Part shown: in pieces, positions 1 through 64,000 of the stretch | How positions within the stretch are numbered: position 1 is the stretch's first letter | How the letters are laid out: every line of letters starts with the position of its first letter | Source: Halichondria panicea | Taxonomy: Eukaryota > Porifera > Demospongiae > Suberitida > Halichondriidae | DNA: 64,000 nucleotides | Reading direction: 5' to 3' | NCBI RefSeq assembly: GCF_963675165.1 | Contig: NC_087384.1 | Coordinates: 3,114,315-3,178,314 of the forward strand | Position numbers and translations under genes: made by a program | The notes under the pieces: generated by a model | Told to the model about the DNA's origin: nothing | What the model saw: the letters and a program-made list of their open reading frames with translations, nothing else | Databases searched by the model: none

Positions 1-454
1 TTGCATTTTTCATTGACCACAATGAAACTGTGCTCAGTATGCGTTGTAATTTACGTGTATCTGTTGCTAAGCTACTTAATATTCATGTCCAAGTGCTGAC
101 ATGGAAAGTATTATGAAACGAACTATAATTAGAAGCATTCCTCTAAAAATAGAAGTCTGCCCGGTATTTTGTTTACACCTTCAATGTATGGTGGGAATAC
201 ATGTTCTCACCATGAGACCTCATTCGAACATGCCTAAGTGTGCTTTGTGTGACTGAGTTTCACTGTATTCAAATCATGAGACCTCATTTGAACATACCTA
301 AGTGTGCTTTGTGTGACTAGTTTCACTGTATTCAAATCCAAGGTCACTCCATACATGTACATATTCACCATTCTAAGAGTTCACTCTCTTTCTTTAACTT
401 TATTCATGTTGCTCTCATAATAGGCACTATGTTTCTCGTTGTTCCTAAACACAG
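1..454. other. Intron of NLK with a 64-bp tandem duplication
   Basis: No coding exon was recognised here. The stretch lies upstream of the first visible NLK exon and is taken to be intronic, since the glycine-rich loop and N-terminus of the kinase are missing from the window. Positions 211-274 and 275-337 are two near-identical copies of a 64-bp unit beginning CATGAGACCTCATT, a local tandem duplication. Confidence 0.6.
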
Positions 455-2938
455 GTCAGTGTTAAACCCACACTCTGGAGAGAGGACTGCCATGAAGAAA
501 ATTCCAACTGTTTTTCATTCCCTCTTGTCTTGCATTCGAACTTTCAGAGAGATCAAGATAATGTGTGAGATAAAACATGAAAATGTAAGTATTTTCAGTG
601 TAAACATGATGAATCACATCACACAGTAAAATACATCTGCTAAATATTGTCAACAGTACCCTAATAATTTAGCAGTTATTACTCCTTGCATTGCAGTTGT
701 TGTCAGCAACCGACATGATTCAACCTCCCACCATGGATCAATTCAATGATATGTAAGAGAGTCATTCATTTGTTTACGACATCTGTGCCCACACTGTAAA
801 CACCCACTTCTGTGCAAAAGACATACTCCCCTACACAAGTTTGTGTGTTTTTGGTTAATAGTTTTGTTTTCCTTGCTACTGTTACTTGTTACTACTAACA
901 ATTAGTTTCAATTCCTTCAATAACTTGCACCCATTTGTGTGTTCTTTGCAATTTAGTGCCTGGAAGTGCATTGGCCACCAATTATTGATTCTCCTTTTGT
1001 TTTGTAGCTATGTGTTGAGCCAATTGATGGAATCTGACCTGCACCAGATCATAGTATCTCCTCAGAAGCTCACGGAAGATCACATAAAAGTGTTTATCTA
1101 TCAGATCATAAGAGGTACTCAATGTAGTCAGTTTGTTTTACATGTAGGGAATGGTGTCATTGGCTTCATCAGCATTTATTTAGCACCTGCTCCAAATCTA
1201 TTGACAGAGTCTTGTTTATTGCATTTAGTTCCATGCACTTCTGATTTTCACAGGGCTCCAGTACTTGCATTCCGCTGGCATAATTCATAGGTGAGTTTAA
1301 AGCCTAGTCATGATGATGTGGCAAGATATCATCGTGCTATTCCACTAGATAAATGCCTTCTTTTGTCACATTATAGTGCGAGAATTATGTGGATACTTGT
1401 TGTATGTGGCTTCTAACCCTACATTGTATGTACATGTATGGGGGGGGGGGTGCATGTAAATTTAGCATTAGCACACAACTATCTGTTTATTTTTAAGCTT
1501 ATTAGTTTTCAATTAGGAAAACAAACCCACTCTACACATACACACAGGGATATGAAACCTGGTAATCTTCTGGTCAACAGCAACTGTTTTCTTAAGATCT
1601 GTGACTTTGGATTTGCTCGAGCTATAGAGCCTAACCCGAACACTCCGATGACTCTGGAGGTCGTGACTCAATATTATCGTGCCCCTGAGTTACTGGCTGG
1701 ATGCAAGCATTACGATACTGCCATTGATATCTGGTCTGTTGGCTGCATCTTTGCTGAGCTTCTGGGGAGGAAGATACTGTTTGAAGCCACCTCTCAAAGC
1801 AAACAAGTTAGTGCACCTTTCACTCTCAATTAGTACTCTTGCATATTATTATTATGTGTGGATGTGATTATCTAGCTTGATATGATCACTGACCTGCTTG
1901 GAACGCCTTCCCTCGATGATGTGAAGCACATCACCTCTCGTAAGAGCATCAGGAACCTATTGTCTCGTCATAAGCCACCAGCCTCGCAACAACTCTATGC
2001 CCTGTCACCCAACGGTACCATCAGTCACGAGGCCGTTCATCTCTTGTCTCAGCTGCTGATTTTTAACCCTGTGAGTTCTGGCTTTATCATTTTCAGGGCT
2101 GTTAGCCACCTTGTGGTTATCGTGTTAAGTACTATCATAACTGTAGGGCTTTATTGGGAGAACAGTGACCTTTTCTCGTAACTGAGTGGGTTCTCCCACT
2201 GAATTTAATGGTCATGAGTCTAACTATGAATAAAGTAGTTATGTAAGATTCACGGGTCGTAATCAAGGGCCTGCATTGTGCTTTAACAATGCAATGAATA
2301 CAATTAGACCACCCACTGTATATCTGCCCACTCAAAACTATTGTTCTTAAAGGCAATGTATGCATAACCCATAAATGATATCTGAATTGCATGATGATAA
2401 GTACTCATCATCATGCCTTTCTTGTCTATTCACAGGAGAAACGTATCTCGTGTGTAGATGCCCTGTACCACCCATTCCTGGATGATGGTCGCATTCGTTA
2501 CCATACATTCTTGTGCACCTGTTGTACTACTGGGCCTGTTGGAGGAAGACAATTTGCACAAGTCCTGGAACCTAGTGCTCCAGACCTCTTCGACTTCTCG
2601 TACGAAAAAGATCTTGTCTCCATTCCCAAGGCTAAAGGTACATACACATATTATGCACCCCTACACGTCAGACGTGTAGGTTCTTGTTGTTTTCAATACT
2701 TAATTACTCTAATCATCAGGAATGGCAATGAAGCAGGAGTATTAATAACATACTTGTCATTGCACGTTGTCGCACTGAAGTATTTTTAGATAGCGCCGCA
2801 GTTAAGAATTAATAAAATTGCTTAATTCATACAGCTCTACTACACCGCTACATCTGCCAAACCCACTCCCACCTTCCTCCTTTATTTATCAACACCTGTT
2901 CAAAGCAGTACAAGCAATTTCAAAGGTTCGTGCATTGA
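455..2938 (+). CDS. NLK: Nemo-like kinase (NLK), 5' partial
   Basis: Serine/threonine MAPK-like kinase of the Nemo family, which acts in Wnt, Notch and TGF-beta signalling. Eight exons were joined: 455-584, 697-752, 1008-1114, 1254-1290, 1548-1806, 1876-2070, 2436-2637 and 2835-2938 (stop TGA 2936-2938), giving 362 residues in one open frame. Visible landmarks are the VAIK-type lysine (RTAMKKIP), the catalytic loop HRDMKPGNLLVN split by the intron after HR, DFGFAR, QYYRAPE and AIDIWSVGCIFAE. The C-terminal RIRYHTFLCTCC segment and the tail PLFINTCSKQYKQF match the NLK-specific C-terminus. In vertebrate NLK the activation motif is TQE; here it reads TLE. The glycine-rich loop and N-terminus lie upstream of the window. 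Family assignment is secure; only the exact first-exon boundary is inferred. Confidence 0.93.
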
Positions 2939-4448
2939 CCAACACTATTCAACGAGTGCTTATTTCTTGTGCTATTGTTGGTGTTATAGAGCTGATCAAT
3001 TAAAGTCTATCTTACAGCTTGTCATGTGTATAACATGCACAGTAATATTAGTGCTGATCTTCAGCTTGCAAGAACAAAGTAATTGTAAAATAGCTGTTGT
3101 ATTCACGAAGTGTTTCTGTTTTTAGTGCTGATCTTCAGCTTGCAAGAACATTTTGTATACTTTGTAATAGCTGTTGTATTCACGAAGTGTTTCTGTGTTC
3201 CACAGCTGTGCTCCAGGCGTTCCTCAAACTGGATAAATTCTCTTGTTCGAACAGTATTTCAAGCTGTTTATCTGTCTGTCGTATCACTGCTAATGTGTGA
3301 TATTATCAGATCTTAGGGTCAATTGTATCGTATTCACAACCTGTGTTTAGTGTCTTGCTTCGTGTGATTAGTCAAGTCCCCACCACTATATTTAGTTTGT
3401 GATTCGGTGTTCTATTTATTTGCTCATCTGGGCAAACATGTACAGTTTGTTTTTGATGCACGAACATTTGTGATTCTTTCGTTAGCTGCTGCTGTTCCTT
3501 GTCAAAATGTTTACCAACCTCATTTGTGCACCCTGACTCGGTATGTGATTCATACTAAGCACTCATGTGTTTTGTAGTTACTGTAGCGTGATAGTTACTG
3601 TAGCGTGATAGTTACTGTAGCATGAGACTAAAAGAACAATAATGAACATATAGTACATTTGTAGTTTATTTTCATTCATACATTTTGGTGTGTTCATCAT
3701 AGTGTTATGTTTGATGAAGAACATGTGAACATACTTAGTGTAATGTTTTGTTTAGTGAAGAACATGCGAACATGAATGTCTACATGAATGGGTGTAGAAT
3801 CCCTCCGTAAACTATTATCTCAAGTCGATTAAGCTTGACAGATAATTATGATTCATATAGTACTTCATCTATTTAGACATGATTGTATCTAACCTATAAT
3901 TATAGCTTTAAAAACGAAACAACAATTATTCATGGGCATGCAATAACCAAAACTAATGCTTTTTAATTAACTTATAGGCTGTGGCTTCTTTCTGGTGGAA
4001 TGACACACTAACCATATAAATCTTTTGCTTACAATTATAGGAGCAAGACCATGCACACGGATAAGCAACTTCTTGAATATCTCGTATTTATTCACGGTAC
4101 AGTATAATATAATTATACCGGGTATTAGCGAATTAGTATTAGTCCAGTGATTGATGAGCCATTCCTTGGGTACAGGAAAATGATTAATCAGGAGTGCACT
4201 CCTGCATGTTAATATAATTATCTCAGGAGTGCACTCCTGTAAGTGTTAATATCTCTCCATCCTCTAGTGATTGTTGGTCAGACTTGGCCACAGGCAATGA
4301 TTAATGCCAGGTGTGCACTTCTGTTAATATCTTCCAGTCTAGTCTAAGCTATTCCTTGGCCACAAGCAGGCAATGATTAATATCCCTCCGATTCCTCTTA
4401 CTATAATAATGTTTATAATTGTTATGACTTGCAATTACTAATAATTAG
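2939..4448. other. Intergenic, tandem and palindromic repeats, no gene seen
   Basis: Gap between the convergent ends of NLK and STYXL1. It contains a 74-bp tandem duplication (3049-3196, unit starting TAGTGCTGATCTTCAG), three copies of a 17-bp unit TAGTTACTGTAGCGTGA near 3575-3625, and two copies of the palindrome CAGGAGTGCACTCCTG near 4190-4245. No exon-like coding sequence was recognised. Confidence 0.6.
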
Positions 4449-5975
4449 CTAGCTATAAAGTTTGTGAATATCAGTGATCAACTCTCCTAGCACCTGGGTC
4501 TCCCATTGTGATAGTTGCTCAAGGAAGCATGTCAGTGGTCGTATGTGGTGTCGACACTTCTGCACATGACAGAAAGCCTCCTATAATGGAAGAGAAAAGA
4601 TGATGCCTTAAAGAACAGAGAACCATGACTAGACTTGCATACACTTATTACGGCTGCTCAAATTTTGTTCCTTACAATACAAAACTAACTAAATACCTTT
4701 AGGGACCACTTTTGTCTTTTCATGAGATACGCAATGATTACAGTAGCTCCTCTACTGATCCCTAACTCACTGAACACCAACACACGGTCACTTTTCTTTC
4801 TCTGAGTTTCTGGAGCATAAAAAGAGACAAGGTATTGGATATTCATGTATCCTGTAGCTATCCTCATAGAACTTTTTTACGCATATGCTAGCCTCGATCC
4901 CAGCTGTTACTCTTTTGCAAATTATCTCATGCAGCTATAATCAATCACAAAATCAATACAATTCCTCCTCACCCAGGAACTCATAAATTTCCTCAAACTT
5001 TGAGAGAAGATCTTGATCAGGTTGGTCGTCCACATCGAGGTGAAGCTCAGTAACTCCCTCGGGAAAGGCAGGATACAATTTACTACCCAAACTCAAATGT
5101 ACATGGATCTTTAAATCATAATTCAGGGACGCATTGTACGCATGGTGTCTGTCACCAAGGTAGAGGAACAAAGGAAGGATTTCACTTGGGTAGCGGGGAA
5201 GTGATAGAAGCTCCTGTAAAATAATTAAGTAAATGTAGCTGAATCGTTTCCTGAAGCTTTGTATATAAAAGAGTAATCTGAGACAGAACATAGCCACATA
5301 CACATAACAATTTTTGATGCTGATGCACGTAAAAGTGTTGGGTAAAATAATTATTTCGGCTTACTATGTCAGTGTACATGATCTTCTGCGTTCTCAGGAA
5401 GGGGTACTCAGCGGAGAATCTCTCATAGCCTCCTTTTAGTATCATCACAGTATATTTGGATCCACTGCATGCCAACACATTGGCCAAATGTACCGCTGGC
5501 GCTGTTGTATGATAAAACGAGGATTACAAAGTTCATCCATGCTGATTGTGGACTACAATGAACACAAAGTCATGGACTTACTATCTTCTACCACAGAAAC
5601 TGTGTTGCTGTCATAAACGATACAGTTGAGGCACGAAGGAAGGTGCACACCAACCGGTACTCTGTAATGTCCTTTGGTATCCCTCTTGGAAGCTTTCGAG
5701 ATCACTACATGTGCTTCATTGTAATCTGCCACATCACGAGCATCTGTAACAAAATTACAGCTAAGTTCAGTTTTTGTAGAGTCAGTGCGCGCACTTACCA
5801 AACAAAGTAAGATATGTTTGAGATAAAACTGCAGGATTTTTTGTGCACTGTATAATTAAAAACAATAAATCTAGTAGGTATAGAATGGTGTAACTTTCTA
5901 GTCTACCTGTGTGAGGATGTTGTAGAGCTGAGTTGGCTCACATAAAGCAATTCCTGCAGAGCTGGAGCTCATCAT
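4449..5975 (-). CDS. STYXL1: STYXL1 / MK-STYX pseudophosphatase
   Basis: Rhodanese plus dual-specificity phosphatase-like protein. Seven exons on the minus strand: 5907-5975, 5799-5847, 5582-5743, 5365-5501, 4973-5213, 4697-4851, 4449-4580; they total 945 nt, 314 residues, close to human STYXL1 (313). The start ATG (5973-5975) leads into LCEPTQLYNIL, which matches the human N-terminus. The rhodanese-like half contains ILKGGYERFSAEYPFLRTQ; the DUSP-like half contains VLVFSELGISRG. In active DUSPs this loop is HCxxGxSRS; here His-Cys is replaced by Phe-Ser, exactly the change that makes mammalian MK-STYX catalytically dead. A non-catalytic adaptor role (in mammals linked to stress granules and mitochondrial apoptosis) is inferred from the family. 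The gene lies 193 bp upstream of, and divergent from, MDH2. Confidence 0.93.
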
Positions 5976-6168
5976 GCATATCGCATCACGCAGCACTTGG
6001 AGTTGATTCAGTTTCCATAACAACTAGATTCTATACGGACCATGTGATTTTCATGTGAGCAAAAAACCCTGACCTCTTAAATTAATTCCAGTCAAAAATT
6101 ATCCAGCAGGGCAGCAGCACTCCATTTCAGTGCTACAGACTTACTTGCTTCTCATTTCAGTTCACAAA
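5976..6168. promoter_or_regulatory. Shared divergent promoter of STYXL1 and MDH2
   Basis: Only 193 bp separate the two start codons, so both 5' UTRs and core promoters must lie here unless non-coding first exons exist. No TATA box was convincingly placed. Inferred from geometry only. Confidence 0.5.
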
Positions 6169-7681
6169 ATGATGTCCCGATTGGCTGTGTGTGTGGCAAC
6201 AAGAGGTGCAAGACAATTCTCGACATCTGTTCAAGTAAGAGAACGAAATCATATATTATTATTATTATTGATTTTTCCCCCTCAAGAACTCGTCTAAGGT
6301 TGCTGTACTTGGTGCAGCTGGTGGCATCGGCCAGCCTTTGGCCTTACTGTTGAAGAATAGTCCACTAGTGTCACAGCTTTCCCTCTACGACATTGTGGGT
6401 ACTCCTGGAGTGGCAGCTGATCTGAGCCACATAGAGACCAAGGGCCAAGTGACAGGACATGTGGGAGATGAGCAACTGGATGATGCTTTGAAAGGCTGCG
6501 ATGTCGTCGTTATTCCTGCTGGTGTGCCCAGAAAGCCAGGTAGGTATATGGAGGGAAGATTAATTAATTAATATCAGCTGTAAAATATCTCAGGAATGAC
6601 TCGTGATGATCTTTTCAACACTAATGCATCGATTGTCAAGAATTTGGCAAGGGCGTGCTCAAGGTTTGATGTGCTTGTCTTGCTAGTGTGTGTAACTTGT
6701 GTTCTAACACAGAAACTGCCCTGAGGCTATGCTACTGATCATCACCAACCCAGTCAATTCCACTGTCCCTATCGCATCAGAGGTCTACAAGAAAGCTGGA
6801 TGTTACAACCCCAACAGGTTGCTATCTTTAATCAGTTACTGGAACGTATGACTAGGTTAATTATCTTTTTGTGTCAATGGCTACACAAGGCTACAGCTTG
6901 TTCTTATTGTTCCGCAAATTATATTTCCATACAGAATCTTTGGAGTGACCACCCTTGACGTAGTGAGATCTAATACATTTGTGTCAGAAGCCAAAGGCCT
7001 CAATGTGGCTGAGACTAATGTCCCGGTTATTGGAGGTCATTCAGGAGTCACAATCCTCCCTTTACTCTCTCAGACTACACCTAATGTTAGCTTCACTAAC
7101 GAGGAGCTGGAAAAATTAACGGACAGGATTCAAAATGCTGGTACTGAGGTCGTCAATGCCAAGGCTGGGGCCGTGAGTTATTAATCGATTGTGTTCAAGG
7201 ACCCTTTGACTACGCGTATGTTGTGTGTGTATAGGGCTCTGCGACACTCTCAATGGCCTATGCAGGTGCAAAGTTTACTATCAGAGTGAGTACAGTATGT
7301 GTTTGTCTCATCGTGTATGTTCTAATGTATGTGCATTATGATTATGCTCTGTCTGTACAGCTGTTAGAGGCAATGGGTGGAAAAAGTGGTGTTGTGGAGT
7401 GTGCCTTTGTCCAGTCTGACCTAACTGAGGCCAATTACTTTGCCACACCCCTACTCCTGGGCAAAGGAGGGGTAGAGAAGAACCTCGGTATGGGAACACT
7501 CTCTGCCTTCGAGCAAGAGAAGATGAAAGAGGTGGGTGCATAGTGTTCAAGTGGATGCTTCTTCTGTCCCACAAATTAAGATGATTACCTGGATGCCTTA
7601 ATTCTAAAAAAATTATGTTCTTTCCTACAGGTGATTCCAGAATTGCTAACAAACATCAAAAAAGGAGAAGAATTTGCCTGA
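6169..7681 (+). CDS. MDH2: Malate dehydrogenase, mitochondrial
   Basis: NAD-dependent malate dehydrogenase of the TCA cycle (malate to oxaloacetate) and the malate-aspartate shuttle. Eight exons: 6169-6234, 6287-6539, 6594-6663, 6713-6817, 6935-7172, 7235-7285, 7361-7531, 7631-7681, totalling 1005 nt, 334 residues (human 338). The first exon encodes an Arg-rich, acid-poor leader ([20 protein letters not shown]) typical of a mitochondrial transit peptide. Next come the NAD-binding [15 protein letters not shown] loop, the substrate-binding arginines in [25 protein letters not shown], and the catalytic histidine in [17 protein letters not shown]. Two adjacent ATG codons (6169, 6172) are possible starts. 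All catalytic residues appear intact and the frame is uninterrupted, so this should be a working gene. Confidence 0.96.
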
Positions 7682-8197
7682 AACACTGTGTATATCAGAA
7701 TAGGAAAAAATTTTAGTCAAGAATCTCTGTTAGTAGTGAAAATTATAATGTGATAATGATTGCACATTTAGATGAATAATTAATTGTCGTACTTGAAATT
7801 TGATTGAAATCTGGCCCAACCCCACTATATATAATTAGCAATTGTGTCAGAGGAGGTCCGACATGCGTGCACGAATCACTACAAGTTCAGTGCATTTGTG
7901 CATGCATGTTGGACCTCATCTGCAATCGTGCTATATAATCTTAAGACTATCTAGCCCCTCCCTAGTCTCAGCCCACTGACATTTACTTCGTAGTATATAA
8001 TAATTATTATGTTGTGTAAACATTCAAATCTCATGGCAAATATAATTGCATCATTATTATTCATGTACGCAATCTAACTTGTAACACACAATCAAATCAC
8101 ACAACGTAACACTAAAATAACTCACTGCACACAACAATCGCAATGTAGAGTGAATAAATTTACAATAATGTTTGAGTTAATTAAAATCACTAAAGAG
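7682..8197. other. 3' intergenic between MDH2 and UBE2L3
   Basis: Convergent gene ends. AT-rich sequence with an inverted repeat of GAGGTCCGACATGCGTGCAC near 7853-7872 and GTGCATGCATGTTGGACCTC near 7898-7917. No coding exon was seen. Confidence 0.5.
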
Positions 8198-10040
8198 TTA
8201 GGGCCTTTTCTCTGCATGCTTCAGAGTATGATCTTGAGCTTTCTTGCAGAAGGCAGCCTTATCTCTAGTGTACTCTTCAGCTAGGTCCCCCCTCAGTGGA
8301 TGCTCGGGCTCGGGGTCATGAACCAGTGCGACTAGCGCCTGAATGACTGTGTGTAGATAGATAGAAAAGTGATCGTGTATTACGTTGCCCTTTAGCCTCC
8401 TTCACAAGGCCTAATTATTAGGCCTGCTACTGACTGCTTGCGCATGCGCAAAATTATTGGATAATATTCCCGTAATGTTTTCCATTAAACTGAATTTTTA
8501 CCCGAATTATATCCTGAATAACATAATTACTATATAGACGAAGAATACTCTTCATATTAAAAGTCAGACACAGAGCTATATAGCTAGCTAGCTAGAGACA
8601 GAGCTGTATTGGTTACAGCAGCAATTTCTTTCTGATAGAGTCGACTTTCACCAAGGTTAGTGTCAGATGGGCGTGGCCTATCCATATAGGCTATTGTCAG
8701 CCTTCCCCTCCGTTTAGAGGAATGTTATCCACACTGTTGCAGGCTGTGAGTCTTTTGTTAACATAGTAGGCTAAGGGTAGCTATTAGAATGCTATCACAC
8801 GGGCTAGAAACCTTCTTCTATCCACTTTCTTCAATCCACTTCCGTTCGTTGTGACGTCATTGTTTTACTGAGCATTATACGATGATATCCGGAGTCCCCA
8901 GTTTCTGGGGATTATGTGGCGCATGCGCAAACAGTCGATACCAGGCCCTCTCTTCGAGGAAGAGCGGCCTGGGATCGAGGCTAGTTGCCCTTATGAATGT
9001 ACACGAAAGTCTGTCTGCTTAGTGTGGGGATATCTATTCAACAGGTGAGTGTGACAGCAAACCTTTATCTGTCTTTGTGGCAGGCTTCCAGTTCTCAGGA
9101 CTAATGATGGGCAAACACACTTGGCCCTTCTCATCGACGTTGGGATGGTATATTTGGGTCTTGAATGTGATCTGTAGGATAATGAGAGACTGATAATTAT
9201 TACTCAATCATGTGTGGCATTTCTGTGTTTGTGTAACAGTACATACATACTGTTAATTACAGGTATACACACACAATGCCGTACACAATGCTATTGCACC
9301 CCATCGTGTGCTCACACACATACGGTCAGTCACCTTGGGTGGCTTAAATGGATACTCGGCTGGAAAAATGATCTCTATCTTGAATGCTCCCTTGTTGAAT
9401 GGAGGGTTGTCCTAAGGGAGGAAAAAGACAATCCAAAATCAGCAACGCATCCATATTAACTGCCCCAACTTGGACGCACTCTGATAGTTTATGATAAGTA
9501 CTATCCACGGCCTTGTGTGTAATCTATTAAAAGTGTTACATGGCACTCTCTTCTCAGAGGATTGACCTACTGTACACAAGGGGAAATAGCTGTCGAGTGT
9601 ACACACATATCCTGTCGGTAACATCAACAGAAAACAAGCCCAAGCCACACCTTTTCTATACAAATACCTGCTTTCCATACGAGGAGAGAAACTTTTATGC
9701 TTATCGAGAATAGGATGATTACAAAAGGGCCAAACCAACCACACAGCTTATGAGATTCTTGTACACTTTTTATTGACTCACAGGAACAATCAATCCCTTC
9801 CAATTGAGTATATTGGAGTCATCCACCTCGATATTCTTAAACACTTGCTGTGAACTCTTCCGGATATCATCCAGTTCCTGAACACACAAAACCAAAATAA
9901 TGAATTCACAGCTTCAAGAGCACAAAACAACTACCTACAAATACTGTGTAATAGTGTACATATTAGAGAACATTTTGGCGGTCCTTTTTTACACTCAAAG
10001 TAGATTTACATACCTTTCCCAGTCTTCTTGTGGCAGCCAT
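8198..10040 (-). CDS. UBE2L3: Ubiquitin-conjugating enzyme E2 L3 (UbcH7)
   Basis: E2 ubiquitin-conjugating enzyme of the UBE2L3 class, which transfers ubiquitin to HECT and RBR E3 ligases. Five exons on the minus strand: 10014-10040, 9782-9877, 9334-9411, 9063-9171, 8198-8346, totalling 459 nt, 152 residues (human 154). Landmarks in order: [59 protein letters not shown] with the catalytic cysteine at residue 86 (same number as human), [30 protein letters not shown] and the C-terminal AEKRP. HPN in front of the active cysteine is intact. The last intron (8347-9062) carries a degenerate foldback near 8935-8985 that ends in ATCGAGGCTA. Divergent from RPS6KB, 275 bp between start codons. Confidence 0.95.
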
Positions 10041-10315
10041 GCTGTTCTTCCCCTTTCGCCTTCTTGATGAGATCGCTGACTAAGCCAGCCTTACTGTGCA
10101 TGCGCAAGATCAATCATGCATTATGTAACCACCGGAGGTCAATTGCATGTGTAGACGACCCTTGACCTCACAAAACGAGGCGTGTCTCCTTGAGTTTGGC
10201 ATGTGGCGCTTCATTGCTGTCTCAAGCAAGTTAAGATTTTGCATAGCTACTAGCGTACAGTTCTACCTTCCAAACTTAAGGAAAGCATAGCTAATAATTA
10301 AGCTAAATTATTGAA
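10041..10315. promoter_or_regulatory. Shared divergent promoter of UBE2L3 and RPS6KB
   Basis: 275 bp between two opposed start codons. It contains GTGCATGCGCAAG near 10097, similar to an NRF1-type core (GCATGCGC). Bidirectional use is inferred from spacing. Confidence 0.45.
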
Positions 10316-18008
<7,693 letters not shown>

Positions 18009-20507
18009 CCTAGCTGTCTAATGTTAATTTATATGCCAGTGTATAATTGGTGCGTGTGTGTGCACTTAATATCCAGAACGATGTGATTTATTTTGTGAAT
18101 TATTTATTTCATCACTTTTTACTCAATAATAATAATTATTCTGTGTTACGGACTTCAAACTGATAATTATGATTATTATAAATGTATAGGCCATCACCTA
18201 TCACATGCAGCATTTAACAGAGCTATAATTATGATTGCATGTAGTGTTTAATTATAATAATTATAGGTGTCGACATTATTTATTGTAATTCATAACCACG
18301 TGCACTTGATCGTGCAATTTAACCTGCTCCGTTGAATTCCTCTTTAATTGTTCTTAACATAATTATAATTCTTTCTATTTTCTTTTTCTTTCACTTCTTC
18401 GATCTAGCTACGTATGGTACTTAATTCCCACTTCGAGAGTCAATTTCCAAGCAGGTAGCAGGATAAAATAATAAGCATTCGCCACTGAGCAACTAGCACA
18501 AGATTGTACAATGTCAATTACAACAATGTGATTATCTAGTGGCCGGTAGACTGGTATACATAGATCTAGTTTTGACTTTTTTCCGATTGCCTTCATACAT
18601 CACTATAATCATGCTGGCCAGTATAGTACCCATGGAATGACATTTTGCTATTTACTATTATACTAAGGATAATTATCACTTCATTTATTCATTTTCTTCC
18701 ATTCTCAACACTATATGGCACATGCATGTCACTTTCAAAAGTGAGAAAATGTACCGAGCTATAATTATATATACACGCTTACAGGGAGGAACATAGAAGA
18801 GAATGGCTAAAGAGAAGGAGGCTAGAGATAATAACGGTGGGGTGCATGATTTTTTTTTATTAGCAACTGTACACTCTGAATATAAGCATTTTAGATCACT
18901 TCGTCTTGGGTACTGCACCTGCAGAATTAGTTGATTATTTTTACACGGATGTATATCCCATACAAACCTAAATAGATGCTCATAGAGCATTCACCCTGTG
19001 CGTTGAGCTTCATTGCACATGCAGCAGCAAAATGGATGCAATAATTTTTTACCATAATGACTAATATCATTATGAGGAATAATCGTGAATCTAAAAAGCG
19101 ACGATTAGTTCGGTTAGAAATAGTGTTTTCGAAGATCGCCTACAAGTTTCAAGCAGTCCATGAATTTCAAAGTGTCTAGTTCGCTCAAACAGTGCATTTT
19201 TGTGTCCACACACACATACACACACACGCAACAGATGAATAGGGAGTGTTGGTGCACCATGAAAGACTCTTTAACTCATATCATTCTCGGCTCTCAAGGC
19301 CAGGCTCTGTTTGCTTTTTCTTTTCTGTTCGTGGTCTGTGTCTGTTTTTCTGTGTTGTCTAAATATAAAAGAGTAGAGTTATTCCTGCAACTATCATTTT
19401 GTCAATTTTTTATAAGCAATATTTAATGAAAATAGGAGAGGTGGTTACCCAATTCTACGATCAGAATGATAAGGCAGTTTCTCGATCACAATTTCTTTTT
19501 TGTTTCAACCCCTCCAACACACACACACACCCAAACCGACACACCAATCAATCTACCCCTGCTAAGCACTGCACACGCACAGGGTAACTACATAAGAGGG
19601 CTAATGATTATCACGACAGTGTACATGTATGTACCTGCTGGGTATAATCACCGACCTACGTGTTTTAGAGATTGCAATTTACACTAGGCTATAATTATAG
19701 CTGTAGCACATAAGCTCCACCGTAATTTAAACACCAGCTCGGACTGAATGCAATTTTTTGTGGTCTAAAATATGTGCCACTTTATTTTAGCAATTTTTTG
19801 GGCACTCTAATTACACCAAATACGGTAAATCTACTTGCATAGCGGTTATCACTCGATCCTCCTATTGGTGATCAAGGTCAAGGAATCATCAGAAACGTCT
19901 TACTTTGACAGTGTAGCTACAGGCCTAAGCTTCCAGAGCTCAACGTCGTCATGCAAAGAACAAGTTAGTTGAGCTACCATCACGATCGATCACTAGTAGG
20001 ACGAAATGCTAAGCTCCACCCAATAAAAGCTACACTCAGCCTATAGTGGACCGTGGGACCACATGTTCCACCTTGGAAAGGAAGGTGGGGCTCATTTTGT
20101 TCCAGTCCGAGTGTGATTGCAATGGTAGCTCAGCTAACGTGTTGCTTGCTACATTTTGGTAAAATGGTATGGGTTCGAACTTGAGTGTAACTAGACTCGT
20201 GCATTTTATCTTCCTAACTAAGGCTGCAGTTGGAGGACCCCCTTAAATTCACTGGGCTAGAGTGGGATACACTGTAGAATACAATAACTGTGTATCTAGT
20301 ATCTGTAATCTGATCCTCAAATTATATACTGTAGATCTAAGCTAAGGTTAAAGGTACCTGCTCTCCATTCTAGTCTCCTCCAATCTAGCTCGATCCTCAA
20401 AGTCTTCTGCATCTCTCTAGTCTCGCAAGCCAGACGTTCCAGAATCCTCCTAAGGAACTACAGTAACAGCCTGGAAAAGAGGTGGATCTGCAAAGTCTCA
20501 AGTACAG
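18009..20507. other. Intergenic between S6K and the MULE, no gene seen
   Basis: AT-rich DNA with runs of AATTATAATTAT, CA-rich simple repeats near 19205-19230 and 19518-19530, and a miniature-element fragment at 19690-19805 that is similar to 37780-37920. A tRNA-like segment lies near 20118-20190 (separate entry). Short open frames here lack recognisable domains or splice context. Confidence 0.5.
20118..20190 (+). repeat. tRNA-like segment (possible tRNA pseudogene or SINE head)
   Basis: ATGGTAGCTCAGCTAACG resembles a tRNA D-arm / A box and GGGTTCGAACTT, 41 bp downstream, resembles a T-arm / B box. Acceptor-stem pairing is not evident, so this is not called as a functional tRNA. Confidence 0.3.
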
Positions 20508-20516
20508 CTAGAAACA
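20508..20516. repeat. Left target site duplication of the 9-kb MULE
   Basis: CTAGAAACA directly precedes the left terminal inverted repeat and is repeated exactly at 29555-29563 directly after the right one. Nine bases is the target duplication size typical of Mutator-like elements. Confidence 0.93.
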
Positions 20517-20650
20517 ACAAGTGGCTAAATGCAGTACGTTAGCCTGTGTAGAAAGGGTTAAAATGACCATGAATCTCATTATAATTGCACTGTAGCTAGC
20601 CTAGGGGGCGGCTAATAATAATTATAATGTGTCGCGCAGTCCAGCGAGTC
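20517..20650 (+). repeat. Left TIR of the MULE
   Basis: Inverted match to 29420-29554. The identical core includes GTTAGCCTGTGTAGAAAGGG and TAGCCTAGGGGGCGGC. Two mismatches fall in the outer 101 bp; the inner part diverges around TAATAATTATAAT versus AAACGAATACGC and then re-aligns at CAGTCCAGCGAGTC. Confidence 0.9.
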
Positions 20651-21840
20651 TGGAGAGTCTGGAGAGTCTTAAGAGACTTGCGAGTCTGGCGAGTCCTGAG
20701 AGTCTGGAGAGTCTGGAGAGTCTAGCGAGCCCTGAGAGTCTTGAGAGTCTGGATGGAGTCTGGAGAGCCCTGAGAGCCCTGAGAGTCTAGCGAGTCCTGA
20801 GAGACTGGAGAGTCTGGAGAGTCTAGCGAGCCCTGAGAGTCTGGAGAGTCCTGCGAGTCTGGCGAGTCCTGAGAGTCTGGAGAGTCTGGAGAGTCTAGCG
20901 AGCCCTGAGAGTCTTGAGAGTCCTGAGAGTCTGGATGGAGTCTGGAGAGCCCTGAGAGTCTTGAGAGTCCTGAGAGTCTAGCGAGTCCTGAGAGACTGGA
21001 GAGTCTTGAGAGTCCTGAGAGTCTAGCGAGTCCTGAGAGACTGGAGAGTCTGGAGAGTCCTGAGAGTCTGGAGAGTCTAGCGAGCCCTGAGAGTCTTGAG
21101 AGTCCTGAGAGTCTGGAGAGTCTGGAGAGTCTGGAGTCTAGCGAGCCCTGAGAGTCTGGAGAGTCTTGAGAGTCCTGAGAGTCTAGAGAGTCTGGAGAGT
21201 GTAGCGAGCCCTGAGAGTCTGGAGAGTCTTGAGAGTCCTGAGAGTCTAGCGAGTCCTGAGAGACTGGAGAGTCTTGAGAGTCCTGAAAGTCTAGCGAGTC
21301 ACGAGAGTCTGGAGAGTCTGGAGAGTCTAGCGAGTCCGGAGAGTCTGACAAGTCCTGAGAGTCTGGCGAGTCCTAAGAGTCCTGAGAGTCTGGCGAGTCC
21401 TGAGAGTCTAGCGAGTCCTGAGAGTCTGGCGAGTCCGGAGAGTCCTGAGAGTCTGGCGAGTCCTGAGAGTCTGGAGTCTAGCGAGCCCTGAGAGTCTGGA
21501 GAGTCTTGAGAGTCCTGAGAGTCTAGCGAGTCCTGAGAGACTGGAGAGTCTGGAGAGTCCTTGAGAGTTTGGGAGTCTGGAGAGTCGGAGAGTCCAGGGA
21601 GTCCTGAGAGTCCTGAGAGTCTGGAGAGTCTGGAGAGTCTAGCGAGTCCGGAGAGTCTGGCGAGTCCTGAGAGTCTGGCGAGTCCTAAGAGTCTGGCGAG
21701 TCCGGAGAGTCTGGAGAGTCTAGCGAGTCTGGAGAGTCTAGCGAGTCCGGAGAGTCCTGAGAGTCCGGAGAGTCTAGCGAGTCCTGAGAGTCCTGAGAGT
21801 CTGGTAAGTCCTAGATAATGATGAGAGTCCAGAGAGTTTA
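20640..21840. repeat. Left subterminal 9-bp tandem array
   Basis: About 1.2 kb of variants of GAGTCTGGA (GAGTCCTGA, GAGTCTAGC, GAGTCCGGA) with a 9-bp period, purine-rich on this strand. Because nine is a multiple of three, the array stays open in several frames and gives spurious Ser/Glu or Asp-Ser-Pro/Gln repeat proteins. The same repeat occurs in reverse orientation at the other end of the element. Confidence 0.9.
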
Positions 21841-21988
21841 GCGTGTTCTGAAAGTCTAGAGCCTGCTATAGTGTTCTCTATAGAGTAGAGTACTATGAAT
21901 TCTAATCATCACAAGCACATAATAATTTCATAATAAATGGTTTTGATCAGAAAAGATATATTATTATTTTTTTTCAGACATGTATTTA

Positions 21989-24672
21989 CTATGTACAAAG
22001 GTTACAGAGAAAAGAGTTTTCGTTTACAGGTCTCCCACACAAAGTGTGGAGCCACAGATTGCACTTCGAACATTGAGCCCAATGAACTCGATCAGATGTA
22101 CCATATTGCCTGTCATCTTCTTTGTAGCAAACAACACATACATTAATGTCCACTTTAGACAGATTTTCTTTACAGTTAGCCATAGCAGCAACTGACGGTT
22201 TAGCAATCCCTGTATGTCGCGGCCTCTTGTTCTTTATTGACTGGAATCTGATTTGAGTTTCATTAAGCGCATTAGGTGAAGAACGGCTTTTGATTGGTAA
22301 GGTGGGATGCTCTTTCCTTGTTTCATATGCCTTAAGAACATTAATACCGCTTTTGATATGCTCAGTGACACTTCGAACTGCATCATTACTGTCAGAAGAT
22401 GTGAGTAGAGTGTGCAACTGGTGCAAATGATCAAATGCACTTTTCTTCAGCATATCAATTTGACCTCCAGCATTGGAGAGGATGGTACTTAAGTGTGTAG
22501 GATCATTAATGAGGGAAATAGCTTTTTGTCTCGATTCCTCAGTGCTTATTTCAGGAGAAATGTCTGAGCCTGATGAATCATCTATAGAATTAGAAATCTC
22601 TGACCTATCCGTTTTGTCTGAAGCTGTAGTTAAAGAATGACTTTCAGTGGCTGAGTCTGCACTTGTTGCATTGTTCGTGGATTTGGCCAGAAAGCATGTA
22701 GCATGGATGTGTTTACATATTGTAGTATGTACAACCGAGTCAACACATGAACAATTGTACATGTGGATGCATACATCACATGCTGCGCACCTCAGTTTGC
22801 AAGAGAAAGGACAGGACTGATTCTCCAAATGAACAGTGTACATTCTTCCGGAGGTTGTCTGAGAACTTATCTTCCATTCTTTGTTTGAAATCGATTGGAG
22901 ATGACAGCCTTCAGAAATCATCTTAGAACTTTCTTTGTGCCTTCGATTTATTTCATTAATACGATAAGTTGTTTTCCCTTTATGAACTTTTTGTACTTGT
23001 TCAAAGGCCTTATTACGAGCAAGCTTCAAAAGAATATGTATAAGTTGATCAAGTCGTCGATTCTTCTTTCCTTCTAGATACACAATTTTCAGTACTCGAT
23101 GAAAAGATTCCAAATACATGTTTGTGTTCACAAACTTGCCTATTCTGTAACAGGTTGCCCACTCTTCCACCCTTGGCGTGTAATTTCTTTGAAAGTAAGA
23201 GCAAAATTGTGGGTGACAATTTGATAGAAAAGATACAAATTTTTGCAACAAACTTCGGAATTTGTCAGGTTGCAGTTCTGTCAGTAAAGTTCTCAAATGG
23301 TGATATACGTCAATTCGATTTTCATTGAGGGGAATACGCTCCTTAAGAGCTTTTCTCCAAGCACGATCTACGTGCCAGGCACACAGCAGTTTTGTGGTGT
23401 TGATACTGCTGTACGCAGCTGTCCAAGCACTCCAGTACTGCGTCGCATCATCTGACATGAACACTTGTGTGGAAAGGGGACCAGTTCTTTTCCTCAATTC
23501 TAGGAAAAAATAGGCCAGCATACAAGTGTCTTCTCGTGTAGTTATAGCCCACGCAACTGGAATTCCTTCCCCAAAATCGTCAACTACCATAACAGTTACC
23601 AGCAGGTATTCGTAATAATTAGTTGAATGGGTGGCATCTACACAAATTACATTTCCTCCAAAAGCTTTCATCATCTCGAGCTGAAACTGGGTTTGAAGTG
23701 CCAACAAAAAATCGTTGTCTTTCACTCCTTCTCTTTCACTAGACACCCCTTGCGGTTTGAAAGCAATAACTGGACAAAATTCCATGCTTTTCAGCTCTTC
23801 GACCCATGCAGCAACACTTGTGTAGTCGTTTGAGTGCTTTTGTACTCCATCCACATTGCACACTCTTTTGATATTCTGGATATCTTTTTTTGTGCTATGA
23901 TGACACCGTTTCAGGCCACCTTCATCGACACTGTCTCTAATGTCATCTAGAATTCGATCTATCGTCACCCCTTGCAACAGTTTGTTGGATACAGCTAGCT
24001 TGAAGTCCTTAGGGAGTCGTAAATGCATTACATCTTCTTCTGGAGTGTGGCCATAATGCGTGGAACAAAAGTTAACCAGCACATTTCCTCCTGTGTGCTG
24101 ACTTACAATTAGGTGAGCTGTACAGTAGACACCTAATTTTTCCGAGCCCTGCAACTTCGAATTTCTGAGGCCTTTTGTGGTTGATCTAGATTTTCCTGAT
24201 CTGTTACAATAGTAGTACCAAGTACGTACTCCACAGCGGACACGGGATCCACACGGCTGCACATACTGTGTGTAGGTTCGAGTTTCTTCACCCTCCTTCC
24301 ATCTTAAAAACTCTGAAAAGCCAGAAAACTCGTGTTTCTCTGTACAAACAGTTGTTTCGTGAGCTTGTGTTAGATGTTGGATCAACTCTTGCACGGAACG
24401 AAATCTGTAAGAAAGAAACTAATAATAATGTGGAAGTTGCAGTTGCATGATCTGGTAATCATGTGCCATTAAGTATTCAATCGATCTAACCTGGAGTCAC
24501 AAGTAATACAGCAGATATATCCAATTTCTGATGTTTCTTGTGAAGAGATTTCTTGGGTCAGATCTAGACTCTTCCCTAGAGCCTTTTCTCTGTGTTGCTT
24601 CCTTACATGTCGAGCTAGACTACTGCTGTGTGCATAACTGCTTGAGCAAGACTTGCAAATATAGAGCGACAT
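21989..24672 (-). CDS. MULE transposase (C2H2-DDE-SWIM-PHD)
   Basis: Two exons, 24491-24672 and 21989-24404, total 2598 nt, 865 residues. The N-terminus carries a C2H2 finger (YICKSCSSSYAHSSSLARHV, followed by RKQH). A second finger, C-x2-C-x12-H-x4-H, starts at CITCDSRFRSVQE and is split by the intron, which supports the splice model. The MULE DDE core has the first Asp in CVDATHSTNYYEYL (about residue 317), the second in FMSDDATQYW (about 380), a CAWHVDRAW C-x2-H step (402/405) and the Glu in NMYLESFHRVLK (about 493). A SWIM zinc motif C-x-C-x9-C-x-H follows (NCSCVDSVVHTTICKHIHA, about 612-626). The C-terminal 50 residues form a PHD-like finger (CVVCYKEDD, then CSKCNLWLHTLC and FLCNLC). It would cut and join the element ends. 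No stop or frameshift is seen, so it may be active. It diverges from the P-loop gene, 202 bp between start codons. Confidence 0.93.
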
Positions 24673-24874
24673 TGAGCCAAATCCAGAATATTATACACAG
24701 AGCAAACTATGATTTTGTTGAGACTTCTCCCGCTTGTTCAGGCTATTATAGACTGTAATTATGTACAGCGCATGCGCGTAACCAAGTATTAATTTCGCTG
24801 CGGCCTAATTGTTGTTCCAAAGAAGAACCAGTTCGAAGAACAAGCTCATCATTGTATCATTGTGCCATATAACC
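24673..24874. promoter_or_regulatory. Bidirectional promoter inside the MULE
   Basis: 202 bp between the transposase and P-loop gene start codons. It contains the perfect palindrome GCGCATGCGC at 24768-24777, the core of the NRF1-type recognition site often found at housekeeping and bidirectional promoters. Function is inferred. Confidence 0.55.
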
Positions 24875-27800
24875 ATGTGTGCATCACGAGAGACTGATGG
24901 AGACAGCAGTAGTATTTTCGGGGATTCTAATTCCACAAGCTCACAGGTGAGCATGCAGAGCTCACATTTCATTGCACATATTAATTGTTGAAGCCACATG
25001 CAGTTTGAGAAAATTCAGTTTAATTATTGTGCTGCATGTATATTCTTTCAGGATTCTGGAAAGGGAGAATTTTTTATTAATTGGGAACTCGGAACTGCTG
25101 GGAAATCAGCAAAAGGAGAAGATAAGGCCATGTGTGATTTTGCAGTCAGGCTGAAGACACTAGTGGAAGCGAGAGAATTGACTGGGTTTTACTGTGAAGT
25201 GAAACGCGAAATGGATGGTGTTAGCAGGTACATCTAACCCTCCCTCTAACTATATACAGTTAATTACAGCACATGTGACACACCTTGTAGCTTGTTAAGT
25301 GCATGGGTGTGCAATACCTCAATCTGTATAATATACTGCATACATCTTGTATGTATACATACTTTATCTTTGAGGGATTTGTATAATTATAGCTGGTATA
25401 CTGCATGGGTATTTCCATTTTCCATTATAGTGCAATAAAAATTATTAAAACATACTTTCCACTGACTTATAGCTCATGTGCCTATAAATGATATTAAAAA
25501 TGTAGAGTTTGGAACCCACAAATAAGTATAGTTGTGGTTCCAACAATAGGCTGAAGTTGTGACTGTGGGATATCTGATATCACTAGAGCATAGTTTTCTC
25601 ACATCATATTTCTACTGTCATGTGTGCAGAAAAATATTATTGTTTTAGAGCACATGCAGGACGTGCTACCAATGCAATATGCTACTAAACTGATCATTTG
25701 TTTCAAACATGCAGGAGATGTTTCTTCACAAGTGACTCTGCAAACCAGAAAGTAAAGTTCATCAGCCAGCTGAACAAGTCTTTTGGGAGCGGTGGTGGAT
25801 TCACTTGTGCTTTTTCAGACTCCGAACTCACCAGATTTCTCCAGTTTCTCAAACGAGAGCATGCTTCGGATATTAAGATCTCCAAGGGAACCACCGTTAT
25901 AGGATGCCAGCCTGGTAGCGATGTATGGGTGTTTGGTGATGACATCCATATCAAGTCTAACGGAGAGTGCATATCTGCAACGGAAAGTCCCTATGTGTGG
26001 TCACCCAATTGCATAATGGCACAGTGTGACAAAGTCAGCTTCAATGAGCTTGTGCCGAAACTTTCCATCCAAAGCAGCTCAATGGAACCTTTGAAGGATC
26101 TCCTCGACGGCCTACAGATAGCCACCAAGCACAATTATCCGCGTGCTCTCCTTGTTCTTGGTGGAACCATAATGTCTTGTCACTACACCCACATTGCTGC
26201 GAAGTATGGAGGATTTCCAATTGTGCTTGCTGTCGGACCAACTGAGACTGGCAAGTCAACTGCTCTAAAGGCTGCCCTGAGTATTTTTGGGATGGCCAAA
26301 GATGCCTTTTACGTTGAAGGTTCCAATGCTTATTTTATGGAAAGAAGTGCCCTCTCGTGTATGCCATATGGTATTGATGAGGCCACTGCACACAGCAAGC
26401 AGTTGGATGTTGTCAAGCTCATTGTTGACCTTCATGGAGCGGCTAAAACAGCCAATTTGCGTCGTGGTGCGTTTCTTCCACTGTCTGTACCTGTCATAGC
26501 AACCAATGACAAATTGAAGGATGATCCAAGGTGTGTACATAATTAGAATGTTATACACCACAATTTTCATATAATTATATACAGCTATATATACCTGCAC
26601 TTTAAACTTTAATCACAGAGTGAAGAGCAGATGTGTGGAAATTTCCTTCCGAAGGCCAAAAGTTGGTCCCTCTACCGTTGAGGAAAGAAAGTCGAGACGT
26701 GACTTAGAGAGTTCAATCATTAATGGAACGCCTTCTGGCATTCTTCACTGGGTGATTTCTCTAAGACAAGACCTCGAAAGAGATGGAGAGGCAGAGGTGG
26801 AGAGGATTTTGCAGCAGATCCTTCAGCTGCCTCAGTTTAGTGAACAACCCAGACTAGCGCAAAGCTGGGCTCTTATTCTTTACTTTACATTCAAGGTAAG
26901 TTTATTAATTAGTGCGCATTTGTTGATTGTTATTGAACCATACATGAAATCAAGATGGTACGTGCCTGTGGGAAGGATGAGCTGGAGAATGAAATAATGG
27001 CGTGTGTAACTCTAAATAGCACTGCAACTGAGGAAGGTACTGACAAAACTAGTTCTCTTGAAAGTGTTGTGACTGACACAGTCAGGGAAGTGCTTGAGTA
27101 CTGCAATGGAAAAGTCATAAGACAGGTAATAATACTGTTAGTAATTGAGTGTGCTGTGGTGATACCTAATTCCACTTGCATGGTTTCTGTTTACTTAATT
27201 AAAGGTGTTTCTAACCACTCATAGTGGTGCTCTGAATGGCTTGCACTCTTACATAATAATATGCATACACTGTAACATACATATATATATACAGGTACTC
27301 ACCTTTGTCAGAACAAGGTTGATGGTAAGCAACCAAGAAGTTGTGGCAATCCATCTTTCTCACAACGGGCTGAAATTTACTCATTCCCTTGATGAAATTA
27401 GAAATGCTGTCGACCAACTGGAGTGGGGGAAAGGCACGGACAGCAAAGATTTCCTGAATCCTACCAAACATAGTGGGACGTTAATAAATAGGAAAACAAG
27501 TGATCGCGTAAGAGCTGCCAACATCTTTCTTAACAAACTTCCTAAAAATCTTCACGATGTACTTAGAAGGGGTAAGTTTGTCTTTACCTATTTTGTTTAT
27601 AGTATCAGTGTCACAGAATAAACATTGTGTACACATGCAGTGACCGACCCTGAGACTCCATTGGCTGAAGTAATTAAGTGTGGGCTGGAAGTGGCTGAAA
27701 AAACTCCATGCAGTGAGGAAGAGGAAAACAGTGGGTCAGGCTTAACTACTGAAACAGAAGCTGTCGATGGGGACAAGAAACATGCTACTGTAACAACATC

Positions 27801-27930
27801 ACTGACTGAAACAGACGGTACATCTACTGATGGATCTGTCGATGATGGGGACAAGAAACGTGCTACAAGATCCTCGACTATTGTGCCTCCTTTTTCCAAA
27901 AGACTTTGCAAGGGGAACAATATTTACTAA
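24875..27930 (+). CDS. MULE-borne P-loop NTPase of unknown function
   Basis: Seven exons: 24875-24946, 25052-25227, 25715-26530, 26619-26895, 26955-27125, 27295-27571, 27641-27930; 2079 nt, 692 residues. I do not recognise the family. A Walker A loop, AVGPTETGKSTALKAALSIF, sits at about residues 254-273; GIDEAT about 45 residues later may be the Walker B acidic pair, and PLSVPVIATND further on looks like a sensor-1 strand (Asn after hydrophobics). This layout resembles AAA-like or D5/DUF927-type helicase-associated ATPases, but the link is tentative. The N-terminal ~80 residues are polar; the C-terminal ~100 are acidic, Thr/Ser-rich and end KRLCKGNNIY. All frames and splice sites are intact. 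Position, divergent arrangement and inclusion between the TIRs say it belongs to the transposon, perhaps aiding transposition or gap repair of a 9-kb element. Confidence 0.85.
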
Positions 27931-28063
27931 CAATACTGGTTGAATATTATTCAGTGCGCTAAATTATATATAAGTGCACAAAATGTGTTGTTTTGTTATA
28001 ATCAATCTGTTGTCGTTACGTTCTACCATGCATGCATTGAATTGACAAATTTAATTATAAGAC

Positions 28064-29430
28064 TAACTCGACTCAGCAGACTCGCTAGACTCTCCAGACT
28101 CTCCAGACTCTCCGGACTCTCCAGACTCTCCAGACTCTCAGGACTCTCCAGACTCTCCGGACTCACTAGACTCTCCAGACTCTCGGGACTCTCGGGACTC
28201 TCAGGACTCGCTAGACTCGCAGGACTATAGCTAGACTCGCAGGACTCTCAAGACTCTCCAGACTCGCAGGACTCTCCAGACTCTCTAGACTCGCAGGACT
28301 CTCAGGACACTCAGGGCTCTCCGGACTCTCAGGACTCCCAGACTCTCAGGACTCTCAGGACTTGCCAGACTCTCAGGACTCTCCAGACTCGCAGGACTCT
28401 CAGGACTCGCCAGACTCGCCAGACTCTCAGGGCTCTCCAGACTCGCCAGACTCTCAGGACTTGCCAGACTCGCAGGACTCTCCAGACTCTCAGGACTCTC
28501 AGGGCTCTCCAGACTCTCCGGACTCTCCGGACTCGCTAGCCTCGATCCCAGGCCGAGTTTTCGCTTTTATAACGGTTAGGCAAACAACTGGTTGTTCGCC
28601 TAACCGTTATAAAAGCGAAAACTCGGCCTGGGATCGAGGCTACGGACTCGCCAGACTCTCCAGACTCCCAGGGCTCTCCAGACTCTCAGGACTCTCAAGA
28701 CTCTCCAGACTCTCAGGACTCGCTAGACTCTCCAGACTCTCGGGACTCTCAGGACTCTCAGGACTCGCTAGACTCTCTGGACTATAGCTAGACTCGCAGG
28801 ACTCTCCAGACTCGCAGGACTCTCAGGACACTCAGGGCTCTCCGGACTCTCAGGACTCCCAGACTCTCAGGACTCTCAGGACTCGCTAGACTCTCCGGAC
28901 TATAGCTAGACTCGCAGGACTCTCCAGACTCGCAGGACTCTCAGGACACTCAGGGCTCTCCGGACTCTCAGGACTCCCAGACTCTCAGGACTCTCAGGAC
29001 TTGCCAGACTCTCAGGACTCTCCAGACTCGCAGGACTCTCAGGACTCGCCAGACTCTCCAGACTCCCAGGGCTCTCCAGACTCGCCAGACTCTCAGGACT
29101 TGCCAGACTCGCAGGACTCTCCAGACTCTCAGGACTCTCAGGGCTCTCCAGACTCTCCGGACTCTCCGGACTCGCCAGACTCTCCAGACTCCCAGGGCTC
29201 TCCAGACTCTCAGGAATCTCCAGACTCTCCAGACTCTCAGGACTCGCTAGACTCTCCAGACTCTCAGGACTCGCCAGACTCTCAGGACTCTCCGGACTCT
29301 CCAGACTCCCAGGACTCTCAGGGCTCTCCGGACTCTCCAGATTCTCCAGACTCGCAGGACTCGCAGGACTTGCAGGACTCTCCAGACTCCCAGGACTCCT
29401 CAGGGCTCCTCAGGGCCAGGACTCGCTGGA
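28064..29430. repeat. Right subterminal 9-bp tandem array
   Basis: About 1.37 kb of CTCCAGACT / CTCAGGACT / CTCGCCAGA variants, the reverse complement of the left array. It has higher-order structure: a block of about 115 bp beginning ACTATAGCTAGACTCGCAGG recurs near 28224, 28780 and 28900. Sequence from about 28362 is repeated at an offset of 639 bp from 29001, with a foldback element inserted in the first copy only. Confidence 0.9.
28537..28642. mobile_element. 106-bp foldback MITE inside the MULE array
   Basis: An almost perfect palindrome, TAGCCTCGATCCCAGGCC...GGCCTGGGATCGAGGCTA, with a 2-bp centre and one mismatch near it. It is flanked by CGGACTCGC at 28528-28536 and 28643-28651. The duplicate of this region at 29167-29175 has a single CGGACTCGC and no insertion, so element plus a 9-bp target duplication explain the difference exactly (115 bp; offset falls from 639 to 524). 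Confidence 0.88.
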
Positions 29431-29453
29431 CTGTGCGACACAGCGTATTCGTT

Positions 29454-29554
29454 TATTAGCCGCCCCCTAGGCTAGCTACGGTGCAATTATAATGAGATTC
29501 ACGGTCATTTTAACCCTTTCTACACAGGCTAACGTACTGCATTTAGCCACTTGT
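29454..29554 (-). repeat. Right TIR of the MULE
   Basis: Reverse complement of 20517-20617 with two differences (A/G at offset 53 and T/C at offset 74). Ends in TTTAGCCACTTGT, immediately before the target duplication. Confidence 0.92.
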
Positions 29555-29563
29555 CTAGAAACA
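29555..29563. repeat. Right target site duplication of the 9-kb MULE
   Basis: CTAGAAACA, identical to 20508-20516. Confidence 0.93.
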
Positions 29564-29744
29564 GAGGTCTAGTCTCTCGACATTTAGTAGATCAGATGCT
29601 CTGCATGTCTCTCTGGTGCCTTCCTCATGCACATGCAGACTGGTGAGTGAGACTATGGTGGTAGCTACTGCGTGTACGTATGGGATGCATGGGACGTCCA
29701 CCAGACTGCCTTGAATTGGGTGGGAGGACAACAGTGTCTCCCTC

Positions 29745-30507
29745 TAGACTCGCAAGCCACTCCCTTTTCTCTGATTGGACGGGGGCGGGAGAAAAGGGAC
29801 TGGTGACTCTGGGCTACAGCTTGTGTAAATCAGGAATGCTATTAAATATTAATGTCACGTGCAGATTATCCAATTTATTCTGATGCGTCAAAAGCTAAAG
29901 ACACACAGAAGACAAGTATACAGATCTATCTAGCCAGCCTTTTGATTTTATAGATCCTTGTACCAGTGTCTGTTGTGCCACAACTTGTGGATTAGCATGG
30001 AACAGCTGATGAACGTAGAAATCTTGGCAGTCCTTCTTTGAACCGAGGAGTGGCAGGGATTTAAGACAGCTTGTACAAGTCTGACTACTCTCAATTCAAC
30101 TGCTGCCGTCTGCCATTATCTGTCTTGTATTGTACAGGTTATTAAAAGCTTTAGGCAACCAATGACTTTCGGCTGCCAGTTCTCATCACGTAAAACTAAA
30201 ACAAGCTAATCTCTGCTGGTGTCTTAGATGACTATATCCTAGCTGAATGCCTGATGATGTTATTACTCCATCATCTTCTCTTTTCTAGCACTAGCATCCA
30301 TTCTTAAACTGTTGCTAAGAAGCCCGCGATCACTTTTGCAGGCTACGCAATTCTACTTAACCTCACGCAATTTTTGGATCACGTGGAAAAATCAATGAAT
30401 AATCTCTACCCAAATTCTGGTAGAGACACAAAATGTGTCCCAGAGTCACCAGTCCCTTTTCTCCCGCCCCCGTCCAATCAGAGAAAAGGGAGTGGCTTGC
30501 GAGTCTA
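29745..30507. mobile_element. 763-bp non-autonomous element with 9-bp target duplication
   Basis: TIRs of about 75 bp: the left begins TAGACTCGCAAGCCACTCCC and the right is its reverse complement ending GCTTGCGAGTCTA; both include the GACGGGGGCGGGAGAAAAGG block. Exact 9-bp direct repeats GTCTCCCTC lie at 29736-29744 and 30508-30516. No open frame of note lies inside. The 9-bp duplication and long TIRs fit a MULE-type passenger element, though its ends differ from those of the autonomous MULE next door. Confidence 0.85.
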
Positions 30508-30516
30508 GTCTCCCTC

Positions 30517-32805
30517 CGCCCCTCTGGGTCATTTAAGGAGACGCCTCTAAATAGCGCGAAATTTTTGCTTTTTGAGCACTGGAGTTAGCAATCCGAATAA
30601 TTATTGTTATGAACACCGTATAGCCTGTTATTTTCGTATGGTATGGTGGAAATTTCGTATTTTTCGGATCAGAGTTGTACATTGGAACTTGACCAGGCAT
30701 TCTTTCAGACACGAACAGCCTTGTCTCGAGGCTATACTGTACCTCCAAAATAGCAACCTCTGGCTTTTAAATGTGTTGTCTTAACAAATAAATAATTATG
30801 ATTACTGTACTACTTTAAAAGTTCGGTTTAGCATTGTTGGCATATAGACTATACAAGAATGGCTCCTTGCTTGTAGATCTATTCGCGCACATATAATTTA
30901 TGACGTCTAGGTAATCCAGTCATGGCTGGTTAGTATTTCGCATGTGGCACACTTTGCAGTAATAATTATACTACGTTCAAATTGACTACCTAATACCACC
31001 ACAGTCTATTCACTGCCCCTCACATGTTATATCATCCATCCCCAGTTTTGCAATACATTTCAACCTGTATGTCCTCATCTAGGGAGCTGGTAAACAAATA
31101 ATTATATGGCCATGAGAATATATTTGAGTCCACCCATTCTCCACAACGTGCATTCACACATGTTAATTGCCAGCTGGATTTGAAAAATAATTAATAATTA
31201 TACGTATGATGCTACAGCTTGAAATTATAAGCGTAGTTTGTTCTAGCTAACACATTTTCTTAATGTTGAACCGATCGATACTATTTAGTCGTTATTACTG
31301 GGAAGGGCCACTAAGTCTTGAAGCTTCTAATGAACTGATACGACCACTGAGCTCGTCAAACATGCTACGAATACTACTCACGGTTAGTTCAAAATGATCG
31401 AGCATTATTGTCTTCTTCATGCTCGTGTAGCTCTACTGCTGCTCCTTCGAATGTACATCCTAGCCAGCTGTACTGGCACACTAGTCGTCTTCTTGGGCAT
31501 GCATCACTGAGGTGCTTTTCAAGAGCTGCGAGTTTCAGCTTTGTACCACATCCCACTGGTGCAAAACACTAATAGCTTACGGACATTTTTGTCTGCAGTC
31601 GTATTGCGCTCATATTGATTAGTATTCGATCATGTATGACAAGCTTCTCCTATGCACTCACCGCAGGAAAACTCCTTAGTAGAGCACGTACATTGGTAGA
31701 ACTTTTTCGGTGTTCTGTTGCAATAAATGCACCTATCCTAGGAGGGTTCTATTCTCAACGATATATGCTACGAATAGCTTTTCAGTTCTATTATTATTTC
31801 CATATCCTATTGCAGCATGCGATGGCCTGTTCCAAAGAACAAGTTCACCCAGTCACTACCTAACCTCGACATGCACATATGCATCTACATAATGTGGGTT
31901 ATACTTTATGATGTAAATTTTTAAGCGTTGTCCCTACAAGATAATTCGAATCAATCCCTTTTTGCATCAGCATGGGTATAGACTAAATATGTGACCTACA
32001 TGTAAGAGTAGGTACTTAGTAAACGTATAATATAATACGCACCGTATAATTATTGTTTATACGTAATACGTACATGTACGTACGTACTAGAATAATTATT
32101 ATCGGCTCACATATACGTTCGTATTTCACCTTTTATTCGAAGCCTGTACAATCGTGGAGGAATTAAGTTAATCGCATAAATGTTTTCGGAGCCTTAAATT
32201 GGCGTAATTTTATGCTCGCATAATATAGCACTATACGTTACCAAATTTATCTTATAATTACAGCACTACCCTATAATAGAAGCAAAACAATGCTATTTGT
32301 GCGAGTGACTACCATGTTCATCAATTTGTATTGCTCAATATTAATTGGCTTTTATTCGACACCTGTACAAATCGTGGAGTTTTAATCTTAATTAATCTAT
32401 ATTGGCATAATGTTTTTAGAGCCTTGAAATGCACTACGCTACAATCTCTATCTTCTAATTATAGCACCACTCTAATAGAAGCACCATAAATTATTAAGCC
32501 CCAAAAGCTTTTATTTTACTTGAATTGAGCGCCAAGTAAGTCTGAAATTTTGTTTCCAGCGTTTAATTAAAAAAATGCAGCCTGAAATCTAATGTTGCAT
32601 GGCCATAATTATGTCACACTGTCAGTTTCTTTTTAAGAGTTCATTGATGCGCCACAGGAGCCTGGAAACGCAAATAAGATCATCCAAATTAGGCAGGAGC
32701 GAACAATGCATGCATATACAGAAGCAACAAGAGCAAAGGGGGCCACAATGACAGCTAGTGGAATCCCTATCAAGTGTGTTTAAAGTTACTTTCTAAAAAC
32801 TTTGC
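30517..32805. other. Intergenic, AT-rich, no gene seen
   Basis: Long AT-rich stretch with AATAATTATA runs, short TACGTACG repeats near 32055-32090 and two diverged copies of a segment containing TTTTATTCGA...CTGTACAA.TCGTGGAG near 32130-32160 and 32345-32380. Open frames near 30.6 and 31.6-31.9 kb have no recognisable domains. Confidence 0.5.
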
Positions 32806-33358
32806 TCATGCAATTCGAAAAGGTTTGGAATGATCAATATTCACCTCAAAATGTATTCCAGCCACCATCACTGCAGGAAGGTTTCTTTGATAATGTGATT
32901 CCTGTGCAACGCCAAGCCCCCCAACTGCTTGTTGTGTCTCTTGTACTGGCCGCATAAACCGAGCTCTTGAATGCTCCACACCAGCTGTAAGAGGTAGTGG
33001 CATCAGGTGAGGCTCTACTTCTGGCTGTACAGTAGCATTCCAAGCTGCAAGGAGTCTCAGCTGAACAGCAGTCACGTGTACTAAACCAACCACCAGCAGA
33101 CAGCACTGGAGAGTTGTGGTGAGTAGAAGTAGTAGAGTTAGAGTTGATTTTAGTAGTGGATGCATTATGCTCCTGTAAGCTTGAAAAACTGCTCTTATCG
33201 AACTGTGCTTGTTTGCATGTATATACTGGTAGTTGAGGTGGCGTATAAATTGTGAACTCAGGACTAGGACTCATTTTTGGGCAAATACTCCATATAATTA
33301 TACCAGTTTTGACATAATTATGCCCCAGGGATTGGCCCTCCGTTGTAAAAGTTGCCAT
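32806..33358 (-). other. Possible unrecognised gene, overlapping open frames
   Basis: Two overlapping minus-strand frames (33358-32846, 170 codons; 33165-32806, 119 codons) have non-random composition. The longer starts MATFTTEGQSLGHNYVK and is Ser/Thr/Pro-rich; the shorter starts with a hydrophobic Leu-rich stretch that could be a signal anchor. An intron removing about 75 bp would join the start of one to the end of the other (PLPLTAGVEHSRARFMRPVQ). Farther along the same strand near 32650-32760 a hydrophobic segment, PLAVIVAPFALVASVYACIV, could be a membrane helix, but no consistent splice phase links it. No family was recognised; it may be a short or decayed gene, or chance. Confidence 0.25.
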
Positions 33359-34382
33359 TGTATCATAAACTCACTGGATGATGACAAAACACTATGCTGC
33401 CATTAAATTTTAGTGAGACTCATTATACGTCATGCAGTTCCAACTGATTGTGGAAGGTTCTTGATACATGCATTAACATTTGTTGTAGTGCTGTAGTTTG
33501 GAGCGCTTATTCGCTTATTCGTCCGAGGAATTGCTTAGCTTCTTTGGCCACCAATTATAAGTTGACTCCAGAATAGGAAGAGCATGTAACTTTCACATGA
33601 AATAAATGTACCTTTAACTGCTAGCTGTCTATAAAAGCCTCAGGTTTTGATATTTGGTATAGGTTAACAACCTAACTGAGGTATTTCCGTAGTTTTAGTA
33701 CCGGTATGACACACGATCCTTGCCAGAACGCAATAGTTGGATCGTAAAGGGTAAAATTTTCTGCTGATTTGTCTCATTCGCAAAGGTTTATTTTCACCAG
33801 CAACAAAATATTGTAGTAATTAATACAGTATATGCACACGGACACACTGAAACGCTAAAAAGGATCGCGATCTGCGTGGTATATGGTACTCGTGATCAAA
33901 ATTGGATGGCTTCAGTCAGCTCTGTATGAAAATAACTATAATTATGCCGTGGAACTCACTTAGCGAGTACCTCTGAAAAGCAATTACCCTAAACAGTTCA
34001 GTTCTGGATTGCAACCTTTCTGTTTTGTATGATGAGCATGTCTCAACATAATAACTTCCCTGAACAGAGTGAGACAGTGATAATAGTAGCACAGTTCCAC
34101 GATTTACATGTAGCAGGAATTGACAAGTTGGCTAACTGCATCACAAATAACTCGTGCTATAATAGCACGAGTCGTTTGCAATGTAGTTATAGCCATTAAT
34201 TTTTATTAGCCCCAAGTCTATACTGTACATGTAGTCTATACGATTACCAAAAATAATAATGCCCATGTATATGATTAATTGTAGGTATAGGAGAGAATAA
34301 ATGGCTTGAATTTATTGTACGACAGCTTTTTACTTAGACAGTAAGATCGATCTATTTTAGTAAGTGTTCATATTAATATATA
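33359..34382. other. Intergenic downstream of PARP copy 1, no gene seen
   Basis: No coding signal. A short perfect hairpin ACTCGTGCTATAATAGCACGAGT lies at about 34150-34172, between convergent or tandem transcription units. Confidence 0.45.
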
Positions 34383-36215
34383 CTACACTAGTGTATAGGT
34401 GATTAGGTGTGTTGGGTAAGCCATGTCTAGCTTGTATACAACGAATATGTCACTACCACCGCTATGATGAGCACTGACAGAATCGTAGCGTTTGTGTGAG
34501 CCTGGTTTAAGTGGTGGCATCGTAAGTGATTTGTCCTCTTTGTCCATCAAGCAGGTTTCACCAGTTAGAACAGAAGCGAGAAAAATTTGTTTGTGACCAT
34601 TCTGGTCTTTGTAACTGAAATGATTTGAAAAACTAGCTTTTACAGCAAAATACGCTCCCTTTCCCCACAGTCCACCATCAGAGAACCGAAAGTCAAACCC
34701 TTCATCCGATTCATAGATCTTCACTGGTGGTGTTTTAAGACTACCATGGAACAACTTTTTTTCATTTAAAGGTTTGCCCTTCTCTTGCATTTTTTGCATT
34801 CTATGAGCATATTCGTCGTAGATATTCTTATTTTCAATCCTGTCGATGGAGATAAGAGTTGCCTGTGGCATTGTGGCATGAAATAAACAATCAATGTCAT
34901 TCCATTCTTCACTTGATCGATATACTTCTGATTTAAAAACGTTAGGGGTCAAAGCCCATGTAGGGGGATATTGAATGCATTTGGCATTGGTTTGCACACT
35001 GACAGGGATTTGAGTGCTGGTTATTGGCCTAGTCGCCGTAGTGGCTTGGCTGTCCTTAGGTGGCATCAGCCGTGTCAGCAGTGACACTCTTTTACATGAT
35101 TTTTTATGAAAGTTTATGCTAGCTCTCTTGGCAGCTTCTGGATCACTGAAGTTGATGTATGCGTGAGGTGGGTCACCATTAGTAACAACATGCAGAGATG
35201 TAATTTCACCATATGGACAAAACAAAAGGCATAACTTTTCCTTGTTTAGCTGCCCATTCAACATGCTAACCTTAACGGTTTTAGGTTCTGGGGAGGTTTG
35301 CACACTGACAGGGATTTGAGTGCTGGTTATTGGCCTAGTCATCCTAGTGGCTTGGCTGTCCTTAGGTGGCATCAGTCGTGTTAGGAGTGACATTCCGTTA
35401 CTACACGATTGCTTATGAACTTTTATGCTAGCTCTCTTGGCAGCGTCTGGGTCATTGAAATCGACGTATGCGTGAGGTGGGTCACCACCAGTAACAATAT
35501 GCAGAGATGTAATTTCACCATATGGACAAAACAAAAGGCGTAACTCTTCCTTGTTTAGCTGTCCATTGATCATACTAACTTTAACGGTTTTAGGGTCTGG
35601 AGAGGTTTGCACAGGGATTTGAGTGGTTATTGGCCTATTTATCCTAGTGGCTTGGCTGTCTTTAGGTGGCATCAGCCGTGTCAGGAGTGACACTCCATTA
35701 TGAACTTGACACGATTCTTTGTGAAAGTTTATACTAGCTCTCTTGGCAGCGTCTGGATCATTGAAGTTGATGTATGCGTGAGGTGGGTCACCATCAGTAG
35801 CAACATACAGATATATAATATCACCGTATTGACAAAACAAAAGGCGTAACTCTTCCTTGTTTAGTTGTCCATTGATCATGCTAACTTTAACTGTGTTAGG
35901 TTCTGGGGTGATGAGAGAGGTTTGCACAGGGATTTGAGTGCTGTCTATTGGCCCTGAGTGCCTATACACCTGAATACGAAATCCTTCAACTTTCTGATTT
36001 CTATCCCTGTATGCAGCAGAAGCTGCTTCACTTGTTTTGAAGGTGACATAGGTACCATGACTGAGAGTTGTTTGATGAGGATTGAAATACGGTTGTGAAA
36101 TGCGAAATACATCACCAAATCGAGAAAAGTGTTGTCGCAAGTCGTCTGACTTTATATTTTCGAACATCAAAACCTTGATAGATCTACAGTTAGAATAGTG
36201 AGGCGGAGTCGCCAT
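34383..36215 (-). CDS. RRM-PARP mono-ADP-ribosyltransferase, four RRM units
   Basis: Single uninterrupted frame of 610 residues starting MATPPHYSNC. RRM-like domains lie at about 13-88, 106-180, 209-283 and 312-384; the last three are near-copies of one unit that begins VKVSMINGQLNKEELRLLF and ends LTRLMPPKDSQAT, with IPVQTS linkers. A PARP catalytic domain spans about 420-610: His490 in KKLFHGS, Tyr522 in GKGAYFAVKASFS, and isoleucine 590 (SDIFVVY) where PARP1 has the catalytic Glu. The H-Y-I triad predicts mono-ADP-ribosylation, as in vertebrate PARP10/14. Substrate is unknown; RRMs suggest RNA or nucleoprotein targets. The N-terminus and catalytic region are nearly the same as the paralogue at 40.6-41.8 kb. 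Absence of introns in coding sequence could reflect retroposition or the family norm; the WWE-PARP below has one intron. Confidence 0.9.
   Translation of the reverse strand: MATPPHYSNCRSIKVLMFENIKSDDLRQHFSRFGDVFRISQPYFNPHQTTLSHGTYVTFKTSEAASAAYRDRNQKVEGFRIQVYRHSGPIDSTQIPVQTSLITPEPNTVKVSMINGQLNKEELRLLFCQYGDIIYLYVATDGDPPHAYINFNDPDAAKRASINFHKESCQVHNGVSLLTRLMPPKDSQATRINRPITTQIPVQTSPDPKTVKVSMINGQLNKEELRLLFCPYGEITSLHIVTGGDPPHAYVDFNDPDAAKRASIKVHKQSCSNGMSLLTRLMPPKDSQATRMTRPITSTQIPVSVQTSPEPKTVKVSMLNGQLNKEKLCLLFCPYGEITSLHVVTNGDPPHAYINFSDPEAAKRASINFHKKSCKRVSLLTRLMPPKDSQATTATRPITSTQIPVSVQTNAKCIQYPPTWALTPNVFKSEVYRSSEEWNDIDCLFHATMPQATLISIDRIENKNIYDEYAHRMQKMQEKGKPLNEKKLFHGSLKTPPVKIYESDEGFDFRFSDGGLWGKGAYFAVKASFSNHFSYKDQNGHKQIFLASVLTGETCLMDKEDKSLTMPPLKPGSHKRYDSVSAHHSGGSDIFVVYKLDMAYPTHLITYTLV
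34985..35940 (-). repeat. Three tandem RRM-coding units (~310 bp each)
   Basis: Within the PARP frame, three consecutive blocks carry TTAACGGTTTTAGG / TTAACTGTGTTAGG, then CTTCCTTGTTTAGCTG, then GGTGGGTCACCA, then GGCATCAGCCGTG in the same order and spacing. The 401-aa paralogue has just one such block, so the unit has been amplified (or lost) in frame. Confidence 0.85.
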
Positions 36216-36585
36216 AATCTTAAAATCAGGAACACTCTGAACTAGATGTGCTGAACTTCTTAGGCATGATTCAGCAAAAAATACGAATTGTATTCACGTC
36301 CCATCGTCCCATGACCATAATACATAGGAGGGCGGAACCAACTGACTGTATAGTTAATTCATAATGGTATTATAATTAAGGTCACGCAGTAGGCTGTGAA
36401 ATAAAGCAACTCCAGAATGTCTATTTTAAGTATAAAGGTCATCTTTAAATCGGACAAGATTATAGGATTATAGACTCGCTAGACAGCCATTATAATAACA
36501 GGGCATGCATAATTATTGGTTACCGGAAAAGACAAACTGTTCAAGACAGAGAAATATTAGACTAAGACAATCACCACTTTTAATA
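36216..36585. other. Intergenic 5' of PARP copy 1
   Basis: Presumed 5' UTR and promoter. The first ~85 bp share patches with the region upstream of the paralogue (CATAATC, TATGATTCAGCAAA-like blocks), showing that the duplication extended past the start codon. No other gene seen. Confidence 0.4.
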
Positions 36586-37091
36586 ATGAAAGCACCGCGG
36601 GTGCTGATGCCTCGGTGGAGATGCCAAAACTACATAACAAAAAGCTGCTTTTATACACATGACATGATGAACAATTAATTTTGCTGCATGCAAACTCAAG
36701 GAGTTAAAAACGATCGATGCCAAAAGTTCAAGTCTAAAATTAATGGCATTAGCAGAGCCTTGCAGCACTCTTCTCACTCTTGCAGCTACCAATAGCTAGC
36801 GTTCTAGTGCAGGGCTAACTACTAAGTAGAGTAGCAACACTCGGTAAACAAGTTTGGCTACGTGCTCTTCTGAAAAGGCTGCAATGGCGTTCCAAGTAAG
36901 CAAAACTAGGCATAACTCGAGAACGAAGCATTATTTTGCAAATCCACGAATTAAAATCCAAGTAAACATGACTAGAAGCCTATAGAAACTCTTACTTGCA
37001 CTTGATTCATCCTTGCGCAGCTGTAGCAGTCTACACACACACACAAACACACTACCGTATACCTCGCTTGCGCATGCGCACCGAGGCATAA
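36586..37091. repeat. Dispersed element with CACCGAGGCAT ends, copy 1
   Basis: Begins AAGCACCGCGGGTGCTGATG then CCTCGGTGGAGATGCC, and ends GCGCATGCGCACCGAGGCATA, so the two ends are inverted around CACCGAGGCAT. About 505 bp, no open frame. It matches the copies at 38.3, 53.8 and 54.5 kb block by block (for example CTGCAATGGCGTTCCAAGTA, ACTCGAGAACGAAGCATTAT). Confidence 0.75.
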
Positions 37092-37485
37092 TAACATAAT
37101 TTCCTAAGTAAGTCATTTTTAAAAGCTTCTAGGAGCAGACATGCACAGAGTCAATGCTTGGTTGTATAGTTGGTTCTATAGTTGAGCTGTGCTTTCATAC
37201 TACATCAACCATTATTAATTTTATCATACTAATTAAGCTACCAATACGTACCTATATGATTAGTCTCGCGAGCAGACATTGGGGGAGAGTCCCTCTAGGA
37301 AAAGTCATGCTCATGAGACTAACTTATGATGTATAAATATCTGACGACGCATATTTAACCATTATTTTGTGAGTGGATAGAGGTTAATTAATGTGAGTGA
37401 ATTGACCCTGCCTGTAATCTGTTTTTATCCATACCATGCAACGTACAATATAATTATTATTTTCTTTTTCTTAATATTATTATAG

Positions 37486-37800
37486 TGGCGCTTATGTTCT
37501 ACAGCTATAGTATAGAATTTGCAGATAAAATGGGCGTGGTCTAGCTCAGTTTCACTAGCTAGCTTACACTGTTGAGAGCTGACTGACTCGTGAACAACGT
37601 TCGTTGACTGTAGCTATGTTATTTTTTCTGACGCTTAAAAAAAGGCTTGTTTGAGACATCAAAACAATCATCCTGCATCTTTGACCTACAGCTACAGTCA
37701 ATAAATGTTATTTATGAGTCACTCATGCTTTCAACGGTGCAGCTAGACCACGCCCATTTTCTCTACAAATTCTATACTATATAGCTGTAGAACATAAGCA
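37486..37800. repeat. ~310-bp TIR element
   Basis: Left arm GTGGCGCTTATGTTCTACAG and right arm CTGTAGAACATAAGCACCAC are inverted, continuing through AATGGGCGTGGTCTAGCT on the left and AGCTAGACCACGCCCATT on the right (arms of about 65 bp). No coding potential inside. Confidence 0.7.
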
Positions 37801-38274
37801 CCACCACAATTTAGGCACCAGCTAGTCTGAACGCATTTTTTTGTGTTCTAAAGATGCGCCACTCAGAAGTGAAATCAATTTTTTCTGGCACTGTAATTAC
37901 ATCAATTATGGTACTGTATACCTCGCTTGCACATTTGCACCGATGCAGACCGATGTAAGTAAATAATCAAGGACAGTTAAAGGATTAAAAGATTAAAAAA
38001 ATGGGCAAAGGAATACACAAAACCAGGGTCTACAAAATTAATGGTTTATGATGTTATGTGTAACTTGTGTTGGCCCTTACTCTGCTTGTAAATTTTACCA
38101 TGCTTGCCCATGAACAGTCATGGATTTAGGATAATAATAGATGCTTAAGTAGTTACGCCTCGGGACATAGCCGCAGGAGGTAATGTATGGTAAAACAGAC
38201 CGGGTGTGTATTCCAGCTGTAACTGTTCAACGGATACAATAATTATAGCTTTTATACACAAATTATATCCTGAT

Positions 38275-38705
38275 GAACATTTTTGTTTTGCTGCATGCAA
38301 ACTCAAAGAGTGGGTAAATTAATGATCGACCATGATTGTGTTAAAACGATAGATGCCCAAAGTACAAGTCTAAATTAATGGCGCAGCAGAGCCTTGCAGC
38401 TACCAATAGCTAGCGTTCTAGTGCAGAGCGAACTACTAAGTAGTAGCAACACTCAGTGAACAAGTGTTACTACACACTCTTCTGAAAAGGCTGCAATGTA
38501 AGCAAAACTAGGCATAACTCGAGAACGAAGCATTATTTTACAAATCCACGAATCAATATCCAAGAAAACATTACTAGAAGCCTATAAAAACTCTTACTTG
38601 CACTTGATTCATCCTTGCGCAGCTGTAGCAGTCTACACACACACGCAGACACACAAACACACTACCGTATACCTCACTTGCGCATGCGCACTGAAGCTTA
38701 AGACA
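38275..38705. repeat. Dispersed element with CACCGAGGCAT-type end, copy 2
   Basis: Same block order as 36586-37091 (GCATGCAAACTCAA, AGCTACCAATAGCTAGCG, ACTCGAGAACGAAGCATTAT, AGCTGTAGCAGTCTACACAC, TTGCGCATGCGCA), missing one end. Diverged relative to copy 1. Confidence 0.7.
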
Positions 38706-38823
38706 TGACTCTGTAACATAAACACACAGTATAGGGACTGTATGACATCAAGGGCATATAAATAGAAGTGGGCATGCAACTCACTATCTATCCTAGGTAC
38801 TCGGTAAAATTCATATCAGAGAC

Positions 38824-39167
38824 TAGATGGGTGTGGCCCGCCTCCAAAAAGGGAGACGGGTTGCAGCCCTATCTAGCATTCGTTCTTACTGCAGAAAAAC
38901 ATGCAGCACCAATCAGATTGCAGACTGCCTACATTACATAAGCAGTTTGCATTCAGGAATGCATATGCACCAATCAGATTGTATAACCCTTACGTAATGC
39001 ATTTTTGTTAGCTTCCCAGCCCCTCCCCTCTCTGCAGCAAGCTGAGCTTTGTGGTTAGAGGCGCGGCTAATATTAATGATTTCATAGTTAGTACGCGATG
39101 CAGCAGAACGAATGCTAGATAGGGCTGCAACCCGTCTCCCTTTTTGGAGGCGGGCCACGCCCATCTA
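38824..39167. mobile_element. 344-bp non-autonomous element with 9-bp target duplication
   Basis: TIRs of about 70 bp: left TAGATGGGTGTGGCCCGCCT, right its near-exact reverse complement ending GGCCACGCCCATCTA. Exact direct repeats ATCAGAGAC at 38815-38823 and 39168-39176. Starts TAG and ends CTA like the 763-bp element and the foldbacks. No coding potential. Confidence 0.87.
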
Positions 39168-39799
39168 ATCAGAGACAGGATACAATAACTAGAATCCAGA
39201 CATGTACTGGCAAAAGTTAATGGTTCGCTCTGCACCTAAAAATAGTAACCACAAGAATTTTGCTGAGTCTGAGAATATCGTGTAGAGGGTATAAACTTTC
39301 GCGTTGACCATTAGAAAGGTTTTCGCGGAATAGCAGCCTGTGACCTTCAGGGCCACCGTACTTTATGCAGCATGCAACATGGTATCATGATAATTAATTA
39401 TGCACCTGTAATTATAACGTATGGAGGGAAATTTTCGCTATTTGGCTCCACAGCCCTCAGCAGAAATGTTCGTGGGTTCTGATATTCGCGGTTCAATGCC
39501 AGGAAACCACACCCACCAATAACTTTGCATATGGAAATACTCTGCGTGGGAGTTTATCCAGTTTTTAATTTTTGCGTTACTACTCTGCCCTCGAAAAACG
39601 CGAAATTTTGCACCCCACGAAAATGTCCCGCTATACGGTAACTGATATTTCATTTTGGGAAGATCACCTGACATATTGAGCCATGCCAACTTAGTAATAG
39701 CACCATCAGCAATAAAGTGAAGGCAATCAGGAGACGTACTGCATGGTAACTACATTTCATTTGTTAACAGGTATTATGCTAACTCTGTTGTGGGTCCAC

Positions 39800-40255
39800 C
39801 AACCTACACCCTCAACACCAATCACCACTCCCCCTCACTGATGTCCACCATAAAATCTACCTCTACTGCACTGCACGAATACACATGCACCCTTGCAGGC
39901 CAGGTCCTCTGTAACCACTCCCTAAACCCTCACTGATGTCCACCATAAAATCTACCTCTACTGCACTGCACAAATACACACCCTTGCAGGCCAGGTCCTC
40001 TGTAACCACTCCCTAAACCCTCACTGATGTCCACCATAAAATCTACCTCTACTGCACTGCACGAATACACACCCTTGCAGGCCAGGTCCTCTGTAGCCTC
40101 GAGACCACGCCGATTAAAATACGAATTTTAATCGGCCTGGTCTCGAGGCTAGGAGGTCCTCTGTAACCACTCCCTAAACCCTCACTGATGTCCACCATAA
40201 AATCTACCTCTACTGCACGAATACACACCCTTGCAGGCCAGGTCCTCTGTAACCT
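39800..40255. repeat. Minisatellite, 91-95 bp unit, about 4.5 copies
   Basis: Units carry CACTGATGTCCACCATAAAA, TCTACCTCTACTGCACTGC, ACACCCTTGCAGGCCAGG and TCCTCTGTAACCACTCCC in fixed order; CACTGATGTC recurs at 39836, 39931, 40022 and 40183. The last interval is lengthened by a foldback insertion at 40094-40151. Confidence 0.88.
40094..40151. mobile_element. 58-bp foldback MITE inside the minisatellite
   Basis: Near-perfect palindrome TAGCCTCGAGACCA...TGGTCTCGAGGCTA with the same termini as the 106-bp foldback at 28537. AGGTCCTCTG stands on both sides, while an uninterrupted unit has it once; two extra bases (GG) separate the right end from the direct repeat. Confidence 0.78.
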
Positions 40256-40640
40256 TATTATAGACAAGATCAACCAACTAACTCTGCAGCTTGACACCTT
40301 AGACGTAGGTCACGCTCATGTCATGCAGAAGCTATAATTAAGCTATGACTTTAAGGTATAATTATAAACATGCACATAGAAGACAAGAGTACTTTAATTA
40401 CCAAATGCTGTCTACATCAGCCATGTACCATGCATGCATGGCATGACGCCCAACAGGGTACGATTGCATTTAGGTCTTGTAACTCTTTTGTCTTGAACAT
40501 GAATAATTATAATCTATCTCTAAGTAATATATAGCTATAATGATAAAAAATGTTATGTTATCTGTTACTATAGTTCGATTTACTTTCGAAGATGTATGAC
40601 AGGTGTTTACTCAGACAGTATGATTACAAGTGTTCCTATA
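40256..40640. other. Intergenic 3' of PARP copy 2
   Basis: AT-rich, no gene. ACCATGCATGCATGGCATG palindromic run near 40428-40444. Confidence 0.4.
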
Positions 40641-41846
40641 CTACGGCAGTGTATAGGTGATTAGGTGTGTTGGGTAAGCCATGTCTAGCTTGTATATAAC
40701 GAATATGTCACTACCACCGCTATGATGAGCACTGACAGAATCGTAGCGTTTGTTTGAGCCTGGTTTAAGTGGTGGCATCGTAAGTGATTTGTCCTCCTTG
40801 TCTATCCAGCATGTCTCACCAGTTAGAACAGAAGCGAGAAAAATTTGTTTGTGACCATTCTGGTCTTTGTAACTGAAATGATTTGAAAAACTAGCTTTTA
40901 CAGCAAAATACGCTCCCTTTCCCCACAGTCCACCATCAGAGAACCGAAAGTCAAACCCTTCATCCGATTCATAGATCTTCACTGGTGGTGTTTTAAGACT
41001 ACCATGGAACAGCTTCTTTTCGTTTAAAGGTTTGCCTTTCTTTTGCATTTTTTTCATTGTATGTGCATATTCGTCATACATAGTCTTATTTTCAATCCTG
41101 TCGATGGAAATAAGAGCTGCTTGTGGCATTGTGGCATGAAATAAATAATCAATGTCATTCCATTCTTCACTTGATCGATATACTTCTGATTTAAAAACGT
41201 TAGGGGTCAAAGCCCATGTAGGGGGATATTGAATGCATTTGGCATCTGGTAATGTTCGAAGAGCAGCTGCAGGTACTATTCGTGGAGCAGCCATTCTAGT
41301 GGCCTGGCTGTGTAGGCGTGCCAAGAGTAACACTCCACTATGTATTTTATTATGAAGTTTTATGCTAGCTCTCTTGGCAGCGTCTGGATCAATGAAGTTG
41401 ATGTATGCGTAAGGTGGGTTACCATCAGTAACAACACGCAGAGACATAATTTCACCATATGGATGAAACAAAAGGCGTAACTCTTCCTTGTTTAGCTGTC
41501 CACTCATCATGCTAACTTTAACGGTGTTAGGTTCTGGGGTGATGAGAGAGGTTTGCACAGGGATTTGAGTGCTGTCTATTGGCCCTGAGTGCCTATACAC
41601 ATGAATAAGAAATCCTTCAACTTTCTGATTTCTATCCCTGTATGCAGCAGAAGCTGCTTCACTTGTTTTGAAGGTGACATAGGTGCCATGACTGAGAGTT
41701 GTTTGCTGAGGATTGAAATACGGTTGTGAAATGCAAAATACCTCACCAAATCGAGAAAAGTGTTGTCGCAAGTAGTCTGATTTTATATTTCCAAACATCA
41801 AAACCTTGATAGATCTACAGTCAGAATAGTGAGGCAGAGTTGCCAT
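40641..41846 (-). CDS. RRM-PARP mono-ADP-ribosyltransferase, two RRM units
   Basis: Single open frame of 401 residues starting MATLPHYSDC, a close paralogue of the 610-aa protein at 34.4-36.2 kb. RRM-like domains at about 13-88 and 106-175; after the second, a short linker VPAAALRTLP replaces two further RRM units. The PARP catalytic domain (about 210-401) keeps His281 (KKLFHGS), Tyr313 (GKGAYFA) and isoleucine 381 (SDIFVIY), again H-Y-I and so predicted mono-ADP-ribosyltransferase. The catalytic half differs from the paralogue at few positions, whereas the RRM2 block is more diverged, consistent with a recent local duplication or gene conversion of the 3' half. No intron in the coding sequence; no disabling mutation. 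Confidence 0.9.
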   Translation of the reverse strand: MATLPHYSDCRSIKVLMFGNIKSDYLRQHFSRFGEVFCISQPYFNPQQTTLSHGTYVTFKTSEAASAAYRDRNQKVEGFLIHVYRHSGPIDSTQIPVQTSLITPEPNTVKVSMMSGQLNKEELRLLFHPYGEIMSLRVVTDGNPPYAYINFIDPDAAKRASIKLHNKIHSGVLLLARLHSQATRMAAPRIVPAAALRTLPDAKCIQYPPTWALTPNVFKSEVYRSSEEWNDIDYLFHATMPQAALISIDRIENKTMYDEYAHTMKKMQKKGKPLNEKKLFHGSLKTPPVKIYESDEGFDFRFSDGGLWGKGAYFAVKASFSNHFSYKDQNGHKQIFLASVLTGETCWIDKEDKSLTMPPLKPGSNKRYDSVSAHHSGGSDIFVIYKLDMAYPTHLITYTLP

Positions 41847-43611
41847 AATCCTGATTCAGAACTCTATAATAATGTATAATTATACTGTACTGTGTAGCTG
41901 GCTTGGAATAACTTCTTTGGTATGATTCAGCAAATTCTCGAAATATGAATACTTCAGAATAGTATTCATATCTATCTATCTGTCCCATGGCCATATATAG
42001 ATCTAGACGTGACATTGTCATATCAGGAGTACATGAATATTCATGTACTCCTGGTAATACTGCTACACTTACCATTTGAATGGCTGCCCTATTGGCAGTA
42101 AAGTGCATGAAATACGTAGCGAAATTCACAAAGTTAATCCCTCGAAAATGACCAGCTAGGTGAGTATCACCGTGTGGTACTAAGTAAATAGTCAGTAAGT
42201 CACATACATACATACTGTACATACATGTTAGAACACCTAATGTGGTCCACGAGTAGAGGAGGTTTGCCACGCGTCATCATACACGTGACATTCCTAACGT
42301 TTTCTGCTCACGTTATCGTAGATACTGAACAACTGTAAAAGTTATGGCTATCTTGCTTTACTGAGTGTCAGAATGGAGGGAATCTCTGGAGATCGGGTTG
42401 GTTAATGAAAGCTCTATATTCGAAGTAGCCAAATTAAGAGTCATGCACATAATGCTAGGCATACCTTATAATTGTTATGTAAGCTACTACAGAGATATAT
42501 ATGAGCATGTACTCCTCGTGTTACTGATAATGTAATTATTACCGTGTACGTAGCACTTAATGTTCGAGGTGTTTAATTTTCGCTGTTTTCAAGGGTTATA
42601 GTAATCGGTCATGAAAATTGTTCCACAAACATATTATATACATGTACATGTAGTAACGGCGGATGCAATGTGCACTGACATACTGCATAGCGCGAATTAT
42701 TTAACGAAACAGCAATTCCACGAAATAACCGTGGCCCTTACCTTGAATCTAATGACTAATTTTGCGGGTTCTTGTCTCGAGGATAATGATTGAAGGATAA
42801 TGAATCATTCTGCTCTCTATTTAAGGATAATCCAACTACACGCAAAACGTCATATCCAGCCATAATAAACATTGAAAACCTAGTTTAGGGCAGCCAGCAC
42901 TGGCCAGTATACGGAATAGCGAGTGGTCATGCAGTAAACATCTAGCTAGCAATCCGTGCCAAACCAAATGGCCGGTATATCGAGGTGGCCCTACTTCAGA
43001 GAGCAATAGCGAGAGTCTACTGTTATGATGAATCACTATACCACATACTTCTTCTAAATAAGGCGCCGCTTTTTTAATAATTACGCTTTCGAGGCAGTGT
43101 ATGCAAAAGCAAGAAATAGCCAATGAATTTATATGGTGCCTTATGGGAGAAATATCCAGGTGGCGCCTTATTAGAAGGGGGCGTCTTCTCACTAATCCAG
43201 CTCTCTGATTTACGGTCACCTTGCTATTCCGACAATATTTTTTGAATGGCGCATAATACGGCCGGACCCGACATTATGGGCGTGGTTTTTGCAAATAAGA
43301 GAGCATGATGATTCATTATCCTCGAGACAGAATCGCTAAATGAGCTATTGGGTTGAGGCTACCTAGACTAACGAGAGTCCACTGCATGTATACATGTACT
43401 TGTGAATATACAGGCATCCATCTAAAGAATGGTAAGACAGTATGACCACCTCAAGTCATACAATGGTTATCTTTTGTTGTACAATATTGTCATGAATCAG
43501 CAAATGTCCTATCACAAAAGGATTCATAACTACAATTCCTAGAAAGAAAAATAAACCCTATCAAATACATGTATATCTCACGATTTTCCATAACAACCAC
43601 ACCAGTTCCAA
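41847..43611. other. Intergenic with TIR element and palindromes
   Basis: Contains a perfect 30-bp palindrome centred in ATGAATATTCAT at 42024-42053. A TIR element of about 555 bp lies at roughly 42773-43327: left arm TCTCGAGGATAATGA, right arm TCATTATCCTCGAGA, with a GCTCTCTATTT / AATAAGAGAGC inner match. No supported coding exon. Confidence 0.55.
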
Positions 43612-45510
43612 TCACTGCTCCTTCTTGGACTTTTTCTTCTTGCCAGTTTGTCCAGCAGGTGATTTCTTTATGTTAGAATTTGTGCCAGCACTTGAGGTAG
43701 TTTTGCCGGGTGGGGAGCTCCACTTGATGGTGAATAGTATAAACAGGGCCAGATTAATGAAGTGCACTGGCATGCACACAAGGCAGATCATCTCCAATAT
43801 GTAAAAGAGAATGTAGACCAGATAGACTGAGGTGAGGCAGGCGAAGGAAGTGATCATGACCGCCAGGAAGGTTATCGTTCGTGACGGAATAAAACCTGTG
43901 GGGTACAGACATAACACAATTAATTATGTTTACCAGGGCCAGGCCGTAATAGATCATCGAAAAATGTGTGTAGAATATAGGGGGGAGGGGCATGTGGCCA
44001 AGGGACCAACCGCCAACCATGCAGTAAATTACTAGGGAGGTCTATCTGTAATCCTTTCACTGCCTCTTAGACATAATTTTCAATGCGGAGGTCCTTCATT
44101 TGTTTGCAACCTACCCAGTACGAGCATAACTGGAAAGAAGAGCAGTCCTCCATAAGAGTTGGGGATGTTGAGAGGGTGATCCTCCCCCAGCAAGTCGCCA
44201 ACTATTCCCATACCCCTAGAGTATCTGAGGGAATGAAAAAGGGGCTTTCACCATTACACTGTATTAATTAAGCAATTGCAAAATACCCCGCTCATTTGGA
44301 CATTTTGCCGAATTTAATTATGGTACCGTGCACCGAGTATACAGGTTTTCGCTGATTAGGTATGCAGGGTGTCATACAGGATTTTGAAGTAGAGGGGGAA
44401 ATGAGAAAAGTAACCAGAAAATGTTGCTAAAAAAAGGTCAACTGTTATTTCAATACCCAGCTATGGACACTCAGTCATGATTGAAAGGGGGGAGGGAAAT
44501 TGGAGCTAGGGGGGATATCCCCCCTTTCCCCCCCCCGTATGACACCCTGGTATGTATATATACCACGAACATTTATACACACTGGAAAAAGGCTGCTATT
44601 CCACGACAATTAAATCCGTGAAAATCTTTCTAATGGTATATTTGTGAATTCAAAGTACACTTGCTATTCGGTACATTCTCTAATTATAGTACACAAAAAA
44701 TGAATTCAATATTACAATTGGTGCTAATAGAACATAATATTTAGTGTTTCAATTAAAGCGGGGGCATAAAAATTATGGTAAAAAGAGTGACTTTGGAGAT
44801 TTCCTAAAATTGAGTGTGGTAGTTTAGCAACGACACAGAATTTGCTATACAATTAGAGTATCTCTCTGTAAATTATGCTCTTGACTGGCTAGTTAGCACT
44901 ACCGTATAGCAGGTAATTTTCGGGGGATAAAATATTCGTGGTTGAGTAGTATTTAGTCATTTCGTGGATAATATTTTCGTGGTTGCTGCTTGCACTGCAG
45001 GTAAAGATCGATATTGCTGAACCACGATTGATGGTTCATTTGCAATCATTCGCTACCGTATAGCAGGTAATTTTTATACGAACAACCATTTAAATATTTA
45101 ATTTTCGTACACCTCGGGGATAGTGACGTTGAATCTGCGTTAAATCTATTGCAGTAGAATAATTTCAATTTTCATATGATGCTCTTCAATATGAAATATA
45201 CGAACATTTCCACCATACGAAAATAACCCGCTATACGGTATTAAAGCATACAATTCCAATTTGTAGATGGTACTCAATTAGAACAGAAATTTCAAGGTTG
45301 GTGCTAATATTAAAGCGGTGCGGTAATTAGAAAGGATATTTACTTTGATGTGACAACCTTGCTACAGGAAATTTTCTCATCCAGGTCACAGGTTGCTTGG
45401 TAGTCGTTGTTTTCGGACTTCATGTGCTCGATGTGGATGGCATAGTAGGAGAGAGCTACTCCACCCACACAAAACAAGGCTATTGTCAACGACAACAATC
45501 CAGACCCCAT
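43612..45510 (-). CDS. VKORC1: Vitamin K epoxide reductase (VKORC1 family)
   Basis: ER membrane thiol-redox enzyme that reduces vitamin K epoxide and quinone. Three exons: 45344-45510, 44115-44224, 43612-43895; 561 nt, 186 residues. TM1 is in SLTIALFCVGGVALSYYAIH; the lumenal loop has the conserved cysteines and serine of CDLDEKISCSKV, then YSRGMGIVGDLLGED and NIPNSYGGLLFF. The last helices hold the active-site C-x2-C (EMICLVCMP). The exon 1 donor was chosen because it gives KVVTSKYSRGMG in line with human RVFSSRWGRGFG; the nearer AAG|GT donor would break the frame. The C-terminus is Lys-rich and ends KKEQ, a KKxx-type ER retrieval signal. VKORC1 versus VKORC1L1 cannot be separated here. Divergent from the WWE-PARP gene. 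Confidence 0.9.
44900..45240. repeat. Two adjacent TACCGTATAGC MITE copies in VKOR intron 1
   Basis: TACCGTATAGCAGGTAATTT occurs at 44900 and again at about 45055; the right end reads AAATAACCCGCTATACGGTA (45221-45240), the inverted terminus. The first copy lacks its right end, suggesting nested or tandem insertion. Confidence 0.65.
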
Positions 45511-45959
45511 GCTAGTGTGTGCATAAGTGTGGGTCCGGGTATATATGTCATATACGGTGTATCGACAGTTAAGTTGCCAACATTCATAGATTATGCCAGC
45601 CTATGGAATAATAATGATACTGTGCAGTCTACCTTGATGGTTAAATGAGTCTTCAGCAAGACTTGATGGCTGTGACTATAAAACAACTGCAACACTGGAC
45701 TGGACAAACAACTTAACTCGCAAGAGCAGCATGGGTGCAAAAAGTACAAAGGGGTTTGACCCTGGATGACATAACATGATTTGATGTTAACTAAAGGGAA
45801 TTCCCCTGGGAAATGCCAGATAGAGTATTAAGTAACACGAAGTAGTTACTATATCTATGCACGAATCCTCTCTTCTAGCTAGCTACTGCGTACCGTACCG
45901 GTGGTGCTGTGTGCTCAAATCTACGATTTAAGGATCAGTCTTATAAATTGACTACATCT
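45511..45959. promoter_or_regulatory. Shared divergent promoter of VKOR and WWE-PARP
   Basis: 449 bp between opposed start codons. No specific motif was assigned; inferred from geometry. Confidence 0.4.
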
Positions 45960-48883
45960 ATGGCCTCTAGAGCTAGAGGCAGACGTAGTGCTAGTGCAGG
46001 CTACAGGTAAAATAATAATTTATGTAGACTCTGTACCCCATGTAGAGATCTGTTTAATAGCTGTATAAAGCAAGCGTGTTAATTTTGGATAATCCTGATT
46101 TTATTCTATATAGGCATTCAGTCGAACAAGCCAGAACATATCGAAAACCAACATATGGAGTGAAAGTGAGTAACATTCCGTCAAACTATCTGACAACATC
46201 ACTCCAAGATCTGTTTTGCACGTGTGGGAGTTGCGATGTAGTACTTGGGGACAGCAGCATATCTGCAAAGTTTCAATCGCAGCACTATTATGCATACGTC
46301 AATTTTGATTCTCTTGAGAATGCTAGGCTAGCTGTGTCGAAATTGAATGGCCATCTCGTCAATGGAAGTACTCTCAGCGTGAAAATTCAGGGATCTGGAT
46401 CTGCAGTCGTCAGTAATGGTCAACCCTCAAGCATTGCTACTACTATCTCAACGGTTTGTACTGTAAAGGTCACCAACATCTCAAAGATCGTCACTGAGAG
46501 TAACCTTAGGGAGATATTCAGTTTTTCCAACAGTGTTCCATTAGCTAGTGTAAAGCTGAACCAAATATCATCAAATTCACACAATTTTGCCTACGTTAAC
46601 TACCACAGCCATGTTGATGCTGACAGAGCAGTCATTGAGCTTAATGGGTGTTCTACGAAATGTGGTTCAAAGCTCCAGGTGAAGCATCACAGACAATCTG
46701 CCATACAGCCTCCTGTGACCACTGAAGCTGCTGTAGGTGGTACTGTGAGTCAATGCACAGTCAAGGTGTTGATAACACAAGGATCAACATCTTCGAGTGA
46801 GTTATACAGTTATTTCACCAACTTTGGTGAATTAAAGGATGAGCCAAAAATCAGACAAGGTGATCCAAACTTTGCCTATATTAACTTTAAGTCGGAAAAC
46901 AGTGCAATGAATGTTGCTCAATATCCTAGTCATGAAATCGGACCTGGTGTTACAGTCAAAATCCGCCTATCGAAAACTTCTTCTAGTCAACCAGTGATGG
47001 CAGTCACAGTCCCACCACGTGTACATGCTCCATTGTTTGTACCAAAGCATATCCCTTGCAATGCAGTCATTTCCAGTATTTTGACATCTTCTGTTGAGTA
47101 TGCTCAGTACAGGAACTCTATAGCACCAGTTTCTTTGATCTGTGATAAAAATGGTGATGGTGTTGTGCTTTTTGGGGAAAGTGTGAATCTACCTTCAGCC
47201 GAATCTGTCATCACGTCTCTTATTGAAAAACTACAACGTCAGCTTAATGATAAGGTGTTGGAGCTACCTTGCATGTATGTACCTGCCTTCTCAAACCCAG
47301 CATTAGTGAGCAGCCTTGCCGAAATTGAGCAAAATTGTATGGTACAGCTTCAGGTACAATATGGATCTACATGTACGAAGGATGTTAAGTCCTTTTCAAC
47401 CATGGTTTCTAGCAAGTTAGTAAGTCACGCAGCAGCTGCTGAAGTATCTTCTTTCGGTATAGCACTTTATCAAAAAAAATCAACTAGTGGTGCGAGTAAC
47501 CCGCCAGTCTCCTATGTTTGGTCTTGGAAAGATGATCACCATGTTTACACACAGTATGACTCAGTGTCTTCCACTAAGATTAGTGAGCATTATAATTCTT
47601 CACCACAAGGTTCACTACATCTGACCATAGTGACCAAACTCGGTTCCACCTCTTACGTAGTGGATTTTGCAACCATGAAGCAAACAAATCTAGAGACTGG
47701 TCACATTCGAAAGATCAAAAAATCATCTTTAGAGAATCCAGACTCTCTGACTTGGTTCTACGAAGATGATTCCAAAAAAATGGCTCCTTATTCAGCCTCA
47801 GAATGTGTGCAAATTGAAGAGATGTATCTTTCCAGCAAACCGTCTGACCTTGTGATCAATGGTAAAGTGTACACATTTGATTTTACAACGCTGAAACAGA
47901 TCAACAAAAACACCTTATATGAACGCAAGATCGAACGGAATGCTCCTCACCTTAAGCCCATGAAAGAATCGTTTTTCAATTTACAAATCGAAGGCTTGCA
48001 ACAAAATATCGTCATAGCAGAGAAAATGCTTAAAGAGGAATTAGACAAAGCTGTTGTCGAAAAAATTCATGTGTTACCAACAACCACAGACAATGCTTTT
48101 CAAACCGAGGTAATGACCACTCTTCAGAAGTACTTTGTGTTAGCAAGCGTTGTTGGAGACACTGTTCAAGTACGAGGCGTACAAGGATATGTAGAAAAAG
48201 TGATGCTGATAGTACGGGAGAAAACACTGGATTTCGAAAAGGAATGCTTAGCTCGAGCATCATCTACCCCACATAGTGCGTCTGTGCCAAGCAACTGGGA
48301 GGTACAGACAGACAAGTTTGCTCTGAAAGAAGTACTTCATTCCAGTTCAGAGTGGACTGAAATTGAAAACAGATTCCACAAAACCCTGCCAAGCACAGGT
48401 ATTGTCTCGATTAAACGAATTCAAAACAAGTGGCTGTGGGATCGATACTCATTTGCTAAGCAACGCATGTCTGAAAGAAATGCTGGTATTGTCAACGAGC
48501 AAATGCTCTTCCATGGAACACGAGAAACTCCCCCAGAAAAAATCTACAATTCTGAGCAAGGGTTCGATTTTCGTTTTTCTACGAAAGGAATGTGGGGAAC
48601 AGGAACGTATTTTGCTATCAATGCTAGCTATTCTCAAAGCTATTCCTATTCCACTATTCAAGGAAAACAGATGATACTAGCATCCGTTTTGACAGGTGAA
48701 ACATATCGGTGCCCTCCAGATGGTTCTCTCAAGAAACCTCCAATTAAGCCACGCAAACATGGCAGTTTTGAGGATGAGCTTTTCGACAGTGTCAGTGGAC
48801 AAACGAAAGGGAGTGATGTGTTCATTATTTACGACCATGAAAAAGCATATCCGTACTACCTGATTACATTCAACAGATACTGA
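45960..48883 (+). CDS. RRM-WWE-PARP mono-ADP-ribosyltransferase (PARP14/10-like)
   Basis: Two exons, 45960-46006 and 46114-48883, 2817 nt, 938 residues. The short first exon (MASRARGRRSASAGY) was added because its AG|GTAAAA donor joins in phase to TAG|GCATTC and provides an ATG. Three RRM-like domains follow (about 29-110, starting YGVKVSNIPSNYL; 125-210, TVKVTNISKIV; 225-305, TVKVLITQGS). A middle region without clear homology leads to two WWE-like domains (VWSWKDDHHVYTQYDS, about 485-550; LTWFYEDDSKKMAPYSASEC, about 560-625), which in other proteins bind poly- or iso-ADP-ribose. The PARP catalytic domain closes the protein: His816 (QMLFHGT), Tyr848 (GTGTYFA) and Val918 (SDVFIIY) in the third triad place, predicting mono-ADP-ribosylation. 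Related to, but well diverged from, the two RRM-PARPs on the left. Confidence 0.9.
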
Positions 48884-49124
48884 TAATGCAAAAGACTTTT
48901 ATTGACTATAGCTTATTTTGTGTGTGTTGTAATGTGCATTTAGAATCTGTTTTCCTGTACTGTCACCCTAGCTGCTGTGGGAGTGTTAATCTGGAATAGG
49001 CGATATACGCATTTAAGAATTATTTCACGGCTCCTCTCGGTTATTTCTGAAGAACTGCGACAGATTCTAATCTGCATTAATCTTTAATTTAATGTATTCC
49101 TTACTCGGAGCACTTGTCAAGATA

Positions 49125-49180
49125 AAATAATAAACTCAATCATATTGCATTTATATGCAATATGATTGAGTTTATTATTT
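49125..49180. repeat. Perfect 26-bp stem / 4-nt loop hairpin
   Basis: AAATAATAAACTCAATCATA through TTGCAT pairs perfectly with the following arm across a TTAT loop. It lies about 240 bp 3' of the WWE-PARP stop codon. It could be a tiny foldback element, a processed small-RNA precursor or part of the 3' UTR; no direct target duplication was found. Confidence 0.75.
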
Positions 49181-49199
49181 ATGCTTATAAGCAAGTATG

Positions 49200-49436
49200 T
49201 ACCGTATAGCGTGAAATGTTCGAGGGGCTTAATTTTCGCGGATTTCGTGGGTTAGAATTCTATACGAAAATTAAGTCCACGAAAATTGTTCTTTAATTAG
49301 AATTACCTGCTATCGTGCAAATATTTAAAGGCGTGGCTTCCGGTAAGCAGTCATTCCGCGAACATTGTGCAACGAAATGGTTTTTAGAGGCCAATCCACG
49401 AAATATAAGTGCCTCGAAAATTTCACGCTATACGGT
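49200..49436. repeat. TACCGTATAGC MITE, complete copy
   Basis: Left TACCGTATAGCGTGAAATGT, right the inverted ATTTCACGCTATACGGTA; TIRs about 25 bp including TTCGAGG / CCTCGAA. No open frame. Flanking TA dinucleotides are present. Confidence 0.75.
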
Positions 49437-49918
49437 ATATAGAGTTGCTTAACAATAAAGGTATACCGTGGGACATTTTCGAGGGGCTTCGCAATCCTAC
49501 ACGAAAATTAATTCTACGAAAATTGTTCTTATCTGCTATAACATGCAAAGATTAAAGACGTGGCTTCTGGTAAGCAGTCAACCCACGAAATTTATTCAAT
49601 AAAACTAAAATTTACACCAAAGAAAATTATACCCGCTACACACGGTACCACTTCTGACAGTATACATGTACTTGTATTATTATTTAGTATCAATAAAAAT
49701 TGCCTGCTATACGGTTTAAATGTTTATATTAGTATTTGTATAATTATGAGAACAAATAAAGCGCTATAAATTAATTAAACCCCAGTGCTTGTCAATGAAT
49801 GAAACTTAGAATGGCCAATAATAATAATTATTAACAATTCTACAATGTAATTGAAACACAAGCAACTAGCACTAGGCTTTAAAACAGGATAAAATGTAAA
49901 CATGTCCGCACTATTGAA

Positions 49919-51631
49919 TTAGTCAGCTGCCATTCCACTGGTTGCCCCGCCACCCTCCTGTGCCTTCATCACATCCGGCAACTCAGGAGGGTTGGAGTAT
50001 GGTGTGACTGCCCCCTCCTCAAATTCAGTTTCACCTGCAAAAAACGGGCATACACATGAAAGCCACATGTGCTATGAAACCTCTTACAATGTTTGCAACT
50101 TTATTTGTAGTACATATATACCGTATAACTGGGAAATTTGGCGGGTATTATACTCGGCAAATGAACTATTTAAACTGACTTGGCGTTTCAGGCAGGGATA
50201 CTACAGCAATGATGTTGTGTCCACCGGAAAATTAAATATGAATTTGGCGATCTTCGGTAAAATTCTCCAAATCAAAACACTCACCAAATTTTCCAATCAC
50301 ACAGTAACCATAAAAATATGCTCTGCCTACATTGCATGATTAGTACTGAACCACCATAGTATTGTCAATCATACGTGTAGGATGGAGCGAGAATTTATTG
50401 GTCAGATAGGGTACTACTGTACTAGGAGCACTACTGACATGCATTTCACAGGTGACACTTTTAAAATAATTACGATTGATTCTTTGGAGCAGGGTTTCAT
50501 TTAGCATTAAAAGTTTTGGGGGGGAAGGTTTACCCACGCCACAAAATATTTGACCACTCCCACATGTGTTGACCACACCCCCTATTACATGCTAGTGCTA
50601 AATCTAGTTACATATTGCACATCATAGACAGTACTATTGTGATGATGTCATTATTATACAAACATTTTGGGGGGGAAGGTTCATCTCAGCCCCCCCCCCA
50701 CTAGATGAAACCCTGTTGAAAAAATTAAGCCCTGTGGTGTTGCGTATTTAGAGGGTCACATCTAATTGGAGATAGCTCTACTTGCCTTGATTTCAGGCCG
50801 CTTATTTTCTAATGAGCTATAATCGAGGGTAGGGTGTGGCTCTTATTTACCTCCGTTTAGGATGCGGCAGACAATAAAAAATGTAATCGTAGCTACATGT
50901 AAGCTGTCGGCTACTTTTAGAGCCCAGGAAATTGCCTGAGTTCGAGAGTGTAGCATATTTGGAGGGTCGCCTTAAATCGAGGTGTTATGGTATAATAACA
51001 CTCCACTGTGTTATCAATGGTAGGGCTAAATGTGCCCTAATCACGAACAAAGCAAGAACAGAGAGGGGAGGTGGATTGTTATTCAGAATGGTAACCCCAT
51101 TTACCACAGAGAGTGATGGTAATGTATTGTTTGGGGACTCCTTCTTTCACCATTAAAATAATTGTGAGTGGAAACTGAGGTGCATGTGCTACTTACTAAT
51201 TCTGTAAGACAGGCCAATAATTGCAGGATCTTGAGCTTTAGCGCTTTGTGCCTTGTATCCACAGTCGCCTAGTGTCTTGTTATCGTCTAGTTCGTCCTTT
51301 GAATTCATATTATACAATTTTTGATCTTCTGGTGCCTTTTTAACAATTCCTTCCAACTTCTTTTTCAAATCAATAACCTTTGTTTCCTCAGTAGCATCGA
51401 GAAAGATTGTTGACTTCTCTCGACGAATCATAAGGAACACATCCTGTGGAATTGTAAATTTAATTATCAGAATGAGAACAGGTCATCCCATATGACCATT
51501 GCTTCACTTCTACCCCAGGCTGTGATAATTATAAGACTTCCAAACAAAGCACACCCATGTTGTCTAGACGTATGTACGTATGTACTTAAAGTTTAGTTTA
51601 TAGGTACTAAAATAAGCAGTTTTCTTACCAT
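49919..51631 (-). CDS. ELOB: Elongin B
   Basis: Ubiquitin-like subunit of the Elongin BC adaptor, which links Cullin-2/5 ligases to SOCS-box/VHL receptors and supports RNA polymerase II elongation. Three exons: 51629-51631, 51197-51443, 49919-50034; 366 nt, 121 residues (human 118). The first coding exon is just the ATG, followed directly by a GTAAGA donor; the next exon starts DVFLMIRREKSTIF, which fits human MDVFLMIRRHKTTIF exactly. Further landmarks are EGIVKKAPEDQKLYNM, DDNKTLGDCGY and the C-terminal PPELPDVMKAQ that contacts Cullin-ligase partners. The second intron contains MITE-like sequence near 50120-50335 (ACCGTATAACTGGGAAATTT) and G-rich stretches. Divergent from the citron kinase gene, 260 bp apart. 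Confidence 0.94.
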
Positions 51632-51891
51632 AGTGTCTCCTGTTGTACAAAGGGTACACAGCTAGGACCTTCACTGCGTCTTGTCCGCTCAGATTTCTTG
51701 ACGATTGTTGAATTAGAGTGACTCAGTTAACATATAAGTTTCATTTTTCCATGCTGAACTAGTGCATCGAATAATTAGAACCGATAGAGTGTGCGCTTAT
51801 TTGATTTTTTAAGCATTAATTTTGAAAAGCTTGCAACAGTCTCTTAGTCTACATTAACAGCGCTTGATGCTTGCTATCCAGTCTGAAAGAA
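51632..51891. promoter_or_regulatory. Shared divergent promoter of ELOB and CIT
   Basis: 260 bp between opposed start codons; since the ELOB start codon abuts a splice donor, its 5' UTR must lie here. No specific motif assigned. Confidence 0.45.
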
Positions 51892-54800
51892 ATGGAGGAA
51901 GACAGCAGCATTCACCAAAGAGTGCTTGTGCTAAGAGACGTGGCTCTGGGAGTCAATAAAAACTCAAAGCTGAACCCCAATCTTACCCCTGCCTGTTTTG
52001 ACAGTATAGTAGACTCACTATTGGCCCTGCATGAGGAGTGCAGCCAAGCTACAGGACTCAGCAAGAATACAAATGTTACAAATTTTCTAGGGAAATGTAC
52101 GTGTAATTATAATTATATGGCTTCATTGTGTGGGGCCCTAGGGGGGTGTATACCTAGCTATAAACCTTTAAATACTCAGCAGGAAAATAATGGTAGATTA
52201 TTGAGCTTTAGCAAGCTGTTACACCTCTCAGGCTGTATACATAATACTGTAAGGTTTCTAAAGGATATGTACATGTACATGTAAGTACCCTTATGATCTC
52301 TCTGGGACGCTGTATCTAGAATTCAGTCTACCAAGGGTCTTACATGTAATCAATGTAATGGGTAAGTGGACATCATTTTGAGGGAATTGCTATAATTGCA
52401 TCTGTTCTACTTTCTAATAAGCAATTGGAACATTGTTCAGACAAAGGAACTGTTGAGGCACTCAGGCAGCTGAGAATCATGGCAAGTGACTTTGAAGTCA
52501 GGGGGATCATTGGAAGGGGGCATTTTGGAGAGGTAAGCAAATACAATATGCTATTCTAAAAAATATTGCAATTGCGACTATCTAGGAATGCTTTACATAG
52601 GGTGAATATAGTGTAACGTAAAGTACCTTATAACATACATGTAATGTGTGCACTTCTAACTATTAGCATTACCACCCCTTGCGCTTACATGTATAGTTGT
52701 ATTATGCCTCGGTGTGCACATGCGCAAGCGGTACCGTATAGCTGATAATTTCCGGGGGGACAAAATATTCGTGGTTGGAGCTCTGACCACGAATCTTTTA
52801 CCCACGAATAAAGTGACCTTACCTACTGTGTTTTGCAAGTTGCTTGTCATTGTGCACAGTAAATGGGCGTTGTCTATAGTACTACTGTGGTTAACAATGA
52901 ATGTGTCTATTCAACAAAAAAAAAAGTTCAAATCTGCTAGCTGAAGTTTACAGCTTGCAGTTATGCCTAGACAGTACTCAGTTGGTTTGCGCTGGAGAGC
53001 CGTATGGCTATAGTTGTTTTGAGAAAATATAGTTATAGAGGTATAGCTACAACTCTTTTTCTCTCCGAGAGATCTGTTAGACGTTACTGTATAGTGTATA
53101 TGATTCTCTTGACACAGCCTAGCCTATACAAGAATTGTAGTGCTATATCACAGCCTAGATAGCGCCTATCTTCTATACATGTACAGTACAATAAGAGCAC
53201 ACGGTAAATTAGAAGACACAAAAAAAGTTATAAGTCAGCACATTCCTGATTAGATTTAGTAACCACAGTAGTACACAGACAACGCCCATTTACTGTGCAC
53301 AATGACAAGCAACTTGCAAAACAGAACCTCGATTATCCGGACACCTTGGTTCCAGAAGCAGGCCGGATAAGTGAATATGCCGGATAATCGAATAGATAAA
53401 CCACGCCTTGATCCACCCACTTTATTGATAAACAGCAGTGCTACATGGCTGTCTGCGCATGCGCAGAAGATAAGCAGGCATGTCTCCATGGTAACAGCTG
53501 CGACGCGCATGCGCATTTGAGGGACACGCCCATTTTCTAATCTGATAAAAAGAAAACTGCCAAGCCGGATAATCGAGGTTCCGGATAATCGAGGGCCGGA
53601 TAATCGAGGTTCTACTGTACCTTTACCTACAGTGCAAGCAGCAACCACGAAAATATTATCCATGAAGTGACTAAATATTGCTCAACCACGAATGTTTTGC
53701 CCCCCCCCCCCCCCCTAAGATTACCGGCTATACTGTGTAAGGTAGCGTGTTTGTGTGTGTCTGTCTGTCTTTGTAGATTGCTACAGCTGCTCAAGGATGA
53801 ATGAAGTGCAAGTTATGGGCTTCTAGTCATTATGCTTCGGTGCGCATGCGCAAGCGAGGTGTGTCTGTCTGTCTGTGTGTGTAGACTGCTGCAGCTGCTC
53901 AAGGATCAATGAAGTGCAAGTTTTTATAGGCTTCTAGTCATGTTTTCTTGGATTTGGATTTGGATTTGCAAAATATGCTTCGTTCTCGAGTTATGCCTGG
54001 TTTTGCTTACTTGGAATGCCATTGCAGCCTTTTCAGAGGAGTGCATAGCAAAACTTGTTCACCGAGTGTTGCTACTGTACTTAGTACGTAGTTAGCTCTG
54101 CACTAGAACACTAGCTATTGGTAGCTGCAAGAGTCAGAAAAGAGCTGCAAGACTCTGCTGATACAGCCATCAATTTTAGGCTTGAAATTTTGGCTGCAAG
54201 AGTGAGAAAAGAGCTGCAAAACTGCACTGTTCGCAGTAGCCATTAACTTAATGCATAATGAATTTTGCCGACTCTGTTTTAGACATTGAACTTTTGGCAT
54301 CCTTTTTAGCAACAATCATGGTCGATCATTTCCACCCTTAGAGTTTTCTCGTGATTATGGCATGTGAAAATGTACATCATGATATCATGTATGTGTCACT
54401 GTGTATTAAATAGCTTTAACACATACACTGAGGCATCAGTCAGTACCCGCAGTGCTTTCATTAGTATCTGTGGCTGCTTTTAATTATTTGACTAGCGTCA
54501 GTGTGACCGCTTATTATAATTATGTGTATGTATAATTATGCCTCGGTGCGCATGCGCAAGCGAGGTACACGGTAGTGTGTTTGTGTGTCTGTGTGTCTGT
54601 GTGTGTGTGTAGACTGTTTCAGCTGCTCAAGGATCAATGAAGTGCAAGTAAGAGTTTCTATAGGCTTCTAGTCATGTTTTCTTGGCTTGGTATTTGTGGA
54701 TTTGCAAAATAAAGCTTCGTTCTCGAGTTATGCCTAGTTTTGCTTACTTGGAATGCCATTGCAGCCTTTTCAGAAGAGTCTGTAGCAAAACTTGTTCACT

Positions 54801-57800
54801 GAGTGTTGCTACTCTACTTAGTAGTTAACTCTGCACTAGAATGCTAGCTATTGGTACCTGCAAGAGTGAGAAGAGAGCTGCAAGGCTCTGTTGACTTGCA
54901 GCCATTAATTTTAGACTTGAACTTTTGGCATCGATCGTTTTAACAACGATCATCGTCGATCACTACCCACTCTTTGAGTTTCCCTGTGATTCTGGATTCT
55001 GCATGCAGCAAAATTAATCATGATAATTATAATCAATGTGTGTATAAAAGCTAGCTATTAGTAGCTTTATGTTATGTAGCTTTGGCACCTCCACCGAGGC
55101 ATCAGCACCCGCGGTGCTTTCATTATATCTGGTGTGGGTTCTTTTCATATTCCCATAGCAATAATGCTGTACCATCTGCAGGTTCAGGTGGTGCAGGAGA
55201 AGAGCACAAAGGAGGTGTATGCTATGAAGATTATGAAGAAGGCACATATATTGCAACAAGCTGATGTGAGTATATGGAAAAAATTAACCTTTGAAGATTG
55301 CTGCAATAATATTATACATGTACTACCTACCATTCACTTGCTCAGGCTAAAAAAGTGCAAACCATAGGCAATCTTGGTATCATTTTGAAGCATAAAACAA
55401 CTCGATACTTTGCATGCTAATTAGGGACATTTTCTAGGCCCTGTCACTATTGTACGTATATCAGTTTTTGTTATTAATTGTCATCTAATCCCCCAGTCTG
55501 CGTGCTTTAGTGAGGAGCGTGACATCATGGCCTGGGCCACCTCTCCGTGGCTTACCCGTCTACACTATGCTTTCCAGGTACATAATTATATCCCAAGTCT
55601 CAGTCACTCTAAGGCTAACAGTACAAAGGGTTGTATTATGTGATTGTGACCCCTTGAGAATTATTTTCTCCCCTTAAACGTCGTAATGGTGTCATTACTG
55701 TGTATACATGTACATGTACTTGCAGGACGTGTCTTCTCTGTACCTGGTGATGGACTACCACCCAGGGGGAGACCTTCTCACTATCATGGAGCGTATGGAT
55801 GGGGGAATGAGTGAGAATGAGGCAAGGTGAGAAATGCTAAGGAGTGTGGGTGTGAGGTGGGTGGACACGGTTGGTGGAGAAGTAATGTGGTAATGTTGTT
55901 TTTTAGAAGGGACATTCTACTCTCTTTAGCCTTGTATTGTACATATTAATACATGTACAGTTGTACAGTTGTACAGTACATGTATGTAGATTCATGTGCT
56001 TTTAGTATTTCACCCACCCAGGTTCTACTTGTCGGAGTTAGGGGCAGCACTAAACGACCTCCATCAGCTAGGCTTTGTTCACAGGGATGTCAAGCCAGAG
56101 AATGTTCTCATCTCTCACTCAGGTCACATCAAGTTGGTGGACTTTGGCTCGGCAGCCAGACTCAAGGAGAATGGCAAAGTGGTGAGTATGCGTATTTGGT
56201 TCCTCTTGTTTCTATAAACTATAGTACATGTTGGTGGTTGCACATGTAGTAAGCTCTTCGCTTTAGAAATACCTGCAGGAGATGCAGCTGAGAATAAAGT
56301 TGTGTAAATGCACGATGTCTTTGCAAATCATATGCAACATATATGTAACTGGAGTTTTTTGACCCAAATTGGTAGGCAACCACAGTGTCATGGTAATAGG
56401 AATCTAAAGCTTTTTATTTTATAGACGTTGGTGAGTTTTAGCCTGATTCTTTGAAAAAAATGTGTTCCTCTTACACTGCAGATTGACTCTCGCCTCCCTG
56501 TGGGCACTCCGGAGTACATAGCCCCTGAGGTACTGACCAGTCTGGACAAGACGGGAGACTATGGGGTGGCCTGTGACTGGTGGTCTTTGGGGATCATCGC
56601 CTACGAGCTGCTTTATGTCTCCACACCATTTGAGGGGGACTCCACCACTGTCACCTATGGCAACATCATGAATTATAAGGTGGTGTTATACTGTCCATGT
56701 CTGCATGTCTGAATTAACAAGTTTAAATACCTGCATGCAACATAAAAGTAAATAATCTTGTATGAGCTGCACTTGTACATGAAGATGTTGTTTTACAATT
56801 AACATTGTAATGTACGTAACTACAAAATTATTCTCCCTGTTTCAGGACAGTTTGAGTTTCCCTGATGATGTGAGCACCAGTGGTGAGTTCCAGGCCCTAG
56901 TAAAGAGCCTTCTCATTGACCCTGACGAGAGGCTTTCCTACAGTCAGCTCAAAAAACACCAGTTCTTCAATTCTGTTGACTGGGATCATCTACTAGCAGG
57001 TATACACACTTTTGTGTTGCAGGTACCTGTACATGTGCACCATCACCATTCAGAGGTACATGGTACATGTACATGTATGCTTTGGGTGCAATTTGTACTT
57101 ATGTGTACCTGTCCGGTACGACCAGAATAAAAGGCTGTTCATATGATTTCTCTGCTTATTATTGTTGTACATGTACTGCTTGTCAGCAACATTATACCTG
57201 ACACCCAGCTCTGCCTCCCTACGTCCCATCTATCACAAGCCCTGATGACATCTCAAACTTTGACACGTTTGAACCACAGAAAGAGAATCTCTCCGCCACT
57301 TTTCAGTCTAAAACTCTACGAGAGTTCTCAGGAAAGAGTCTCCCATTTGTAGGGTTCACATTTACCAGAGTCAATCACACCCAACTCGACTTCACTGACA
57401 GGTACAGTGCATGTACGTGTATAATACACTACAGTAGAACCTCGATTATCCAGACACCTTTGTTCCAGAGGCAAGCTGGATAACTGAATATGCCGAATAA
57501 TCGAATGGATAAACCACGCCTCCATCCACCCACTTAATTATTATTCAGCAGTGCAAATTAAAGGCATGTGGTCGCATGCGCAGAAGATTAACAGGCCTGT
57601 CTTCATGGTATTATTTGCGCATTTACTGGACATACCTATTATCAGTTGAACTTTGACCTCTTTTAGTGACATTTCGCAGTTTTCGCTGATCAAACATGAA
57701 CCGCAAAAATTTATACTCACAAACATTAATATCGCATGAAAGGTTTGCTGGTTCACAAAAATTAAATCTGCGAAATCCTTTCTAACAGTACTTCTGCCCT

Positions 57801-60800
57801 TGAACGGTACCCTGTATACGGTACATGTACATGCCAAAAACAGCATCAAGTGATGTTTTGATCTGGCTAGTGTACGTGTACATACATGTATGTACCTTTT
57901 GTAGCTAGAGAACATGTACATGTACAAGTATGCAGTACGTGTGGATAGCAGCTTCACATTGATCTAGTGAAGGATATTTGCCACTTCACTCCACTATACA
58001 TGTAACTGTATCTCAATGTATATACATACACACATCACTGCATATTGCATTAATTTGTCTCTACTAATTTTACGCAGTCAGTCAGAGCCACCAGTATCCG
58101 TGAGTGAGGTGACTAACCAGCGGTTAGAGGGAACCCAGGGGGAGTTGATAGAGCTCAAGGAGAGGAACAGGAGCCTGGAGAAGGAGTGTGTCATCTATCA
58201 GAGTCAGCTCAAGGTCAGGACACTTGTTACATGTAGGTAGTCAAGGTATCGTTTTTAGGTAAGGCATAAAGAAATGTTGTTTTGTTAAAATTTTGGGAGC
58301 ACTTTTAAGGTGGTCTGGGGTATGTCTAGTGACAGACTGTTGTCTCAAATTCTCGATCCAGATGAATTTTACTTAGCTGCAGCTCACTTTGTGTTGACTA
58401 TAAATATTATCCCGAGGCCTAGTCGGTTGGTTTATCTGTTCGTTTGTTTGTGATATCTGAGTCTACTCACCTATGCCATAGTGCTGCGTTTACAGCATGG
58501 ATAGCCTCCACCCTAACAAGTTACTTTTTAAAAGTGGCAGATTTAATGTTAAAGTTTCGTTGTCAAATAAAAGCTAAGAAGCCTAAACTTCACGTTGGCT
58601 GCATGGCTACATGTAGCTAACTACACCCGGCCTTTATTCAAGGTACTTATTTACAGCTGAAGTAATCCCGTACCAGGAACAATGGAAATGGGCCACTAGA
58701 AAGCTTTGCTTCTCAGCCCAGAACACACCAGGATTTGGATTGGAGCCATATTTTTAAGACTCCAGGCTTCTTTGCTGACTTTGATCCTAGTCCACAGTGC
58801 ATGTCTCATGCACTACGAAAACTTCGTTATCAAAAGTTTCAGCATGCCTCTAGTATTGCTCCTGTTACTTGCTGCTTAGCCAGCTTCTGTGTAACACTTT
58901 TCTTATTATTCATGTCAACAGCCAAGGGTTTAGCACTTGCCATTCAGTTGTACATGCGGTATACGTGTACGTGTACGTGTACGTGTACATGCACTCAGAG
59001 GAGGTACGACATGCAGGAGCAATTATTTAATTATAAGCTAATTATAAGACTTGATTAGCTAACGAAGCATTAACAAACCTAGGCTACACGTGAACGGAAT
59101 GTAATTACAGCTCTCTAATTGCTCCTGTCGTACCTCCTCTGACATGTACATGTACAGTACACTGTATCACATGAGCTGTTTTGCCACCTGGGCTTTGCAT
59201 ACATGTATAAATTAGTGAGCGGTAATGAACTCTAACTCCCACCTCCAAAGTTTAGCTAAAGATAGGAATAATACATGTACCTTCTATTGTGCTCTCCCCT
59301 CCCATAGGACTACCACCAGCAGCTAGAGCGGGAAAGAGTTGACAGGAGACTAAGTGACGCTAGAGCTATGAAGCTCTTAGAAGAGGTCAAAGTACATAGT
59401 GAGACCCTGAGGGAACTGAGGAAAGAAGAACTAAGGTGTGTTTATAGTCAGTAGAGTGAAATTCGTAGTAGTAATTAAAAGCAAACATTTCTATAGGGTT
59501 ATAATAATTCTAGTACATGTGCATGTTTGTTATATAAGTGTGTTGTACCATAATGACATGCAGACTGATCTGCATTACAAAGATCTTTGTGTTCATAGAA
59601 GAATCATAGCGTCTGTTGCAAAATCCACTATCGCATTAATTGTGATGAAGCATTTGAAGAAGCATGTGCATTGAAGGGTGGGTGGCATTGATACTCTTGT
59701 ATATGTACGTGCGCGCCACTACCACATACACACTTCACAAAGATTCTGCAAAACCCTACGGAAACTTAAATACTCATCCCCATAATCTTCTCCACCTCCG
59801 AAGATGCTTCCCTTTTAGGGGCCTCCTCTTGTTGACATTTGAACCCAATTTCAAAAGCCTTTTTCCAGTAAGACAGTACCTGCAGGTCTTCGTAAATAAC
59901 GTACCATTTAATTTGTCTTACTGCATGTACAAACTCACCTGTGCTCTCTCTGCCCCTGCAGTGACAAGGAGGTGGAGCTAGGGCTTGTGGTGTCCCAGTT
60001 GGAGCAGGACAGACAGGTAGTCTCCAACAAAGTGAGGCGACTACAGTCTGAGCTGGAGAATTCGGGAACAGAGAGGGATGTGGCCGTGAAGGTGGCCGTG
60101 GAACTCAAGGCAAAGTTCAAAGCACTCAAGGAGAGCTCAAAGAAGGACATCTCAAAGTTGCAGTCAAGGCTTCATCAGGTGAGTCCAAGCTCTAATATGG
60201 TGAAGCTTTTGTACAGTATACATGTACATGTACCGTATTTACTTGATTAAACGCCCATGGTAAAAGCTCTGTCTTTGTCAATAAACGCCCATGTATGGGG
60301 CGTGGCACTGTGGATGGAGCTGAAGTAGCATGTGGAACCAATTGCAAGCATGGCAGCATAGAATAATACATTACATGTAGATACTATTTATGATGAAAAA
60401 GAGAGAGAAACGCTCCCTCTACAGTGTTGCTGGGAGATAAACGCCCTGGTGTTTAATACGTATGTACTTGATTTACACCAGCACCCTATTCACTTCATAC
60501 TGTCCATGTACATGTACATGCGTACAATAGTGTCCATCCAACTTTGCCCACATACATGTACATGTACATGTAATGTTATGTTTCTGTTGCACATGTACAT
60601 GTAGATGAACAAGGACTCATCGCAAGCAGTCAGTCTCCATGACAAACTAACTGATGCTGTCGAAAAGTATGTAACAGCCAACAAGAAACTGAAAGCAATG
60701 GAGGAAGTTGAGAAGAAACGAAGTATGAAGATGCTGAAGTTGGAGGTGACTTGCTACATAATTATATACTTGTACATGCATGTTGCCACTTAGACAGTGT

Positions 60801-63800
60801 ACGTACATCAATTTACTAGTGACATCATGCAAAGTGACATATGCAGGGTCAATTTTTATACCGTCTGAGATTCACAATACACATACATGTAATACATAAA
60901 ATGTACATTTGTGTAGTACACTTTGACTACAAACACGTATAAAGACAGTAAAACCATTGATTCTTGCTCAATCTCTATACATATACGTGTGCCTCCAATG
61001 TTTGCTAGGCTTCTGTTTCCAGTCGTAGAGAAGAGGCTGAAAGGCTGAGAGCCCAATTGGAGACTTTGACTGTAAGTTGCACCACAACTGTACTTGCATG
61101 CACGTACATGTACAGTAATTCTGTATAGCCAGATTATAGTATTGTATACAGTACAACCTCGATTATCCGGACACCTTGAGGCAGGCCGGATAACTGAATA
61201 TGCCGAATAGATAAACCACGCCTTGATCCACCCACGTTATTGATAAACAGCAGTGCCACATGGTTGTCTGCGCATGCGCAGAAGATAAACAGGCTTGTCT
61301 CCATAGTAACAGTTGCAACGAGCATGCACATTTAAGGGACACACCCATTTTCTGAGATCTGATTAAAAAAAAAAATTCCCAAGCTGGATAATCGAGGTTC
61401 CAGATAATGGAGGGCCGGATAATCGAGGTTCTACTGTACTCAGTGAAAATTCATACTGTACATGTAATGCAATATGGGTACCAAAGTATACATGTTTTTA
61501 AACATACAGTTGTATATAATTATGCTGTCAATAACTTATCCAGATATGATCTCTGTAACTCAGCCTGCTATTGTAGGCTAGCCCATATTCTGTTAGTGAC
61601 CATGACATGATATGCTGACAAATTTAATTATCCTTTGTTGTACAGAGTGAGCACCTTGAGCATAGCAGGGCACTGGAGATTAGGGTAGAGGCTATGAGCA
61701 GTGAGAAGAGTGGAGCTCTGCAACGGGTCGACCAGCTCAAGCTCACCAACCAGGTCTTTTGTAATAGATAACATGTACGAATTTATGTCTGTACAGTTGG
61801 TTGTTTTTTTTTTAGATAAGTTTGGCTTGCATATACCTGACTGTGATGTATGTGATCAATCTATGTTCAGTATGTTAGATGTATGTTTTCTAACTGGCTC
61901 AAACCACTATTTATCACAAGTTATATTATACATGTATTAATTGTAGGAGCTAACGGCTGAGCTGATGAAGGCCAATTCAAATGTACATACCGTGAAGGTG
62001 AAGTCTAAAACAGAGGTTGGTCATGTTAACACAAAGTTCGACTTACATGTAGTGGCGTTAAACGTAGATGTATTGGTGTGCTCCTTATTGGAGAGTAGTC
62101 TTATGAAGCTGTGTTGAGTGCGGTATGCTGGACATGTGTGTCCCTGCCAATGTGTAAACATTGCTGCTATCCATCAGTTTATGTTCTTCTACGCAGGGGG
62201 GCAATAGTCTTGCTGGTGAAGTGAGAAGTTTGCAACATAAACTCAGTGACACAGGGGAGACGGCTATCAAGCAGAGTGAGCGACTAAGAGAGGTGAGAGC
62301 TGAGAAACGAACACTGGACCTGGAGTACTCGCAGCTCAAAATACGTCTGAACAAGGCTGAGGTACATGTACTGTACGTTATAAAGTGGGTCACAGTGCAG
62401 GGCCGCCTTTTCGTGTGTACAAAGCTGATCTATTGGGCTGCACATGTGTCATGTATGTAGTAGCAATCAAGATCTTAGACTAGAAGACTATAGCCTTATA
62501 CGTACACTGTATTCTCAGACATCAATTGATGGTGTGTGCGTTCCACTTGCTGTTTTAGGCTGACATGGACAAACTGAGAAAACAGGTAGAAGCCAAAAAC
62601 AAGAGACTGAGCATCCTGAAACAGCTAGAGACAAAACTTGCTGAAACTGAAGCAGAGTTGTCCTCTCTACAAGAATCAGACAAGGTTTGCATGTGGCACT
62701 ACATGTACATTGTGTTTGTAGGTAGAGGAGGGGGGGGGGAGGTCTAAAAGCCAGATAATTATTTCAATACCCTGTTAGTAGGCAACATCGCTGGCTATGG
62801 AAATCCAGGGACATGCCTGGAAAATTGTTGTTAGTTAGATGATCTAGGTGAATTCTGGTGGGTTTTGGTGTGCCTTTGCATATACTCAGTCATGCAACTA
62901 GTACCTGAATTTTAGGGAGGGGGATTTCAGCCAGATGGGATATCCCCCGTTCCTCCCCTCTCTGTGTGACACCCTGATGTACATAATTATGCATAGACAG
63001 TGGAAAATCAATGGTGCATGTACACGAGTGTGCATGCTAAATTTCTTTTTTTTCGAAAGGCACTGGATGTGGAGTTGGAGGTTGTCAAGGGTGAGAGAGA
63101 TCGTCTGATGACAGAGAGGGGCCAAATGAAGGTTGAGCTGCAGAGTGTCTCTGATAAGCTGGCCACAGAGGAACTGGTAATGATAAGCCACGTACATGTG
63201 TACTAGCTAGTACATGCATATACATGTACATATAGTTACGTGCATGTTATAATGGCAGTATTTTTGGCAGTGTATCTAAATTTATACTAGCTTGTTCAAC
63301 TGGAAATTTGTAGTACTACATGTAGCCCCGGCTAACAGTGTATACTGTGACTAATTCAACCCCCTGCAGACCCATGCCCTGCTCCAGAGGAAGGTGAAGC
63401 TACTGGAGGAAGAGGTGGCTGATAGTAAGACAACTGCAGAGGAGCTCACAGCTGCCCAGGATAAGTGGAAGACCCACAAGTGAGAAAAGCACAGCTACTG
63501 CACCTTACAATAAAAGTTTCCTGTCTCTATGCTGATTGTGTGGACTTATAGCTATAAAGAAATATGTACATGTAGAACAATAAGTATTTGTGCTGCAACA
63601 ATGACGTGTACATGTACATATACATGCTTGTTGTGAAACTCATTATGGTGATGTGTGTTTTGCTGCGCTTATGCAGGGCGACACTGATCAGTGATTTAGA
63701 GACTGCTGAGGCCAGACTGGACAATCACCTTACCACCATGGACAGGGTCAAAAATGCGAAGTAAACAATTACATGTACACAACTAGCAGTCAGTATAGAG

Positions 63801-64000
63801 TCAAAGTTAATGTTGTGCCTGTACAGTAGCATGTATATATGTACATGTACAGTGTACTTATGTCCAAATAACGTAGTGTCACAAGGCTGTACATTACCCG
63901 ATTGATTTTGGTTGTGTAAGTGCTGTACTAATGAATTTTATCTTTGTACGTATGTGATATGAAATACATGTACCTGTAGGATTGTTGCCGAGAAGAAGCA
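51892..64000 (+). CDS. CIT: Citron Rho-interacting kinase, 3' partial
   Basis: AGC kinase of the ROCK/MRCK/citron group; in animals citron organises the cytokinetic midbody. Twenty-two exons were traced: 51892-52096, 52441-52532, 55182-55265, 55497-55577, 55726-55826, 56022-56181, 56482-56679, 56846-56999, 57209-57401, 58078-58213, 59308-59435, 59962-60178, 60605-60745, 61009-61071, 61646-61753, 61947-62015, 62197-62361, 62559-62684, 63060-63176, 63370-63479, 63677-63760, 63980-64000, giving 917 residues to the edge. ATG 51892 follows an in-frame stop. ALHEECSQ and the [16 protein letters not shown] loop match citron; [29 protein letters not shown] and [15 protein letters not shown] complete the kinase. 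A C-tail [10 protein letters not shown] hydrophobic motif follows, then about 500 residues of charged heptad-rich coiled coil. The C1, PH and citron-homology domains should lie beyond the window. CIT rather than ROCK or MRCK is favoured by the N-terminus. Confidence 0.92.
52686..53730. repeat. Nested miniature elements in CIT intron 2
   Basis: The outer pair is CGTATAGCTGATAATTTCCG with CAAAATATTCGTGGTTG at the left and CAACCACGAATGTTTTG with ATTACCGGCTATACTG at the right. Inside lies an inverted repeat of about 60 bp (TGTTTTGCAAGTTGCTTGTC near 52829; its complement ends near 53323). A pogo-like CAGAACCTCGATTATCCGG...GAGGTTCTACTG element occupies 53322-53616. A poly-C tract sits at 53701-53716. 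Confidence 0.6.
53829..54470. repeat. Dispersed GCCTCGG-type element, copy 3
   Basis: Begins TTATGCTTCGGTGCGCATGC then GCAAGCGAGG and continues through CTGCTGCAGCTGCTCAAGGA and GGAATGCCATTGCAGCC to CACTGAGGCATCAG with CCCGCAGTGCTTTCATTA. It is preceded by a partial duplicate of its left end (53733-53828). The two ends are inverted around TGCCTCGGTG. Confidence 0.72.
54538..55122. repeat. Dispersed GCCTCGG-type element, copy 4
   Basis: Begins ATGCCTCGGTGCGCATGCGC and ends CACCGAGGCATCAG then CACCCGCGGTGCTTTCATT; lies directly after copy 3 and 60 bp before CIT exon 3. Best-preserved member with 36586-37091, to which it is inverted. Confidence 0.78.
57432..57800. repeat. Pogo/Tigger-like element fragment in CIT intron
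   Basis: Left end CAGTAGAACCTCGATTATCC followed by the GAATATGCCGAATAATCGAA block and GGATAAACCACGCC, as in the 53.3 and 61.1 kb copies. The right terminus is missing and other repeat sequence (AAATTTATACTCACAAACAT...) follows. Confidence 0.6.
58995..59141. repeat. 147-bp MITE with CAGAGGAGGTACGAC termini
   Basis: Left CAGAGGAGGTACGACATGCA then GGAGCAATTA, right TAATTGCTCCTGTCGTACCT then CCTCTG; inverted arms of about 27 bp with a 4-bp bulge. Bracketed by TACATG / ACATGTACATG simple repeats. No open frame. Confidence 0.75.
61149..61436. repeat. 288-bp pogo/Tigger-like MITE
   Basis: Left CAGTACAACCTCGATTATCC, right GGATAATCGAGGTTCTACTG, flanked by TA on both sides (61147-61148 and 61437-61438), the target duplication of the Tc1/mariner-pogo group. 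Internal sequence has TGCGCATGCGCAGAAGATAA and no transposase. Confidence 0.8.

Follow-up and report, generated by a model that had tools for sequence, protein, structure and literature searches.

A Mutator-type element with inverted minisatellite arms and a putative ATPase gene in the sponge Halichondria panicea

Architecture of the element and its transposase gene

The window analyzed here is a 64,000-nucleotide stretch of Halichondria panicea contig NC_087384.1 (positions 3,114,315 to 3,178,314, forward strand; assembly GCF_963675165.1). An element of 9,038 bp occupies window positions 20517–29554 and is flanked by two exact copies of CTAGAAACA, identical at 9/9 positions (Table 1); 2,000,000 random pairs of 9-mers within the window gave 38 such agreements. 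The left and right ends are inverted copies of each other, measuring 102 bp with two mismatches. An earlier note on this DNA had described inverted ends of at least 101 bp with two mismatches, an exact 9-bp target duplication, and two open multi-exon genes, and all three descriptions hold: both frames are open, and every predicted intron is GT-AG, including that of the transposase, whose coordinates agree with those in the note. The two genes are divergent, with 202 bp separating their start codons, and are sited between two arrays of 9-bp repeats that the earlier note did not mention; nor did that note say what kind of protein the second gene encodes. The arrays lie just inside the terminal repeats, are mutually inverted, and flank the genes on either side in each of the seven copies of the element described below, where they span 1,167–1,398 bp on the left and 1,117–1,355 bp on the right by a looser measure than that of Table 1. 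The right array of the window element also contains a 100-bp near-perfect palindrome, found among the seven copies only here and in copy C2a. This palindrome is a nested MITE-like insertion and a marker of the lineage with an open transposase.

Table 1 Features of the element in the window (positions are those of the window).
Feature	Position	Strand	Remarks
Left target-site duplication CTAGAAACA	20508–20516		9 bp
Left terminal inverted repeat	20517–20618	+	102 bp, 2 mismatches to right repeat
Left minisatellite array, 9-bp units, commonest GAGTCTGGA	20646–21837	+	
Transposase exon 2: MULE/DDE domain, SWIM-like motif, PHD-like finger	21989–24404	-	
Transposase intron	24405–24490	-	86 bp, GT-AG, predicted
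Transposase exon 1, codes for first C2H2-like finger	24491–24672	-	
Start-to-start gap of the divergent genes, presumed shared promoter region	24673–24874		202 bp; promoter role inferred
Gene 2 (putative P-loop ATPase) exon 1	24875–24946	+	
Gene 2 exon 2	25052–25227	+	
Gene 2 exon 3: Walker A GPTETGKST, Walker B-like DE, ATN	25715–26530	+	
Gene 2 exon 4	26619–26895	+	
Gene 2 exon 5	26955–27125	+	
Gene 2 exon 6	27295–27571	+	
Gene 2 exon 7, including stop	27641–27930	+	
Right minisatellite array, unit of left array inverted	28077–29398	-	
Nested palindrome (MITE-like) within right array	28540–28639		100 bp; 2/7 copies (window, C2a)
Right terminal inverted repeat	29453–29554	-	102 bp
Right target-site duplication CTAGAAACA	29555–29563		9 bp

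Gene 1, on the minus strand, has two predicted exons and encodes a transposase of 865 residues. Its Pfam matches include the MULE domain PF10551 (E = 3e-11, 44.1 bits against a cut-off of 27.6) and the ZSWIM1-3 RNaseH-like domain (E = 1.1e-10, above cut-off). Residues D317, D379, and E493, with a CxxH motif between them at residues 402–405, fit what we take, by eye, to be the DDE triad. At the N-terminus are two C2H2-like fingers, for which a fragment matched zf-C2H2_4 below the Pfam cut-off (E = 1e-5). The earlier note had given DDE-SWIM transposases as known of the Mutator-like family; here the SWIM-like feature is a CxC...CxH spacing read by eye at residue 612, in a fragment that had no Pfam match. 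Residues 817–864 display the C4HC3 spacing of a PHD-like finger. On a 59-residue fragment Pfam PHD scored 19.9 bits (E = 7.4e-4), under its cut-off of 24, and was outscored by Znf_SCAND3, likewise under cut-off; the whole 865-residue protein had no PHD match at E values up to 1. The protein had no NCBIfam match, the exon 2 frame returned nothing in the PDB sequence search, and no relatives of the transposase were seen in the viral contigs or prokaryote genomes scanned.

Elsewhere in the window lie PARP-family genes at 34386–36293 (RRM and PARP domains) and 46061–48880 (RRM, WWE, and PARP domains), and the first residues of 40644–41855 are nearly those of the 34386–36293 gene. The three may form a local PARP cluster, and PARP genes with RRM and WWE domains would suit an animal genome. 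Inside the RRM-PARP open frame, a 306-bp unit is present in three tandem copies (34989–35908).

Copies in the assembly and two transposase lineages

The family was searched for with 193 bases of the left end against the 131.5-Mb assembly (39 contigs), and all counts are lower bounds. The search gave 292 matches, those listed being mostly matches to the arrays, and at least 16 places reach the terminal repeat, namely seven pairs of ends and the single loci C12 and C16. The earlier note had suggested looking for the same ends, paired, at other loci, with their absence counting against its reading, and comparing the target duplications. At least six further paired copies were found, bringing the copies with both ends to at least seven: the window element (on C8), C7a, C2a, C10, C9, C2b, and C7b, with lengths of 7.6 to 13.7 kb. 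Terminal inverted repeats of ~102 bp are present in 7/7. The target duplication is an exact 9 bp in five of the seven (window, C2a, C9, C2b, and C7b), and all five sequences differ from each other. Copy C10 has a flush 8-bp duplication, and copy C7a has no flush duplication, with ACTGTGTAT and ACTGTGTGT near its ends. No similarity was found between the flanks of any two of the seven copies (175–284 bp per side). Since assemblers can in principle err in repeat arrays, the arrangement might be an assembly artefact; we find this scarcely credible given that the order of the parts is constant at seven loci, the duplications are distinct where present, and the flanks are unrelated. On these same grounds both misassembly and segmental duplication were rejected as the origin of the copies.

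Two of the places that reach the terminal repeat differ from the paired copies. At C12, a left end of 85% identity is accompanied by some repeats and 196 bp at 71% similarity, and neither protein was matched in the 10 kb examined. C16 (L017 5033–5099) is an extreme internal-deletion derivative of 67 bp in which nothing but the two inverted ends is left, flanked by a flush duplication of 8 bp, GAAAATGA.

Two of the seven copies, the window element and C2a, have an open transposase frame; they differ by 8 substitutions in 6,198 bp. In four others (C10, C2b, C7a, and C9), the same two changes, a loss of 11 bp and a gain of 4 bp, break the frame in transposase exon 2; these four differ pairwise by 5–8 substitutions in about 6.1 kb (0.08–0.13%). 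Between the two groups there are 28–38 substitutions (0.45–0.63%), and C7b differs from every other copy by 27–34 substitutions in 4.9–5.0 kb (0.54–0.69%), gaps not being counted in any of these comparisons. Gene 2 was found in all seven copies and is open in five: the window element, C7a, C2a, C9, and C2b. In C10 the beginning of gene 2 exon 3 is missing; in C7b about 1.15 kb of transposase sequence is missing, and gene 2 is interrupted by a gap and a stop. With broken copies included and indels excluded, codon changes number 10 synonymous and 15 nonsynonymous in the transposase, and 7 and 9, one of the nine being a stop, in gene 2. Neither gene shows a significant excess of synonymous changes (p about 0.13 each, from few differences), and in so young a family a gene without function might still be largely undamaged.

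Several copies carry insertions of their own. C7a and C9 share an insertion of ~440 bp in transposase exon 2, 97% identical between the two and bounded by 16-bp exact inverted ends, which is absent from the other five copies. C9 (C9:2860200-2874260) has a further 4.16-kb insertion in a transposase exon, rich in short tandem repeats and flanked by the 8-bp repeat TCTACACA; judged by the length of its duplication, this insertion may be hAT-like.

The flanks of C9, C2b, and C10 are unrelated, and each of the three has a duplication of its own; the simplest reading is therefore that the transposase-dead lineage moved after it was broken, with transposase supplied by intact copies. Gene conversion is the main alternative to such movement in trans. 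During gap repair, MULEs can copy sequence from one element to another. The copies are very similar, and C7a lacks a flush duplication, so the breaks common to C10, C2b, C7a, and C9 might reflect gene conversion or segmental duplication. Yet the four copies also have clade substitutions in common in both genes (seven in the transposase and two in gene 2), and C9, C2b, and C10 each have their own target duplication. Segmental duplication, moreover, would leave similarity in the 175–284 bp examined per side, and the dissimilarity of the flanks led us to lower slightly the odds of this explanation, which we now rate as improbable, although part of the shared breaks could stem from conversion. Two copies with an open transposase and a close, transposase-dead set at unrelated sites make up a natural experiment on supply in trans.

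The second gene and a proposed mechanism

Gene 2, on the plus strand, spans 24875–27930 and has seven predicted exons that encode an open frame of 692 residues. Reading by eye, we find GPTETGKST at residue 257, IDE at 303–305, and VPVIATND at 341, in this order, and we take this P-loop and its downstream motifs to resemble those of AAA+ or SF3 helicases. The strongest profile matches are to the primase/helicase family phrog_8841 (E = 1.8e-4 with exon 3, 5.8e-4 with the whole protein) and the primase family phrog_1139 (E = 0.0017, over the 227 residues 242–468). The exon 3 frame matches DUF927 with E = 0.0063 (16.6 bits, under the cut-off of 22.6), on par with the generic AAA_27 (E = 0.0057), and the whole protein matches DUF927 with E = 0.035 (14.2 bits), also under cut-off. 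No match reached any Pfam or NCBIfam cut-off; the best and sole NCBIfam match is a type II secretion ATPase (E = 0.089). No relatives of exon 3 were seen in the viral contigs or prokaryote genomes scanned, and its PDB sequence search was empty. A tblastn search of phages with exon 3 returned 8 of 50,697 records, with a best E value of 0.09, which is not significant. Four of the eight, from two phages each represented twice, are annotated as toprim/primase or as DUF927 primase/helicase, and the other four, the best-scoring among them, are hypothetical. A match of a gene 2 fragment to Contactin-5 in the PDB (E = 1.6) was taken to be due to chance, and an AlphaFold model of exon 3 alone (pLDDT 39) was set aside.

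These indications mostly point one way, to a putative P-loop ATPase with weak similarity to phage primase/helicases and to DUF927. The DUF927 protein Cch of staphylococcal elements is itself described, in the part of the source drawn on here, as a predicted distant homologue of a replication-initiator helicase (PMC7581432). Weak profile matches to the mobile-element replicative helicases of the DUF927/Cch and D5 types fall over the ATPase core of gene 2, which differs from them in having no match above cut-off, in being spliced, and in adjoining a DDE transposase.

Gene 2 may be a passenger, that is, a gene of the host, or one acquired in another way, that the MULE has captured and that has no role in transposition, a reading that we hold to be possible but somewhat doubtful. 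MULEs are known to capture host gene fragments, and the entries consulted in the MULE table of the same publication include no ATPase (PMC6446971). The seven exons of gene 2, the loss of its frame in two of the seven copies, and the lack of significance of its purifying signal are also in line with capture. Gene 2, however, is a whole gene, not a fragment; its start codon is separate from that of the transposase, 202 bp away, and it occurs in 7/7 copies, including the transposase-dead lineage, where it is open in three of four. Because it is complete, present in every copy, and endowed with helicase-like motifs, a gene of the element is somewhat more likely than a passenger.

Our leading guess is that gene 2, as an element gene, would assist the element's DNA while it transposes or is repaired, for instance through unwinding of the long arms, which are self-complementary. 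A more specific proposal, that gene 2 is a mobile-element-type AAA+ helicase adopted by an animal DDE transposon and needed to open or replicate kilobase-long self-complementary arms, strikes us as quite unlikely as a whole. In bacteria, some transposons combine a DDE transposase with an ATPase, and if the AAA+ helicase reading were true, the sponge element would be a eukaryotic parallel built from different parts. Among the titles and abstract openings of the open-licence papers listed by our literature searches, we found no description of a transposase paired with an ATPase or helicase in MULEs. If gene 2 is a helicase that works for the element, it would add a new type of partner to those of eukaryotic DDE transposases.

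Together, the copies are best explained as a MULE DNA transposon family of recent origin, with autonomous and non-autonomous members and foldback-type arms, a reading that we consider likely. Transposition may proceed as follows. First, the zinc fingers of the transposase would bind the element ends, and the DDE core would then cut the element out. The excised element would be joined to a target site opened by cuts staggered by 9 bp. The window element and other intact copies would also supply the transposase that moves the transposase-dead lineage in trans, and gene 2 might act as an ATP-driven DNA-unwinding helper for arms able to fold on themselves.

Relation to known Mutator-type elements

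MULEs are recognized by a MULE/DDE domain, a target duplication of 8–11 bp, usually 9 bp, and terminal inverted repeats. The sponge family has PF10551, duplications of 9 bp in five copies and of 8 bp in C10, and ends of ~102 bp in 7/7 copies. The earlier note's view of a complete Mutator-like element is borne out by the paired ends, the duplication, and the MULE domain above cut-off, and its view of a recent insertion agrees with the few substitutions that separate the window element from C2a. It had further called the element possibly still mobile, with which the two open frames are consistent. We describe the window element as a complete, recently inserted, and possibly still mobile Mutator-type transposon. 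MuDR of maize also has a second gene beside its transposase; its genes are convergent, unlike the divergent pair described here.

The earlier note's view that complete animal MULEs are uncommon is not supported in the form given: an arthropod survey counts 322 distinct complete MULEs from 222 species (PMC13359780). What looks uncommon in the sponge element is not completeness, it is the long foldback minisatellite arms and the ATPase gene, and its interest lies more in the arms, the second gene, and the dead-but-mobile sister lineage than in its completeness. Second ORFs are listed in the table of PMC6446971 for Mutyl, where it is MutB, and for MULE-Co, where it is 'unknown'; neither entry describes an ATPase, in contrast to the putative one here.

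Tm1 of the root-knot nematodes (Meloidogyne), a MULE of the Phantom type, combines foldback repeats with 9-bp duplications (PMC3169594). As in the sponge family, its composite inverted ends consist of many short tandem units, its transposase has a MULE domain, and it has non-autonomous relatives. The Tm1 units are about 14 bp long, its transposase is a 496-residue, Phantom-type protein with a FLYWCH-like finger, and the sections of the Tm1 description used here do not mention an ATPase gene (PMC3169594). Placement in the Phantom group would be favored by the combination of foldback repeats and 9-bp duplications in Tm1 (PMC3169594) and by aphid Phantom elements with a minisatellite after the transposase ORF, as tabulated in PMC6446971. 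The Phantom criterion given there is a FLYWCH finger before the MULE domain, SWIM or none being also allowed (PMC6446971). The sponge transposase, however, had no FLYWCH match at E values up to 1 over its 865 residues, nor was FLYWCH among the matches listed (25 of 31 families) for its N-terminal fragment. C2H2-like and PHD-like fingers are found instead, all below cut-off. A Phantom affiliation is thus unlikely, and a position near Rehavkus is preferred.

Rehavkus elements, in the entries of PMC6446971 consulted, have a 9-bp duplication, inverted ends of 26–400 bp, a PHD finger, and a minisatellite before the 3' inverted end; Rehavkus-1_TC of Tribolium is described as 9.5 kb long, its inverted termini containing a 164-bp satellite (PMC10218199). 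The sponge family resembles them in its 9-bp duplication, in ends of ~102 bp that fall within this range, and in a minisatellite by the 3' end, which here occurs at both ends in 7/7 copies. The Rehavkus PHD finger may have a counterpart in the PHD-like C4HC3 spacing, which scored below the Pfam cut-off. The differences are a 9-bp repeat unit, long arrays at both ends, N-terminal C2H2-like fingers, and two genes, intact or not, in 7/7 copies, against a single ORF in Rehavkus. Because the same entries give Rehavkus a single ORF and name arthropods and annelids as its only sources (PMC6446971), we call the element Rehavkus-like rather than a member. Placed by structure and by published descriptions, it comes closest to Rehavkus and Tm1, and its foldback design is nearest to that of the described Rehavkus elements.
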